From Marinomonas sp. THO17 (GTDB lineage Bacteria; Pseudomonadota; Gammaproteobacteria; Pseudomonadales; Marinomonadaceae), in the NCBI RefSeq assembly GCF_040436405.1, contig NZ_AP031575.1, forward strand, positions 3,275,501-3,339,500: a DNA stretch of 64,000 nucleotides. Reading direction: 5' to 3'. Both the position numbers and the translations under genes were made by a program. Below are positions 1 to 64,000 of the stretch, one piece after another. The notes below the pieces were generated by a model, which searched no databases, was not told the DNA's origin, and saw only the letters and a program-made list of their open reading frames with translations. Position 1 is the stretch's first letter. Each line of letters opens with the position of its first letter.

Positions 1-9
1 GTCCTAATG

Positions 10-162
10 CCCTATATCCATGTAGGTTTCCTTCGGGTCTTTCAGTGAAACGGCCTCTCTGTGTTAAGAGTGATTGAAAGGTATATTTCTGTCCACTCTT
101 GTCTTGATAGGCCATTTCTCTGATCAGACTGAGGTTCAGAAGACTTATTCGCACCTTCCCTA
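10..162 (+). repeat. Interspersed intergenic repeat, copy 1 (split)
   Basis: Two blocks, 10-51 and 129-162, match the contiguous element at 54108-54182. Block one contains an imperfect hairpin around CCATGTAGG followed by TCCTTCGGGTCTTTCAG; block two contains TTCAGAAGACTTATTCGCAC. In this copy about 77 bases separate the blocks, while in copy 2 they join directly. No reading frame is shared between the copies. The family is unknown to me; it behaves like a small non-coding repeat. Confidence 0.7.
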
Positions 163-3028
163 GAGTTTAGGGCTCTTAGTTTTTTTTATGAATGGGTTTT
201 ATGAATAGCTTGTTATAGATAGGTTTTGATAGATAGCTTGTTGCTGAGGAAAGGGTAATTAAAGTGGCTGGGATTAAGAAGCTTGTTTTTTCACATTGGA
301 AGCGTCTCAGTGTCTCAAGTAATTGACCTATGCATTGGACATCTTGACTAAAGTGATTGTGCTAAGAAAGCCATCATTAAAGCGGAGATAATCATAGGAT
401 AGTTTGAGACTTACAGTGAATAAATATTACTTAATTTGGGTATAAGTATAGGTGTTGAATTTGAGCGAGGATGCGTTGTGTATCGCGATTGGTTTGACCT
501 AAAGATGGCGCTTTTGATGCTTTATAGCACGAAATTTAAGGTATCTATCCAGTACATACATAGGCCCAGTTAGTTTATAAGAGGCTTTTTAGTCGTCAAT
601 TTTCAAGACGAGTGAATTGCGTGAATTACAGAAGGATTGGCTGTGAAATTAAAGGTGTTTGTACGTGGAATTGGTGAAATCTGTAAGTCACGAGCCGTAA
701 ATATATGGCTGAGAGTGATTGATCAATATGCACTAACGAATGCTTGTGTCCATAAAATTGTTGTCAGAGTAAGAAAACAAACAGGTAGAGATTTGAAGAA
801 CTTAGGAAAGGTGCGAACAGGCCCATTGGCGAAGGTGAATTTTATTGTATTGCTCTAGTGACCTAGGTGCATGTAGGAGCAGTAAGGGGATAACTCACTC
901 TTATTCAAGGCAAGTTGCGCTGTCCAATATATGCATATTGGCAAGCGGCTTATCAATGAATAAAAGAGTTTAACCCTCGCTTGATAGCATACTTTTGACT
1001 GTCCTCATCCAGGATTCATGTTGGTTTTGTGGGGCTTTGATAAAAGTAGGTTTTCTTCGCTAAAACGGAGCGAAAGGTATCAGCGTTTTTGTTCGTTTTG
1101 CTCTAGATTGTTTGTTTCTGTGATGAAGCTCAGATGAGGTGTTCGTGTTTCTCCAGATATCAATGTACAGAATCTGGAGTGAAGTTTGGTACGAGCTTAT
1201 TGTCAGATTTTTTGTTATCAGGGGGTTACTAATAATGCTGTTTTTGACGGTAAAGGAAGTGAGCTACCCCTGGGTAAAACCAGATTTATATGACTCTTCT
1301 ATAAAAGGGTTTTGATTGAGGTTAAACAGTATTCGGCCAGTTTAAAAGATGGTTGTTTATCTTGTTTTTTAATGAATTCGAATGAGATCGAAAAGGTGAA
1401 TTTATAGCGAAACTTTAACGAAATACACACTCGAAGAGAGTGAAAAATACCCATACACGCAGTGTGCAAAGAGCTTGTGTCAGATGATGCGATCTCAAGT
1501 AGCAGTAATCCAGCGTTTACAGTCATAAGAAACCTGTTTCTAGGGTTTCAGTGTCTATTAATAGGGCTGTATTTGGGTGCGAAGCAATGGTGTCGATATG
1601 CGCTAGGTAATCGTTATGCCGAAAACTTTGTCTTGAAGGGACCTAATGAAAAGTGGGTGTACCAAGCTGAAAGTATTTTAACTGAGCATAATCAAGTGCT
1701 GGAGCAATTTGGCAGGGTAGCTTTGTGCCAAAAAAACGAGAGCATTATCGCCGAAATATCGGCTTTGATAAGCGGCTCTAGTATAGCGGATTTATTACAG
1801 GCTTCAAACTGCTTTGATAGGAAGCTTGTTGCTGGATTGAGCGAAATAAAGTGAGTCGCTAATTGGTAGTGGATGTCATTGCTCAGTTGTCATTGCCGAG
1901 TTGGCTCAAAAGGTCACTGACGATTCTGATGAAACTCAGTCTGGATTGTACTGATTGGGAGAGTGTCTGGAGCGTGTCTAGAGATGGTGCGAATAGATTG
2001 CTTTTGGCGGCGAGCTTGTGTGCTGTCCCAATGCTCTGCATTCATGTGGATCTGCTTCGGCTCTTTCAGAAGGCTGGTTGTTACTTTCTCTAACTCAAGG
2101 AGCCAAGTGACTCTTTGGACTGTGAGCAGAATAGGCGCGAAACCATGGAAGTTACCTTCTTTGTTAGTCGGCGGTGGATTTTAGTCGGCGGTGGATGTTT
2201 GCAGAGGGTAAACATCAAGGGATAAAGCTGTGTTGCTGGTGGGTAATGACGTATGACCTATGGACATATCGTTAATCGAGAAGCTTTTTAAGGCAAGACG
2301 AACTCGCCGTGCATTAGGCTGAGTGGTTATTGAACGGAGCAATAGCATGACGCAAAACAGAGGCTTTTGGGAAAGTGATTTTTCTCGGTATTTATTATGG
2401 CTGGGTTGCTTCTTGTTCGATTGGTTTTCGTTTTCTTATTTTTCTTATGCCAACTCAAGCTCAGTAGGGTCGGGATGAAAAGGTCTTTTGCTTAATTTGC
2501 TATCAAGATTAATGGGGGTCTTGAAGTTGGTGTGGCCTGTGGGTTTGTACTTTATAGCTTTGAATACCTTGTTAACTGCGCCATGAGGTTAGGTTAAGTG
2601 ATGAAGTTTTGATGGATTTTTGAACAGATGAATCATGGATTTATCGTCATTTGAGATTCTTATATCTAAGTGATGGTGGTTGAAATGAACAGGTTGGATA
2701 GACAAAGCATTATTGCTTTTGAATGGGTAGAGATTTGCCATTCAAGGAGGTGATTTTTTGCCTGCAGTGGTTGGCTTTTGTCTTGATAAAAAGAATAAGA
2801 AGTGAGTGCAAAGGGGATTTTTTGGGCTGTGCTTTTTGTATGTGCACGAATGTGCTCTTTTTTTGGCTTTTTTTTCTCTTTAAGGCGTTAAAAAAGGCAT
2901 TTTTAGGGAAAAATTTAAATAATTTAATTGTTTTTCTTTCTCCAGTTAAAACAATTAGTTAAGGCATTTTTTTGCCGCTTTTGGGGAGGTTTTTTTCCAC
3001 CTATAGGAAAAAAAATTCCGAAACTGAC
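163..3028. other. Gene-poor region upstream of flagellin
   Basis: Nearly 2.9 kb without a gene I can defend. Open frames are short (up to 130 codons, the longest at 1462-1854), overlap in different frames, lack convincing ribosome sites and resemble no family I know. The last 400 bases are very AT-rich with long A and T runs. It may be a decayed gene region or a long regulatory spacer next to the filament genes. The frame at 1462-1854 (+) is the only one that might be a gene remnant, and I could not identify it. Confidence 0.5.
2164..2197. repeat. Short tandem duplication, 17-bp unit
   Basis: The unit TTAGTCGGCGGTGGATT occurs twice in a row, the second copy differing at its last base. It is GC-rich inside an AT-rich gene-poor region. 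No function is apparent; it could be a slippage product. Confidence 0.6.
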
Positions 3029-3055
3029 TAAAGGTTTTAAAAACCTTGTCGAAAA
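3029..3055 (+). promoter_or_regulatory. Sigma-28 (FliA) promoter of flagellin
   Basis: TAAAGGTT at 3029-3036, an 11-base spacer, then GTCGAAAA at 3048-3055. The known FliA consensus is TAAAGTTT-N11-GCCGATAA, so each box matches at 6 of 8 positions with exact spacing. It lies about 50 bases before the flagellin start, where a late-class flagellar promoter is expected. Confidence 0.75.
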
Positions 3056-3102
3056 CTTTATACGATCTGCTTTGGCAGGATTTAAAAACCTAGGAGGCTA
3101 TG

Positions 3103-4134
3103 ATGGCTCTTTACGTAAATACAAATACCTCATCAATCAATGCTCAGCGTCAGTTGATGAGTTCAAGTAATTCTTTGGATACGGCTTTCCAGCGTTTGTC
3201 TTCTGGCTTGCGTATTAACAGCGCAGCGGATGATGCAGCAGGCCTTCAGGTTTCTAACCGATTGACCTCTCAGGTTAATGGTTTGAACCAGGCGGTTCGT
3301 AACGCCAATGACGGTATTTCTGTTGCCCAGACTGCTGAAGGCGCTTTGGATGAGACAACGAACATGTTGCAGCGTATGCGTACTCTGTCTATTCAGTCAG
3401 CAAACGGTTCCAACTCGGATGATGACCGTAAAGCGCTACAGCAAGAAATCACGGCTTTGTCTACAGAGATTGACCGTATCGCTTCTGATACTACTTTCGG
3501 TGGACGTGCTTTGCTTGATGGTACTTACAATGGTGTTTACCAAGTAGGTGCAGACGCTAACCAAACGATCAGTTTTGACCTAAGTTCTGGTGATAACCAG
3601 GATTACGCCAGTAATGGTGGTTTTACTATGGCTGGTCTATCATCTAATGCTGCTGAAGAAGCAAAATATCAAGCAGAAGTAGACAGTTACGATGCACGTG
3701 TTGCAGAATATGAGTCAGCAAGAGCGGCAGCGGAAGAAAATGGTGATGAGTTTACAGCGACTCCACCTCAAATGCCTGAGCCGCCAGCAAGCCGCTCTAG
3801 AAGTTTCGGTGATACTTCTGAAGGCTTTGGAACACCATCTGTTACTTCAACTGAAAATGCGCAAAGTATGATTGCTATTTTGGATAACATGATTGCTGCA
3901 GTAGGTTCTAAGCGTGCTGAATTGGGTGCGATTCAAAACCGCCTTGGTTCAAGTATCAGTAACTTAAGTAATATTTCTGAAAACGTATCTGCTGCACGTT
4001 CTCGTGTTCGAGATGCGGATTTTGCAGAAGAAACTGCGAAACTAACCAGTTCGCAAATTCTGCAACAGGCAAGTTCATCTATTTTGGCTCAAGCTAATCA
4101 ACGTCCACAAACTGCGTTGTCTCTATTGGGTTAA
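3103..4134 (+). CDS. fliC: Flagellin (filament subunit)
   Basis: Structural subunit of the flagellar filament, exported through the flagellar type III apparatus. The conserved N-terminal D0/D1 region ([18 protein letters not shown], then [17 protein letters not shown]) and the C-terminal D1/D0 region ([20 protein letters not shown], ending QTALSLLG) are both intact. The 343 residues make a short flagellin. The central part, about residues 180-240, is an unusual charged Ala/Glu/Pro segment. Two ATGs lie in tandem; the second (3103) is 5 bases from AGGAGG at 3092-3097 and gives the usual MALYVNTN start. A sigma-28 promoter precedes it and a terminator follows, so it is probably a strongly expressed single-gene transcript. 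The adjoining Maf and Pse genes imply glycosylation on Ser/Thr. Confidence 0.95.
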
Positions 4135-4146
4135 TTTAGCCATGCA

Positions 4147-4180
4147 AAAAGCTGGAGCCATGTTCCAGCTTTTGTTTCTT
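4147..4180 (+). terminator. Terminator after flagellin
   Basis: AAAAGCTGGA pairs with TCCAGCTTTT across a 7-base loop and runs into a T-rich tail. It lies just after the flagellin stop and separates that gene from flaG. Confidence 0.85.
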
Positions 4181-4196
4181 TTAGAGGGCTACTTAT

Positions 4197-4616
4197 ATGT
4201 CAATTAATTCTAGTGATTTTTCTAAGCAGTCTGTAGGAGTTGTTGCAACTAGACAAGATCAACGTATGGGGGAACAATTTAGAGCGCAGCAAGAAGTAAA
4301 TGCCAAAACCGTTCGAAATTTGTCCGATAGTAATAAAGCAAATAGCCAAGACAATCACGGATATACCGGTGCGGCTAAGGTAGATAAGGAATTAATTGAT
4401 AGCGCTAATCGCACAATGTCTCAATTGAATGTCCATCTATCCTTTGAAATGACCGAAGATCGTAGTAAGAATATTGTTAAAGTATTAGATCAAACAACCG
4501 GTGATGTTGTTCGACAAATGCCGACCGAAGAGTTTTTGAAGATGTCGGCGAGAATTGATGCTATTATGAGTCAATTAAGTGATGTTAAAGGAACATTGGT
4601 TAATAGCGAAGTTTGA
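4197..4616 (+). CDS. flaG: FlaG family flagellar protein
   Basis: Small FlaG-family protein of 139 residues, a family linked to filament length control and always found beside flagellin and fliD. The N-terminal half is polar and low in complexity. The C-terminal half carries the conserved core with HLSFEMTEDRSKNIVKVLD and VVRQMPTEEFLKM. It begins the set flaG-fliD-fliS-fliT-maf and lies behind the flagellin terminator. Its exact molecular role is not settled in the family. Confidence 0.88.
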   Translation: MSINSSDFSKQSVGVVATRQDQRMGEQFRAQQEVNAKTVRNLSDSNKANSQDNHGYTGAAKVDKELIDSANRTMSQLNVHLSFEMTEDRSKNIVKVLDQTTGDVVRQMPTEEFLKMSARIDAIMSQLSDVKGTLVNSEV

Positions 4617-4652
4617 TTTGTAGGTGTAAGCGGTTTTTACTGGGAGATTTGT

Positions 4653-6008
4653 ATGGCAATTGGCTCATTAGGTGCAGGCAGTGGAATGGATCTAGAAAGC
4701 CTTGTAACAGACATGGTGAGTGCCAGACGAGATACGAAAGTAAAATTATACCAAGACAAACTAGCAGGCTATGAAGCAGAGCTCTCTGCATTAGGGACAG
4801 TGGGCTCTGCTATTGATAATTTCAAAAATTATGTCAAAGATCTGAATAAAGAAGAACTTTTCTCCGGCCGAAATGTCATCATGGCAAATGGTGATGAAAC
4901 GCCATCATTTTCTGTTAACCCTGACAAAACCGCATCAACTGATGAATATTCTATTCAAGTTACTCAGTTGGCAAAAGGCAGCCGATTAATATCCGACATA
5001 TCTTCATTCTCATCTAGGGACGAAGTGGTGACGTCTTCCGGTGGTACGCTCACTTTATCAATAGGTGATGAAGAGTTTGAGATACAAGTAAAACCCGAAA
5101 CAACTTTGTCAGGATTGCGCGAACAAATTAATGCTGAAGGCAAAGACCATGGAGTCTCAGCCAACCTCGTAAATGATGGTGAAGGTCATACTTTCTTTAC
5201 CATTACCTCTAATACCACTGGAGCCGGCAATACCCTTCATATTGACAGTAGTAATTTAACGTTAGACAGTGCTGCGCTTGGCGGGTTCTTTCCAGGTATG
5301 AGTGTGCCAGAGGGAGGTGAAGCACAAGATGCTTATATTGTTGTCGACGGGATTTCAGTGCGCAGTGACTCAAATAGTTTTGATGATGCTATTGCTGGTT
5401 TATCAATAGAGGCATTGGAGCTTTCTCAGGAACCAGTAAAAGTAGAAGTGACCTATAATCAGGATCAAGTTAAAGAGACGATTCAAGGGTTCGTCAGCGC
5501 CTATAATGATTTAATTGCTGTTTTCAAACAAAGTACTGCCAGAGGTGCCGTTTTAAACGGTAATAGTATGATACGTAACTTAAGCAGTTCATTGGCAGGT
5601 GAGCTAATGTCTACTCACGCAAGTGATGATAGCCCGTTCACCTCGATTTTTGATGTTGGTGTTGATTTACAAGACAACGGTACCCTTGCGTTTGATGAAA
5701 ATAAGTTTAATCGTGCAGTGGATGCGGATTTTGACAGTGTTGCAACCCTATTTATTGGTCCAAATGGCCTAGCAAAATCTTTAGATGCTTTGTTAGATAA
5801 TTATGTTGGTCCCAGAGGGATGAATAATACCCTAAAGGATTCGGTGAATAAGTCGATAAGTGATACAGAAGAGTCACTTGCTGACTATGAAGAACGTATG
5901 GAAAAATATGAAGCATCTTTACGAAGTAAATTTACTAGTCTTGATACGCAACTAGCAAATATGAATGCTCAAGGTGACTATCTTAATTCTATGCTGAATA
6001 AACTTTAA
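4653..6008 (+). CDS. fliD: Flagellar filament cap protein FliD
   Basis: Filament cap (hook-associated protein 2), which folds incoming flagellin at the tip. The 451 residues fit the family. The N-terminal domain (LGAGSGMDLESLVTDMVSA) and the C-terminal helical domain, ending in a coiled coil and TQLANMNAQGDYLNSMLNKL, are typical of FliD N and C regions. The start has a GGGAG-like site about 8 bases upstream. It sits between flaG and fliS, the usual order. Confidence 0.95.
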   Translation: MAIGSLGAGSGMDLESLVTDMVSARRDTKVKLYQDKLAGYEAELSALGTVGSAIDNFKNYVKDLNKEELFSGRNVIMANGDETPSFSVNPDKTASTDEYSIQVTQLAKGSRLISDISSFSSRDEVVTSSGGTLTLSIGDEEFEIQVKPETTLSGLREQINAEGKDHGVSANLVNDGEGHTFFTITSNTTGAGNTLHIDSSNLTLDSAALGGFFPGMSVPEGGEAQDAYIVVDGISVRSDSNSFDDAIAGLSIEALELSQEPVKVEVTYNQDQVKETIQGFVSAYNDLIAVFKQSTARGAVLNGNSMIRNLSSSLAGELMSTHASDDSPFTSIFDVGVDLQDNGTLAFDENKFNRAVDADFDSVATLFIGPNGLAKSLDALLDNYVGPRGMNNTLKDSVNKSISDTEESLADYEERMEKYEASLRSKFTSLDTQLANMNAQGDYLNSMLNKL

Positions 6009-6055
6009 AACAAAACTACGATTTGTTGGTTTTGTAGATAATTTGAGGTTGTTAT

Positions 6056-6496
6056 ATGTACGGGAAAAAAGGGATTCAGGCCTACAAGAAGGACTCATTA
6101 AAATCCGATTTAGCCTCGGCAGATCCTCATAGAGTGATACAGCTATTGATGCAGGGTGTGTTGGATAGACTGGCCTTAGGTAAAGGGTGCATAGAGCGTG
6201 CAGATTGGGAAGGCAAAGCTTCCGCACTGACCCGTTCGATTGAAATAATAAATGCCCTAAGGGATGGCTTGGATCGTGATGCGAATCCTGAGCTTGTCGA
6301 TAATTTAGATGGCTTATACGATTATATGGTGGTACGCATCAACGAGGCGAGTGTATCAAAAGATTGTGCTATTCTTGACCAAGTTATTGCTTTAATGCTG
6401 CAAATTAAAGGCGCTTGGGATCAGATAACAGAAGCCGATAAACAACAGGCTTACCATGCTGAAAATAATGAGTCTGCTGGTGCAGTGAATGTATGA
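6056..6496 (+). CDS. fliS: Flagellar export chaperone FliS
   Basis: Cytoplasmic chaperone that binds the C-terminus of flagellin and prevents early polymerisation. The 146-residue helical protein begins MYGKKGIQAYKKDSLKSD, the Tyr-rich FliS start, followed by ADPHRVIQLLMQGVLDRL. GAGG lies 6 bases before the ATG. Its 3' end overlaps the next gene by 8 bases, so the two are probably translationally coupled. Confidence 0.93.
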   Translation: MYGKKGIQAYKKDSLKSDLASADPHRVIQLLMQGVLDRLALGKGCIERADWEGKASALTRSIEIINALRDGLDRDANPELVDNLDGLYDYMVVRINEASVSKDCAILDQVIALMLQIKGAWDQITEADKQQAYHAENNESAGAVNV

Positions 6497-6785
6497 CATA
6501 GAAAGGTTATCTCAATTAGTAGATGACCTACAGCAAGCCGTTTCATCAAAAGATGTCGAAAAAATACTGAGCTTGTGCCTAGAAAACAATGACTTCATAT
6601 TTTCACTGGAGCCAGAAAAAAAACACACCTTATTCAATAAAAGTTTAAAAAAACTCGTTGTTGTACATCAATCCGCTGTGCAATTGGTAAAAGAGAGCCG
6701 TCTTGAAATGCGAGATCAGCTGTATCAGTCTACCAAAGTTCGTAAAAGCATCAGTAAATACAAAGGCATAAAGCATGCAGAGTGA
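6489..6785 (+). CDS. FliT-like flagellar chaperone
   Basis: A 98-residue, all-helical, Lys/Glu/Leu-rich protein. Its position directly after fliS and its size match FliT-type chaperones, which bind FliD and other late export substrates. The primary sequence of this family is poorly conserved, so the call depends mainly on context. It overlaps fliS by 8 bases and the following maf gene by 11. Confidence 0.6.
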   Translation: MYDIERLSQLVDDLQQAVSSKDVEKILSLCLENNDFIFSLEPEKKHTLFNKSLKKLVVVHQSAVQLVKESRLEMRDQLYQSTKVRKSISKYKGIKHAE

Positions 6786-8883
6786 AAAGCAGGCTACGAA
6801 TATTGAGCATGCAGAAAATTTTCTAGAAAGCTTTAGAGTCGGTGTTGCTCGACTAAGAGAAAAAGATCATGAGCTGTCAGACCGTTATATTAAAAATATG
6901 ACGATGTTTTCTGAAGTCATGCCCCATATCTACGAAGAATTAAAAGATTACAAACCGAAAAAACGTTATGTCTACATGGAAGAAGTAGGCGACATGAACA
7001 TTTATAGAGAAGACATTGGAGCCTCACTCTTCTCTACTTCTCCTAGATCTCAAGCAAAAGAAAAAGTAGATCATGCGTTAGCCTACCCAGCTAAAACCTT
7101 GCTTAACCTAGAGCGTTCAGAGGGCAATCAGAGTCGCCATGTTTTTTATAGTAATAAAATGTTGGATGAAATCGAACGCCAACGAGAAGGCATGGAAAAA
7201 CAGCAAGGTTGGCCCCAATTTGTAGGGGCAACCATAGTATTTGGTATAGAGCTTGGGTATCAACTTGAGTTGCTGTTAGAACAAAGAGAGATCAAACACC
7301 TTTATTTGTATGAGAGTGACTTAGATTTTTTTCATTACTCATTGTATGCAATTGATTGGGAAAGGATTTTAGAGTATTTCAATCGAGACGGTCGAACCGT
7401 TCACTTTTTTTTGGGCATTCAGCCGGAAGAATTTACCGATACGTATCTTTTGCAGCTACAGGAAAATGGCTACTTTTTGGCGCCAGAAACCTATCTTTTT
7501 ATAGGTTATAATAGTCCAGAAAATAATCAGGCCTTTGATTATTTTAAAAAGCATTATTCCCGTCAGGTAATGGGATGGGGGTTTTTTGATGATGCGTTAA
7601 TTGGCATAGCGCAGGGATTACGCTCTCTGCCTAAAACTAAGTTAGCGCATTTCCAAGGTCGAGAAGCCATACCAAAATCCGTTTCTAATATTCCTGTTTT
7701 TATTCTCGGCAACGGTCCTTCATTAGATCAAAGCATTGAGCTGATTCAATCCGTTCGTCACCAAGTATTGTTGATTTCCTGTGGTTCAACCATCAATACC
7801 CTTCATAAATTAGGCATAGTGCCGGATCTTCATGTTGATATTGAACGCATGAAGCAAACCGTGGATAAATTTTTATTTTTAGACAAAGACTATTTAAAAG
7901 GCATCTGGGGATTGACCGTGGATGTGATGCACCCCGAGTTTTTTGATTATTTTGAGCGTACCGGCATGGGGCTGAAACCCGGTGAAGCGGTGACGTCATT
8001 AATTTTAAGTCATGCAAGGAATCACGGAGACCAAAAGAACTACGTTCAATTGAATTTCTGTAACCCAGTAGTTGCTAATTTGGCTTTGTCTTATGTGCAC
8101 TTATTTGGTTTTAACAATGTTTACTTTGTTGGTGTGGACAATGGCTTTAAGGATAAATCTGTTCATCACTCAAAACACAGTGGTTACTACAAAGATGGTA
8201 AAGAAACAGGTTTTCAATCCTTTCAGGAAGTCAAGTTGGTAGAGCGAGAGGGAAATTTTGGCGGTACAGTGTACGCTACTGGCATGATGGATACGTCTCG
8301 AGTTCAACTGGAATCCTTAATTCGTTTACTCAAAAAACGACGCAATTTTGAGAGCTATAATTTATCCGATGTTGCCAAAATAGAGGGTGTGACACCTTTG
8401 CAAGTGGACGATGTATTAATTACTGATCCTGAAGTGGATAAAACGCAAGTCATTAATCTTTTGGAAGAAGTATTTTTTACCGAGCCACCAGATTGTCTGC
8501 TAAGTGAAACGGCTGAGTCGCTTATTTCTGTTGAAGACTTTACTAAGATGAGTCATGAGTTGCAGCAAGGTTGGGATGAAGACTTTACTACTCGTGAGCA
8601 AGTTTGTGATTTTCTTTGGTCTCATCACCGTCATATTTTCTTTTTAAAAGGCAGTGTTCATCGACACATACACGATCTGTTATTAGGGTCTTTCACCTAT
8701 TCTTCATTTTTGATCGTGCAATTTTTATTTGCCTATAAAGATGAGCAAGAAACCGTCAAGCGTGCTAAGTATCTATTTGAATCCTGGTGCGAATTCCTAC
8801 AAGAAATGCCAAGCATGTTACAGCAAGCCTCTGAGTACGTGGATCAGGGGAACGATCACCTGATTACGCATTACAATGGTTAA
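6775..8883 (+). CDS. maf: Maf-type motility-associated glycosyltransferase
   Basis: Large (702 residues) motility accessory factor with the DUF115/MAF_flag10 core. It is predicted to transfer CMP-activated nonulosonic acid (here pseudaminic acid) to surface Ser/Thr of flagellin in the cytoplasm. The central signature PVFILGNGPSLDQSIELIQ falls near residue 303, followed by LLISCGSTINTLHKLGI and PDLHVDIER. Flanking regions are helical. It overlaps the fliT-like gene and is followed 2 bases later by pseI, linking filament assembly and sugar synthesis in one transcript. Confidence 0.88.
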   Translation: MQSEKQATNIEHAENFLESFRVGVARLREKDHELSDRYIKNMTMFSEVMPHIYEELKDYKPKKRYVYMEEVGDMNIYREDIGASLFSTSPRSQAKEKVDHALAYPAKTLLNLERSEGNQSRHVFYSNKMLDEIERQREGMEKQQGWPQFVGATIVFGIELGYQLELLLEQREIKHLYLYESDLDFFHYSLYAIDWERILEYFNRDGRTVHFFLGIQPEEFTDTYLLQLQENGYFLAPETYLFIGYNSPENNQAFDYFKKHYSRQVMGWGFFDDALIGIAQGLRSLPKTKLAHFQGREAIPKSVSNIPVFILGNGPSLDQSIELIQSVRHQVLLISCGSTINTLHKLGIVPDLHVDIERMKQTVDKFLFLDKDYLKGIWGLTVDVMHPEFFDYFERTGMGLKPGEAVTSLILSHARNHGDQKNYVQLNFCNPVVANLALSYVHLFGFNNVYFVGVDNGFKDKSVHHSKHSGYYKDGKETGFQSFQEVKLVEREGNFGGTVYATGMMDTSRVQLESLIRLLKKRRNFESYNLSDVAKIEGVTPLQVDDVLITDPEVDKTQVINLLEEVFFTEPPDCLLSETAESLISVEDFTKMSHELQQGWDEDFTTREQVCDFLWSHHRHIFFLKGSVHRHIHDLLLGSFTYSSFLIVQFLFAYKDEQETVKRAKYLFESWCEFLQEMPSMLQQASEYVDQGNDHLITHYNG

Positions 8884-8885
8884 CT

Positions 8886-9905
8886 ATGTTTGATGCTAAG
8901 CCTTTTATTATTGCCGAATTATCTGGTAATCACGATCAAGATTTTGAACTTGCCAAAGCCATGATTCATGCTGCGGCAGAGTCGGGTGTGGATGCCATTA
9001 AGCTACAGACCTATACCGCCGACACCATGACGTTAGACGTGCGTGAAGGGGAGTTTATGGTATCGGAGGCAGACAGTCTCTGGCAGGGCAGCAACCTATA
9101 TGACTTGTATTCAAAAGCCTCGACGCCTTGGGAATGGCATCAACCCCTGTTTGAGTTAGCGGAATCTTTGGGGCTGATAGCATTCAGTTCCCCGTTTGAT
9201 TTGACGGCGGTGGACTTTTTGGAAAGCCTAGACGTGCCCTTATATAAAATTGCCTCTTTTGAAATGACCGATATCCCGCTTATTGAAGCCGTAGCGCGAA
9301 CTGGTAAGCCGATTATTATGTCTACTGGTATGGCCACCAGAGAAGAAATTGATGAGGCGGTCGCGACCATTCGGGCTATTGGTGATAACCCACTGACACT
9401 ATTGAAATGCACCAGTACCTATCCTGCCAAAATTGAAGATTCGAACTTGGTGACCATGGCGGATTTGGCCCAACACACGGGTTGTTCGGTTGGCTTATCA
9501 GATCATACCAAAGGCCTTGGCGTTGCGGTTGCGGCAACCGCATTAGGTGCCACTGTGATTGAAAAGCATTTTGTATTAGATCGCAGCGCTGGCGGTGTGG
9601 ATGCAGAGTTTTCAATGGAACCAGACGAAATGAAAGCCATGGTTGAAGCCTGTCGTGCCGCCAAAGCATCATTAGGCCAAGTTACTTATGGTGGTTCTGA
9701 AGCGGAACAAGCGGCGAAAAAGTATCGTCGGTCTATCTACATTGCCGAGAATTTACCAGCGGGCACAGTATTATCCGAAGCACACCTTAAAATTATCCGA
9801 CCTTCTTTGGGACTGGCGCCAAAACATTGGTCACAAGTTTTAGGTAAAACCTTATCTCAAGATGTGAAAAAAGGTCAGCCACTCGACTGGAATCTAATGG
9901 TATGA
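8886..9905 (+). CDS. pseI: Pseudaminic acid synthase PseI
   Basis: NeuB-family synthase that condenses phosphoenolpyruvate with 2,4-diacetamido-2,4,6-trideoxy-L-altrose to give pseudaminic acid. The TIM barrel (about residues 1-245) shows FIIAELSGNHDQDFELAKAM, AIKLQTYTADTMTLDV and FSSPFDLTAVDFLESL; the SAF antifreeze-like domain covers about 280-339. GSNLYDLYSKASTPWEWH favours PseI over sialic or legionaminic acid synthases. It overlaps pseG by 4 bases (ATGA). The remaining pathway genes, apart from pseH, lie on the opposite strand. Confidence 0.9.
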   Translation: MFDAKPFIIAELSGNHDQDFELAKAMIHAAAESGVDAIKLQTYTADTMTLDVREGEFMVSEADSLWQGSNLYDLYSKASTPWEWHQPLFELAESLGLIAFSSPFDLTAVDFLESLDVPLYKIASFEMTDIPLIEAVARTGKPIIMSTGMATREEIDEAVATIRAIGDNPLTLLKCTSTYPAKIEDSNLVTMADLAQHTGCSVGLSDHTKGLGVAVAATALGATVIEKHFVLDRSAGGVDAEFSMEPDEMKAMVEACRAAKASLGQVTYGGSEAEQAAKKYRRSIYIAENLPAGTVLSEAHLKIIRPSLGLAPKHWSQVLGKTLSQDVKKGQPLDWNLMV

Positions 9906-10873
9906 AGATACTGATTCGTGCCGATGCGTCTGTGCATATTGGCATGGGTCACAGGGTACGATGTCAGGCCTTGGTCTCAGCTTTTGAGCGTCAAGGTCAT
10001 TCATGCCAATTTGTTGTTCAGCAGGCTTGTAGCGCGTTCGCTGAACAGAATGATATTGTCATTTCACAAGAGGTAGAATTCTTGCCTATGGCCTCTGAAG
10101 CGGACCTAGTGATATTGGATCACTATGGTTATCAAGCAACAGACATTAAGACTTTGTATCATCATCAAGCGAATTTATTGGTGTTGGATGATATGAATAA
10201 CCGCGGTGAATTTCCCGCTAAATGGGTATTGAACCCCCTTGAGCAGACCTATCCTAATGCCGTACTTATGCCTCTAACAGGTAGTCGTTACGCGTTATTG
10301 CGCCCACCATTTTTAACCGCTCAAGTGAATGAAAATCCTACCAAACTCCTAGTGACGCTGGGTGGAACAGACCCACTGGCATTGACTTTACCCTTATTAA
10401 TACATTGTTTGCGGCTTGGCTTTGTGGCAAGCGATATTGTGGTTATGTTGGGCAAAAATGCCAAGCAAGCAGAACAAGTAAAAGCCTTTTGCAATTTGAA
10501 TGGGATCGAGCTTCATCAAGGTGTGGTAGACGTAACGCCCTTGATGGCTAAAAGTAAAATGGCCATTTCTGCGGCAGGCAGTACCTTGTTTGAATTGGCT
10601 TGTATGGGCGTGCCAAGTCTTTTTGTACAAGTGGCGGATAATCAAACCTTATCCCTCGAACAACATTTACCTTTAGGCTGGTGTCGGGCTTTGCGATTTG
10701 ATGACTTGCCTCAAGAGACTGTTGCTGAGCAGGTAGAAAGATTAATACATCTGGCTTGGGAGCTATGGCAAGATTCCATATGGCAAGCACAGGCGCGCAA
10801 AAAAGCACGGCAGCTAGTGGATGGAAAAGGTGCGGACAGAGTGGTGAACGCTATTCTAAGTGGTGTTAAATAG
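9902..10873 (+). CDS. pseG: UDP-sugar hydrolase PseG
   Basis: Removes UDP from UDP-2,4-diacetamido-2,4,6-trideoxy-L-altrose, the step before PseI. The N-terminus (ILIRADASVHIGMGHRVRCQ) is the typical PseG glycine-rich substrate loop; AAGSTLFELACMGVPSLFVQ near residue 225 is the GT-B-like nucleotide-binding part. At 323 residues it is too short to be a PseG-PseH fusion, so the acetyltransferase is not hidden here. It is the last plus-strand gene and converges on pseF. Confidence 0.9.
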   Translation: MKILIRADASVHIGMGHRVRCQALVSAFERQGHSCQFVVQQACSAFAEQNDIVISQEVEFLPMASEADLVILDHYGYQATDIKTLYHHQANLLVLDDMNNRGEFPAKWVLNPLEQTYPNAVLMPLTGSRYALLRPPFLTAQVNENPTKLLVTLGGTDPLALTLPLLIHCLRLGFVASDIVVMLGKNAKQAEQVKAFCNLNGIELHQGVVDVTPLMAKSKMAISAAGSTLFELACMGVPSLFVQVADNQTLSLEQHLPLGWCRALRFDDLPQETVAEQVERLIHLAWELWQDSIWQAQARKKARQLVDGKGADRVVNAILSGVK

Positions 10874-10937
10874 CTTTTTTATTGCGACTGGATGAACAGA
10901 TAATTCTGCTTTCTGCTTACGGTGAAGAGCTTATAGG

Positions 10938-11641
10938 TTAAGAAAAATTAGCATGATACAAAGCTATAAGCTGCGTTAGGCGTTGCCAATCTTCTTCCGT
11001 ATCCAAATCTTGAATACGATGTCTCGGCAACATGAAAGGTTTGGAATGTGCACTGAAAATCTCAACATCAAACCAATCTTTGGGCCTTGCCCAGTAGAAC
11101 TGTCCTGCATCGTGAATGGCTTCGGTCAGATCTTGCGAACGTTTGTTAATGTGCTCAGGAAACATGGCTGTCAATTCCCCAGATTTTGTAACCTGTAAAG
11201 CCCTTAATATTGGGAAATCGAAGGTGGTTGCAGAGAAGCAAAAGCCAATATTGGGCACATTTTCAAGGCCTTTTTGTAAGTCTTGTACAGTTAATAATGG
11301 ACAGGTGGCATAGATCAAACAGGCCATATCTACATTACAACCTTGTTGAGCTAAAAAGTGCAAGGCGTGCTGCATGACAGGGGTGGTGCCTGTGTGATGG
11401 TCGGCCAAGTCTGCTGGCCTTATAAAAGGCGTTTCAGCACCAAACTCACGGGCTACTTTGGCAATTTCTTCGCTGTCGGTGGACACAATGACTCGGTCAA
11501 AAAGCTCAGACGCCAACGCGGTTTCGATAGAATAGGCGATTAAGGGTTTGCCGTTTAAAGGCCTAATATTCTTCTTAGCAATACGCTGTGAACCGCCGCG
11601 AGCCGGTATAACCGCGATTCTAATAGGGGGAGAATCTGACA

Positions 11642-11642
<1 letters not shown>
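10938..11642 (-). CDS. pseF: CMP-pseudaminic acid synthetase PseF
   Basis: Activates pseudaminic acid with CTP to give the CMP-sugar used by Maf. A 234-residue cytidylyltransferase with AVIPARGGSQRIAKKNIRPL (nucleotide-binding loop), NGKPLIAYSIETAL and FIRPADLADHHTGTTPVMQH. Its start overlaps the pseC stop (ATGA). It is the last gene of the minus-strand pseB-pseC-pseF operon. The gap to pseG holds no clear terminator. Confidence 0.92.
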
Positions 11643-13826
<2,184 letters not shown>

Positions 13827-13966
13827 TTAGAGATTGTTGTCTTAGCAATGCTGGTGAAGTCGTAAAGTTAAATAAGATACAAACCAACTTACTGACTTAA
13901 TTATACGCTTCATTAAGTCTATCTTATATCGGCGAGAATAGTGGAAACATTAATAAAATCAATCTC

Positions 13967-14527
13967 CTATTCCTGACGAGCAGGACAGTCCATGACATGG
14001 TCATTGACCATGCCTGTGGCCTGCATAAAGGCGTAGCAAGTGGTCGCTCCAAGAAACTTAAAACCGCGCTTTTTTAAATCTTTCGCGAGACGTTTAGAAA
14101 GCTCGGTTAGGGCTGGAACCTCTTGTAAAGATTGAGCCTGATTATCAATCACTTTATGATCAGAAAACGCCCAATAATAGTCACTAAATGATCCAAATTC
14201 TTCAGCAATAGCCAGAAAGGCCTTGGCGTTGTTAATGGTGGCTTCAATTTTGGCACGATGGCGAACAATGCGCTCGTCTTGCACAAGGCGATCCACATCC
14301 TGCTCTGTCATATTGGCAACTTTTACTGGGTCAAAGTTATAAAAAGCAGCGCGATAACCTTCTCTTTTACGTAAAATCGTAATCCAGCTTAGACCTGCTT
14401 GGGCGCTTTCAAGTACAATACACTCAAACAAGGTTGCATCATCATAAACGGGAATACCCCATTCCGTATCGTGATAGTGTATGTATTCAGGCGATCCTAA
14501 ACACCAGCTGCAACGTAGGTTATCCAT
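13967..14527 (-). CDS. tag: DNA-3-methyladenine glycosylase I
   Basis: Base-excision repair enzyme that removes 3-methyladenine. The 186 residues match the family. The zinc ligands are visible as Cys and His in CSWCLGSPEYIHYHDTEWG and as the His/Cys pair in NDHVMDC near the C-terminus. LESAQAGLSWITILRKREGY is the strongly conserved helix-hairpin-helix entry. AGGAG lies 6 bases before the ATG. It appears to be a single-gene unit. Confidence 0.95.
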   Translation of the reverse strand: MDNLRCSWCLGSPEYIHYHDTEWGIPVYDDATLFECIVLESAQAGLSWITILRKREGYRAAFYNFDPVKVANMTEQDVDRLVQDERIVRHRAKIEATINNAKAFLAIAEEFGSFSDYYWAFSDHKVIDNQAQSLQEVPALTELSKRLAKDLKKRGFKFLGATTCYAFMQATGMVNDHVMDCPARQE

Positions 14528-14718
14528 TGCTAACTCCTAATTAACAGCCACAAGCGGGCGCAGGTTAAAGTGGGTAATAATAGGTGTGAATACGAATGCG
14601 CATAAGCATGAGTTGGTTAATGGCCATCCAGATTCGCACTTTTCTCAACAACATAATACATTGAAAATAGAGTGATCACATCTGAGTGAGTCATAAAGAC
14701 GGGATAGGATTTATCGGA

Positions 14719-15339
14719 ATGAAATTTAAGCCAAGTTATCGTCGTGAAGATGTTGAAGTGATCAAAGACGAATGTGTTTATCAAGGCTTTTTCGAAATGC
14801 GCAAAATGACTTTGCGCCACAGAAAATTTAATGGTGAATGGAGTCAGCCCATGACACGGGAAATGATGGTACGCAATGATGCCGTCTGTGTGTTGTTGTT
14901 TGATCCAGTCGCGGACAAAGTACTCTTGATTGAACAGTTTCGTCCAGCAGTATTACGAAAGGAATCTCCTTGGTTATTGGAGTTGGTCGCTGGTATGGTA
15001 GAAGAGGGCGAAGACGATCAGCAAGTGGCTCGCCGTGAAGCCATGGAAGAAGCTGGTGTAGAAGTAAAACGTTTAGAGTACATGTTTAAGTTTGTTCCTT
15101 CGCCAGGCGGCTTGGTGGAATATTTGCGTATGTACGCTGGTGAATTTGATGCCAGTAAAGTGGATCTTAGTCGCAGTCATGGCTTAGCGGACGAAAATGA
15201 AGACATAAAACTGCATTTAGTCTCAGCGGATGATGCCATTGCTTTATTACAACAGGATATTGAAAACGCCAGTACCATTATGGGATTACAATGGTTTGCA
15301 TTGCATAAATCAGAACTTGTAAACAGGTGGTGTGAATAA
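14719..15339 (+). CDS. nudF: ADP-ribose pyrophosphatase (Nudix)
   Basis: Hydrolyses ADP-ribose to AMP and ribose-5-phosphate. The Nudix box is complete, from GMVEEGEDD through RREAMEEAG, and is followed by the NudF-specific PSPGG and LADENEDI. I prefer ATG 14719 (206 residues); an upstream GTG at 14686 would add 11 residues but neither has a strong ribosome site. It starts the plus-strand cluster that runs on to parE, which resembles the E. coli nudF-yqiB-cpdA-yqiA-parE order. Confidence 0.9.
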   Translation: MKFKPSYRREDVEVIKDECVYQGFFEMRKMTLRHRKFNGEWSQPMTREMMVRNDAVCVLLFDPVADKVLLIEQFRPAVLRKESPWLLELVAGMVEEGEDDQQVARREAMEEAGVEVKRLEYMFKFVPSPGGLVEYLRMYAGEFDASKVDLSRSHGLADENEDIKLHLVSADDAIALLQQDIENASTIMGLQWFALHKSELVNRWCE

Positions 15340-15343
15340 CATT

Positions 15344-16309
15344 ATGATAAAAGACTGTATTAAGGAGCTAAGAAAACTGCCTTTTTTCGAACCTGTACTA
15401 GGCTTGGCTTCTTTCCTATTCATGTGTGTAAATGTGTGTTTCTGGTCGCTAATGGCGCATTTAGTGGCGCCTTTATTATTAGGTAGTGACAAGCATAAAG
15501 CCATGGCTGAAGACTATTTTGATCGTTTGTTTAACGGTTGGGTGGCTGCGAATGAATGGTGGTTTAAACAGATTCTTGATGTGCATTGGGATTTAGATGA
15601 CAGCATGGTCACTGACTTTAATCGCTGGAGTTTGATGATTTCCAATCACAGATCTTGGGTGGATGTGTTTATTCTCTTGGCGCAGATACAAGGCAAACGT
15701 CCATTACCAAGAGTCTTTATGAAACAGGCTTTATTTTGGATGCCGTTTGTTGGTACTGCTACCTACATCATGGGCTTTCCCTATATGAAGCGATACAGCA
15801 AGGAAACCTTGGCGAAAAAGCCTCACCTTGCAGGAAAAGATTTGGCCACCACCAAGCGCTCATGTGAGCGTTTGCTAAATCGCCCCAATTCCATTTTAAC
15901 CTTTGTGGAAGGGACACGATTTACACAGGCAAAACAAGAAGCTCAGGCATCTCAATATCAACATTTGCTGAAGCCAAAAGCGGGTGGCGTAGGTTTTATT
16001 TTGCAAACCATGCCGCAACGTATTAATAGTATTACTGATCTCAACGTGCTGTACGATCAAGCCAATATTTCTGGCTGGGATGTGTTGTGCGGTCGCTTGA
16101 GTAAAGCTAAGGTGATGGTTCGAGAAGTGGCCTTACCTGAGAGTTTCTTGTCGGCTGAGTTTCGCCCAGCCGATCAAGACAGAGACGCCTTTTTTGAGTG
16201 GTTTAACCTATACTGGCACGATAAGGATGTCAGAATGGGTCATCAGTTAGACGCGCTTAAAGCATCTGAAGCCAGCCCAGAAAAAGCGGTCACGGAAGGA
16301 AAGACTTAA
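15344..16309 (+). CDS. PlsC/YihG-type acyltransferase
   Basis: Membrane lysophospholipid acyltransferase, probably acting on 1-acylglycerol-3-phosphate. One N-terminal hydrophobic segment (about residues 20-50), then the HX4D motif in NHRSWVD, FMKQALFWMPFVG, and the third motif FVEGTRF. Long C-terminal part as in YihG. The start could also be GTG 15332, which overlaps the nudF stop region. It occupies the place that cpdA has in the E. coli cluster. Substrate inferred only from family. Confidence 0.82.
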   Translation: MIKDCIKELRKLPFFEPVLGLASFLFMCVNVCFWSLMAHLVAPLLLGSDKHKAMAEDYFDRLFNGWVAANEWWFKQILDVHWDLDDSMVTDFNRWSLMISNHRSWVDVFILLAQIQGKRPLPRVFMKQALFWMPFVGTATYIMGFPYMKRYSKETLAKKPHLAGKDLATTKRSCERLLNRPNSILTFVEGTRFTQAKQEAQASQYQHLLKPKAGGVGFILQTMPQRINSITDLNVLYDQANISGWDVLCGRLSKAKVMVREVALPESFLSAEFRPADQDRDAFFEWFNLYWHDKDVRMGHQLDALKASEASPEKAVTEGKT

Positions 16310-16314
16310 CCTGA

Positions 16315-16791
16315 ATGATGAGTGTGATGAAAAAAACCAACAAGCAATACGTTCCAGACTTGGTTAGCTTGCAGCTACTCGGCGAATTGAATTATCGTCG
16401 TATCGGCAGGATTATGCGCGGCCAAGAAAAAGCGTTGGAGTGGCATTTTTCCATTCACACAAACGGTGACCAAGAAAGTCGTTTGCGCTTGTCATTAAAG
16501 GAAGAAAGCAAATTCACCACGGAAATTGCCTTAGAGTTTGGTCCGCAAACTAAGAAAAAATTGCTGTTTGAAACCTCCTTGTCAATGACCATTCGCTTGT
16601 ATCATGATGTCAGTATCGCTGAAATTACCGATGGTCATAGACAATACAGTGGCTCTTACCCTTATCCAAACGATGCCATGTTGCATCGTGATGAAAAGTT
16701 TCGTTTGAATCAGCAATTGGCAGACCTGTTAGAGCTTTGTTTAAAGCACGGACATCGACTTGATCACCCTTTACCTTTTCAGTTTGCCTAA
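16315..16791 (+). CDS. yqiB: DUF1249 family protein (YqiB-like)
   Basis: A 158-residue protein of the DUF1249/YqiB family, whose function is unknown. KQYVPDLVSLQLLGELNYRR near the start and a C-terminal LNQQLADLLELCLKHGH are recognisable. Its position between nudF and yqiA/parE is conserved in gammaproteobacteria, which supports the call. Several in-frame ATGs lie at 16315-16329, so the exact start is uncertain by up to four codons. Confidence 0.82.
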   Translation: MMSVMKKTNKQYVPDLVSLQLLGELNYRRIGRIMRGQEKALEWHFSIHTNGDQESRLRLSLKEESKFTTEIALEFGPQTKKKLLFETSLSMTIRLYHDVSIAEITDGHRQYSGSYPYPNDAMLHRDEKFRLNQQLADLLELCLKHGHRLDHPLPFQFA

Positions 16792-16818
16792 TGTTTCTTC
16801 TTCAATAAGGCATTTTGT

Positions 16819-17400
16819 ATGGCCGTATTAATATATATCCACGGTTTCAACAGTTCCGAACGTTCTCATAAAGCCAGTGTGATGCAACAAGCAGCAAAGC
16901 AAGCGGGTGTACCGAACGCTGTGTTGTCTCCACGTTTATCATGGCGTCCTAAACAGGCTATTGCTGAACTAGAAAGCTTAATCGAATCCCATTTGTCAGC
17001 AGGTGTGGCATTAATTGGCAGCTCTTTGGGTGGTTTTTATGGGGCCTATCTGGCCGAAAAATATCAACTTCCTTGTATCATGGTGAACCCTGCAGTGGAT
17101 GCGCCTGTGTTATTAACGTCTTATCTTGGTCCACAGCACAATCCTTATACTGGAGAGGAATATATACTCACCCAACAGCATATGATGGAATTAGAATCTC
17201 TCGTGATAGAGAAACCCACGGCAGAATTATATTGGTTGATGTTACAAGAAGGAGATGAAGTGTTGGATTATCGCGCCGCGCTCAAGGCGTTTCCCAAAAC
17301 GGCGAAATTGACGTTGGAAGCCAATGGTGACCACAGCTTTGTCGATTTTCAGCGTTACGCCTCGGAAATCCTACAATTTGCTCAAATACTAGACAACTAA
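16819..17400 (+). CDS. yqiA: YqiA family alpha/beta hydrolase (esterase)
   Basis: Small single-domain esterase of 193 residues. AVLIYIHGFNSSERSHKA holds the oxyanion loop, GSSLGGFYGAYLAEKY the nucleophile elbow with its serine, and a late Asp with GDHSFVDF completes the triad. E. coli YqiA lies directly upstream of parE, as here. AAGG lies 8 bases before the ATG. The physiological substrate is not known. Confidence 0.9.
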   Translation: MAVLIYIHGFNSSERSHKASVMQQAAKQAGVPNAVLSPRLSWRPKQAIAELESLIESHLSAGVALIGSSLGGFYGAYLAEKYQLPCIMVNPAVDAPVLLTSYLGPQHNPYTGEEYILTQQHMMELESLVIEKPTAELYWLMLQEGDEVLDYRAALKAFPKTAKLTLEANGDHSFVDFQRYASEILQFAQILDN

Positions 17401-17529
17401 GCCTGCTTTTATTGTGCTATTTCAAACTTAATACAAGCAATGATAGACTCTCAGACCATGGTTATTAAGTTTGAATGCCATTGCAGATACTCTGTATTTG
17501 GTAGTCTTTGATTGGAAGAAAAAATACGC

Positions 17530-19428
17530 ATGTCAGTAAAAGAATATAACGCCGGATCGATAGAGGTTTTAAGTGGATTAGAGCCCGTTCAGAAACGTCC
17601 AGGAATGTACACGGACACCACTCGACCAAACCACCTAGGTCAAGAAGTCATCGATAACTCAGTGGATGAAGCGTTAGCAAAACATGCCGATCGCATTGAA
17701 GTGATTCTCTACAAAGACGGTTCCTTAAGTGTGGAAGATAATGGCCGTGGTATGCCGGTGGACATTCACCCTGAAGAAGGTGTGTCAGGGGTAGAATTGA
17801 TTCTGACCAAACTGCATGCCGGGGGTAAATTCTCTGGTGATAATTATCAATTCTCGGGAGGCTTACATGGCGTAGGTGTCTCGGTGGTGAATGCTTTATC
17901 CACCTCTTTGGAAGTGTGGGTGAAACGCAACGGAATCCAATATCATATTGGTTTTGAGAACGGCTTTAAAACGTCTGAATTAACCGAAATTGGCACGGTC
18001 GGTAAGAAAAATACCGGCACCAAGGTGAAGTTCAGTCCAGACCCTAAATACTTCGACAGTTCAAAATTCTCTTTGTCTCGTCTGAAACACCTGTTAAAAG
18101 CCAAAGCCGTGCTGTGTTCTGGTTTGCACATGGTGTTTATTGACCAAAGTGGTAGCGAAGAAGTTCGCGAAGAATGGTTCTTCCAAGACGGCTTAAACGA
18201 TTACCTTGCGTCAGCAAACGAAGGCTTTGCCTTGTTGCCGGAAGCCCCTTTTGTGGGCGGTTTAACAGAGAAAACCCAAGGGGTTGATTGGGCTGTACAA
18301 TGGCTTCCGGAAGGGGGGGAACTGGTTATGGAAAGCTATGTTAACCTGATTCCAACTGCGCAAGGCGGTACGCACGTCAATGGATTGCGTACAGGTTTGT
18401 TGGATGCCATTCGTGAATTCTGTGATTTCCACAACCTTTTGCCCCGTGGCATCAAACTCACTGCGGAAGACGTCTGGGACAGATGCAGCTATGTGTTGTC
18501 TGCCAAACTGCAAGAGCCGCAATTCTCCGGACAAACCAAAGAGCGCTTATCGTCGCGTCAAATCGTGCCATTTATTTCTGCTACCGTAAAAGACGCTTTC
18601 AGTTTGTGGCTGAACAAGCACGTTGACGATGGTAAAAAGATTGCTGAATTGGTCATTAGCAGCGCGCAGAAGCGTCTTAAAGCCAGCAAAAAAGTGGTGC
18701 GCAAAAAGATCACGCAAGGCCCGGCTTTACCCGGCAAATTAGCCGACTGTGTGGGGCAAGACTCCTCTCGTAGTGAACTTTTCCTCGTGGAAGGGGACTC
18801 GGCGGGTGGCTCGGCAAAACAAGCGCGGGAAAAAGACTTTCAAGCCATCTTGCCATTGCGCGGTAAGATTCTGAACTCTTGGGAAGTGGATTCTGGACAA
18901 GTTCTGGCCTCACAAGAGATTCACGATATCTCAGTGGCCTTGGGTGTTGACCCAAGTGACGAAGACTTGAGCGGATTACGTTATGGCAAGGTGTGTATTC
19001 TGGCCGATGCGGACTCGGATGGTTTGCACATCGCGACCTTGATTTGCGCCTTGTTTGTGCGTCACTTCCCTGCTTTGGTGAATAACGGTCACGTGTTCGT
19101 TGCCATGCCACCCTTGTATCGTATCGATGTGGGCAAAGAGGTGTATTATGCCTTGGATGACGAAGAAAAAGACATCATTCTGCATAAAATTGCCGCTGAG
19201 AACAAACGCAGCACACCCAATGTTCAGCGTTTCAAAGGGCTAGGTGAAATGAACCCAGCGCAATTGCGAGAAACCACCATGGCACCCGATACGCGTCGTT
19301 TAATACAACTAACCATGGAAGATAAATTGGACACAGACGAGTTGTTGGACAAACTTTTATCGAAAAAACGCGCTGGGGATCGCAAAAATTGGCTGGAAAC
19401 CTACGGCAACCTCGCCGTAGTGGATTGA
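17530..19428 (+). CDS. parE: DNA topoisomerase IV subunit B
   Basis: ATPase subunit of topoisomerase IV, which unlinks daughter chromosomes with ParC. The GHKL ATPase domain shows the conserved Asn/Glu in DNSVDEA, VEDNGRGMPVDIH and GGLHGVGVSVVNALS; the transducer domain follows, then TOPRIM with ELFLVEGDSAGGSA and ADADSDG. ATG 17530 gives 632 residues, near E. coli ParE (630), with GGAAGA 10 bases upstream. It closes the nudF-parE cluster. parC is not in the window. Confidence 0.96.
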   Translation: MSVKEYNAGSIEVLSGLEPVQKRPGMYTDTTRPNHLGQEVIDNSVDEALAKHADRIEVILYKDGSLSVEDNGRGMPVDIHPEEGVSGVELILTKLHAGGKFSGDNYQFSGGLHGVGVSVVNALSTSLEVWVKRNGIQYHIGFENGFKTSELTEIGTVGKKNTGTKVKFSPDPKYFDSSKFSLSRLKHLLKAKAVLCSGLHMVFIDQSGSEEVREEWFFQDGLNDYLASANEGFALLPEAPFVGGLTEKTQGVDWAVQWLPEGGELVMESYVNLIPTAQGGTHVNGLRTGLLDAIREFCDFHNLLPRGIKLTAEDVWDRCSYVLSAKLQEPQFSGQTKERLSSRQIVPFISATVKDAFSLWLNKHVDDGKKIAELVISSAQKRLKASKKVVRKKITQGPALPGKLADCVGQDSSRSELFLVEGDSAGGSAKQAREKDFQAILPLRGKILNSWEVDSGQVLASQEIHDISVALGVDPSDEDLSGLRYGKVCILADADSDGLHIATLICALFVRHFPALVNNGHVFVAMPPLYRIDVGKEVYYALDDEEKDIILHKIAAENKRSTPNVQRFKGLGEMNPAQLRETTMAPDTRRLIQLTMEDKLDTDELLDKLLSKKRAGDRKNWLETYGNLAVVD

Positions 19429-19499
19429 TAAAAAATGCCAAGCACTGTTATCGAAGGCGAGCTAAACTTAATGAAGGTCCAATCAATTGGAATAGGTGA

Positions 19500-20114
19500 A
19501 TGTCTGAAGAAAATGCAAATGAAATTATCAGTGAAGAAGTGCTCTATGAAAGGATTGATCACTACTTACTGAAATTTGGTACAGACAGGTCGCTGCTGTG
19601 CGTTTCTGAGCTGGACGGCTTCCTGACGGCACTAGGTTGTTCAGCCAAAGAATTAGAGCCCGATTTATGGTTGAATGCCATCTGGGGTGCGGATGAAGAT
19701 CAGCCTGTGTGGGAATCTTCTGAACAAGAAGATGAGTTTTTAAGTTTGGTATTGATCATGTACATGGAAGCGATGAACAGTCTGCTATTTGGTGAATTCA
19801 GCCCTGTTTACCTTGAGCAGGAGTTCGAAGGAGAATCGACTTTATTGGTCGAAGAGTGGTGTTCTGGTTTTATACGTGGCATCAAATTACTCGGGGTCGG
19901 CATAGGCGGGGATCGAGACTTTTTCGATGAAGCCTTGGCGCCATTAAGGCTGTTTGGCACGGAAGCCGGTTTGTCTAAAATCGAATTTATGTTAACCGAA
20001 GAAGTGGACTTCTGGCGCGACATGATTGAGCCATCGGTGATGCGACTTATTCAGCATTATCATCCCGATATGCAGATTGGTGAAAAGCTCAGTGATTCGC
20101 GAATTCTCCATTAG
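19500..20114 (+). CDS. YecA/UPF0149 family protein
   Basis: A 204-residue acidic protein of the UPF0149 (YecA) family, with LCVSELDGFLTALGCSAKEL and the C-terminal EEWCSGFIRGIKL helix. The family is uncharacterised; some members carry a C-terminal SEC-C zinc motif, and none is seen here. It follows parE by 71 bases and ends at a bidirectional terminator. Confidence 0.8.
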   Translation: MSEENANEIISEEVLYERIDHYLLKFGTDRSLLCVSELDGFLTALGCSAKELEPDLWLNAIWGADEDQPVWESSEQEDEFLSLVLIMYMEAMNSLLFGEFSPVYLEQEFEGESTLLVEEWCSGFIRGIKLLGVGIGGDRDFFDEALAPLRLFGTEAGLSKIEFMLTEEVDFWRDMIEPSVMRLIQHYHPDMQIGEKLSDSRILH

Positions 20115-20143
20115 AGCTGGTGGTCGATAAAAAGTAAGTGATA

Positions 20144-20173
20144 AAAAAACGGAGCAAAATGGCTCCGTTTTTT
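20144..20173. terminator. Bidirectional terminator
   Basis: A-rich run plus CGGAGC, loop AAAATG, then GCTCCG plus a T run. With A's before and T's after, it can serve both the yecA-like gene and the convergent aminotransferase gene. Confidence 0.9.
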
Positions 20174-20193
20174 CTGTATAAAGGTGATTGCGG

Positions 20194-21390
20194 TTAGCCA
20201 ACTACCTTGGCGATACTGTCACACAAATAATCAATATTGTCATCACTCACACCAGCTACACTCATGCGTCCAGTATCGGCAATATAAATGGAAAATTCAC
20301 TGCGCAGGCGGCGTACTTGCTCAAGTGTTAAACCTGAGTAGGAGAACATGCCGCGTTGATCTTGAATGAAACTGAAGTCTTTACTGACACCAGAGGCTGC
20401 CAGTTTGATCACCAGTTTTTCGCGTAAACCATTGATGCGATTACGCATCTCGGCAACTTCTGTCTCCCATTCTGCTCTCAATTCAGGGTGACTCATAATA
20501 GTATGAACCACAGTGGCACCGTGAGCAGGTGGCATAGAATAGTTAGCACGAATCGCTTGCCCAATAATGGAGAAGGCATTTTTTGCTTCTTCGCCCGTTT
20601 CTGCGATAACGCTTAAGCCACCACAACGATCTCGATAAATGCCGAAATTCTTAGAGAAGGAGTTAGCAATCAACATGCTAGGTACGCGTTCTGCCATGTA
20701 GCGAAGACCAGCCATGTCTTCTTCTAAACCATCACCGAAACCTTGGTAAGCCGCATCAATAAGTGGTAATAAACCGCGCTTGTTGACCAAGTCGGTTAAC
20801 GCTTCCCAGTGTGCCATCTTAAGATCCACACCTGTGGGATTATGGCAGCATGCGTGCAGAAGAAGAACATCACCTTGTTTGGTTTCCGCTTCCAGCTTGG
20901 TCATCATATCGTCAAAGCGAACACCATTGGTCACAGAATCGTAGTAAGGGTAGGCAATGACTTCGACGCCAGCCGAGTTGAAGATAGACTCATGATTCCC
21001 CCAAGTTGGATCACTCACCCATAAACGAGCACCTTTCAAGTTGGCACTAATGAAATCCGCCGCTACCTTAAGGGCGCCAGTGCCGCCCGGTGTTTGTGTT
21101 GACTGAATGCGACCTTGTTTAATGATGTCGCTGTCTTTGCCTAACAAGAGTTCCTGAATAATAGGTGAAAATTCCGTCGCACCATACACACCTAAGTAGC
21201 TTTTGGTGATTTCATTCTCCACCATCATGGCTTCGGCTTTTTTAACACTATGTAAAATTGGCGTTTGGCCTGCATCGTCTTTATATACACCCACACCCAA
21301 ATCAATTTTTTTGGGATTAGGGTCTTGTTGATGTGCCACGATAAGAGCGAGAAGAGGGTCGCCAGGAACAGCTTTTAGGTGCTTAAACAT
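20194..21390 (-). CDS. Aromatic/aspartate aminotransferase (AspC/TyrB family)
   Basis: Class I PLP aminotransferase of 398 residues that interconverts Asp, Tyr or Phe with their oxo acids. The N-terminus (FKHLKAVPGDPLLALI) is typical of the gammaproteobacterial TyrB/PhhC-like group. VSDPTWGNHESIFNSAG, LLHACCHNPTGVDL and the PLP lysine in NSFSKNFGIYRDRCG are all present. The two substrate arginines lie in expected regions. AspC and TyrB cannot be separated from sequence alone. Confidence 0.9.
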   Translation of the reverse strand: MFKHLKAVPGDPLLALIVAHQQDPNPKKIDLGVGVYKDDAGQTPILHSVKKAEAMMVENEITKSYLGVYGATEFSPIIQELLLGKDSDIIKQGRIQSTQTPGGTGALKVAADFISANLKGARLWVSDPTWGNHESIFNSAGVEVIAYPYYDSVTNGVRFDDMMTKLEAETKQGDVLLLHACCHNPTGVDLKMAHWEALTDLVNKRGLLPLIDAAYQGFGDGLEEDMAGLRYMAERVPSMLIANSFSKNFGIYRDRCGGLSVIAETGEEAKNAFSIIGQAIRANYSMPPAHGATVVHTIMSHPELRAEWETEVAEMRNRINGLREKLVIKLAASGVSKDFSFIQDQRGMFSYSGLTLEQVRRLRSEFSIYIADTGRMSVAGVSDDNIDYLCDSIAKVVG

Positions 21391-21550
21391 GATTTTAATG
21401 GGGTCCTTGTGTACTTTTAGTATTTTGTCTTACTTGAAATAAATAGGGTAATAAATAGCGCAATTAATAATGTAATAAATAGCGCTCTGAACCCTTGCAA
21501 CAAACAATACGCCATTCTGCCGAAATTATGGCAAAATACAATCCAAGGAA

Positions 21551-22813
21551 ATGGGAAATTCCATTTTAACTGTCAAGAAATTAAGACACTTTTACCTGCT
21601 CAAAAAAACTCAGCCAATGACGCCTTTGCAAACCCAATTTTACGCTTTAGATCACTGGCTAAATGAGCACAAAAGTTTGTGGCAATTTGATAGCTTTGCC
21701 GCTTTAAACTTGCCTTGGCAGCAAGATTATCCTGCTCTGGCAAATTGGTTAAAGACTCAACCTGAAGTGTCACTAAGTAATGCCAAGCAAACGGCCGAGA
21801 TAATGGAATTAGTACCCAGTTTGGCCTCCTTTCGAAATTGGCAGCAGCCAACCTTAGCAAGACAATCGGCTAGGCTGGAAGCCGTGCAACCGCCAGCCTA
21901 TCTTTCCGCCGGTATTAAAGGCCGAAAATGGTCACAGATCGAAGCCTTCGTTGCTTGTACGCCATCAGTCGATCATTATACCGAGTGGTGTGCAGGCAAA
22001 GGTCATCTTGGTAAATATTTGGCCTTTCAAGACAACAAACCAGTGGCCAGTATTGAATGGCAACAAAGCTTGTGTGATGCAGGGCAGCAAAAAGCACAGC
22101 AGCTTGACCTCAAGCAAAGCTTTTCCTGTATGGATGTATTGAAAAATACAATCGCACCATTAGAAACGACCCAATGTGCAGTGGCTTTGCATGCCTGCGG
22201 AGACTTGCACAGGGTGTTACTGGAGCAAGTTGGCAAGCTCAAAACCCCCCATGTCTGTATTGCTCCTTGCTGCTACCATCTCAGTCGAGAAGAAAGTTAT
22301 CTACCTTTATCAAAGCAAGCGGCTCAGTCTAAGCTAACATTACGCAAAGCCGACTTGAAATTGGCGGTCAAGCAAATCGCGACAGCAGGAGCCAGAGAAC
22401 AAAGATTGCAAAAGCAAGAACTGACCTATCGCTTGGGGTTCGATCTTTGGCAGCGTCAGGTGCGCCAAATGGATACGTATTTGCCAGTGCCTTCCATTCA
22501 AAAGGCCTTATTAAATCAAGGTTTTGTTGGCTTTTGTCAGTGGGCTGCTGAGCAAAAACAACTAACCCATCTGATCGCGCAACAGGCATTTGAAGACTTT
22601 CAACAGGCCGCAGAGCAGCGTTATTACCACTTCCAAAAACAACAAGCCATCAGCCAATTATTCCGTCCTGCTTTGGAATACTGGTTGGTTTTAGACCGCG
22701 CCATCTTCCTACAAGAACAAGGCTATCAAGTAGAGATTGGTGCCTTTTGCGATGCCTCATTGACCCCTAGAAATTGGATGATACGCGGAAGCTTTGCGAA
22801 GAAAGTTGAATAA
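21551..22813 (+). CDS. SAM-dependent methyltransferase-like protein
   Basis: A 420-residue protein with a Rossmann methyltransferase core. EWCAGKGHLGKYLAF near residue 143 resembles motif I, and CAVALHACGDLHR near 214 with CIAPCCYHLSREE near 237 matches the Cys-rich motif of the METTL25/RRNAD1-like group. The substrate is unknown, possibly RNA or protein. The ATG at 21551 has AAGGA very close to it, so translation may begin a few codons later (ATG 21617). The gene is transcribed towards the defence locus but is probably independent of it. Confidence 0.72.
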   Translation: MGNSILTVKKLRHFYLLKKTQPMTPLQTQFYALDHWLNEHKSLWQFDSFAALNLPWQQDYPALANWLKTQPEVSLSNAKQTAEIMELVPSLASFRNWQQPTLARQSARLEAVQPPAYLSAGIKGRKWSQIEAFVACTPSVDHYTEWCAGKGHLGKYLAFQDNKPVASIEWQQSLCDAGQQKAQQLDLKQSFSCMDVLKNTIAPLETTQCAVALHACGDLHRVLLEQVGKLKTPHVCIAPCCYHLSREESYLPLSKQAAQSKLTLRKADLKLAVKQIATAGAREQRLQKQELTYRLGFDLWQRQVRQMDTYLPVPSIQKALLNQGFVGFCQWAAEQKQLTHLIAQQAFEDFQQAAEQRYYHFQKQQAISQLFRPALEYWLVLDRAIFLQEQGYQVEIGAFCDASLTPRNWMIRGSFAKKVE

Positions 22814-22893
22814 AAAACATCTAGAAGTTCGTTTTGTTGGCTAAGTTTGAGCTAAGATGGAAGCCATCGGATTAAAAAATAAGTATCGGAAAC

Positions 22894-23721
22894 ATGGAAC
22901 TGAATCAGCGCTTATGGATGCTCGAATTGCTTGTTTATTGGGAAGGAAAGGTGAATACCACACCTTTGAGAAAAGTATTTGGCCTTAGTCGTCAAAGTGT
23001 CAGTACTTTAATAGGACGATACCTTGATCAATTTCCGGCGTCTCTGGAATACCATCCTGTAGAAAAAGCCTACCTGAGAACGACACACTTTGTTCCTCAT
23101 TACATTAATCAAACACTAGACGAGTATCTTGATTGGATGAATTTCGGCAAACTGCCAACGTCATTATTGTCTTCTCAAGACCCGACTCAATATCGTATCC
23201 AGCCTTTATCTCGCTATGTCTCGCCCGACATCATAAGGCCTATAATAAAAGCGGTGAAAAATAAAACAGCGATCGATTGCCAATACCTTTCGGTTTCCAG
23301 CGGAGAGGCTCAAGAGCGTCTCATCTACCCACATTCCTTCGTGAAAGCCGCCAATCGTTGGCATATTAGGGCTTACTGTGAATTGCGTCAGCAGTATTTG
23401 GACTTTGTATTGAGCCGCTTTCAACAGGTTGACTATGACGGTGCCGAAGCACAAATGACCATAGGGCAAGATGCCGCTTGGCATACCCAAGTTGAATTGA
23501 TATTAGCCCCAGATTTTCGATTAAATGCCGCGCAAAAAAAGGTGCTCGAAAAAGATTATGGTATGCAACAAGGTCAATTGAGCATTACAACACGCGCCGC
23601 CTTGGTGAAATACACCCTAGATGAATGGCAAATCAAAACCAAATTTGTCGAGGCCGATCCTCAAGCGCAGCAACTCATCTGTGTCAACTATGCCGACATA
23701 AAACAATGGTTTTACGACTGA
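22894..23721 (+). CDS. WYL-domain regulator, BrxR/CapW type
   Basis: A 275-residue predicted DNA-binding regulator. Residues 1-75 form a winged HTH (recognition helix near LSRQSVSTLIGRYL). Residues 120-180 form a WYL domain in which the name-giving motif reads RWHIRA (155-160), as in the BrxR/CapW group known to repress BREX and CBASS defence genes and to bind inverted repeats as dimers. A C-terminal WCX-like domain ends at 275. It lies 138 bases upstream of cas1 on the same strand and is not a core Cas protein. Control of the cas operon is my inference from position and family. Confidence 0.78.
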   Translation: MELNQRLWMLELLVYWEGKVNTTPLRKVFGLSRQSVSTLIGRYLDQFPASLEYHPVEKAYLRTTHFVPHYINQTLDEYLDWMNFGKLPTSLLSSQDPTQYRIQPLSRYVSPDIIRPIIKAVKNKTAIDCQYLSVSSGEAQERLIYPHSFVKAANRWHIRAYCELRQQYLDFVLSRFQQVDYDGAEAQMTIGQDAAWHTQVELILAPDFRLNAAQKKVLEKDYGMQQGQLSITTRAALVKYTLDEWQIKTKFVEADPQAQQLICVNYADIKQWFYD

Positions 23722-23724
23722 TAA

Positions 23725-23780
23725 CACACAGAGCAGTGTGATTTGTGTTTAGGTCTGTCAAATGACTTTACGTGTGTAAA
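23725..23780. promoter_or_regulatory. Candidate operators between WYL gene and cas1
   Basis: Two perfect inverted repeats lie in the short spacer before cas1: CACAC-6-GTGTG at 23725-23740 and TTTAC-4-GTAAA at 23767-23780. Dimeric WYL regulators of this type bind inverted repeats, so these are candidate sites for the neighbouring regulator. Neither is followed by a T run, so a terminator is less likely. No experimental consensus was used. Confidence 0.35.
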
Positions 23781-23859
23781 TTTACAGTGTTGTTAGAGGG
23801 AAAAAGGCGTGAGAGAGTGGCTTCAAGCTTAAACGCCAATGACCAAAAGAGGGAAATAC

Positions 23860-24867
23860 ATGGAACAGTTTTCACCATCGGATATGAAAACCATATTGCA
23901 TTCCAAACGTGCCAATATGTATTACCTTGAGTATTGCCGTGTGATGCAAAAAGACGGTCGAGTGCTGTATCTCACCGAGGCACTGTCTAATAAGAAGGCA
24001 GGAGAAAACCAGTATTACAACATCCCCATCGCTAACACCACAGTATTGCTGCTTGGTACAGGCACGTCCATCACCCAAGCTGCCATGCGGATGCTTTCTC
24101 AGGCGGGCGTGCTGGTGGGCTTTTGTGGCGGAGGTGGCACACCGCTTCATATGGCGAGTGAAGTCGAATGGCTAACACCGCAAAGCGAGTATCGCCCCAC
24201 TGAATACCTACAGGGTTGGCTGCAATTTTGGTTTGATGACGATAAGCGACTAGAAGCAGCCAAAACCTTTCAAAATGCACGCATTGGATACCTAGAGAAG
24301 ATCTGGAGTAAAGACAAAGACCTAAAAAATGAAGGCTTTTCAACCAAGGATTCTATGCTGATCGCGCCCTTTGAAACCTTCCATAAAAGAACCGAAGACG
24401 CGAAGAAACAATCCGATTTATTGCTAACAGAAGCGCAACTAACCAAAGTGCTTTATAAATACGCTGCTAACACCATGAATGTCGAAGGTTTTACCCGTCA
24501 GCATCAGGGTTCTACCAAATACAGCACAGACAAGGCCAACGACTTTTTAAATCACGGCAACTACCTTGCTTATGGACTGGCTGCGAGCTGTTTGTGGGTA
24601 CTCGGCATACCGCATGGCTTTGCTGTCATGCACGGCAAGACTCGGCGAGGGGCGCTGATATTTGATGTTGCCGATTTAATCAAAGACGCCATTGTATTGC
24701 CATGGGCCTTTGTTTGTGCCGCCGAAAACGCCACTGAACAAGAGTTTCGTCAACAGATACTGCAAAAATTTACCGATCATAAAGCCATGGACTTTATGTT
24801 CGACACCATCAAAGGCATTGCCTTACAGGACTACTCTTCAGAGCAAATTGAGGAGCAAAACCTATGA
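23860..24867 (+). CDS. cas1: Cas1, type I-F integrase
   Basis: Spacer integrase that works with the Cas2 part of the next gene. From ATG 23860 (335 residues) the protein begins [20 protein letters not shown], the standard I-F Cas1 start; AGAGGG lies 6 bases upstream, which favours this over ATG 23839. [11 protein letters not shown] is a family signature. The metal-binding His and Asp residues are visible as H258, D269 and D272; the catalytic Glu is probably E191 or E209. Its end overlaps cas2-cas3 by ATGA. It has higher GC than the effector genes that follow. Confidence 0.95.
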
Positions 24868-27800
24868 TGGTCACCTTTGTTAGCCAATGCGAAAAACGTG
24901 CTCTCAAAAAAACACGACGAGTGTTGGACGCATTTGCTAACCGCATTGGCGACAACACATGGCAAACCCTGATTACCGAAGAGGGTTTGATTACAGTAAA
25001 GAAAATGCTACGCCAAACCGCCAGCAAAAATACCGCTGTGAGTTGTCATTGGATACGCTCAAGATCGAGAAGCCAATTACTGTGGGTGGTGGGGAATAAA
25101 CGGAAATTTACTGAAGAAGGGATAGTGCCTGTTAATGTGACTCAGAAGGAAGTCGTAATGGATGTAATAACAAATAAGCCTAAAAATGGTGTTTTATACG
25201 CAAACACTCATTTACAACCATTGGTAGAGCATTTGTTCGCTGTTGGTTATGTAGCTGAAGCTCTCTATAAGATACTGTTTCCAACTTCAGGTAGAAATTA
25301 TGGTGACATCCATTTTTTTGCGGGAATATTTCATGATCTTGGCAAACTAGAACCTGAGTTTCAAAAATGGGTTAGAAGTCCAAAACAAAAGAATTATCTA
25401 GCGATTGATGGGCAACATATTGATAGTAAGTTCAGTTTTGATAAACATCCAAGGCACAATGAAGTCTCTCTCTTGTTGTATCACTTATTAGATTCACCAT
25501 CTTTAAATTTTGTAAATGACGCAAATAAGCGAACCATAAGACATGCAATTTATTGGCACCATGCTAGGCCTTATCGTAAGAAGCAAAGTGAATTTGATAC
25601 TTATTACTTAATAGCCAAAAAATTGATGGCGAATCTAAAAACTGACAATCTAAACGATTTAACTATGTCGGCTCAGAAGGCACTTAAACAGGTCGTCGCA
25701 ATTGATTGCATGTATAGAGAAATCGAGAGTTCAACTGCTTCAAAGAGTTATCTAGATGATGAAGTTGAGCAGAATATGGACAGGTTACCTGATGCGCCCA
25801 GACTGCCCGAATATAAAGTATATGAATCTGAAAATAAGGTAGGCAGTTATCAAAGAGCAATATCGACTAACGCATTCAATAACATTGCCCGTGCATGTGT
25901 GATCACAGCTGATCGGTTAATTTCATCATTAACGGCTAACGAACTACATCAAGCAATTGTTGATAAAACACTTTATCAATTGGTTGAAGATGTTACCGAA
26001 GTTGAGTCAACTTTAATCAGTGAAATAGCTCATTGTCTTAAAAACTTCCCAAATAGTGAACGCACTGCTAAACAAGCCGATATAGCAGATAAATTGGCGA
26101 AAACACCTGATGTTGCCATACTCGCGGGTGCCGCTGGCTGCGGGAAAACAAAAATCGCACTTGAGTGGGGAATGTTAAAAAATGCGAAAAAAATCATTTG
26201 GGTTTGCCCACGGGTACAAGTCTGCCAAGGTATTTTCACTGACCTTACATCAGATCAATATCTACCTAAGTCAACAATTGAAATAAATACAGGAGAATTT
26301 AAGTTTCACAATAAGTGGGGCAACATGCTGAATGAAGAGCAATATTTTTCAGGTGATATTGTTGTAACTACCATTGACCAGTTACTAGGGGCAGTGGTCA
26401 GTCATACCAAAGCTAATACTTTGATTGATTATTTAAATTCTCATGTAGTATTTGATGAATTCCATGAATATATCAATATGCCTGCATTCAATTTTCTGTT
26501 TGCTGAATTAGTTGAATGTAAAAAACAGCAAGAGACAAAAGCCAATACCTTATTGGTGTCTGCTACACCTCACTATGTTTATTGTGAACAGCTATTGGAT
26601 ATAGACAGAGAAGACATAATTACTATGCCTTCATTCAATCAAAGCAAATACCAACTCGATTTTAAACTGTTTGATGATGCGAAAATATCTCCAGAAAATC
26701 CGCTATTTTCTTCGCAAAAAGATAACACTTTTGTAATTAGTAATATGGCGCTTACTGCCCAGAATAGTTTTATCAATAACCAGCAAGAAAATTCAGTTCT
26801 ATTACATTCGAAGTTCATCAATAGTGATAAACAAAAGTACTTTGCAAAGGTTTATGAAAGTTTTAAGAAAAATGGTTCAAACAAGTATGAAGTATTACGC
26901 AGCGGTCCTATTGTTCAGGCATCATTAAACATAAGCTGCAACTATATGGTGGCAGAAATCAGCAATGCAGAAAACACTTTACAGCGTTTAGGTCGACTAG
27001 ACCGTTTTGGTCAAAATAGCCAAACGAATATTTATTGTTTGGCTGTTCCAATGATGGTTTCGAAGCCTAAAGGTAGCAGCCAAGCAACCCGTTTTTTATC
27101 CAAAATGTATTCGTTAAGCTCAACTCGGGCTTGGTATCAGTGTTTACTTGAACATATTGGAGACAGAGAGTTTACCTTGCCAGAAATTTATGAATTGTAT
27201 GAAAAGCAATTCCATAAAAATGACATTTACAAAAAATTGATCGAAAGTGACTTATTAGCTGCCTTGAGCCAGAGTGTGCAAACAATAAATGCAAAAGTAC
27301 TAGAGCCAATAGTGATGCAGAAAACCAAAGCCGCCGATAAGAACCGAGCTAAAGTAAGTAAAAATTCATTGCGAGGCGAAAATAGGTTCGTGCAAATGGC
27401 GGTTTGCGATGTAACGGATGTAAGTAAGCCAATTTTTGAAGAAACTCAATACGCTTATAGTATGCCTCTAGATGATACTACCGAAGTCGATAACTTAACT
27501 TTTTCGGTTTCGGCAATTACAGGTTATGGCAAAAGCGATCAAAACCTGCTTAATCACATGTTTAAAAAGCATCACAACGTGATGGGTGGAGATAAACCAT
27601 ATAACGATAACTTGTTACTAAACCAAGCGCGTGATCCTGAATTACCTATTTACTTGAGTTATACCACAAGAGACTTAGTCTCAGTGGGTGGTGAATCAGC
27701 AAGACACTCACATGCCATTTATTACATGGTGTGTGATAAACAACCAATTGGCGCAATGTCGCTAAAACAACTTAATACAACCGCAGAAGATGAGGAATAA
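24864..27800 (+). CDS. cas3: Cas2-Cas3 fusion nuclease-helicase, type I-F
   Basis: Target-degrading enzyme that also supplies Cas2 for spacer integration. Order: Cas2-like domain (about residues 1-90), HD nuclease with [16 protein letters not shown] (H157, D158) and YWHHARP, then an SF2 helicase with Walker [10 protein letters not shown] near 424, a DEFH box (VFDEFHEYI) near 530, SATPH near 566 and [11 protein letters not shown] near 706. At 978 residues it is somewhat short for the I-F family (often above 1,050 from memory). The Cas2 part is GC-richer than the rest. A 3-base gap separates it from cas7fv. Confidence 0.94.
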
Positions 27801-27803
27801 ATC

Positions 27804-28808
27804 ATGGAAAAAGTAACTGGAATTAAAAGCGTTGATTTTAAAATTACAGCTTTAGGGCATGGTGTGGTGAATTGGAATGGGTCTCCAAACTTAACAATTA
27901 TCAAAGATGATAAATTCAAAAATATAACAAATCATTCGATGCCTAAGCTACGAGGATATACCAATGTTAAGGAGTTTAATGACGATGGAACGGCTAAATT
28001 CTATAAGCACCCAGAAGAAATTAACTTAAATGATGTTGAACTATACATCAGTCAAAATTGCATCAGGCATCATTTATTTCGTGGAGAGCATTACAACTTA
28101 AATTCTCCACAGTTAGAAAATAATATAATTAAGCTACTGTGCTCAATTACTGGTTTAGTGCGTGGGTATGTTAACCCTAAAAATGAAAACAAGCGCACAA
28201 GTCCTCTATTGTTAACGGATTTTGTTGATCAACTCGGTAATGGGAATTTTGAACAAATGGGACGTTCTGGAAGTAAAGAAAAAGAAACAAGTAAGTCAGG
28301 TAAAGATTCGAGCAATTCACTCTTTTCTAAGTTGACCTTTGGAGATACGAAATATCTAGCTTATGGTTCAATTAGTATTGAACAACTTCAGTTTATTCCA
28401 TTGTGCGCTGATTTTGGTCGTGAGTCGATGAAGATCAATAACCATAAAGAAGGTCAGGAAGTCGCTGAACAACTGTCAAGCTATCTTAAGAAACTATCTG
28501 GTAACTCAGAAACAAAAGCTGTTTATCATGAAAATTATGTGAGAGTAGGCTCCATATTTGATGAGGGTGAAGCAGGCATTTTACTAAATGATTCCGCGAT
28601 AGATGTATTAGTAACGCAGACAATTGAATTGGTAAAAAATTTAACTATCAGGCAAGCCAAGGGCTATATGTATGTTGATGAGGTATTGGTAGATTACAAC
28701 GATAGTCAAGTAGCCAAGAATATGTTTCGTATAAAAACTAGCCATGAGCAAGAAATTAAACAAAATAAAGGCTCTCAATCATATGCTGTTTATTATCAAG
28801 GTAAATAG
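27804..28808 (+). CDS. cas7fv: Cas7fv backbone subunit, type I-F2
   Basis: Predicted crRNA-binding backbone protein of the minimal I-F2 effector. It is 334 residues and occupies the position that Cas7fv holds between cas3 and cas5fv in the Shewanella putrefaciens locus. Primary sequence shows no classical motif I can cite; TRVKLxx-type features of I-F1 Csy3 are not obvious. The Ser/Lys-rich loop about residues 155-170 may be the flexible thumb or web. The call relies on gene order, length and a high-confidence cas1, cas2-cas3 and cas6f around it. The segment is distinctly AT-rich. Confidence 0.8.
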   Translation: MEKVTGIKSVDFKITALGHGVVNWNGSPNLTIIKDDKFKNITNHSMPKLRGYTNVKEFNDDGTAKFYKHPEEINLNDVELYISQNCIRHHLFRGEHYNLNSPQLENNIIKLLCSITGLVRGYVNPKNENKRTSPLLLTDFVDQLGNGNFEQMGRSGSKEKETSKSGKDSSNSLFSKLTFGDTKYLAYGSISIEQLQFIPLCADFGRESMKINNHKEGQEVAEQLSSYLKKLSGNSETKAVYHENYVRVGSIFDEGEAGILLNDSAIDVLVTQTIELVKNLTIRQAKGYMYVDEVLVDYNDSQVAKNMFRIKTSHEQEIKQNKGSQSYAVYYQGK

Positions 28809-28810
28809 TT

Positions 28811-30127
28811 ATGAGGATTACAATTGAATTTGACTCGTGTTGGCAAACTGGGTTTCTTGGTGATGATCCTAAGAAAAAGTTTGATTTGAAAAATAATGCG
28901 GCCACGTATTCTAAGGGAGACTTTGAAGGAAAAACCAAAAAGAACTTTCACGAATCAAGTGGCTATGAACAAAAATTTGTTGCTACCTCAGGGACTCGAG
29001 GAGAAAAGCCGACCCCTATTTCTAAAAGCACTATTTTGGGGGTGTTGTGTAGGCTGATTGGTGACCAAAGGCCACTATGGAAAGCTAGGCAAAGTTCTAA
29101 TTATTATTTTTCTGACATAGAAGACAGAATATTAGAGCCTATTATAGAGCGGGATGCTCAAGAGGTTAGTGAACTAGTCTATTTAACAAATAAATCGGAT
29201 GCTCGTTGCGCTCAGCAAGGGTATCTAGGTGTGCTAAACGATGACAATCCTTGGTTTTTTTCCGAGGAAGCTAAGCATTTATGGTCAGTTCTTTATTTGA
29301 ATAAAGAGCAGTTAATTCAATTTGTGGAAAACGGCAAACCTAATGAGCCACTTGAAAACAGTGACTTGTGTAAACCAACTGCATTAATAAATCGAATTAA
29401 TCTTATTTCTGATTCAAAGTCTGAGTTAGGTGCTTTGATTAGAACTAATGAAAGGCTACAACGTGATCAAATATTGGATATTAGTAAAAAGGCAAGTTTG
29501 CTATCTGACCACAATGATAAAATCAAGTTAAAACCTTCAAAAACCAAGGCTCATAAACTAAAAAATGACCAAAAACTAACTCAGCTTACGAATGAATTGT
29601 CTGAAGCAAAATCATACCTTGATCAATTGAAAATTGATTCACTCAGTGAGTTCGAGACTACTTTAAATTCGGTAACTCAATTTTTATCTGATAAATATCC
29701 AAATGATAAAAAAAGAGGAGAGGAATATTGTAAAGATGGATTGATCTATCCGATGTCTCTATATGCAGCTGCTTTGCATTTGCAGGCTGAGCGTCTATCA
29801 GAAATGGGACTAGATTTGCTGTTTGCTTATAACTCAAAACAAGAGATTCAAATTCAAGGGTTTTCGAAAGCAGGCTTTAATGGCATAAGAGACTGGTTGA
29901 ATAGAATGGCTGGAGGACGGAAAAAAGCTGTTGGTACCCCATGTAATATTCAAAAGCACTCAGGTCGGTTAGAAATTGAAATTGGTTTAAACAATGATGA
30001 TTATGGCCGTGAATTTCCTGAATTAACTCGTTCTCAAGAAATTATAAAACTCATTGAACATGCAGGTGTATCCAGTTTTTACCTTGGTAAAAAAGGATTG
30101 GCTTATGTTTCTAAAATACGGTCATAA
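28811..30127 (+). CDS. cas5fv: Cas5fv subunit, type I-F2
   Basis: Predicted subunit that caps the 5' handle and, in the characterised I-F2 complex, also recognises the PAM in place of the missing large subunit Cas8f. 438 residues. Early region holds TSGTRGEKPTPISKSTILG and the later region FSKAGFNGIRDWLNRMAGG. Residues of about 222-310 are Lys/Glu/Leu-rich and strongly helical, perhaps a coiled coil. The call rests on order between cas7fv and cas6f and the absence of any cas8. It could include an accessory domain fused to Cas5. Confidence 0.75.
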   Translation: MRITIEFDSCWQTGFLGDDPKKKFDLKNNAATYSKGDFEGKTKKNFHESSGYEQKFVATSGTRGEKPTPISKSTILGVLCRLIGDQRPLWKARQSSNYYFSDIEDRILEPIIERDAQEVSELVYLTNKSDARCAQQGYLGVLNDDNPWFFSEEAKHLWSVLYLNKEQLIQFVENGKPNEPLENSDLCKPTALINRINLISDSKSELGALIRTNERLQRDQILDISKKASLLSDHNDKIKLKPSKTKAHKLKNDQKLTQLTNELSEAKSYLDQLKIDSLSEFETTLNSVTQFLSDKYPNDKKRGEEYCKDGLIYPMSLYAAALHLQAERLSEMGLDLLFAYNSKQEIQIQGFSKAGFNGIRDWLNRMAGGRKKAVGTPCNIQKHSGRLEIEIGLNNDDYGREFPELTRSQEIIKLIEHAGVSSFYLGKKGLAYVSKIRS

Positions 30128-30138
30128 GGAGAATAAAT

Positions 30139-30693
30139 ATGGATCATTACTGTGATATTCGTATCAAACCTGATGCGGAAATGCGTGAAAATGTATTGCT
30201 AAATAAGGTTTATACAAAATTTCATAAAGCTCTGTGTGACCTTTCTTCTAAATCAGTTGGTGTAAGCTTTCCAGAGACAAAGCTGAAGCTCGGAAAGGTG
30301 TTGAGAGTTCATTCAAGCCAATCCAATTTAAAAGCACTGAAAGAAATGAACTGGCTTGGAGGGTTAATTAGTTATTGTGAATACAGTGAAGTGCAAACAA
30401 TTCCTGAGAACGTAGAGCATCGGACAGTTTCTCGTTGGCGACCAAACATGACTGAATCACACCTAAGACGACTTATAAAGCGTAGGTCTATTTCTGAAGA
30501 CGAAATTAAGGCTTATCGAGCGAAAATGTACGCAGCTCAGCTTACTACTTTGCCATATTTAGAGTTAGAGAGTACGGGGAGCGGGCAGCTATATAGGCGT
30601 TATATTCAAGTATCCGACCCTGTTCATCAAGCGGTAGGTGGTGACTTTGATCAATTTGGTTTAAGTAAAAAAGCTACAATACCTTGGTTTTAA
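30139..30693 (+). CDS. cas6f: Cas6f (Csy4) crRNA endoribonuclease
   Basis: Cuts each repeat at the base of its hairpin and stays bound to the 3' stem. The 184 residues align well by eye with Pseudomonas Csy4: it starts MDHYCDIRIKPDAEMREN, has the catalytic His at position 29 (KFHKAL), the arginine-rich RNA helix SHLRRLIKRRSISEDE, a GSGQLYRRYI region for the Ser pair, and ends PWF. AAGGAG precedes the ATG. It is the last cas gene, 130 bases before the first repeat. Confidence 0.95.
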   Translation: MDHYCDIRIKPDAEMRENVLLNKVYTKFHKALCDLSSKSVGVSFPETKLKLGKVLRVHSSQSNLKALKEMNWLGGLISYCEYSEVQTIPENVEHRTVSRWRPNMTESHLRRLIKRRSISEDEIKAYRAKMYAAQLTTLPYLELESTGSGQLYRRYIQVSDPVHQAVGGDFDQFGLSKKATIPWF

Positions 30694-30823
30694 CCAATAA
30701 ATCTCGCTCTTTAAAAAAGTAATTACAAAACAAAGAGTTGCAACATATAGAGAAAACATAGGTAAAAAAAGGTATTTTTACCTAACTCTATAGTGTGACT
30801 CGTTTTTTTGCAGTTAGACTATA
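30694..30823 (+). promoter_or_regulatory. CRISPR leader with nested palindrome
   Basis: AT-rich 130-base leader between cas6f and the first repeat. At its centre lies a two-part inverted repeat: inner arms AGGTAAAAA (30760-30768) and TTTTTACCT (30775-30783), outer arms TATAGAG (30746-30752) and CTCTATA (30786-30792). It is not followed by a U run, so it is a poor terminator. The leader end carries GTTAGACTATA just before repeat 1, echoing the repeat start. The degenerate last repeat at the far end confirms this side as the leader. Confidence 0.7.
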
Positions 30824-33800
30824 GTTAGCCGCCGCACACGCGGCTTAGAAATATAATTGTTTTAGGGACTTCCTGACCCCTTTGTTAGCCGCCGCACACG
30901 CGGCTTAGAAATAAACATAATTATCTCAATTTTTCATTTCACAGTTAGCCGCCGCACACGCGGCTTAGAAATGAATGGCGGCACAGCCCTAGGTAATAGA
31001 TAGGTTAGCCGCCGCACACGCGGCTTAGAAATTTTTGATACGTGGTAACAAAGTTTTTTTCATGTTAGCCGCCGCACACGCGGCTTAGAAAATTAATGAT
31101 TGAATTGCCCCATTCATTCCTTTGTTAGCCGCCGCACACGCGGCTTAGAAAGTTTAAGTCCGTAATCAATGCATCTATGTATCGTTAGCCGCCGCACACG
31201 CGGCTTAGAAATATCTAAGCGCCATGTTTAGCACCTTAATCAAGTTAGCCGCCGCACACGCGGCTTAGAAAATACTGTGGGTAATAACTTAATGAAGTTC
31301 CTGGTTAGCCGCCGCACACGCGGCTTAGAAATGTCTAACACCCGTGCCATTCGTCACCTACCCGTTAGCCGCCGCACACGCGGCTTAGAAAATGATTACG
31401 AAGCTTTTGAAACCAACCAATGTGTTAGCCGCCGCACACGCGGCTTAGAAATTATGGTCTGCGGTTTGCTGGTTGTTGTGGTGGTTAGCCGCCGCACACG
31501 CGGCTTAGAAATCGATGCGCAGATGCCAGAGCTTAAAGACTTCGTTAGCCGCCGCACACGCGGCTTAGAAATTTTATAGTTTTATCAATCCTTATCTCCA
31601 CTGGTTAGCCGCCGCACACGCGGCTTAGAAAACACAAAACAGGAAATAAAAGAGCCCTCCGCGGTTAGCCGCCGCACACGCGGCTTAGAAATGAAAGACC
31701 AGAGCTTACACTTGGTAAGATTCGTTAGCCGCCGCACACGCGGCTTAGAAATTTCTTCGATTGGCAGGCTTTTTATGATGGCAGTTAGCCGCCGCACACG
31801 CGGCTTAGAAATCTTAGTGTTGATCTGAGTGATTTTGATCAAGGTTAGCCGCCGCACACGCGGCTTAGAAATATTATTGTTTGTCAAATCAACAAAAAGT
31901 TGTGTTAGCCGCCGCACACGCGGCTTAGAAAGCTAAGTGGATTGCAACAACCGTGATTGGCGGGTTAGCCGCCGCACACGCGGCTTAGAAATGATACATC
32001 ATCAAATGGGGTAGGCTCCAATGGTTAGCCGCCGCACACGCGGCTTAGAAATCAATTATAAATTATTGGAGTGAATTATGTTTGTTAGCCGCCGCACACG
32101 CGGCTTAGAAATTTTCTCTGCAAAATATTCGCTGTGATTTGGTGTTAGCCGCCGCACACGCGGCTTAGAAAAGAAACGTGGATTAATGATGTATGTGGAA
32201 TTGGTTAGCCGCCGCATACGCGGCTTAGAAAATAATTCGCTTCTGACTTTGCTTCTCTCATCAGTTAGCCGCCGCACACGCGGCTTAGAAATGTAGGTAT
32301 GCTACTTCGTCAATCTCACCGATGTTAGCCGCCGCACACGCGGCTTAGAAAATGTCTTTAATCCACTGCTCTTTGATCTCACGGTTAGCCGCCGCACACG
32401 CGGCTTAGAAATTATCCAAGCCGTGCGTCTGTACCAAACCCAAGTTAGCCGCCGCACACGCGGCTTAGAAAAAGTGAGGTGACCTATGAGTTTTTTTGAC
32501 ACTGTTAGCCGCCGCACACGCGGCTTAGAAAACTAGAAGAAAACCTTTTAGCTGAATCAGATAGTTAGCCGCCGCACACGCGGCTTAGAAAAATCAGCGA
32601 AAAACCACCCATCGACGTTCGCGGTTAGCCGCCGCACACGCGGCTTAGAAATTCCGGTCTGCCCCCTTTTCGACCTCTGGCTCGTTAGCCGCTGCACACG
32701 CGGCTTAGAAAAAGTCCGAATGGCGCAAGCAAAGCTGCTAAAAGTTAGCCGCTGCACACGCGGCTTAGAAAAATCGGTGCTGTGGCGGCGGCTGTTGGTT
32801 TACGTTAGCCGCTGCACACGCGGCTTAGAAACCAACACTCACCACCAATAATGGCACCCAATGCGTTAGCCGCTGCACACGCGGCTTAGAAAATGAAAGC
32901 GGCGCAAGAGAAACAAGGTAGATGTTAGCCGCTGCACACGCGGCTTAGAAATCTTCATCTAAGCAGTGGTTTTTCATCCTGTCGTTAGCCGCCGCACACG
33001 CGGCTTAGAAATTGCAGTGTGACCAAGCCGCCAAAGTACGCACGTTGGCCGCCGTACACGCGGCTTAGAAACAACAAAACAGGGGGAGCCGTGGGGCTTT
33101 CTTGTTAGCCGCCGCACACGCGGCTTAGAAATTTGAAGTAGGCTCGTTTAATGTAGTTAGTGAGTTAGCCGCCGCACACGCGGCTTAGAAAAGATATGCG
33201 GCTGAGTTAAGTCGCCATACAGCGTTAGCCGCCGCACACGCGGCTTAGAAAACATTTGCACTGACTGCCGCTTCTCCCTTGTTGTTAGCCGCTGCACACG
33301 CGGCTTAGAAATCAATACAAAACGCAAAGAATAGTTTTTCATTGTTAGCCGCTGCACACGCGGCTTAGAAAAACAGCTTCAAGTCTTAATGCCAGGTGAA
33401 ATTGTTAGCCGCTGCACACGCGGCTTAGAAATGCATCAGTGCCAGCACCGGCCTCAGCGACAAGTTAGCCGCTGCACACGCGGCTTAGAAAGCCCAGCGC
33501 GCCATGGCTCGTAACCTAAGCGAGTTAGCCGCTGCACACGCGGCTTAGAAAACAGCGGCCGATGCCAAAAAAACCAAAGGAGAGTTAGCCGCTGCACACG
33601 CGGCTTAGAAATTTCGGATCAAATTTAATAGTGCTCATGCTCTGTTAGCCGCCGCACACGCGGCTTAGAAAGTTTACATGGCCATGCGGAACGCCTCGGG
33701 TCGATTAGCCGCCGCACACGCGGCTTAGAAATATAACCAGTGTCCGATGATGCCGTGGATCGAGTTAGCCGCTGCACACGCGGCTTAGAAAACACTTTGC

Positions 33801-34271
33801 CAGCTTCATTAATGCAGATTTCAGTTAGCCGCCGCACACGCGGCTTAGAAAGTAACCTTATCCCAGTTTTGATACAGCAATATGTTAGCCGCCGCACACG
33901 CGGCTTAGAAAACCAAGCTTTATGAAAGCATCACTATTGGTTGGTTAGCCGCTGCACACGCGGCTTAGAAAGTGAGCAACGCCTTCGATGTACTCCAAAA
34001 GCTGTTAGCCGCCGCACACGCGGCTTAGAAAGATCATCACATCAATATCGCGGCCTGAAATTCGTTAGCCGCCGCACACGCGGCTTAGAAAACATGAAAA
34101 TAATCTGTCATACTGTCTGATTCGTTAGCCACCGCACACGCGGCTTAGAAAACTCAATGGCTCGCTGGCCTCAACATCAAACGGTTAGCCGCCGCACACG
34201 CGGCTTAGAAAATCCACCAATATTGCGGGTTATTTTCTACAAAGTTAGCCGCCGCACACGCGGCTTAGCAA
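30824..34271 (+). CRISPR. Type I-F CRISPR array, 58 repeats, 57 spacers
   Basis: The 28-bp repeat starts GTTAGCCGCC and ends GCGGCTTAGAAA. It recurs every 60 bases, with 32-base spacers; one repeat at 32865 is shifted by one base, giving neighbours of 33 and 31. A 6-bp stem AGCCGC/GCGGCT fits Cas6f cutting, leaving the canonical 8-nt handle CTTAGAAA. The last repeat (34244) has A26C, marking the distal end. Thirteen copies from 32684 onward carry C10T; single changes occur at 32204, 33044, 33704 and 34124. No duplicate spacer was seen in the first 30; the rest were not compared systematically. Confidence 0.98.
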
Positions 34272-34366
34272 ATCATGAGTTATTCCATTCTCTTTTATGA
34301 TGTAGGACTGGTAAGCATATCAACATGCTATGCTAGTGGGGTGATTTTTGAATATTGAGGTTGTGG

Positions 34367-35650
34367 ATGTCGCAAGTGAGTACTGAGCAGGAAGGTTCAT
34401 CTAAGACAGAACAAGGTGATAACTCGAAGCAAAATGAGTCGGACAGTGTCAGTAAGCTGGTTTGGTCACAGTTATTGATCAATCTTGGTGATGCCTTAAT
34501 TAATCCTAAGGTGACTTTGCCTTGGATTTTACAGGGCGCGGGTGTGCCTGTGTATTTGCTTGGTTGGTTGGTGCCGATTCGTGAATCTGGTTCATTGTTA
34601 CCGCAATTGTTGATGGCTAGCTACATACAGCGGGTGCCTTTGCGCAAGTGGTTGTGGGTGTTTGGCAGTGTCATGCAAGCCTTGTGTGTGCTTTTGATTG
34701 GTATGGTTGCCTTGTTTTTTGAAGGGGCATTGGCGGGTTGGTGTGTGATTGGGTTGATGGTGTTGTTCAGTCTGGCACGCGGTTTAAATTCCATCACCTC
34801 GAAGGATGTGTTGGGTAAAACCATTTCCAAGGGGCATCGTGGCCGAGTGTCTGGTTGGGCGTCCAGTGCGGCGGGTTTGATTACTTTGGGCGTTGCTCTG
34901 GTAATGGTGTTTAGCGGTTTTTTTGATTTGCAGGGCAGCACAGTGTTTTATGCTGCTTGTTTGATGATTGGTGCTTGTGTCTGGTGTCTGGCCGCGTTGA
35001 TTTATGCCCAGCTTAAGGAACCTAATAGTCCAGTTGATAAGACCAAGGTGCGCCTCGTTGAGTTGTTTTCCAGTTTGTCATTGCTGAAAACTCATGCGGA
35101 TTTTCGTCGCTTTGTGATCGCGCGTTCTTTGTTGCTCTGTACCGCATTGAGTGCGCCTTATTATGTGTTGATTGCACAACAGAATCTGGGCGATAGACTC
35201 TGGGTGCTAGGGGCCTTTATGGCAGCAAGCGGTTTGGCTTCTCTTATTTCTTCGCCTTTTTGGGGACGCTTTTCGGATTATTCGAGTCGTCAAGTCATGA
35301 TGATAGCCACCTTGTTGGGTGTTGGTGTGGGGTTATTGTTATTTGTGCTAACAACTTTTTATGTTGATTGGGTAAAAGGCGTTTGGTTAATGCCCTTGTT
35401 ATATTTTGTCCTGTGTGTGGCGCATCAAGGCGTGCGTATTGGGCGCAAAACCTATTTGGTGGATTTGGCCGAAGGCAATGATAGAACCCAATACGTGGCA
35501 GTCAGTAACACGGTAATTGGCGTGATGTTGCTGTTAATGAGTGTTTTTGGTTTGCTGACTGGGGTTGTCTCTTTGCCTGTTTTGGTGCTTGTTTATTCTT
35601 TACTGGCTTTGCTGGGGGCTGTGGTGGTAATGCGTTTACCTGAGGCGTGA
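34367..35650 (+). CDS. MFS transporter
   Basis: Polytopic membrane protein of 427 residues with about 12 hydrophobic segments. LGDALINPKVTLPWILQGAG opens the first helix and the loop with GHRGRVSGWASSAAG matches the MFS region between helices 4 and 5. A polar Ser/Glu/Lys-rich tail of about 30 residues precedes the first helix. GAGG lies 6 bases before ATG 34367, which is preferred to TTG 34355. The substrate is unknown. It begins about 95 bases after the CRISPR array and is not obviously related to it. Confidence 0.8.
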   Translation: MSQVSTEQEGSSKTEQGDNSKQNESDSVSKLVWSQLLINLGDALINPKVTLPWILQGAGVPVYLLGWLVPIRESGSLLPQLLMASYIQRVPLRKWLWVFGSVMQALCVLLIGMVALFFEGALAGWCVIGLMVLFSLARGLNSITSKDVLGKTISKGHRGRVSGWASSAAGLITLGVALVMVFSGFFDLQGSTVFYAACLMIGACVWCLAALIYAQLKEPNSPVDKTKVRLVELFSSLSLLKTHADFRRFVIARSLLLCTALSAPYYVLIAQQNLGDRLWVLGAFMAASGLASLISSPFWGRFSDYSSRQVMMIATLLGVGVGLLLFVLTTFYVDWVKGVWLMPLLYFVLCVAHQGVRIGRKTYLVDLAEGNDRTQYVAVSNTVIGVMLLLMSVFGLLTGVVSLPVLVLVYSLLALLGAVVVMRLPEA

Positions 35651-35665
35651 TAGGCAATAAAGGGA

Positions 35666-35701
35666 AGGTTGAGTGTAGGAAGCGTGTCTTACACTCAACC
35701 T
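35666..35701. terminator. Hairpin between convergent genes
   Basis: AGGTTGAGTGTA pairs perfectly with TACACTCAACCT over a 12-base loop. It lies between the convergent MFS and Lrp-type genes. No strong T run follows, so it may act as an RNA 3' end stabiliser or a weak bidirectional terminator. Confidence 0.55.
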
Positions 35702-35706
35702 GATGA

Positions 35707-36186
35707 TCAGTTGGGGTTGGGCAACGGAATAGCAGGGGCGTTTTTAACCCTGTTTAATACCAATGTGGACGTCAGGTCTTTTACACACTCTAGTGCAGTA
35801 AGGGTTTCGTTTAAAAAAATAGACAAAGAGGGTAGGTCTTCGCTGATCACTCGCATCCAATAATTGGCGTCACCACTTATTTCATAACATTCTAATACTT
35901 TGGGCATGTCAACAATAGCTTGTTTGAATTGCTCATTGGCCAATTTATTACCTTTCTCTAATGTGATGCTGACAAAGGCGGTGACTTGAAAACCCAGTTT
36001 ATTTGCATTTAGTTGTGTGAAATAAGCTTCTATTAAATTGCTCTGTTCCAGTCTTTGCAGGCGTCTAGAGCATTGTGACGGTGATAGACTAACCTGTTCA
36101 GATAAAGCCACGTTGGTTAAACGCGCATTTTCTTGTAATGCTCGTAGCAGTCGCCAGTCGTAACTGTCTAGTTCTATTTGGTTCAT
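35707..36186 (-). CDS. Lrp/AsnC family regulator
   Basis: A 159-residue DNA-binding regulator that likely responds to an amino acid. N-terminal HTH shows LDSYDWRLLRALQENARLT and VSLSPSQCSRRLQRLEQSNL; the C-terminal RAM domain contains VLECYEISGDANYWMRVIS. AGGAAG lies 4-5 bases before the ATG. It is divergent from TRAP operon 1 and close to racemase and DadA-like genes, which together suggest local control of amino-acid uptake and catabolism (inference). Confidence 0.9.
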   Translation of the reverse strand: MNQIELDSYDWRLLRALQENARLTNVALSEQVSLSPSQCSRRLQRLEQSNLIEAYFTQLNANKLGFQVTAFVSITLEKGNKLANEQFKQAIVDMPKVLECYEISGDANYWMRVISEDLPSLSIFLNETLTALECVKDLTSTLVLNRVKNAPAIPLPNPN

Positions 36187-36759
36187 TTAAGCTTCCTTAT
36201 TAGCATCTAAGGGGACTGTTTTTTTGTAATCGCTTGACCGTATTGAGTTTGCTGAATTTTGAGCAATGAATAGGCAAAGTTTATGCTTCTAGAATAAGGA
36301 GTTTTGAAAACTAAACAAGCTTTGCTGCTTAATATTTGCGATTTTTTTGCGTTTTTTTATTAGTTTTGTAAGAGTATGTATGTTTTAGATGGATTTTATT
36401 GGCGTGTACAGTGGTATTTTACTCTGAAATGTCCCCCGTCCTTTTGTTGGGTCATGTGCTTTTTCAACATTGCGTACATTGTTATGAAAAGTCTGACTTA
36501 CTTTAATATGGCACTTCATTATCAGGTATTTTTTAACAGATATTTTGATGACTGAAATCTAGTATTTTACGAGCCACTCAAAAAAGTGTCGTGTTTTCAA
36601 AAATAGCTCTGATAGATGTCGTTATTCTTCCATTTCCCGTTCTTTGCGCATGATAAACTCGATTGTTTAATCAGGTTTGAGTGCTACTTGTGGCAAATCA
36701 ATCTTAAGTATGAATCCTGTTGTTAACTTTTTGAACCTGCTTTGCTTTATTCATTCTGT

Positions 36760-36791
36760 AAGTGAGAGATAAAGACAAGTGAGAGATAAAG
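36760..36791. repeat. Tandem direct repeat upstream of dctP
   Basis: AAGTGAGAGATAAAG occurs twice, at 36760-36774 and 36777-36791, a 17-base period. It directly abuts a candidate sigma-54 promoter. The spacing of about 1.6 helical turns would not place two proteins on exactly the same face, so it may be a chance duplication or an activator site. Confidence 0.4.
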
Positions 36792-36808
36792 TTGGTCACA
36801 ATTTTGCT
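36792..36808 (+). promoter_or_regulatory. Possible sigma-54 promoter for TRAP operon 1
   Basis: TTGGTCACAATTTTGCT has the GG-N10-GC spacing essential for sigma-54 and a good -12 element (TTTTGCT). The -24 element departs from TGGCAC. It lies about 200 bases before dctP. Some dct operons are sigma-54 dependent, which makes it worth noting, but no activator gene is nearby. Confidence 0.25.
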
Positions 36809-37014
36809 AGAAAACTTAGCTAGAAGTCGCATGAGACTATTCTGGGCAAAGACCTTAGCAATGAGATGATGCTAAGACATTATTCGGTCTTTTGAAATAT
36901 GGGGAAGTGGACACTTGGAGCAAGCGGTTTCTAAGTTTCAGGTGAATAATTTTATCTTCTAAGTGGAAAAAAATAACGTTATTCAAATGATGTGATCACA
37001 AATAGGGAATGAAA

Positions 37015-38001
37015 ATGAAAGACATGATATCGAAAAAAGTCCTATCAAGCTTGCTTGGTGGTTTTGTGCTGAGTTTTGCTAGCAATATTATGGCAGCAGA
37101 AACTTGGGATATGCCTTTGGCTTATTCTGCGACAAATTACCATTCTGTTATTGCAAAAGAGTTTGCAGAAGAGGTAACGGCAGGGCAGAGTGACATTGAA
37201 ATAGTGACACACCCTTCTGGTTCTTTGTTTAAGGGTGGGGAAATTTATGGTGCAGTTCGTCGTGGTCTGGCTCCTATTGGGGAGCGTTTGGTGTCAGCAC
37301 TAAGTAATGAAAGCCCAGTATTTTCGATTGATGCTGTGCCATTTTTAGCGACAGACTTTAATTCCGCTTGGAATCTCTATCAAGCGTCCAAACCTGCAAT
37401 GGAAAACATTCTCAAGAAACATCGTCTGAAATTGCTTTATTCTATGCCTTGGCCACCCCAAGGTTTGTATGCCAATAAACCGATTGATTCTGTGGCGGAT
37501 ATGAAAGGCTTAAAATTCCGTGCTTATAACCCAGCAACTTCAACTATTGCTGAACTGATGGGGGCGATTCCTACAAAAATTGAAGCGGCTGAAGTGTCTC
37601 AGGCATTTGCCACAGGTGTTGCTGAGTCCATGTTGTCTTCTGGTTCAACTGGGTATGATCAGAAACTCTGGGAACATGTGGATTACTGGTACGATGTAAA
37701 AGCTTGGTTGCCTAAAAATATGGTGTTTGTGAACACTCGTGCTTGGGAAGCTTTGTCACCTGAAACGCAAAAGGTGATTTTAACCGCAGCGGCTAATGCT
37801 GAGAAAAAAGGCTGGGCTAAGGCAGAATCTTTATCAAATTGGTATAAAGAGGAGCTGACTAAGAATGGTATGACAGTGGCAGAAGCGAGTCCGACGCTGA
37901 AAGCAGATTTTAAAGCAATTGGTGAAACCATGACTGCTGACTGGTTAAAAGAGGCGGGAGCCGAAGGTCAAGCTATCATTGATTCTTACCAGGCAATGTA
38001 A
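37015..38001 (+). CDS. dctP: TRAP transporter substrate-binding protein (operon 1)
   Basis: Periplasmic solute receptor of a TRAP transporter. Signal peptide covers about the first 25 residues, ending near SNIMA before AETWDM. The fold is recognisable from FAEEVTAGQSDIEIVTHPSG, the DAVPFL stretch and GLKFRAYNPATSTIAELMGA, with the conserved Arg that binds a ligand carboxylate. ATG 37015 has AGGG at a better distance than ATG 37009. A terminator-like hairpin follows before dctQ, usual for overexpressed receptors. The ligand is unknown; an organic or amino acid is plausible. Confidence 0.9.
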   Translation: MKDMISKKVLSSLLGGFVLSFASNIMAAETWDMPLAYSATNYHSVIAKEFAEEVTAGQSDIEIVTHPSGSLFKGGEIYGAVRRGLAPIGERLVSALSNESPVFSIDAVPFLATDFNSAWNLYQASKPAMENILKKHRLKLLYSMPWPPQGLYANKPIDSVADMKGLKFRAYNPATSTIAELMGAIPTKIEAAEVSQAFATGVAESMLSSGSTGYDQKLWEHVDYWYDVKAWLPKNMVFVNTRAWEALSPETQKVILTAAANAEKKGWAKAESLSNWYKEELTKNGMTVAEASPTLKADFKAIGETMTADWLKEAGAEGQAIIDSYQAM

Positions 38002-38032
38002 TCTGATAAGGGGGACAATCTACCCCTGCATT

Positions 38033-38060
38033 AAGAGGGGCGTAAAGCGCTCCTCTTTTT
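38033..38060 (+). terminator. Hairpin between dctP and dctQ (operon 1)
   Basis: AAGAGGGGCG pairs with CGCTCCTCTT (one G-U pair) over a 5-base loop and is followed by TTT. It probably attenuates transcription so that the receptor exceeds the membrane subunits. Confidence 0.7.
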
Positions 38061-38130
38061 CACCTAGGTGATGAAAAAAATCGTGTCACCTTGTTAAATT
38101 TTTTCTGTAATGTCGACAGACGGGTAATTT

Positions 38131-38664
38131 ATGTTGTTATGTTTTATTAGCAAGGTCTGTGAGCGCCTGTATCAGCTAGCAGGCGCACTCGCGGCCTTGT
38201 GTTTGGTTGCCATGGCGCTTTGTGTGGTGACCAGTATCGTTAGTCGCTTGGTTGAATGGTATGTACCAGGATTAACCGAGATAGCAGGTTATTTAATGGG
38301 AGCGGCAAATTGTTTGGCATTGGCCTATACCTTTCGCAATAAAGCACATATTCAAGTTACCTTGTTTGTCGAAAAACTCAGTCAAAAATATCAGGCGGTG
38401 TTGGCCTTGTTTGCCTTGGCGGTTACCGGCTTTGTGTGTTGCTACCTGGCTTATTACATGTGCCGTTTAACTTACTTTTCTTGGGATTTTGAAGAGGTGA
38501 GCGATGGTTCTGTCGCTTTCCCGCTTTGGGTTCCGCAGAGTGTGGTGGCCTTTGGCACCATAGTGTTGGCAATCAGTGTGATGCATTCATTTTTGGAATT
38601 TTCTTATCGGGTGATTCGTGGTGATCTTCCTGAGTCTGATGAGTCTCTGGGAGGAGTAAAATGA
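38131..38664 (+). CDS. dctQ: TRAP transporter small membrane subunit (operon 1)
   Basis: Four-helix DctQ-type subunit of 177 residues, partner of DctM. Hydrophobic segments lie near residues 12-33, 48-66, 87-110 and 130-155. LTEIAGYLMGAANCLALAYTF and FRNKAHIQVTL match the family signature of a conserved aromatic/His-containing loop. It overlaps dctM by 4 bases (ATGA). Confidence 0.88.
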   Translation: MLLCFISKVCERLYQLAGALAALCLVAMALCVVTSIVSRLVEWYVPGLTEIAGYLMGAANCLALAYTFRNKAHIQVTLFVEKLSQKYQAVLALFALAVTGFVCCYLAYYMCRLTYFSWDFEEVSDGSVAFPLWVPQSVVAFGTIVLAISVMHSFLEFSYRVIRGDLPESDESLGGVK

Positions 38665-39959
38665 ATGAAATTCAGTTAACACTCGTTTTTATCTGTGTGT
38701 TGTTTTTGCTGCTTGGAACAGGTGTGTGGGTTGGCGCCAGTTTAATTGCCTGTGCCATTATTGGTATGGAACTCTTTACCAGTCGTCCTGTAGGGGACTC
38801 TATGGCGATCACCATTTGGGGATCGATTTCATCTTGGACGCTGACTTCCTTGCCCTTGTTTATTTGGATGGGGGAGATTTTATTTCAGACTAAGCTATCC
38901 GAAACCCTTTTTAAAGGCCTGACACCTTGGATGTATCGTCTTCCTGGTGGTTTGTTACACGTTAATATTACTGGTTCTGCGGTCTTTGCTGCCATCTCTG
39001 GCTCGTCTGCGGCAACGGTGGCAACGGTTGGCAAAATGTCGATTCCTGAACTGAAAAAGCGTGGTTATGCCAATAATATGATTGTTGGTACCTTAGCTGG
39101 AGCTGGCACTTTAGGCTTGTTGATCCCGCCTTCGGTGTCGTTGATTATTTACGCCGTAACGGTCAATGAATCCATTGCTAAGCTATTTATCGCGGGCATT
39201 ATTCCGGGTTTGATGCTTGCGGGTTTGTTTATGGGATATGTCGCTCTGAATGCCATGTTTAAAGCCGATAATGGTGATATCCAAGATTTGTCCTTTAGTT
39301 TTAAAGAGAAAATCTCGGCACTGATCAGTCTTAGCCCTATTATTGCTTTGATTTTTTGTGTGATTGGTTCCATATACAGCGGCATTGCAACGGCAACGGA
39401 AGCTGCGGTGTTGGGCGTTATTGGTTCATTGGTCATTGCTTTAGGGCAAAAAAGTCTTACTTGGGAAAGTTTTCGCTCGTCTTTAATGGGCGCGGTTAAA
39501 ACTTCCAGCATGATTGCTTTTATTTTAATGGGGTCGCATTTTCTTTCTTTGGCCATGGGCTTTACGGGGTTGCCCCGTCAGTTGGCTGAAGGGATTGGCG
39601 CATTGGAATTATCGCCCCTGACCCTGATATTGATGCTGACACTATTTTATATTGTGTTGGGATGCTTTTTGGATGGTCTGTCTTCCATTGTATTGACCAT
39701 GGCGGTAATTGAGCCTCTTATTCGTCAGGCTGGCTTCGATATGATCTGGTTTGGAATTTATTTGATGATAGTGGTTGAAATGGCACAAATTACTCCACCA
39801 GTGGGCTTTAACTTGTTTGTCTTGCAGTCTATGACTGGGCATAACATGGGCTTTATTGCTCGGGCCAGTATACCTATGTTCTTCATTATGGTGCTGGCCG
39901 TTCTCATTTTGGTTTGGCAACCAGAGATTGCCACCTTTTTGCCCAATGCCATGAAATAA
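38661..39959 (+). CDS. dctM: TRAP transporter large membrane subunit (operon 1)
   Basis: Ion-coupled permease subunit of 432 residues with about 12 membrane segments. Signature stretches include SLPLFIWMGEILFQTKLSET, FAAISGSSAATVATVGKMSI, GTLAGAGTLGLLIPPSV and ITPPVGFNLFVLQSMTG. GGAGG precedes its start inside dctQ. Cotransport of sodium with an acidic solute is the family mechanism. Confidence 0.93.
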   Translation: MNEIQLTLVFICVLFLLLGTGVWVGASLIACAIIGMELFTSRPVGDSMAITIWGSISSWTLTSLPLFIWMGEILFQTKLSETLFKGLTPWMYRLPGGLLHVNITGSAVFAAISGSSAATVATVGKMSIPELKKRGYANNMIVGTLAGAGTLGLLIPPSVSLIIYAVTVNESIAKLFIAGIIPGLMLAGLFMGYVALNAMFKADNGDIQDLSFSFKEKISALISLSPIIALIFCVIGSIYSGIATATEAAVLGVIGSLVIALGQKSLTWESFRSSLMGAVKTSSMIAFILMGSHFLSLAMGFTGLPRQLAEGIGALELSPLTLILMLTLFYIVLGCFLDGLSSIVLTMAVIEPLIRQAGFDMIWFGIYLMIVVEMAQITPPVGFNLFVLQSMTGHNMGFIARASIPMFFIMVLAVLILVWQPEIATFLPNAMK

Positions 39960-39973
39960 AAGGCTGGATAGAT

Positions 39974-40660
39974 TTATAGTGCGTGCTTGAACCAGTGAAT
40001 GGCTTGGATGAGGTCAAATACCGGCACGCATGAGAGTGATTTCACTGTGTCGATATAGGGCGATAGATTGGTGCATTCCAGTACAATGACCTTGATGTTG
40101 GGGGCTCGGGAGAGTAATTCCTCAGTGGCCTCAGCCACTTCTTGATTAGCGACCAATGAGTCGAGCTCGGTGCGATCCTGTTTTATGGTTTGATACAGTG
40201 CGCCTGTTTTAGGAATGCCCTGAATGATTATGTCGTGGTGAAAATGGCCAGCGAAATGTCTTGGGTCTAGGGTATCTTGATCAAAAGTAAGAACGCCTAT
40301 TTTTTCATTTTCGCATAGAAAGTTGCGAGCAAAAGCAAGGGTGAGAAGGGAACTGGTTAGCACTGGAACATTTGCATGGGATTGTAATTGCGTTTGTATT
40401 TCTCCCAGAAATCCACAGCTGGTGACGATGAGGTTAACACCCTTTGCCTCTAAGTTGTGAATTTTAGCCATGATATCTGCTTTGACTGAATTGTCTATTT
40501 GTTGTTCAGTGATAACAGCGGAGACGTTAGCTGAGGCAATTTTTTCATAATGTACAGGGAAATCAAAAGTGTCGGGGTTACCTATGTCGCCAACAAGACG
40601 TGGGAAGTGTGTATTAAGTTGAAGTACGCCAAGTGAAAATGCTTTGTTTGAATCTTTCAT
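39974..40660 (-). CDS. Aspartate/glutamate racemase-like protein
   Basis: A 228-residue protein of the Asp/Glu/hydantoin racemase superfamily. The two catalytic-type cysteines are visible in VTSCGFLGE and VLECTNLSPY. Racemases of this fold invert Asp, Glu or hydantoins, and some members are decarboxylases or maleate isomerases, so the exact reaction is open. It lies between TRAP operon 1 and a DadA-like gene on the opposite strand, consistent with amino-acid use. Confidence 0.72.
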   Translation of the reverse strand: MKDSNKAFSLGVLQLNTHFPRLVGDIGNPDTFDFPVHYEKIASANVSAVITEQQIDNSVKADIMAKIHNLEAKGVNLIVTSCGFLGEIQTQLQSHANVPVLTSSLLTLAFARNFLCENEKIGVLTFDQDTLDPRHFAGHFHHDIIIQGIPKTGALYQTIKQDRTELDSLVANQEVAEATEELLSRAPNIKVIVLECTNLSPYIDTVKSLSCVPVFDLIQAIHWFKHAL

Positions 40661-40703
40661 AGGGTAACAATTTTTAGATGGTCATTTACTGACAGGGTGT
40701 TAA

Positions 40704-41963
40704 ATGAAAAAAGTGTGTGTGATTGGCTCCGGTATGGTTGGAGTCAGCTGTGCCCTAAACTTACTTGAAAAACAGTATCAAGTTACACTATTAGAACGTC
40801 ATGAGACAACAATAGAAACGTCATACGGTAATGCTGGGGTAATTACGCGCAGTTCGGCATTGCTGTTGAATAATAAGACCCTTATTCCGAATTTAAAACA
40901 TTATCTGTTTAATCAGCATCCAGCCGTTAGATTAAGTTATCCCTATATTTTAAAAAATTTGAAATGGGCGCTGGGCTTTTTAAAGCAGTCGCCAGCCTGT
41001 TTTTCTGAAAAAAATATTAAAAGTTTGGACAGCTTGATCAAGGTGTCTTTAGATGAGCATTTAAAATGGATGCAGAAGTCGAATCAGACAGATAGGTTAC
41101 GTGATACGGGTTGGTTAAAACTTTATCGTAGCAAAGCTTCTATGCAATCAAACGGTTATGAAAAAGCCATTTATGATGAATTGGGTATTGCCTATCGAGA
41201 GCTAGACAGTCAGGCTTTGCAAGATCTTGAGCCTGCGCTTGCTCCTATTTATACCGGGGCATTACTGATTCAAGATGCTGCATCAGTGAATAATCCTGGA
41301 GCTTTGGTAGAAGGGTATAAAAAACTCTTTATCGAATCAGGAGGACAATTGGTTCAAGATGATGTTCAGCAATTGATCGAGCTACAGGGAGATTCAACAT
41401 CTTCTGTATTAGTAAAGGGCAAACAGGCTGATTATTCTGCCGATTATGTGGTCATTGCTGCAGGGCCTTGGTCAAATGATATTTTGCAAAGCATTGCGCG
41501 CCCTTTGCCAATGGGGTTTGAGAGGGGGTATCACGAGCATTATGAAATCCCAGTTGATGCGCCCCATCATTTGACTCGACCTGTGTATGATGTGGAAGAA
41601 GCGTTTGTGATGACTCCTACCTCGTTGGGTTATCGGCTTACCAGTGGCTCGGAGATAAAAGATAAAGCGGCACCTGCTTCTCCAGTACAGCTGCAAGCCA
41701 TCCGTCATGCGGCAAATCAAGCTGTGTCGCTGGGGCCTTTGAAACCACAAAGTGATTGGCAAGGGAGTCGTCCAACCCTAGTGGACTCTTTGCCTGCTAT
41801 TGGCAAATGTCCTGGAACTTCTCATATCTGGTTGGCATTTGGGCATCAACATGTTGGATTCAGTACGGGGCCTGCTACGGGGCGTTTGTTGGCTGAACTT
41901 ATCCATAATGAAACCCCTTATATTGATGCTACGCCTTTTAATCCTGCGCGGTTTACAAGTTGA
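40704..41963 (+). CDS. DadA-like FAD-dependent oxidoreductase
   Basis: A 419-residue DAO-family flavoprotein. VIGSGMVGVSCALNLLEK is the N-terminal dinucleotide-binding motif, YGNAGVITRSSALLLNN matches D-amino-acid dehydrogenases, and GAGPW-like AAGPWSNDILQ and WLAFGHQHVGFSTGPATGRL close the FAD site. It probably oxidises a D-amino acid or hydroxyproline-like imino acid. It is divergent from the racemase gene by 43 bases. Confidence 0.82.
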   Translation: MKKVCVIGSGMVGVSCALNLLEKQYQVTLLERHETTIETSYGNAGVITRSSALLLNNKTLIPNLKHYLFNQHPAVRLSYPYILKNLKWALGFLKQSPACFSEKNIKSLDSLIKVSLDEHLKWMQKSNQTDRLRDTGWLKLYRSKASMQSNGYEKAIYDELGIAYRELDSQALQDLEPALAPIYTGALLIQDAASVNNPGALVEGYKKLFIESGGQLVQDDVQQLIELQGDSTSSVLVKGKQADYSADYVVIAAGPWSNDILQSIARPLPMGFERGYHEHYEIPVDAPHHLTRPVYDVEEAFVMTPTSLGYRLTSGSEIKDKAAPASPVQLQAIRHAANQAVSLGPLKPQSDWQGSRPTLVDSLPAIGKCPGTSHIWLAFGHQHVGFSTGPATGRLLAELIHNETPYIDATPFNPARFTS

Positions 41964-42029
41964 TGTGATGGCAAGTAGATAAGGGAGTAATGAAGGATTG
42001 ATGGCAAATTAGAATCCCTTGATACGATT

Positions 42030-42060
42030 AAGCGCCTCTCAGTGGTGGATCGAGGCGCTT
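42030..42060. terminator. Terminator between dadA-like and purK genes
   Basis: AAGCGCCTC pairs with GAGGCGCTT over a 13-base loop between two convergent genes. The adjacent T content is modest, so efficiency is uncertain. Confidence 0.65.
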
Positions 42061-42071
42061 ACTTTGCCAGT

Positions 42072-43136
42072 TTATTCTGGTAGATTTTTATACAGCCATT
42101 GCAATGCTTCAGGATAGGGTTCTGGAAGATTCAGTTGCTTTAGAGATGAGCGAAGTAAGGCCAATTGGTTTGAACAGAAGTTAAGGTGACCGACTTTTCT
42201 GCCCGGACGTACTTCTTTTTGATACCAGTAAAGTTCTAGCCCTGTAATATTGAGCCACTCATAGTCAACAGGCACACCAATCAGATTGACCATCATGCTT
42301 TGCCCTTTTATGTCGGCTGGGGCCAGAGGTAATCCTGCGACGGCACGCACGTGATTTTCGAATTGGCTCACACTGGCTCCTGCTTGTGTCCAGTGACCAC
42401 TGTTGTGGACGCGTGGAGCGAGTTCATTGATCAGTAATTCATCACCTACACGGAAACATTCCATCGCCATTACGCCCACGTAATCCAATGCGTCCATTAG
42501 CTTACCCAACATGGCTTCGGCTTTACTTTGCAAGGGCGCAAGACGTGCTAGGGGAGAAATGGACGCATACAGAATGCCGTTAATGTGCAGGTTTAAAGTC
42601 AGTGGATAAAAGTAGGTTTGTCCATTGGCACCACGCACGCCCACTAAAGACACTTCCTCGTCAAAAGGAATGGCTTGTTCGGCAATGGCTTGGCCTTTCC
42701 AGTCGTCAGGGATTGCCGTCTCTTCGGCTTGTTTTAACCAGTATTGACCTTTGCCATCATAGCCACCGCGTCGGCGTTTCAGCAGTACGCGTTCGCCAAG
42801 AGTCTGATAGGCGTAGTCGGCAGTGCTGTCATTTTCTACAGGAAACCAAGGAGCGGTGGCTAATTCCAGCTTATCAATCCATTGTTTTTGCGTCAGACGG
42901 TCTGCCAACTGTGGAAAGGTCGCTAGATTCACGAAATTTGCGTGAGAGGCAAGTTGCTTGGTAGCAGCCGTTTCTGGCCAATCTTCTCGTTCTGCAGTGA
43001 CAATGTCTTGTGTTTGCAAAGGCAAGCTTTCATGGCTTTCAATATCAACAGGACGAATGTCTAAGCCAAGTGGTGTCCCCGCGTGTTTTAACATGGCGCC
43101 AAGTTGGCCTGCACCAAGTACCCATAATACAGACAT
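42072..43136 (-). CDS. purK: N5-carboxyaminoimidazole ribonucleotide synthetase
   Basis: ATP-grasp enzyme of purine synthesis that carboxylates AIR with bicarbonate. 354 residues, N-terminal VLGAGQLGAMLKHAG, ATP-grasp middle with LKRRRGGYDGKGQYWL, EEVSLVGVRG and NELAPRVHNSGHWT near the active site. It follows purE by 3 bases in one operon. Confidence 0.95.
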   Translation of the reverse strand: MSVLWVLGAGQLGAMLKHAGTPLGLDIRPVDIESHESLPLQTQDIVTAEREDWPETAATKQLASHANFVNLATFPQLADRLTQKQWIDKLELATAPWFPVENDSTADYAYQTLGERVLLKRRRGGYDGKGQYWLKQAEETAIPDDWKGQAIAEQAIPFDEEVSLVGVRGANGQTYFYPLTLNLHINGILYASISPLARLAPLQSKAEAMLGKLMDALDYVGVMAMECFRVGDELLINELAPRVHNSGHWTQAGASVSQFENHVRAVAGLPLAPADIKGQSMMVNLIGVPVDYEWLNITGLELYWYQKEVRPGRKVGHLNFCSNQLALLRSSLKQLNLPEPYPEALQWLYKNLPE

Positions 43137-43139
43137 GGC

Positions 43140-43631
43140 TTATACCTCTCTTGGATCTGGGTTCGCCAATACGGTATCAGTTTGTTGCTGACGGAAAGCT
43201 TTAATACGCTCGGCCAATTCAGGGTTAGAGGTAGCAAGGATTTGGCAAGCCAATAGGCCTGCATTGAACGCGCCTGCGGTGCCGATTGCCAAGGTGCCAA
43301 CGGCAACACCTTTGGGCATTTGGGCGATGGAAAGTAGGCTGTCCATGCCGTTTAAGGCTTTACTCTGAACGGGAACACCCAGTACCGGCAAGTGTGTGTG
43401 TGCTGCCACCATACCGGGTAAATGGGCAGCGCCACCGGCACCACCTATGATGACTTTGAAGCCTTTGTCGGCAGCATTTTCAGAAAACTCTGCAAGTTTG
43501 ACTGGTGTACGATGAGCAGAAACCACTTCTACATGGTATGAAACGCCCAAGGCATCCATGATTTCAGTAGCGCCTTCCATTGTGGCCCAATCACTTTTTG
43601 ATCCCATGATTAATGCGACTTCAGCTTGCAA
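43140..43631 (-). CDS. purE: N5-CAIR mutase
   Basis: Class I PurE mutase of 163 residues, making CAIR from the PurK product. [31 protein letters not shown] and [17 protein letters not shown] are diagnostic. The start is a TTG at 43631: AGGAG lies 7 bases upstream on the minus strand and the nearby ATG is out of frame. Confidence 0.95.
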
Positions 43632-43847
43632 AACATTTCTCCTGTTTATGAACCAACATGGTGTTGAGGGGTAACAGATAACGTTGGTAATGGGGTTTAG
43701 CGCAGTTTTTCGTTTTTTTGTTGCCTACACAGAAAAACGCTGCGAATTTAGGGCGCTAATATAGCTGATTTTAGGCAAAACAGCGAGTCTTAGTGGGCTT
43801 TTGTTGTCGATGGGGGAGTGAGGCTTGATAAGTCATCCAGAGTGCAG

Positions 43848-43874
43848 AAAAGAGCGACTTAAAGTCGCTCTTTT
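43848..43874 (-). terminator. Terminator overlapping mgsA stop codon
   Basis: AAAAGAGCGAC pairs with GTCGCTCTTTT over a 5-base loop. On the minus strand the stem begins in the last mgsA codons and its U-rich arm follows the stop, so termination occurs right after translation ends. Confidence 0.8.
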
Positions 43875-44314
43875 AGATATCTATCGTAATCTGGAATTTG
43901 CCGCTCAAATTCGTTGTTGAATAAGGGCGAAGTGACTAAGAAATTGGCCGACGCGACACTGCAAGCAATGGGAATATTCCACACCGCTGCAACACGTAAT
44001 AAGGCTTTGATGTCTGGATCATGAGGCATAGGTTCAAAAGGATCCCAGAAAAAGATCAGTACATCAATTTTACCTTCCGCAATCATGCCGCCCAGTTGTT
44101 GATCGCCACCCAAAGGGCCACTGATCAGGGCATTGATGCTAACGCCCAGTTCTTTTTGTAGCAGATTTCCGGTGGTACCCGTAGCGTAGAGCACATGCTC
44201 GACCAGTTTGTCTTTGTGATTACGAGCCCATTGAATGAGCTCGCTTTTCATGTTGTCATGGGCCACCAAAGCAATGCGCTTTTGGGCGGCCATGGTGACC
44301 ATTTTTGTGTGCAA
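43859..44314 (-). CDS. mgsA: Methylglyoxal synthase
   Basis: Converts dihydroxyacetone phosphate to methylglyoxal, a glycolytic overflow route. 151 residues with [36 protein letters not shown] (catalytic Asp) and [18 protein letters not shown] at 44314 has GAGGA in good position and gives family length; ATG 44302 or 44293 are alternatives. It is 15 bases after pykA, so the two are probably co-transcribed. Confidence 0.93.
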
Positions 44315-44329
44315 TCTATAGTCCTCGAA

Positions 44330-45775
44330 TTATGCGATATCGCCCACTTTTACTATCTTCATTCCGTTTGTCGTACCATAGCTCACCAAATGATCGCCTT
44401 TTGTCACAATCACTAGATCACCGTCTTTGATATAGCCTAATTGTTTAACGTGATCGACTAAGCCTGAGATGATGTTGTCCACATTGTATTCTTGAGAAGA
44501 GAAAGCAACAGGCGTCACACCACGGTAAAGCGCTGCTTTATTCAATGTTTCTGGATTTGGTGACAGGGCAAAAATTGGCAAGCCAGAGCTGATGCGCGAC
44601 ATCAAGAGTGGTGTGGTGCCAGATGCAGTCAAGCTGATGATGGCTTTTACCCCTTCCAAATGGTTTGCAGCGTACATGGCCGACATGGCAATGGTTTCAT
44701 CGATGCTGGTAAAGGTTACATCAATACGGTGCTTAGAACGGTTAATTGCTGGTTGCTTCTCGGCACCCAAACAAACGCGATTCATGGTCTGGATGACTTC
44801 TTCTGGATAATCACCTGCGGCGGTTTCCGCTGACAGCATCACAGCGTCTGTACCATCCAGTACGGCGTTAGCCACGTCGAACACTTCGGCACGAGTTGGC
44901 ATTGCACTGGTGATCATGGTTTCCATCATTTGTGTGGCGGTAATAACCGGGCGGTTCAATTGGCGACAGCGCTTGATCATGTGTTTTTGTACGCCAATCA
45001 ATTCCGCATCACCAATCTCAACGCCTAGGTCACCCCGCGCCACCATGACAGCGTCAGATGCGAGAATGATATTGTCCAGAGTTTCATTATCAGCCACGGC
45101 TTCAGCGCGTTCTACTTTTGATACAATGCCTGCTTTCAAACCAGCGGCCAGCGCCAATTCACGTGCTTCGTGCAGATCATCTGCACTGCGTGGGAAAGAA
45201 ACGGCAAGGTAATCTGCTTTCAGGGCCGCGGCGGTTTTGATGTCTTCTTTATCTTTGTCGGTTAAAGCGGCGGCAGATAATCCACCACCTTGACGGTTAA
45301 TGCCTTTGTTGTTGGACAATGGGCCGCCAACAATGACTTTGGTAATCACTTCTGTGCCTTTTACTTCCAGTACTTCCAAGACCACACGACCGTCGTCTAG
45401 CAATAGGATGTTGCCTGGGCTAGAGTCTTCTGCCAATTGTGGGTAATCGATACCAACACGCGTTTCATCGCCGGCATTTTTATCAAAACCCACGTCTAGT
45501 ATGAAGGTGGCACCTTCTTCTAATTGAACTTTGGTATTTTTGAAACGGGCAATACGAATCTTTGGCCCTTGTAGGTCGCCAAGAATCGCAACATGGCGAT
45601 TATTTTTCTCCGCCATCGCTCGAACAACTTCCGCACGATTAATGTGGTCTTCTGGTTGACCATGAGAAAAATTAAGACGGAAGACGTTTGCGCCTGCCAA
45701 AATTAATTTTTCAATCATTTCAGGTGAGCTGGAAGCAGGACCTAGAGTGGCAACAATTTTAGTTCTACGTGTCAT
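44330..45775 (-). CDS. pykA: Pyruvate kinase
   Basis: Last step of glycolysis and of the Entner-Doudoroff route, making pyruvate and ATP. 481 residues, near E. coli PykA (480) rather than PykF (470). [36 protein letters not shown], the TATQMMETM helix and [16 protein letters not shown] are present. It follows gapA after a hairpin and precedes mgsA in the same direction. Confidence 0.95.
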
Positions 45776-45822
45776 GTTTATTTACCAAAGATTAGAAAGC
45801 TTGAAGTGAAGTATAAGAGACG

Positions 45823-45848
45823 ACGAAGGCTGCGTCAGCAGCCTTCGT
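45823..45848. terminator. Hairpin between gapA and pykA
   Basis: ACGAAGGCTGC pairs perfectly with GCAGCCTTCGT over a 4-base loop, just after the gapA stop. It has no long U run on the minus strand and may be partial, allowing read-through into pykA. Confidence 0.7.
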
Positions 45849-45858
45849 GTATTTTGAT

Positions 45859-46872
45859 TTATTTTGCATTCATTAATGCGATGGTATTATCGAGCATACG
45901 GTTCGAGAAGCCCCACTCGTTATCATACCAAGCCATGATTTTAACCAACTTGCCTTGTACACGAGTTTGAGTCGCATCAAAGTTAGATGTGTAAGTGCTG
46001 TGGTTGAAATCGGAAGACACCAGAGGATCGTAATTAACGCTTAATACTTGCGCTAATACTGGATCAGCTTTAATGGCATCTTCAATGATTTGATTAACTT
46101 CTTCTGTAGTGGTTTCACGTGGCGCTAGGAAAGTAAGATCCACAAGAGAAACGTTAATAGTGGGTACACGTACTGCCATACCATCAAATTTACCCACTAG
46201 TTCAGGAACCACTAGACCAACAGCCGCAGCGGCACCTGTTTTACTTGGGATCATGTTTTGCGCCGCAGCACGAGCACGATACAAGTCTTCATGATAAACG
46301 TCAGACAGACGTTGGTCATTGGTGTAAGCGTGGATAGTGGTCATCAAGCCACTTTCGATGCCTAGCTTGTCGCTTAATGGCTTAGCCACAGGCGCTAAAC
46401 AGTTCGTTGTACAAGAAGCGTTAGAGATCACCGTCATATCAGCCGTTAGAACGTTTTGGTTTACGCCGTAAACCACAGTTGCGTCTACTTCTTTACCTGG
46501 TGCTGAAATAATGACTTTTTTGGCACCAGCAGAAATGTGTGCGCTGGCTTTTTCTTTGGTGGTAAAGAAACCGGTACATTCATAAACCACATCCACACCT
46601 AATTCTGCCCAAGGAAGGTCGGCAGGATTACGCTCAGAGAAGGTACGAATTTTATCTTGATTGATGTACAAGGCTTCTTCATCAAAGGTCACTTCACCAG
46701 CAAAACGGCCGTGTACCGTGTCGTATTTTGTTAAATGAGCGTTGGTTTTAGAATCGCCAAGATCGTTAATGGCTACAATTTGGATTTGGTCACGTTTACC
46801 TGACTCGTAAAGGGCTCTTAGTGTGTTGCGTCCAATGCGTCCATATCCGTTAATAGCTACCTTAATAGTCAT
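45859..46872 (-). CDS. gapA: Glyceraldehyde-3-phosphate dehydrogenase
   Basis: NAD-dependent oxidation of glyceraldehyde-3-phosphate. 337 residues from ATG 46872, which has AGAGGTGAG directly upstream; a longer frame to 46932 is not needed. [20 protein letters not shown] is the NAD-binding start and [17 protein letters not shown] holds the catalytic Cys; [14 protein letters not shown] is also typical. It is divergent from edd. A near-consensus HexR site lies at 46947-46961, so glucose control is likely. Confidence 0.95.
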
Positions 46873-46946
46873 ACTCACCTCTAACCTAGTGTGAAAAATG
46901 TCCATGTTCATTTGTGAACACGCGACGTTCAATAATTATTCTTTGA

Positions 46947-46961
46947 AGTAAAAATACTACA
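46947..46961 (-). promoter_or_regulatory. Likely HexR operator upstream of gapA
   Basis: AGTAAAAATACTACA matches the known HexR consensus TGTARTWWWAYTACA at 13 of 15 positions. It lies 75 bases before the gapA start and the HexR gene is in the same window. Confidence 0.6.
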
Positions 46962-47183
46962 TAAGTATTTTTTTTAGCAAGGATTTGTAACAAATTCCTT
47001 GAGAAATGATCATCTTTTAATCAAGTCTTGATATGAATCAGAGTCTATACTGAGATATGTTACAAATTGATGTGGATTTTAGCGAATTGAAGCGGGATAT
47101 CCAGTTATTTTTGTAAATTTATTACGGAAAATATTAGTATAATCGTCTTTATATGGATTTTAAGGGGTGAAATAAAATAAAAA

Positions 47184-47198
47184 TGTAGTAATATTACA
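47184..47198 (+). promoter_or_regulatory. HexR operator upstream of edd
   Basis: TGTAGTAATATTACA matches the HexR consensus TGTARTWWWAYTACA at all 15 positions and lies 54 bases before edd, a classic HexR target. The whole 379-base divergent gapA/edd region also holds an imperfect palindrome around TTTGTAACAAA near 46984. Confidence 0.85.
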
Positions 47199-47251
47199 AA
47201 ACAAATTCACGTTGTGGGACGTGAAAACAGATTGAAACGCCGGAGAGAGTC

Positions 47252-49066
47252 ATGAATTCGATTGTTGCTAAGGTAACGAACGACATTATTCAGCGTAGTA
47301 AAACACTACGAGAACAATATCTTAAAGATATGAAGCAAGCCGAGGAGCAAGGTCCCCACCGAGGTAAGTTGTCCTGTGGTAACTTAGCCCATGGTTTTGC
47401 TGCCTGTCAGCCGCAAGAAAAGCAAGCTTTGACCCTAATGGAAGCGGCTAACGTTGGTATTATCTCTTCTTACAATGATATGTTGTCAGCGCACCAGCCA
47501 TACGAAACTTATCCCGACAAAATCCGTGCGGCGGTAAAAGCCATGGGTTCAGTCGCACAAGTAGCAGGTGGTGTGCCTGCGATGTGTGATGGGGTAACAC
47601 AAGGACAAGATGGCATGGAGCTAAGTTTGTTCAGTCGCGACAATATCGCTCAAGGTGCTGCCATTGGTTTGTCTCACAATATGTTTGATTCAGCCATCTT
47701 TCTAGGCATCTGTGACAAAATAGTACCTGGATTATTGATTGCGGCATTGCGTTTTGGTCATCTGCCTTCTTTGTTTATTCCAGCAGGCCCCATGCCATCC
47801 GGTATTACTAATGCGGAAAAAGCTGCTGTGCGTCAGCGTTATGCGCAAGGCAATGCGACGCGAGAGGAATTACTAAAAGCGGAAGCGGCGTCCTATCACA
47901 GTGCCGGCACCTGTACTTTCTATGGCACCGCTAACTCTAATCAGTTGTTAGTTGAAATAATGGGCTTACAACTACCCGGTTCTTCTTTTGTGAATCCAAC
48001 CGATCCATTACGTGAAGCCTTAACAGAACACGCAGCGCAACTTGCTACCAAGATTACCGCTTTGGGACGTGATTATCGTCCATTGTACGAAGTGATTGAT
48101 GAGCGCAGCATAGTGAACTCTATTGTTGGCTTATTGGCGACAGGCGGTTCGACCAATCACACCATGCACATTGTCGCTTACGCTCGTGCGGCAGGCATCA
48201 TAGTGACTTGGGACGATTTTGCGGAATTGTCGAAAGTCGTGCCATTACTGACACGAATTTATCCGAATGGACAAGCGGATATTAACCATTTCCAAGCGGC
48301 AGGCGGTATGGCTTTCTTAGTGAATCAACTGCTTAAAGGGGAGTTGCTGCACAAAGACGTGAATACCATCGCTGGTCGTGGTTTGGAACGTTACACCAAA
48401 GAGCCATTTTTGGTGGACGGTAAATTGGTATGGCGTGATGGCCCAACAGAAAGTTTGGATTTGGATGTGGTACGTCCAATTGATAACCCATTCAGTAAAG
48501 AAGGCGGTTTGTCTCTATTGAAAGGTAACCTAGGTCGCTCTGTGATCAAGGTTTCTGCAGTGAAAGAGGAGAACCGAGTTATCGAAGCGCCTGCTGTGGT
48601 TTTCCATAGCCAACATGATTTAGCAGATGCCATTGGCAGCGGTGCATTGAAACGTGACTGTATTGCTGTTATCCGTTTTCAAGGTCCAAAAGCCATGGGC
48701 ATGCCTGAACTTCATAAGTTAACCCCTTTCCTCGGTAACTTGCAGGATCAAGGCTATAAAGTGGCTTTAGTGACAGACGGTCGTATGTCGGGAGCATCTG
48801 GTAAGGTGCCCGCCGCCATTCATTTGACGCCAGAAGCCCTTGCGGGTGGTCTGATTGCTAAAATTCAAGATGGTGACATGGTGCGCCTCGATGCTAATGA
48901 GGGCACTTTGTCATTATTGGTATCTGAAGAAGAACTTCAACAGCGTGAAGCTGCAACGCAAGATTTAACCGCTTCTCATCAAGGTATGGGACGCGAGCTG
49001 TTTAGCGCTCAACGTATTTTAGTGAGCGGTGCCGAACAAGGCGCATGCAGCTTGTTTAACGATTAA
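47252..49066 (+). CDS. edd: 6-phosphogluconate dehydratase
   Basis: First committed step of the Entner-Doudoroff pathway, giving KDPG. ILVD/EDD iron-sulfur enzyme of 604 residues. [40 protein letters not shown] and [14 protein letters not shown] place the Cys ligands; [15 protein letters not shown] is near the end. GGAGAG precedes the ATG. The aldolase gene eda is not within the window. Confidence 0.95.
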
Positions 49067-49109
49067 ACCTTTCCTCTGGCTACTAACCTTGCGTTAGTAA
49101 ATGGTGTTT

Positions 49110-49135
49110 GGGGCTTGTTTAAGCCCCTTTTTTTT
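49110..49135 (+). terminator. Terminator after edd
   Basis: GGGGCTT, loop GTTT, AAGCCCC and a run of T. A second perfect palindrome, TACTAAC-5-GTTAGTA at 49081-49099, lies just upstream. Confidence 0.9.
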
Positions 49136-49204
49136 GCTCGTTTTATCTTATACACATCTTGTTATCGAAAGCATATAAGTTCTTTAAAGACTCACCATCA
49201 GAGT

Positions 49205-50203
49205 TTAAACCTCTTTATTTTGTGACAGGGTCTGGGACGGTAATTCGCCAAAGAAGAGCTGATATTCTTGTGAGAATCGACCAAAGTGGTTGAACCCCCA
49301 TTCCATCGCCATACTGGATACTTTAGTGCGACTGTTGGAGTTCATTAAGGCGTGACGTACTTGGGTCATGCGATACTTTTTTAACCATCCCAATGGGCTG
49401 TCGCCGAAATACTCTTTGAACCCTGAGAATAAGGTAAAGCGACTGACGCCAGCGTAATCACAAATGTCTTCAATTGTTACCTTGTCACGAGCATGGTTTT
49501 TCATCCATTCACAGGCACGTATCAAATAAGCGGGTGTTGCTGGTCTACTGTGTTCTGGAGTGGATTCTTGTAGTTGACTGGTGAGGGTGTTTGGCTGAGA
49601 TAAAAGCAGCCCTTTGATGATGGTGAATTCTAGGTCTTCAACCATTTTCGGGTGTGAGTACAAGGCGCTCATAGTAGACCAATGATTAGCGATCTGTTGA
49701 ACCATACACCACCAAGCTTTGATCTCTCGCTGTCTAAGTTGCATGGTGGCGTCAAATTGAATGGGCTCTTTGATGGTGTCGCCCGTTAACTTTTCGGCCA
49801 CATAATGGACAGAATGCGAAGGAATAAGTAATTGCAGCTTCTGGCAATCTGGACTGATTTCTAATTCTTGTTGATGCGTTGGTGAGACAATTAAGCCCTG
49901 TTCGTGATCTGATTTGAGTTCTGAGCCAATGCAGCGAAGTGTTTGTTTTCCTGTGATGGGCAAGCTTAGGCTATAGCCTTTGAGTTTGTCGTCCGCATTG
50001 ACGTTAATAGCCACACCACTGCCATAAGACAGTAGGCCAGTGACAATGTCTAAACCGGGTAGTCGATGGCCTTTATGATGAAAGTCCAAAGACTCTTTTC
50101 CCCACAAGTCTAACTCATGGGGTCCACAAATATTATCCATCCATCGATTTGCTGCCATTGCTGTATGGCATCTAGATTCAAGTTCATGGAATTCTTGAAG
50201 CAT
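49205..50203 (-). CDS. AraC family regulator, probable anthranilate activator
   Basis: A 332-residue AraC/XylS protein. The N-terminal part is a ligand-sensing domain of the AraC_binding_2 kind found in AntR/BenR; residues of about 230-325 form the double HTH, with VTIEDICDYAGVSRFTLFSG and SSMAMEWGFNHFGRFSQEYQ. GGAG lies 6 bases before the ATG. Its position 408 bases downstream of antC on the same strand points to control of antABC, presumably with anthranilate as effector (inference). Confidence 0.82.
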   Translation of the reverse strand: MLQEFHELESRCHTAMAANRWMDNICGPHELDLWGKESLDFHHKGHRLPGLDIVTGLLSYGSGVAINVNADDKLKGYSLSLPITGKQTLRCIGSELKSDHEQGLIVSPTHQQELEISPDCQKLQLLIPSHSVHYVAEKLTGDTIKEPIQFDATMQLRQREIKAWWCMVQQIANHWSTMSALYSHPKMVEDLEFTIIKGLLLSQPNTLTSQLQESTPEHSRPATPAYLIRACEWMKNHARDKVTIEDICDYAGVSRFTLFSGFKEYFGDSPLGWLKKYRMTQVRHALMNSNSRTKVSSMAMEWGFNHFGRFSQEYQLFFGELPSQTLSQNKEV

Positions 50204-50611
50204 TGTGTTCTCCGAAGTGCTTAAAGACTAGCGAACTAGTTATTATTTTTATTAGTGATGCAGTAAAAGCGGAATGTATGATGCGATCAATCAATGACAG
50301 TCAACTCATAATACGGCTTTTAAGTCTTTCTTCTGTGCTTACAATAAGCTGGTCCGCAAAAAATCTCAAATTTGATTCATCGTTTGTTGTGAATAAAAAA
50401 AGCAAAAGACATACCAGTTTTGGATCTTACTAAACAAGCAAGCCAAAGGTGACTTTATGATGCATTGAAGGTGAAAAGAGGGGGAATAGGTTGGTTTAAA
50501 TGGTGTATTGTTAGGAAATCGTTTGGTTGTTTGATGTTAAACCTAAGCCTCTTTCTTGTGGTGTGTGCAATTATTGCGCATCAAGGGGCAAGAAAGAGGC
50601 GTCCGATAAGT
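50204..50611. other. Intergenic region between antC and its regulator
   Basis: About 400 bases with no convincing gene. Near antC a long-armed inverted repeat, GCCTCTTTCTTG at 50547-50558 and CAAGAAAGAGGC at 50589-50600, encloses a 30-base loop and may terminate antABC on the minus strand. The remainder should carry the promoter of the AraC gene. Confidence 0.5.
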
Positions 50612-51655
50612 TTAACTGGTACTGCTGGCAATGAATTTTTCAAAATACAGTTTGCCATTATCAATGCCATTGGACTTTAACCATTCGATGGATGAATCTA
50701 TCATGGGTGGCGGTCCGCAAAGGTACATGTCAAATTCTGAGGCCTTAAGATCATCGGCATCTAACACGTCTGTAACATAGCCAGTTGTGCCTTGATAGTT
50801 GTCGCTTGGTTGGCTGACAATTACTTGGTAATCAAAGTTGGCTAACTGTTGCTTGTAAGCTTCGATTCGTTCAAGTTCACAGGCGTCTGCTTCATGACGT
50901 ACACAGTAGAATAATTTGAATTGGGTATTTGCTATCTGGTTATTAGCATTTTTGCGCTCCACAATTTCATCCAACATCGCAAGGAAAGCTGACAGGCCTG
51001 TACCACCTGCAACATAGAACTGTCTTCGTTGAATTTCGCGTAGATAGAAAGAGCCAAGAGGGGCTTCTAATGACAGTTCATCCCCCACTTTACAGCGCTC
51101 GCGGATGTAGTCGCTCATAGCGCCCTCTGGTAATAAGCGAATCAAAAACTGCAATTGAGTTGAGTCATCACTGGCTGTGGCAAAGGAGTAAGCTCGCCAA
51201 ACATCTGTGCCTGGTACTTTAATGCGTGCATACTGCCCGCCGAGATAGTCCAGTCTCGTTTCTTGGTTGGTCAACTCTAGATACAGGTTGGCAGAGGAGT
51301 CTGCGACTTTTTCAATGCGGGTGACTTTGGCGGTGACTTTAGCAAGCTCTTTGTTCGAACAAAGTGACGAGTCAATGTCATAGTAATAGGCCCCTGAGGA
51401 CTGAACTCTGGTCTGACAGGACAAGATGTGTCTTGCTTCCAGTTCACTCTCTGTTAATGCGTCTTCGTCGACAAAGTCTTGTTCGTACTGACCGGATTCA
51501 CATAAGCCTTTGCAGGCGGCACAAACGCCTTCGCGACAGTCAACAGGTAGGGTAATACCGTTGCGAAAGGCTGCATCAAGTAGAATTTCATTGTGTTTAA
51601 CGTCAAAGAAAACGGTTTGTCCATCGGCAAAGCTTAGAGCAACTCGATGAGTCAT
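50612..51655 (-). CDS. antC: Anthranilate dioxygenase reductase component
   Basis: Passes electrons from NADH to the oxygenase. 347 residues from ATG 51655, which has GGAGA 7 bases upstream; a longer frame reaching 51736 is unlikely. An N-terminal 2Fe-2S ferredoxin domain (PVDCREGVCAACKGLC and a later Cys in LSCQTR), an FAD domain (RAYSFAT) and an NAD domain (YVAGGTGLSAFLAMLDEI, CGPPPM) follow in that order. It is the last gene of antABC. Confidence 0.9.
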   Translation of the reverse strand: MTHRVALSFADGQTVFFDVKHNEILLDAAFRNGITLPVDCREGVCAACKGLCESGQYEQDFVDEDALTESELEARHILSCQTRVQSSGAYYYDIDSSLCSNKELAKVTAKVTRIEKVADSSANLYLELTNQETRLDYLGGQYARIKVPGTDVWRAYSFATASDDSTQLQFLIRLLPEGAMSDYIRERCKVGDELSLEAPLGSFYLREIQRRQFYVAGGTGLSAFLAMLDEIVERKNANNQIANTQFKLFYCVRHEADACELERIEAYKQQLANFDYQVIVSQPSDNYQGTTGYVTDVLDADDLKASEFDMYLCGPPPMIDSSIEWLKSNGIDNGKLYFEKFIASSTS

Positions 51656-51745
51656 AATTTTATCTCCAAAACCTAAAGCCACTGTGTCATTAACCACAGC
51701 AGCCCCGGATGTTTTGTGTACGGCAAAGTAAGCCAAACAAAAGGG

Positions 51746-52234
51746 TTATACGTGGTAAAAGTCCATGACAGAGTTAATGATGTCATTGAATATTACGGTA
51801 TGTTTACGCTGAACTTTCCATTCACCAGCTTGTTTCACTAGGTTCAATGTCGCTGTTCCATAGAGCATTTCGGTACTGCCCAAGCGGGTATAGTTGGTTT
51901 GCCAGCCAAATTGAGCTTCAATTTTGCCATCGCTTAGCTCACGTACTTTGACGTTGGAAATTTGGTGCAAGGTTCGAGGTAATGGATTCGAAGCGGCAGA
52001 TTTTCCGGTTCGCAAGCGGAAAACTCGGTCCTCAATCCCTGAGCGATTGGCATAGTAAATCAATGACATACCGGTTTTTGGGTTATCAATGTACTCATGT
52101 TCTGAATCCCATTGTGGGATCCAGAATTCACTGTCAGGTGTGAAGGTATCAATGTAAGCATCCCAATCTTTTCGGTCGCAAAGGTCAGCTTGAGAATATA
52201 GAAATTGCTCGACGGAATGTTGTAGTTCGCTCAC
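51746..52234 (-). CDS. antB: Anthranilate dioxygenase small subunit
   Basis: Beta subunit of the ring-hydroxylating oxygenase, 162 residues, with EQFLYSQADLCDRKDWDAYI, FWIPQWDSEHEY and RKHTVIFNDIINSVMDFYHV. The start is GTG with AAGGAGG upstream. It stabilises the alpha subunit; no catalytic metal sites. It begins immediately after the antA stop. Confidence 0.88.
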   Translation of the reverse strand: MSELQHSVEQFLYSQADLCDRKDWDAYIDTFTPDSEFWIPQWDSEHEYIDNPKTGMSLIYYANRSGIEDRVFRLRTGKSAASNPLPRTLHQISNVKVRELSDGKIEAQFGWQTNYTRLGSTEMLYGTATLNLVKQAGEWKVQRKHTVIFNDIINSVMDFYHV

Positions 52235-52235
52235 C

Positions 52236-53621
52236 TTATACCTCCTTAAGTGATAGTTCTGTTTTTTTGAGGCCGTTTAACAACAGGTTTTGCCATGTAC
52301 CATGTTGGTTAACGTAAAGGCCTTCGTGGGTGAATTCTGTGCCAGTGATGTTTGGCTGGATGCCTAGTGTTTGCGTATTTTTAGTAGGGCCATATTGCCA
52401 GTCATGACAACCGCGACTAATGTCATTCCAACGTTCTAAGCGTGCTTGGAAGCCACGTTGTGCTTCTCGGAATTCCACCAAGTCATCAGGTGTTCCCATG
52501 CCAGACACATTAAAGAAGTCCTCAAACTGACGAATGCGACTTTCTCTTGCCTGCGCTGATTCCCCTTTCACACCAATGCACTGACTGATAATTTGTGTTT
52601 TATTCCAAGCGACTGGGCGAACAATACGCAATTGAGAACTGATTTGATCCATGAAAAATAAGGAAGGATATAAGTTTAGATTACGTAGGCGGTGCATCAT
52701 CCATTCTGCTTGTTGTTGACCGTATTCTTCAATTAAACGCGGCATTACCGTATCGTAGCCAGGTCTTACAGTAGGGTTAACCATGTCACTGAAGAGTAAG
52801 CTGTGACCATTCTGGAAGGCGAACCAACCATCATCTGTATCAGCATCCCCGGCGCCTAACTTACTGTAATCAAGCGTCTCAACGCTGTTTTCTTTTTCGG
52901 CGTCTAGTTGACTACGGTGTTGAACGGTTGCGACATAATTGTAGTGAACGGTACTGACATGGTAACCGTCTAGTCCATTCTCATTTTGAAGTTTCCAGTT
53001 ACCTTCATAGGTGTAGGCAGATTTGCCGGGTAACACTTCCAATTCACCAGTAGGTGATTGAGCAACCATCATATCGAGGAATATTTTGGCGTCACCTAGG
53101 TATTCTTCTAGGGTGTCTGTGGCTTGCGTATCTAATGAGATGAAGACAAAGCCTTTATAAGATTCAATACGGGCTTTTTTTAGACCCCGTGTTGCTTTGT
53201 CGAAATCTTCAGGATATTCCCCAGGTGCTTTTACTTTTACAAGTCGTCCATCGCTTTTGTAACACCAAGCATGGAAAGGGCAGGTGAAAGTGGATTGATT
53301 GCCTTTCGATAATCTCGTTAGTGTGGTGCCTCTATGTTGGCAGGCATTAATGAGCGCATTTAACTGGCCTTTCGCATCACGTGTAATGATCATCGGCTGG
53401 CGTCCTGCCTGCATGGTGACATAGTCATTTGTGTTTGGAATTTCACTTTCATGGCAGGCGTAGATCCATACCTTTTCAAAGATGTGTTCCATTTCCAGAT
53501 CGAATAATTCTGGTTTGGTAAATACGTCACGTGCTATACGAAAAGCAGACTCATCTGGACGGAAGTCTAAGCAGCTGGAAATATAATCTCGCCATTGTGA
53601 CGAGCTAAGTGTTTCACTCAT
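52236..53621 (-). CDS. antA: Anthranilate 1,2-dioxygenase large subunit
   Basis: Rieske oxygenase alpha subunit that converts anthranilate to catechol, ammonia and carbon dioxide. 461 residues from ATG 53621, with AGAGGTT upstream. Rieske ligands lie in CQHRG and CPFHAWC; the mononuclear iron site in GLDGYHVSTVHYNY. FEKVWIYACHESEIPN and GLGDAKIFLD-like YLGDAKIFLDMMVAQSP recall AntA more than BenA, so anthranilate is preferred to benzoate. It heads the operon; its promoter lies in 53622-54107. Confidence 0.88.
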   Translation of the reverse strand: MSETLSSSQWRDYISSCLDFRPDESAFRIARDVFTKPELFDLEMEHIFEKVWIYACHESEIPNTNDYVTMQAGRQPMIITRDAKGQLNALINACQHRGTTLTRLSKGNQSTFTCPFHAWCYKSDGRLVKVKAPGEYPEDFDKATRGLKKARIESYKGFVFISLDTQATDTLEEYLGDAKIFLDMMVAQSPTGELEVLPGKSAYTYEGNWKLQNENGLDGYHVSTVHYNYVATVQHRSQLDAEKENSVETLDYSKLGAGDADTDDGWFAFQNGHSLLFSDMVNPTVRPGYDTVMPRLIEEYGQQQAEWMMHRLRNLNLYPSLFFMDQISSQLRIVRPVAWNKTQIISQCIGVKGESAQARESRIRQFEDFFNVSGMGTPDDLVEFREAQRGFQARLERWNDISRGCHDWQYGPTKNTQTLGIQPNITGTEFTHEGLYVNQHGTWQNLLLNGLKKTELSLKEV

Positions 53622-55192
<1,571 letters not shown>

Positions 55193-55197
55193 TAGAC

Positions 55198-55243
55198 AAA
55201 CCTGTGAGCGATAAGTCGGCTTTTATTGGTTGCTCACAGGTTT
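55198..55243. other. Stem-loop between dctP and dctQ (operon 2)
   Basis: AAACCTGTGAGC pairs perfectly with GCTCACAGGTTT over a 22-base loop, directly after the dctP stop. There is no U run, so it more likely protects the dctP mRNA 3' end than terminates transcription. Confidence 0.65.
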
Positions 55244-55257
55244 ATCAGGAATGATAT

Positions 55258-55806
55258 ATGCTAAAAAAAGTTTCAAATTTTATCGCCCATATGGAAACCA
55301 TATTTGCCTCAGTTTGTGCGGGGGCAGTGACTTTGCTTATTTTACTGAATATTGTCACCCGCTCTGTTGGGTATGCGATTTATTGGGTTGATGAGTTAGC
55401 CATTTATGTCATGATTTGGATGACCTTATTTACCACTTCAGTAATGCTTAAAAAACGTACCAGTGTGTCGGTTACTTTGTTGGCTGATGCCTGTCCGCCT
55501 AAAGTGCGCTACTGGTTTGATGCTGTTGGTGATTTATTTGTATTGGTTTTTGCTGGCATCATCTTATGGTTGTGTATTCGCTGGTATGACCCCGTTGGCC
55601 TGTTCCAGGCTGGTATGGATGTTTTAGCGTTTCAAGGGGATACCTTTAATTTTATGTATTCAGAAAATACCAATACCATAGGTATCAAAAAATTCTGGAT
55701 CTGGTTGGCTCTTCCCTTGTTTTCTCTCTCGCTCACTATTCATGCAGTAAACAATTTTCTTGAAAGAATAATGGGCAAACATCTTGTAGGAGAAACAACA
55801 TCATGA
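55258..55806 (+). CDS. dctQ: TRAP transporter small membrane subunit (operon 2)
   Basis: DctQ-type subunit of 182 residues with four hydrophobic segments. IYWVDELAIYVMIWMTLFTT carries the conserved Trp/Asp/Glu pattern of the family. Its 3' end overlaps dctM by 4 bases. Confidence 0.88.
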   Translation: MLKKVSNFIAHMETIFASVCAGAVTLLILLNIVTRSVGYAIYWVDELAIYVMIWMTLFTTSVMLKKRTSVSVTLLADACPPKVRYWFDAVGDLFVLVFAGIILWLCIRWYDPVGLFQAGMDVLAFQGDTFNFMYSENTNTIGIKKFWIWLALPLFSLSLTIHAVNNFLERIMGKHLVGETTS

Positions 55807-57068
55807 CGTTCGTGGTTTTTCTGTTGTTATTATTTTTAGCCATTCCCATTGCCTTAGTGTTGGCCTTGACAGCCTTATGGTACATCTATTCTTCTGATAA
55901 TTTGGTGCTATTGGACTCTTACCCTCAACAATTGTTTGGTGCCATTGAAAGTTATGGTTTATTAGCCATTCCACTGTTTATGCTAGCAGGCGAATTGATG
56001 AATGAAGGCGGTTTAACGACACGTTTGATCAATTTGGCGCGAATATTGGTGGGTGGTTTTAAAGGTGGTTTGGCGTATATCAATTTGGTTGCCAATATGA
56101 TGATGGCGGCGATTATGGGATCAGCGGCATCGCAAATCGCTATTATGTCTAGAGCCATGGTTCCTGCGATGGAAAAAGAAGGCTATAACAAGCCTTATGC
56201 TGCGGCGATTACTGCTGCTGGTGGATTATTATCTCCCATTATTCCACCCTCAATGCTGTTCGTATTATTTGGGGTATTGGCACAAGTGCCAATTGCTGAC
56301 ATGTTTATCGCCGGCATTATTCCCGGTTTAGTCATGGCATTTCTGTTCTTTTTGGCGATTAGCATAATGGGGTTAGTGTATGAATACCCTAAAGGTGAGT
56401 GGCCTTCAAAAGCACAAGTGAAAAATTACATTATTATGGGGATTCCCGCTGGTTTGATACCAATGCTCATAATAGGTGGCATTTTGACGGGCTTGGCTAC
56501 ACCAACAGAGTCTGCTGCTCTGGCATCATTAGCAGCGCTTCTAATTGGCAAGTATGTTTATAAAGATTTTCAATACTCACAATTATTCGAAGTTTTAAAA
56601 CGTACGGCTTTCAGCTCTGGTATGGTGATTATGTTGATCGCTTCTGCTGGGGTTTTTGGTTGGGTCATTGTGTTTGAAGAAGTGCCTCAACGTGCTGCAA
56701 TTTGGATTGCAGACCAAACTTCTAATCCATTTGTCTTCTTGTTAATGGTCGTGGGGATTCTGTTATTAGTAGGGATGGTCATTGATGGCATTGCTGCCTT
56801 GATATTAGTGGTGCCTATCTTATTGCCCATTGCTCAAAGTCAGTTTGGCATAGATGCCTTTCAATTTGGTGTTGTGGTGTGTTTAACTTTGGTGCTTGGC
56901 TTGTTGACGCCGCCTGTTGGGGCAGGGTTATTTATTGCCTCTACTATGACAGGTGCCAAGCCTATGGTGATATTTAAGGCACTGGCCCCTTTCTTACTGG
57001 CTACTTTATTAACATTGGTTTTATTGTGTTGGGACGCACGTTTAACGACCATTCTATTATCTAATTAA
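55803..57068 (+). CDS. dctM: TRAP transporter large membrane subunit (operon 2)
   Basis: DctM permease of 421 residues with about 12 membrane segments: LLAIPLFMLAGELMNEGGLT, NMMMAAIMGSAASQIAIMSR, ITAAGGLLSPIIPPSMLFVL and LGLLTPPVGAGLFIASTMTG are family signatures. ATGA overlap with dctQ; a strong terminator follows. Confidence 0.93.
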   Translation: MTFVVFLLLLFLAIPIALVLALTALWYIYSSDNLVLLDSYPQQLFGAIESYGLLAIPLFMLAGELMNEGGLTTRLINLARILVGGFKGGLAYINLVANMMMAAIMGSAASQIAIMSRAMVPAMEKEGYNKPYAAAITAAGGLLSPIIPPSMLFVLFGVLAQVPIADMFIAGIIPGLVMAFLFFLAISIMGLVYEYPKGEWPSKAQVKNYIIMGIPAGLIPMLIIGGILTGLATPTESAALASLAALLIGKYVYKDFQYSQLFEVLKRTAFSSGMVIMLIASAGVFGWVIVFEEVPQRAAIWIADQTSNPFVFLLMVVGILLLVGMVIDGIAALILVVPILLPIAQSQFGIDAFQFGVVVCLTLVLGLLTPPVGAGLFIASTMTGAKPMVIFKALAPFLLATLLTLVLLCWDARLTTILLSN

Positions 57069-57081
57069 TTGCGCTCATTAA

Positions 57082-57117
57082 AAAAGCCTCTTTTTACCAA
57101 GGTCAAAAGAGGCTTTT
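57082..57117. terminator. Bidirectional terminator after TRAP operon 2
   Basis: AAAAGCCTCTTTT pairs with AAAAGAGGCTTTT over a 10-base loop. It separates dctM from the convergent putP gene and can serve both strands. Confidence 0.9.
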
Positions 57118-57162
57118 AAATGAAATACATTTTATTGATCAGGGGTGTTCCCTGTCATTAAT

Positions 57163-58659
57163 TTACTCCATGGTATCCAAAGCTTTTTCGTAATCGTCAA
57201 AAGAGCGAGTGACAGACTCTTCTGGTGCACCAGATGTGATGCTAACAACAATAATAGCAATGCTAGATAGGATGAAACCCGGTACGATCTCGTAAACATC
57301 AAAGATGCCGCCCGTAAGTTGTTTCCAAACCACGACTGTGACACCACCCACTATGATACCTGCTAGAGCACCATTGCGGTTCATGTTGCGCCAGAATAAG
57401 CTTAGGATGATGGCAGGGCCAAAGGCCGCACCAAAACCAGCCCATGCATAAGATACTAGGCCAAGAACAGAGCTTTCTGGGTTAAGTGCCAGTACTAAGG
57501 CGATGATTGAAATCACCACAACAGCTAAACGACCCACAATAACGATTTGTTGTTGAGAGGCATTCTTGTTGAACAATTGCTTGTAAAAGTCTTCCGCAAG
57601 AGCTGAAGATGATACCAACAACTGAGAATCCGCAGTACTCATGATAGCCGCAAGAATTGCCGCCAATAGAATACCTGCAATCACAGGGTGGAAGATAGCA
57701 TTCACCAGAATCATGAAGATTTTTTCAGCGTCGTCTAATTGACCTGCAAGGTTAGTATCAACATAAGGAATACCCACAAAACCAATCAGCAAAGCACCTG
57801 CCATGGAGATCAAAGTCCAAGATACGGCAATACGACGCGCTGTGGTAATGTCTTTATTAGAGCGCGCTGCTTTGAAACGAGCCAAAATGTGCGGTTGACC
57901 GAAGTAACCAAGGCCCCAAGCCAACAAAGAAATGATGCCAATGATACTCAAGGCTTCGCCTTTGGCATTAGTGAAAGCATCCAATAGGGCAGGGTTCTTC
58001 ATTTCCAAAGTGTGCGTCAATTGTGAGAAACCACCATCAAGGGCAATGATGGGTACGATTACTAATGCTGCACACATCATTAGGCCTTGAACTAGGTCTG
58101 TCCAAGCCACCGCTAGGAAACCACCAAACAAGGTATAAGAAACCACACACACAGTGCCAATGATCACAGCGTAGGTGTAATCTAAACCGAAAACAGTTTC
58201 AAATAACTTACCACCGGCAACCAAACCAGAGCTGGTGTAGAAAAGGAAGAATAGTAAGATAAAGAGTGCTGAAATGGTTTGAATGAGTGAGGATTTATCG
58301 TTAAAGCGTTTTGCTAAGAAGTCTGGCAAGGTAAGCGCATTATCTGTTTTGATACTGTAAGTACGTAGACGTTTTGCACAGATTAACCAGTTGAGCCAAG
58401 TGCCGATTAACAGGCCAACGGCAATCCAGATGGATTCCATACCCGCCGCATAGGCATAGCCAGGCAGCCCCAAAAGTAACCAGCCACTCATATCTGATGC
58501 GCCTGCGGAAATGGCTGTTGGCCATGGGCCTAATGAACGACCTCCAAGAAAGTAGTCTTCAGAATTGGAAGTTAATTTGTATGCATACAAACCAATCCCT
58601 AGCATGACAACTAAGTATGCTAGGAAGGTAAAGCTGATCGCGTAACTGCTTTCAATCAT
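57163..58659 (-). CDS. putP: Sodium/proline symporter
   Basis: SSSF-family symporter of 498 residues with about 13 membrane segments. EDYFLGGRSLGPWPTAISAG, ASDMSGWLLLGLPGYAYA and YTLFGGFLAVAWTDLVQGLM follow PutP closely, including the Asp and Ser residues for sodium and proline. It takes up proline as nutrient or osmolyte. putA is not nearby. Confidence 0.93.
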   Translation of the reverse strand: MIESSYAISFTFLAYLVVMLGIGLYAYKLTSNSEDYFLGGRSLGPWPTAISAGASDMSGWLLLGLPGYAYAAGMESIWIAVGLLIGTWLNWLICAKRLRTYSIKTDNALTLPDFLAKRFNDKSSLIQTISALFILLFFLFYTSSGLVAGGKLFETVFGLDYTYAVIIGTVCVVSYTLFGGFLAVAWTDLVQGLMMCAALVIVPIIALDGGFSQLTHTLEMKNPALLDAFTNAKGEALSIIGIISLLAWGLGYFGQPHILARFKAARSNKDITTARRIAVSWTLISMAGALLIGFVGIPYVDTNLAGQLDDAEKIFMILVNAIFHPVIAGILLAAILAAIMSTADSQLLVSSSALAEDFYKQLFNKNASQQQIVIVGRLAVVVISIIALVLALNPESSVLGLVSYAWAGFGAAFGPAIILSLFWRNMNRNGALAGIIVGGVTVVVWKQLTGGIFDVYEIVPGFILSSIAIIVVSITSGAPEESVTRSFDDYEKALDTME

Positions 58660-59056
58660 ATTTGTCCCCTAAATTGACGGGCTTGCGGATAACATCACGA
58701 AGATATTTAAAGACAGCACATCCGAATGACTGGATGACGGTAAAGAGTGGTATACAGAAGTCAGGTAATGACCACATCCGAAAGCGACTATTTGTTAAAT
58801 TTTTATTGTGGTAGTCATTGATCTTAGCCAATGAGATTATCCTTTCTCTATGAAGAGAATGAATGTCATTTGCCTTATTTCAAGACGTATGAGGATTCTA
58901 GGTGGCTGAGCAGCGATAATCTTGCAAAATACTCGCTCAAAATTGTAAAAAGCTCTGAAAAAGAGGTAAAGCGTGACTTTTCTTTCTTAGAAAGGAAAGG
59001 AAGGCGACATAAGTGTCGCCTTCCAAAAGGTCATAGCAAAGTCAAAACAGAAGTGA
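58660..59056. other. Intergenic region between putP and hexR
   Basis: About 400 bases without a convincing gene. Upstream of putP, CACATCCGAA occurs twice, at 58717-58726 and 58773-58782, as a possible regulator site. Next to hexR lies its terminator. A short open frame at 58831-59073 runs through that terminator into hexR and is not credible. Confidence 0.5.
58999..59024 (-). terminator. Terminator of hexR
   Basis: GGAAGGCGAC pairs perfectly with GTCGCCTTCC over a 6-base loop, just downstream of the hexR stop on the minus strand; a T-rich stretch follows in that direction. Confidence 0.8.
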
Positions 59057-59920
59057 TTATTTGTCTACTTTAGGCAAACGAGTGTCCTGTACGCTTTGCT
59101 TAAGTTTTTTCAAATGGGCGTTGAATTCTGGGCCACGTTTCAACAATACTCCGGTGGCCAGCGCATCAATTAGAGTCAAATATACAATACGCGAACTCAT
59201 TGGCGTGTAGATGTCGGTGTCTTCCGTTTCTTCAATGGGCAGCACAATAGAACAATGTTCTGTTAGAGGTGATCCAGGGTTAGTGATACCAATAACAGAA
59301 GCGCCTGCTTCACGAGCAACGCGAGCGGTTTCAATCAAGGGTAGGGTTCGGCCTGTGTAAGAAATCAATACCACGGCATCGCCAGGATGCGTGCCTGCCG
59401 CCGCCATGCGTTGTACCAAGATGTCGGTATAAGCCACTACGGGCATGTTAAGACGGAAAAATTTGTGATGTGCGTCTTTAGCAACTGGGCCTGACGCCCC
59501 AAGGCCGTAAAATTCTATTCGACGAGCTTGTGCCAAAACATCTACTGCCCGGCTGATCAAAGCTTCGGGTAATAATTCCTGAGCTCGTGTAAGGTTACTT
59601 TTTGCTGCTTCAAAAATTTTTGCGGTCACTGCACCTGGTGCATCATCCGGTTCTACATTCAGGTTTACGTAAGGTGTACCTGTAGCCAGACTTTGTGCCA
59701 ATGATACTTTAAAATCTGGGAAGCCGCTGCCGATTAAGCTGCGACAAAATCGGTTTACCGTAGGTTCACTGACTTCCGCTCTAGCGGCCAACTTGGCAAT
59801 ACTGGAGTGAATGGTGGTTTTTGGGTCGGCTAAAATAGCTTCTGCGACTTTTCGCTCTGATTTACTTAATGTACTCAGGCGTTCTTGTATCTTACGAATA
59901 ATGTCTTCGTGTTTATTCAT
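59057..59920 (-). CDS. hexR: Central-carbon regulator HexR
   Basis: RpiR-family repressor that senses KDPG and controls glucose genes. 287 residues: N-terminal HTH (LSKSERKVAEAILADPKTTI and AEVSEPTVNRFCRSL) and a SIS sugar-phosphate domain (IEFYGLGASGPVAKDAHHKF, VLISYTGRTLPLIETARVAR). These features are characteristic of gammaproteobacterial HexR. Matches to its operator lie before edd and gapA in this window. It is not adjacent to zwf here. Confidence 0.93.
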   Translation of the reverse strand: MNKHEDIIRKIQERLSTLSKSERKVAEAILADPKTTIHSSIAKLAARAEVSEPTVNRFCRSLIGSGFPDFKVSLAQSLATGTPYVNLNVEPDDAPGAVTAKIFEAAKSNLTRAQELLPEALISRAVDVLAQARRIEFYGLGASGPVAKDAHHKFFRLNMPVVAYTDILVQRMAAAGTHPGDAVVLISYTGRTLPLIETARVAREAGASVIGITNPGSPLTEHCSIVLPIEETEDTDIYTPMSSRIVYLTLIDALATGVLLKRGPEFNAHLKKLKQSVQDTRLPKVDK

Positions 59921-60008
59921 TGATCTGCTTCAGGTTGTCTATTGACTCGAATGGTTCAGTTAGTCATTCTGACAGCGACTTACAATTCTGGCAATAAAAT
60001 GATGAAAA

Positions 60009-60920
60009 ATGAGCAAACTATCTGATTCTCTGGCTCGTATTTCGGGCTTTCTTCCGAATATCGGCTCTTATCAGGTAAGAGAATTACAAGAAGGTTTTAC
60101 AAATCAGGTGTACTTGCTATCCAAACCTGGGTCGGCTTCTTTGGTGTTGCGTTTAGCAGATATCGATGTGGTGGCATTTTACATTGATCGACAAGCTGAG
60201 TTAGTCACCTTAAAGCGGGCTGCGCAAAGCTCAGTGTCGCCAGCATTGCTCTATCAAGATGATAATCTCATGCTGACGGAATTTGTATCCCAAACCTCAT
60301 TGGACTGGCAGATTCAGCATCAAATGCAAGACATTGAACGCATTGCTAGGCAGCTTAAAAAAGTACATCAATTGCCTCTGGTGTCACATCATTATCAAGT
60401 GGATAAAGTGATTGCTCATTACTTATCATATATTGCCCGTTTGATAAGGGAGAAAAGTGGCCTTGAAGAGACTGGTTTAACTCAAGAATGCTCCTATCTG
60501 CAGGATAGGTTGGCGGATCTTAATATTGAGCCAAGCGGTTTGGATTCCGTGTTGTGTCACAATGATTTAAACCCTAAAAATGTACTGATGGATGCTCAGC
60601 AATTGTGGTTTATAGATTGGGAGTACACTGGTGTGGGCGACCCCTTATTTGATTTGGCGGTGGTGGCTAAATCCCATAATCTAACCACGCCGCAAAGAAT
60701 CCGTTTATTAACCGCATATGATTGGCCATTGGCTATCGAGTCTAGCTTGCCAAAATTAGAAAGCTATTGTCAGGCTTATGGCTTAAGAGAAATGGCATGG
60801 TTGTTGTTAAAATATTTGCTTGATCCGGAAGATCCTTTGTCTCTGGATTATTATTTTGAATTTAAAGGAAACCCAAGTTTGAATCCATTTCATAATGCAC
60901 ATTCTGGTGAGCTCGTATGA
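60009..60920 (+). CDS. APH/choline-kinase-like phosphotransferase
   Basis: A 303-residue small-molecule kinase of the APH fold. [13 protein letters not shown] is the catalytic loop and [19 protein letters not shown] holds the metal-binding Asp. Choline, ethanolamine or thiamine are typical substrates of related enzymes; which applies here is unclear. It overlaps ung by ATGA and is divergent from hexR. Confidence 0.78.
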
Positions 60921-61639
60921 CATCTTGGATGACCTTAACAAACGATTGGCAAGATAAATTATCAGCTGAGTGGCATAAGGACTATATTCAATCCTTACAA
61001 GACTTTTTGAATACCTTGCCGAGTGAACAAGTGTATCCCTCTCCAGAAAACTATTTGGCGGCGTTAAAAAGTACACCTTTTGCTAACGTCAAAGTTGTCA
61101 TTATTGGTCAAGATCCTTATCACGGAGAGGGGCAAGCTCACGGTTTGTCTTTTTCTGTCAGACCCGATGTGAAAGTGCCGCCATCTTTACAGAATATCTA
61201 TAAAGAATTGCAGCAAGATTTAAACATAATACCCGCTCAACATGGCTATCTAAAGAGTTGGGCTGAGCAAGGGGTATTATTGCTAAACAGTGTATTGAGT
61301 GTCTCTGCGGGGCAAGCAGGCTCTCATCAAAATAAAGGCTGGGAAATATTAACGGATAAAATTATTGCCTTGTTGAATGACGAAAAACAGGGCCTAGTGT
61401 TTCTTTTGTGGGGCAGTTACGCACAGCAAAAAGGACGATTTATTGATCGACACAAGCATTGTGTTCTGGAATCCGTTCATCCGTCTCCTTTGTCAGCTTA
61501 CCGAGGTTTCTTTGGGTGTGGGCATTTTTCTAAAACCAATCAGTATCTTCAACAACAAGGCGAATCACCGATTGATTGGAGACTACCTGAGATGGATAAG
61601 AAGTCTCAAAACACGGGGCAAATTTCATTGCCCTGGTGA
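60917..61639 (+). CDS. ung: Uracil-DNA glycosylase
   Basis: Removes uracil from DNA. Family 1 enzyme of 240 residues with the water-activating motif [36 protein letters not shown] and the leucine-loop motif [13 protein letters not shown]. It overlaps the preceding kinase gene by 4 bases, so the two are probably coupled. Confidence 0.96.
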
Positions 61640-61666
61640 TTTCAGAGTAGGACGATGGCATCTTGA

Positions 61667-62581
61667 TCAGTCGGCTAAATCCAACTGATAAGGAAGTTCA
61701 ACCAAGTCAATTTTGGTGTCGCCCAAATACAAAGCTTGGAGTTCACTAGGGTCTTGGTTCAGTATGATTTGTCCTAAGTAACCTTCACCAAGTGCAGCGG
61801 CAGCAAAAACTTCACCTATGGTTTTACCCTGATCATCTTGAATGTTCTGCTGGGTATCTACAACGCCAGTAGGCCAGTAGGCCAGTGCTAAATGTTTCTT
61901 GGATTTACCGCGATATTTCATGCGCGCGACGATTTCTTGGCCGGTATAACATCCTTTGGTAAAACTGATGCCGCCATTGATTTGCATGTTCAGCCATTGT
62001 GGTAATAGGTTTTCGCTCTGCGCCTTTGAGATGAGTGGTCGAGCGGTTAATAAGCTTAAGCCAGAAAGCTGTGCCTGTTGCTCGGTTGGTTGAGCTGGTG
62101 CTGAAATAAGTTGCCATTCCAGCTGCAAAGGATAATTGGCAAGCTGTAAACTGATGGCATTATCTTGGTGTTGTACTGGAAAGTGTTCTGGAAGTTGGTC
62201 TGTTTTTTCCGCCTTACTGAATGTTATTTTTTCAACCAAAGTGAATGCGTCAGTGGCATCTGTGAGTTCGGCTTTAAAGAATACGGCGTATTTCTTTAGG
62301 TGGCTTAGACTGGTATCAACCAAGTCCTGACTCATGAGCAACAACAAGCGGTCTGTTAGTTGCATCAGAAAAAAATTACAGATAATACGACCCTTGTTAG
62401 TACAAATGGCACCATAGACACCAGTGGATTCTGTGACCTTGTTTAGATCGCAAGTCGTTTGGCCTTGAAGAAACTTTTTGGCGTCTGGCCCCGTAATACT
62501 GACAATACCAATATCTTTTTTGGGGTAGATAGCCGCTTGATCGGTTAGATATTGATTAATAAGTTCTTGTGACGACAACAT
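61667..62581 (-). CDS. ygfZ: Folate-dependent Fe-S protein YgfZ
   Basis: Tetrahydrofolate-binding protein that aids repair or assembly of iron-sulfur enzymes. 304 residues from ATG 62581; upstream in-frame codons to 62698 are AT-rich and improbable. VSITGPDAKKFLQGQTTCDL and the hallmark KGCYTGQEIVARMKYRG are present. It converges on ung with 27 bases between stops. Confidence 0.93.
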   Translation of the reverse strand: MLSSQELINQYLTDQAAIYPKKDIGIVSITGPDAKKFLQGQTTCDLNKVTESTGVYGAICTNKGRIICNFFLMQLTDRLLLLMSQDLVDTSLSHLKKYAVFFKAELTDATDAFTLVEKITFSKAEKTDQLPEHFPVQHQDNAISLQLANYPLQLEWQLISAPAQPTEQQAQLSGLSLLTARPLISKAQSENLLPQWLNMQINGGISFTKGCYTGQEIVARMKYRGKSKKHLALAYWPTGVVDTQQNIQDDQGKTIGEVFAAAALGEGYLGQIILNQDPSELQALYLGDTKIDLVELPYQLDLAD

Positions 62582-62669
62582 AATCTGTTCCAACGTCTTT
62601 AAATGAAGATAAATCTTATGTGGAGTCCAAAGGGCGTTTTTCAATAGTAAAAAATAGATGTAAAAGTTC

Positions 62670-63578
62670 TTACTGCTTTTCTGCACTAAACAAAGCAAAA
62701 ACTTTATTGTTTATTTCACTTTGGCTGCGAAATTCTCTCGGCGTCACGCCTTTTAGCTCATGGAAACGGCGATTAAAGTTAGCAACATTATTAAAGCCAA
62801 CTTGGTAACAGATATTGGCAATTTGATTATCGGTTTCCGTCAGTAGGTTGCACGCTCGACTGATGCGAACACGATTTACAAATTCGATAAACCGGTTCCC
62901 CGTGGCTTTTTTAAAGAAACGGGAGAAGTGACTGTCTGACATGCCAATAAGGCTGGACACATCGGCCAGTGAAATGTCTTGGTCATAGTGTTGCGTCACA
63001 TAATCCACCACTGTGTTGATTTTACGTTGCAGATTTTCATTGGATTTAAGATCAATCTGCACGGTGGAAAGTAATCGATAGTCTTTGCTTTGCGCTAAGT
63101 ATTGTAACAAAGGTAAGGCCAAAGTGAGGCGATTAAGGCCGCTGGATTCTCGTACCGCTTCAAAGGATTTACGTAGATACTGATGGTCCAAATTAAGAAA
63201 CTCTATGCCTGATTTAGCTTTCGCTAATAAAGGCAGAATTTCGGCCAACTCAGGCAGTATTTTCATGCCTAGGGAGAAGGACTCATGGTCAAAGCGTATG
63301 ATCATATCGCGCAATTCAACGGCTTTTTGATCATTTTGACATATCCAATTATGTGGCAATCTTGGGCCGGTAAGAATCAGCTGACCAGCGGAGTAATTGC
63401 CAATGTAATCGCCTATAAAGACTTTTCCCGAGGTGGCGACTATGTAATGCAATTCATAGTCATTATGAGCATGCCAGCGAATCAACTCACTGGGATAACC
63501 ATGCTCTTGATAGCGAATGGTGCCATTGTCTTTGACTAATTCGTATTCAGGGGTAAGGCGTTTTGCTGTGTTTGGCAT
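62670..63578 (-). CDS. AraC family regulator with cupin domain
   Basis: About 302 residues. An N-terminal cupin shows WHAHNDYELHYIV and the C-terminal AraC HTH shows ISLADVSSLIGMSDSHFSRF and IANICYQVGFNNVANFNRRF. ATG 63578 has GGGGA 8 bases upstream; ATGs at 63593 and 63605 are alternatives. The neighbour on the same strand is a mannitol dehydrogenase family gene, so a role in polyol use is likely (inference). Confidence 0.88.
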   Translation of the reverse strand: MPNTAKRLTPEYELVKDNGTIRYQEHGYPSELIRWHAHNDYELHYIVATSGKVFIGDYIGNYSAGQLILTGPRLPHNWICQNDQKAVELRDMIIRFDHESFSLGMKILPELAEILPLLAKAKSGIEFLNLDHQYLRKSFEAVRESSGLNRLTLALPLLQYLAQSKDYRLLSTVQIDLKSNENLQRKINTVVDYVTQHYDQDISLADVSSLIGMSDSHFSRFFKKATGNRFIEFVNRVRISRACNLLTETDNQIANICYQVGFNNVANFNRRFHELKGVTPREFRSQSEINNKVFALFSAEKQ

Positions 63579-63650
63579 AATAAAATTCCCCATTTTTATT
63601 TTCATTATAGTGCTCAGTTGTTAGAAGCTCTATCGACTGAGCAAAGCTAT

Positions 63651-64000
63651 TTAAAGCGAGGCTTTAAACTTGTTTATTGCAAGCTTTAAATCCGCTTTAA
63701 ATTGTGGGTAAAGGTTAATGACTTCTCCCCACAAAAAACTATGATTAACAAAGGTTTCTATGCCTTGTTCATTGTCATAAAAAGCCGTTAGCGCTGCTTT
63801 ATTAGGTTCATGGTAAGGAAAGCTCAGTTTGCGCTGTTTTTCAGCTTGTAGGAAACAATACCAACTGGCAATGCCTTGTAAGGCCAGTGATGGAGTTTGA
63901 CCTTGCTGGTAGTTTGCTAAGAGTGTTGGGTAAACAAACACGGGAAATTTAGCATAGCCATCACCACAAATTCGTTCTATGGTGTCGCCAATGTTTTTAT
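63651..64000 (-). CDS. Mannitol dehydrogenase family protein, C-terminal part
   Basis: The open frame continues off the window edge; 116 C-terminal residues are visible, starting NIGDTIERICGDGYAKFPVF, the typical start of the C-terminal domain in mannitol 2-dehydrogenase and fructuronate reductase. A GTG at 63941 could be mistaken for a start but is internal. It would oxidise mannitol or a similar polyol with NAD. Its stop is 73 bases before the AraC gene, same strand. Confidence 0.85.
   Translation of the reverse strand, partial: KNIGDTIERICGDGYAKFPVFVYPTLLANYQQGQTPSLALQGIASWYCFLQAEKQRKLSFPYHEPNKAALTAFYDNEQGIETFVNHSFLWGEVINLYPQFKADLKLAINKFKASL

Follow-up and report, generated by a model that had tools for sequence, protein, structure and literature searches.

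How do cells avoid the cost of CRISPR-Cas and time its activation? To our knowledge, the answer is unknown for most CRISPR types. A locus in Marinomonas sp. THO17 raises the question in concrete form, as a gene for a WYL-domain protein lies there directly ahead of a type I-F2 cas operon. The window analyzed here is a stretch of 64,000 nucleotides from contig NZ_AP031575.1 (GCF_040436405.1), and all coordinates are positions in the window unless a locus is named. A first-pass annotation, made from the letters alone, had proposed that the protein is a repressor of the BrxR/CapW type and that it could control the cas genes through two perfect inverted repeats between the two genes.

The WYL gene is an intact open reading frame on the plus strand at 22894-23721, encoding a 275-aa protein of wHTH-WYL-WCX architecture with the motif RWHIRA at residues 155-160. 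The first-pass annotation had placed its start correctly but let the span run to 23859, which is the last base before cas1; the reading frame stops at 23721. The protein has a Pfam WYL domain match (1.7e-12), and in phmmer its best match by sequence among solved structures is the Acinetobacter BrxR 7t8k (E=5.7e-48, residues 5-270), followed by three CapW-type proteins and the BrxR of E. fergusonii; two CapW matched at 7e-37 and 2.2e-31 over nearly full length. With a 53-row profile, BrxR scored 7.9e-82. We built an AF2 monomer model from 53 sequences (pLDDT 89.5), and in a fold search ranks 1-15 of its PDB matches were all BrxR/CapW, while PafBC and DriD were much weaker matches (E about 1e-6 vs 1e-23 for BrxR/CapW). 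The TM-scores of the model against its PDB matches were low, about 0.5-0.6 with large rmsd, probably owing to a different placement of the domains in the monomer model, and the assignment is based on E-values and sequence. Single residues agree with it: R33-Q34 is invariant in the alignment and matches SRQQ, the DNA-contacting motif of BrxR (PMC9122589), and six of the eight CapW pocket residues named in PMC9122588 are kept (Y131, S133, R155, H157, F171 and R175), the altered two being W156 and R183, which are R142 and L169 here. By architecture, closest relatives, DNA-contact residues and pocket residues, sequence and fold confirm that the protein is a member of the BrxR/CapW family, as the first-pass annotation had it.

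From the WYL stop it is 138 nt to the cas1 ATG at 23860, on the same strand. The operon, all on the plus strand, consists of cas1f (23860-24867, PADLOC Cas1fv 2.3e-179, with an alternative in-frame ATG at 23839), cas2-3 in its I-F2 form (24864-27800, PADLOC Cas3fv 1478 bits), cas7fv (27804-28808, NCBIfam NF040577 475 bits against a cut-off of 200), cas5fv (28811-30127, 438 aa, PADLOC Cas5fv 1.6e-82) and cas6f (30139-30693, Pfam Cas_Csy4 6.9e-53). It is followed by a CRISPR array at 30824-34271, the end being computed from the copy number, with about 58 repeats of GTTAGCCGCCGCACACGCGGCTTAGAAA at 60-nt spacing. This gene set, which lacks a large subunit, and the array with its 60-nt period agree with the earlier call of type I-F2 (I-Fv). 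Cas5fv is longer here than in three congeners (438 aa vs 335-339 aa); the extra length resembles a coiled-coil stretch in the helical domain, and the Pfam Cas5fv_helical model matches in two pieces.

We surveyed 50 Marinomonas genomes for the WYL gene (G and L numbers are our own labels for genomes and loci). A close relative is present in 21 of them: the window itself, 17 intact copies at 51-65%, two intact copies at 33-35%, and an interrupted copy in G049. All 21 copies, the 20 intact ones and the broken one in G049, immediately precede a cas operon, though in two cases another gene intervenes. Type I Cas1 was found in 25 of the 50 genomes, four of which (G011, G022, G023 and G032) lack the WYL gene, and we found no intact WYL copy in any cas-less genome among the 50. 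The naive hypergeometric probability of this co-occurrence is near 1e-9 to 1e-10, a figure that serves only as a guide given that the genomes are related. Neither a lack of co-occurrence with cas nor an intact copy in strains without cas genes, the two outcomes that the first-pass annotation had named as speaking against the coupling, was seen in the genus.

The scope that had been given to the coupling, an inducible control layer for I-F2, proved wrong. Only 4/21 of the Marinomonas partners are I-F2, the others being I-F1 (12/21) and I-E (5/21). Outside the genus, we examined 13 I-F2 loci, including 3 plasmids, and such a WYL gene is directly upstream of cas in only two of them. The genus, order and plasmid surveys together led us to reject an I-F2-specific partnership and the WYL gene as a general I-F2 component.

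In the window, the WYL gene, the cas genes and the array lie between a methyltransferase gene and an MFS transporter gene. In G028, G039 and G005, which carry the methyltransferases most similar to that of the window (73-77%), the site is empty: aat, the methyltransferase, the MFS transporter and an Lrp-type gene are present with no WYL or cas genes between. We rejected the methyltransferase as a part of the module, as it is found in 35/50 genomes with or without cas. The WYL-cas unit occupies other chromosomal sites in five further genomes (G004, G015, G026, G003 and G044), which means that the linkage does not stem from a single locus.

If the protein controls cas, where would it act? Both inverted repeats between the WYL gene and cas1 exist as first reported, each with arms of only 5 bp, which is weak evidence on its own, and their fates as candidate operators differ. 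The repeat at 23725-23740 (plus strand, CACAC-N6-GTGTG) is not conserved, since the spacer that holds it has 0/40 invariant columns among 19 congeneric loci, and we rejected it as an operator. It resembles a terminator only at chance level (1 found, 1.2 expected) and probably reflects either chance or a weak hairpin after the WYL gene. The second repeat, at 23767-23780 (plus strand, TTTAC-GTGT-GTAAA), proved to be the core of a larger conserved element, and its AC.TGT and AAA are invariant in the genus. This element is a 39-bp block, TCTGTCAAATGACTTTACGTGTGTAAATTTACAGTGTTG, at 23754-23792 on the plus strand, conserved across the genus and a putative WYL operator before cas. It also holds a perfect 12-bp palindrome, TGTAAATTTACA (23775-23786, plus strand), which is longer than either of the two repeats, was absent from the first-pass annotation and has exact copies in G020 and G009.

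Among the 19 congeneric loci, the block has a mean pairwise identity of 0.80, vs 0.46 and 0.47 in its two 40-nt flanks, and 22/39 invariant columns, vs 0/40 and 1/40 there; the loci were aligned on the block ends, which slightly favours conservation in those columns. Identity between I-E and I-F loci is 0.80 as well, equal to the overall value. In two more WYL-cas loci of the genus the block has diverged. It begins 23 or 33 nt past the WYL stop in 17/19 loci, and in the remaining two it sits before cas1 after an insert. None of the four type I cas operons without WYL in the genus has the block, nor do two more loci, in G046 and G020, that encode long Cas1 fusion proteins. Allowing up to 3 mismatches, we found no second copy elsewhere in its own genome and rejected a wider regulon. 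The best axis of dyad symmetry scores 3.73, within the column-permutation null (95% limit 3.80), and we do not claim strong symmetry for the block. We found no convincing sigma-70 promoter around it.

Several loci in the genus show the unit incomplete. In G032 (L085), the I-F1 operon lacks both the WYL gene and the block but is otherwise 64-92% like its relatives, and a truncated RhuM/KilA-like gene lies directly before cas1, a natural joint loss of regulator and operator. G017 (L097, oriented position 3108) has kept the block and the cas leader without WYL or cas genes, and these now precede what look like genes for type I restriction-modification subunits. In G016 (L091, 11774-13000), a split WYL gene lies beside decayed I-F-like repeats without cas genes, and the regulator seems to decay there once CRISPR-Cas is gone.

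Beyond the genus, the WYL gene lies directly before cas in 16/42 further loci of an order-level survey, with I-F1 (7), I-F2 (2), I-E (5) and I-C (2) as partners, one of the two I-C assignments being made by PADLOC and the other by matching gene sizes. The same linkage is also found in other families. For the 68 next-best relatives (35-39%), most of them from Pseudomonas and Vibrionaceae, we fetched flanks of up to 10 kb, and these hold no cas genes of type I-C, I-E or I-F. A core of the block, AC.TGT-N8..11-CAG, follows the WYL stop in 12/17 order-level loci labelled cas-linked, compared with 1/22 of the other loci and 0.18% in shuffles; the expression was chosen after the blocks had been seen, and these counts are descriptive. 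At L276 there is only a short cas1-like piece.

BrxR and CapW are reported to have a palindromic operator in the promoter of their own gene, a position on which kinship does not depend. In the co-oriented cas-linked loci here, there is no core element within 300 nt upstream of WYL, and we rejected an autoregulatory copy of the element before the WYL gene in these loci. In 15 of the 68 distant cas-less relatives, almost all Vibrionaceae, the core does occur, on the strand opposite to the matched WYL region and some 70-90 nt ahead of it. The simplest reading of these sequences is that the core would be the WYL protein's own operator, moved from the promoter of the regulator to that of cas. At L282 (11205-14780) and L283 (13527-16644), I-E-like cas operons are divergent from the WYL gene, and in L282 the core element lies in the intergenic region between the two, which illustrates how one site could serve both.

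The CRISPR type behind the regulator has changed repeatedly. On a tree of 78 WYL proteins, cas linkage is clustered, with 4 changes vs 25.9 in shuffles (L255 and L267, which have a divergent I-E-like operon, were not counted as cas-less). CRISPR type among the co-oriented cas-linked rows requires 15 changes vs a shuffled mean of 14.6, so WYL kinship predicts type no better than chance; several long branches of the tree were flagged, and single placements are unreliable. The breakpoints are visible in pairs of genomes. Between G006 (M. arctica, I-F2) and G034 (M. rhodophyticola, I-E), identity is 95% over the stretch from -5456 to +75 relative to the WYL stop and homology ends there; in other I-E/I-F pairs it ends at +76 to +98. 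The block itself ends at +71, or at +61 in loci where it starts at 23, and I-E and I-F loci cease to be homologous 4-27 bp beyond it. Pairs of I-F1 and I-F2 loci are mostly alike through cas1, to about +1.3-1.5 kb. Exchange thus took place either immediately after the putative operator or after the adaptation gene that the loci share. In G044 (L054, oriented 5021-5461), a 146-aa cas1f remnant lies between the WYL gene and the I-E operon, as if I-E had replaced I-F behind the same regulator.

We think it likely, with real room for doubt, that a dedicated CRISPR repressor, which single-stranded DNA releases from its operator, forms with that operator a stable socket behind which cas cassettes are exchanged. 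The WYL protein would be a homodimeric transcription factor of the BrxR/CapW family dedicated to CRISPR-Cas, and we infer that it binds the block just downstream of its own gene, which would hold down the promoter of the cas operon behind. Single-stranded DNA from phage replication or DNA damage would then fill the WYL/WCX pocket, the filled protein would leave the block, and cas expression would rise. The cassette behind the operator would be swapped among I-F1, I-F2 and I-E, and in related families also I-C, with the breakpoint just after the operator. Repression and the inducer are proposed by analogy: CapW is a repressor, and the rise in expression upon phage infection depends on it (PMC9122588); CapW/BrxR are further stated to repress until ssDNA binds (PMC13373217, citing a 2024 paper). 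PDB 9c5g, among the fold matches of our model, is CapW with ssDNA. Several findings count against this reading: the WYL gene is missing from four congeners that have type I cas genes; the co-oriented cas-linked loci have no element before WYL itself, unlike BrxR/CapW; and the block has no convincing sigma-70 promoter around it, symmetry within the null and a lexA-like form in 12/21 cases. As for the broader proposal, that a BrxR/CapW group is a type-blind CRISPR master switch in gammaproteobacteria, with a shifted operator, exchange of types I-C, I-E, I-F1 and I-F2, and induction by ssDNA or infection, we consider the case evenly balanced.

Other explanations have to be weighed against the repressor. 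The protein could be an activator of cas like PafBC and DriD, recruiting RNA polymerase to a promoter that lacks a good -35. The missing sigma-70 consensus at the block would fit, the distal element CAGnnT could act as a poor -10, and PafBC and DriD, which are WYL activators of DNA-damage genes, are among the weaker structural matches of the model. However, the repressors BrxR and CapW are its nearest relatives in both sequence and fold, the activators match far more weakly by the fold-search E-values given above, and G032 keeps an otherwise full I-F1 operon without the gene and the block; we regard an activator as unlikely.

Still less probable, in our view, is a reading of the block as a LexA (SOS) box, with the WYL gene as an incidental neighbour. 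LexA could act at the genus blocks, because 12/21 hold exactly CTGT-N8-ACAG, as does the box that precedes lexA in the THO17 genome. In the window, however, 23771-23786 reads GTGT-N8-ACAG, which differs from the exact LexA/SOS box, eight other genus loci also deviate from it, and both outer bases vary outside the genus. The conserved stretch also reaches well beyond 16 bp, there is no block at cas operons where WYL is absent, and variants such as GTGT-N9-CAG occur at the WYL genes of cas-less Vibrionaceae. We give equally little credence to hitchhiking, in which the WYL gene and block would mark the conserved border of a recombination hot spot and would not regulate cas. They do lie exactly at the cassette-exchange breakpoint, and recombination can homogenise an edge, but the linkage is the same at the other sites in the five genomes listed above and in other families, WYL is broken or missing where cas is gone (G016 and G017), and a passive edge leaves the similar element before cas-less WYL genes unexplained.

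The proposed CRISPR repressor resembles known systems and departs from each of them. The BrxR of Acinetobacter type I BREX (PDB 7t8k/7t8l; PMC9122589) has the same full-length wHTH-WYL-WCX architecture, is 33% identical in the structural alignment, and shares the R-Q of SRQQ and the RWH.RAYC core. Its own gene is the first of the BREX operon, and the 25-bp pseudo-palindrome that it binds lies upstream of that gene. Here, the putative site follows the WYL gene and immediately precedes cas, and CRISPR-Cas takes the place of BREX as partner. CapW of CBASS (PDB 7tb5, 7tb6, 9c5g; PMC9122588) shares the architecture, the histidine that replaces the WYL tyrosine and most of the pocket, apart from the two residues described above, but adjoins an abortive infection system, whereas the WYL gene here adjoins adaptive immunity. 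Sll7009 of Synechocystis and WYL1 of Cas13d systems (named in PMC9122589 and PMC9122588) are likewise WYL-domain proteins tied to CRISPR-Cas, with other types and partners.

An association of BrxR homologues with CRISPR-Cas is already known: in a defence-island survey, 21/210 systems downstream of BrxR homologues (10%) are CRISPR-Cas (PMC9122601), and we found in that report no description of a CRISPR-dedicated clade, a shared or moved operator or type exchange. In M. mediterranea MMB-1 (PMC8523701), methyltransferase and WYL genes have also been noted ahead of the I-F operon, in the same gene order, and RNA-seq showed a gene immediately upstream of cas to be co-regulated with it; that work concerns PpoS/PpoR and CsrA, not the WYL protein. 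In the open-access literature that we searched, we found no description of a CRISPR-dedicated BrxR group, a shared or moved operator, or type exchange behind it. One regulator family and one short DNA element before four CRISPR types predict a common inducer and common wiring, and offer a mechanism for the turnover of CRISPR types at a fixed locus, in which an incoming operon would land behind an existing regulated promoter. If true, this would tie adaptive immunity to the ssDNA-sensing control reported for BREX and CBASS.

We also made some minor observations on the regulator and its surroundings. Two different wHTH segments are found on nearly identical WYL proteins, for example those of L003 and L011 (residues 22-60), which suggests recombination of the DNA-reading part of the protein. 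In four congeners (L036, L037, L039 and L044), RhuM/KilA-like genes of 241-352 aa lie between the methyltransferase and WYL genes. In G030 (L043, 5246-6200) and G041 (L038, 5721-6700), WYL and cas1 are separated by an inserted DinD/BRO-like gene, which is followed by a duplicated WYL 3' end, and the block is found only at the copy that adjoins cas1.
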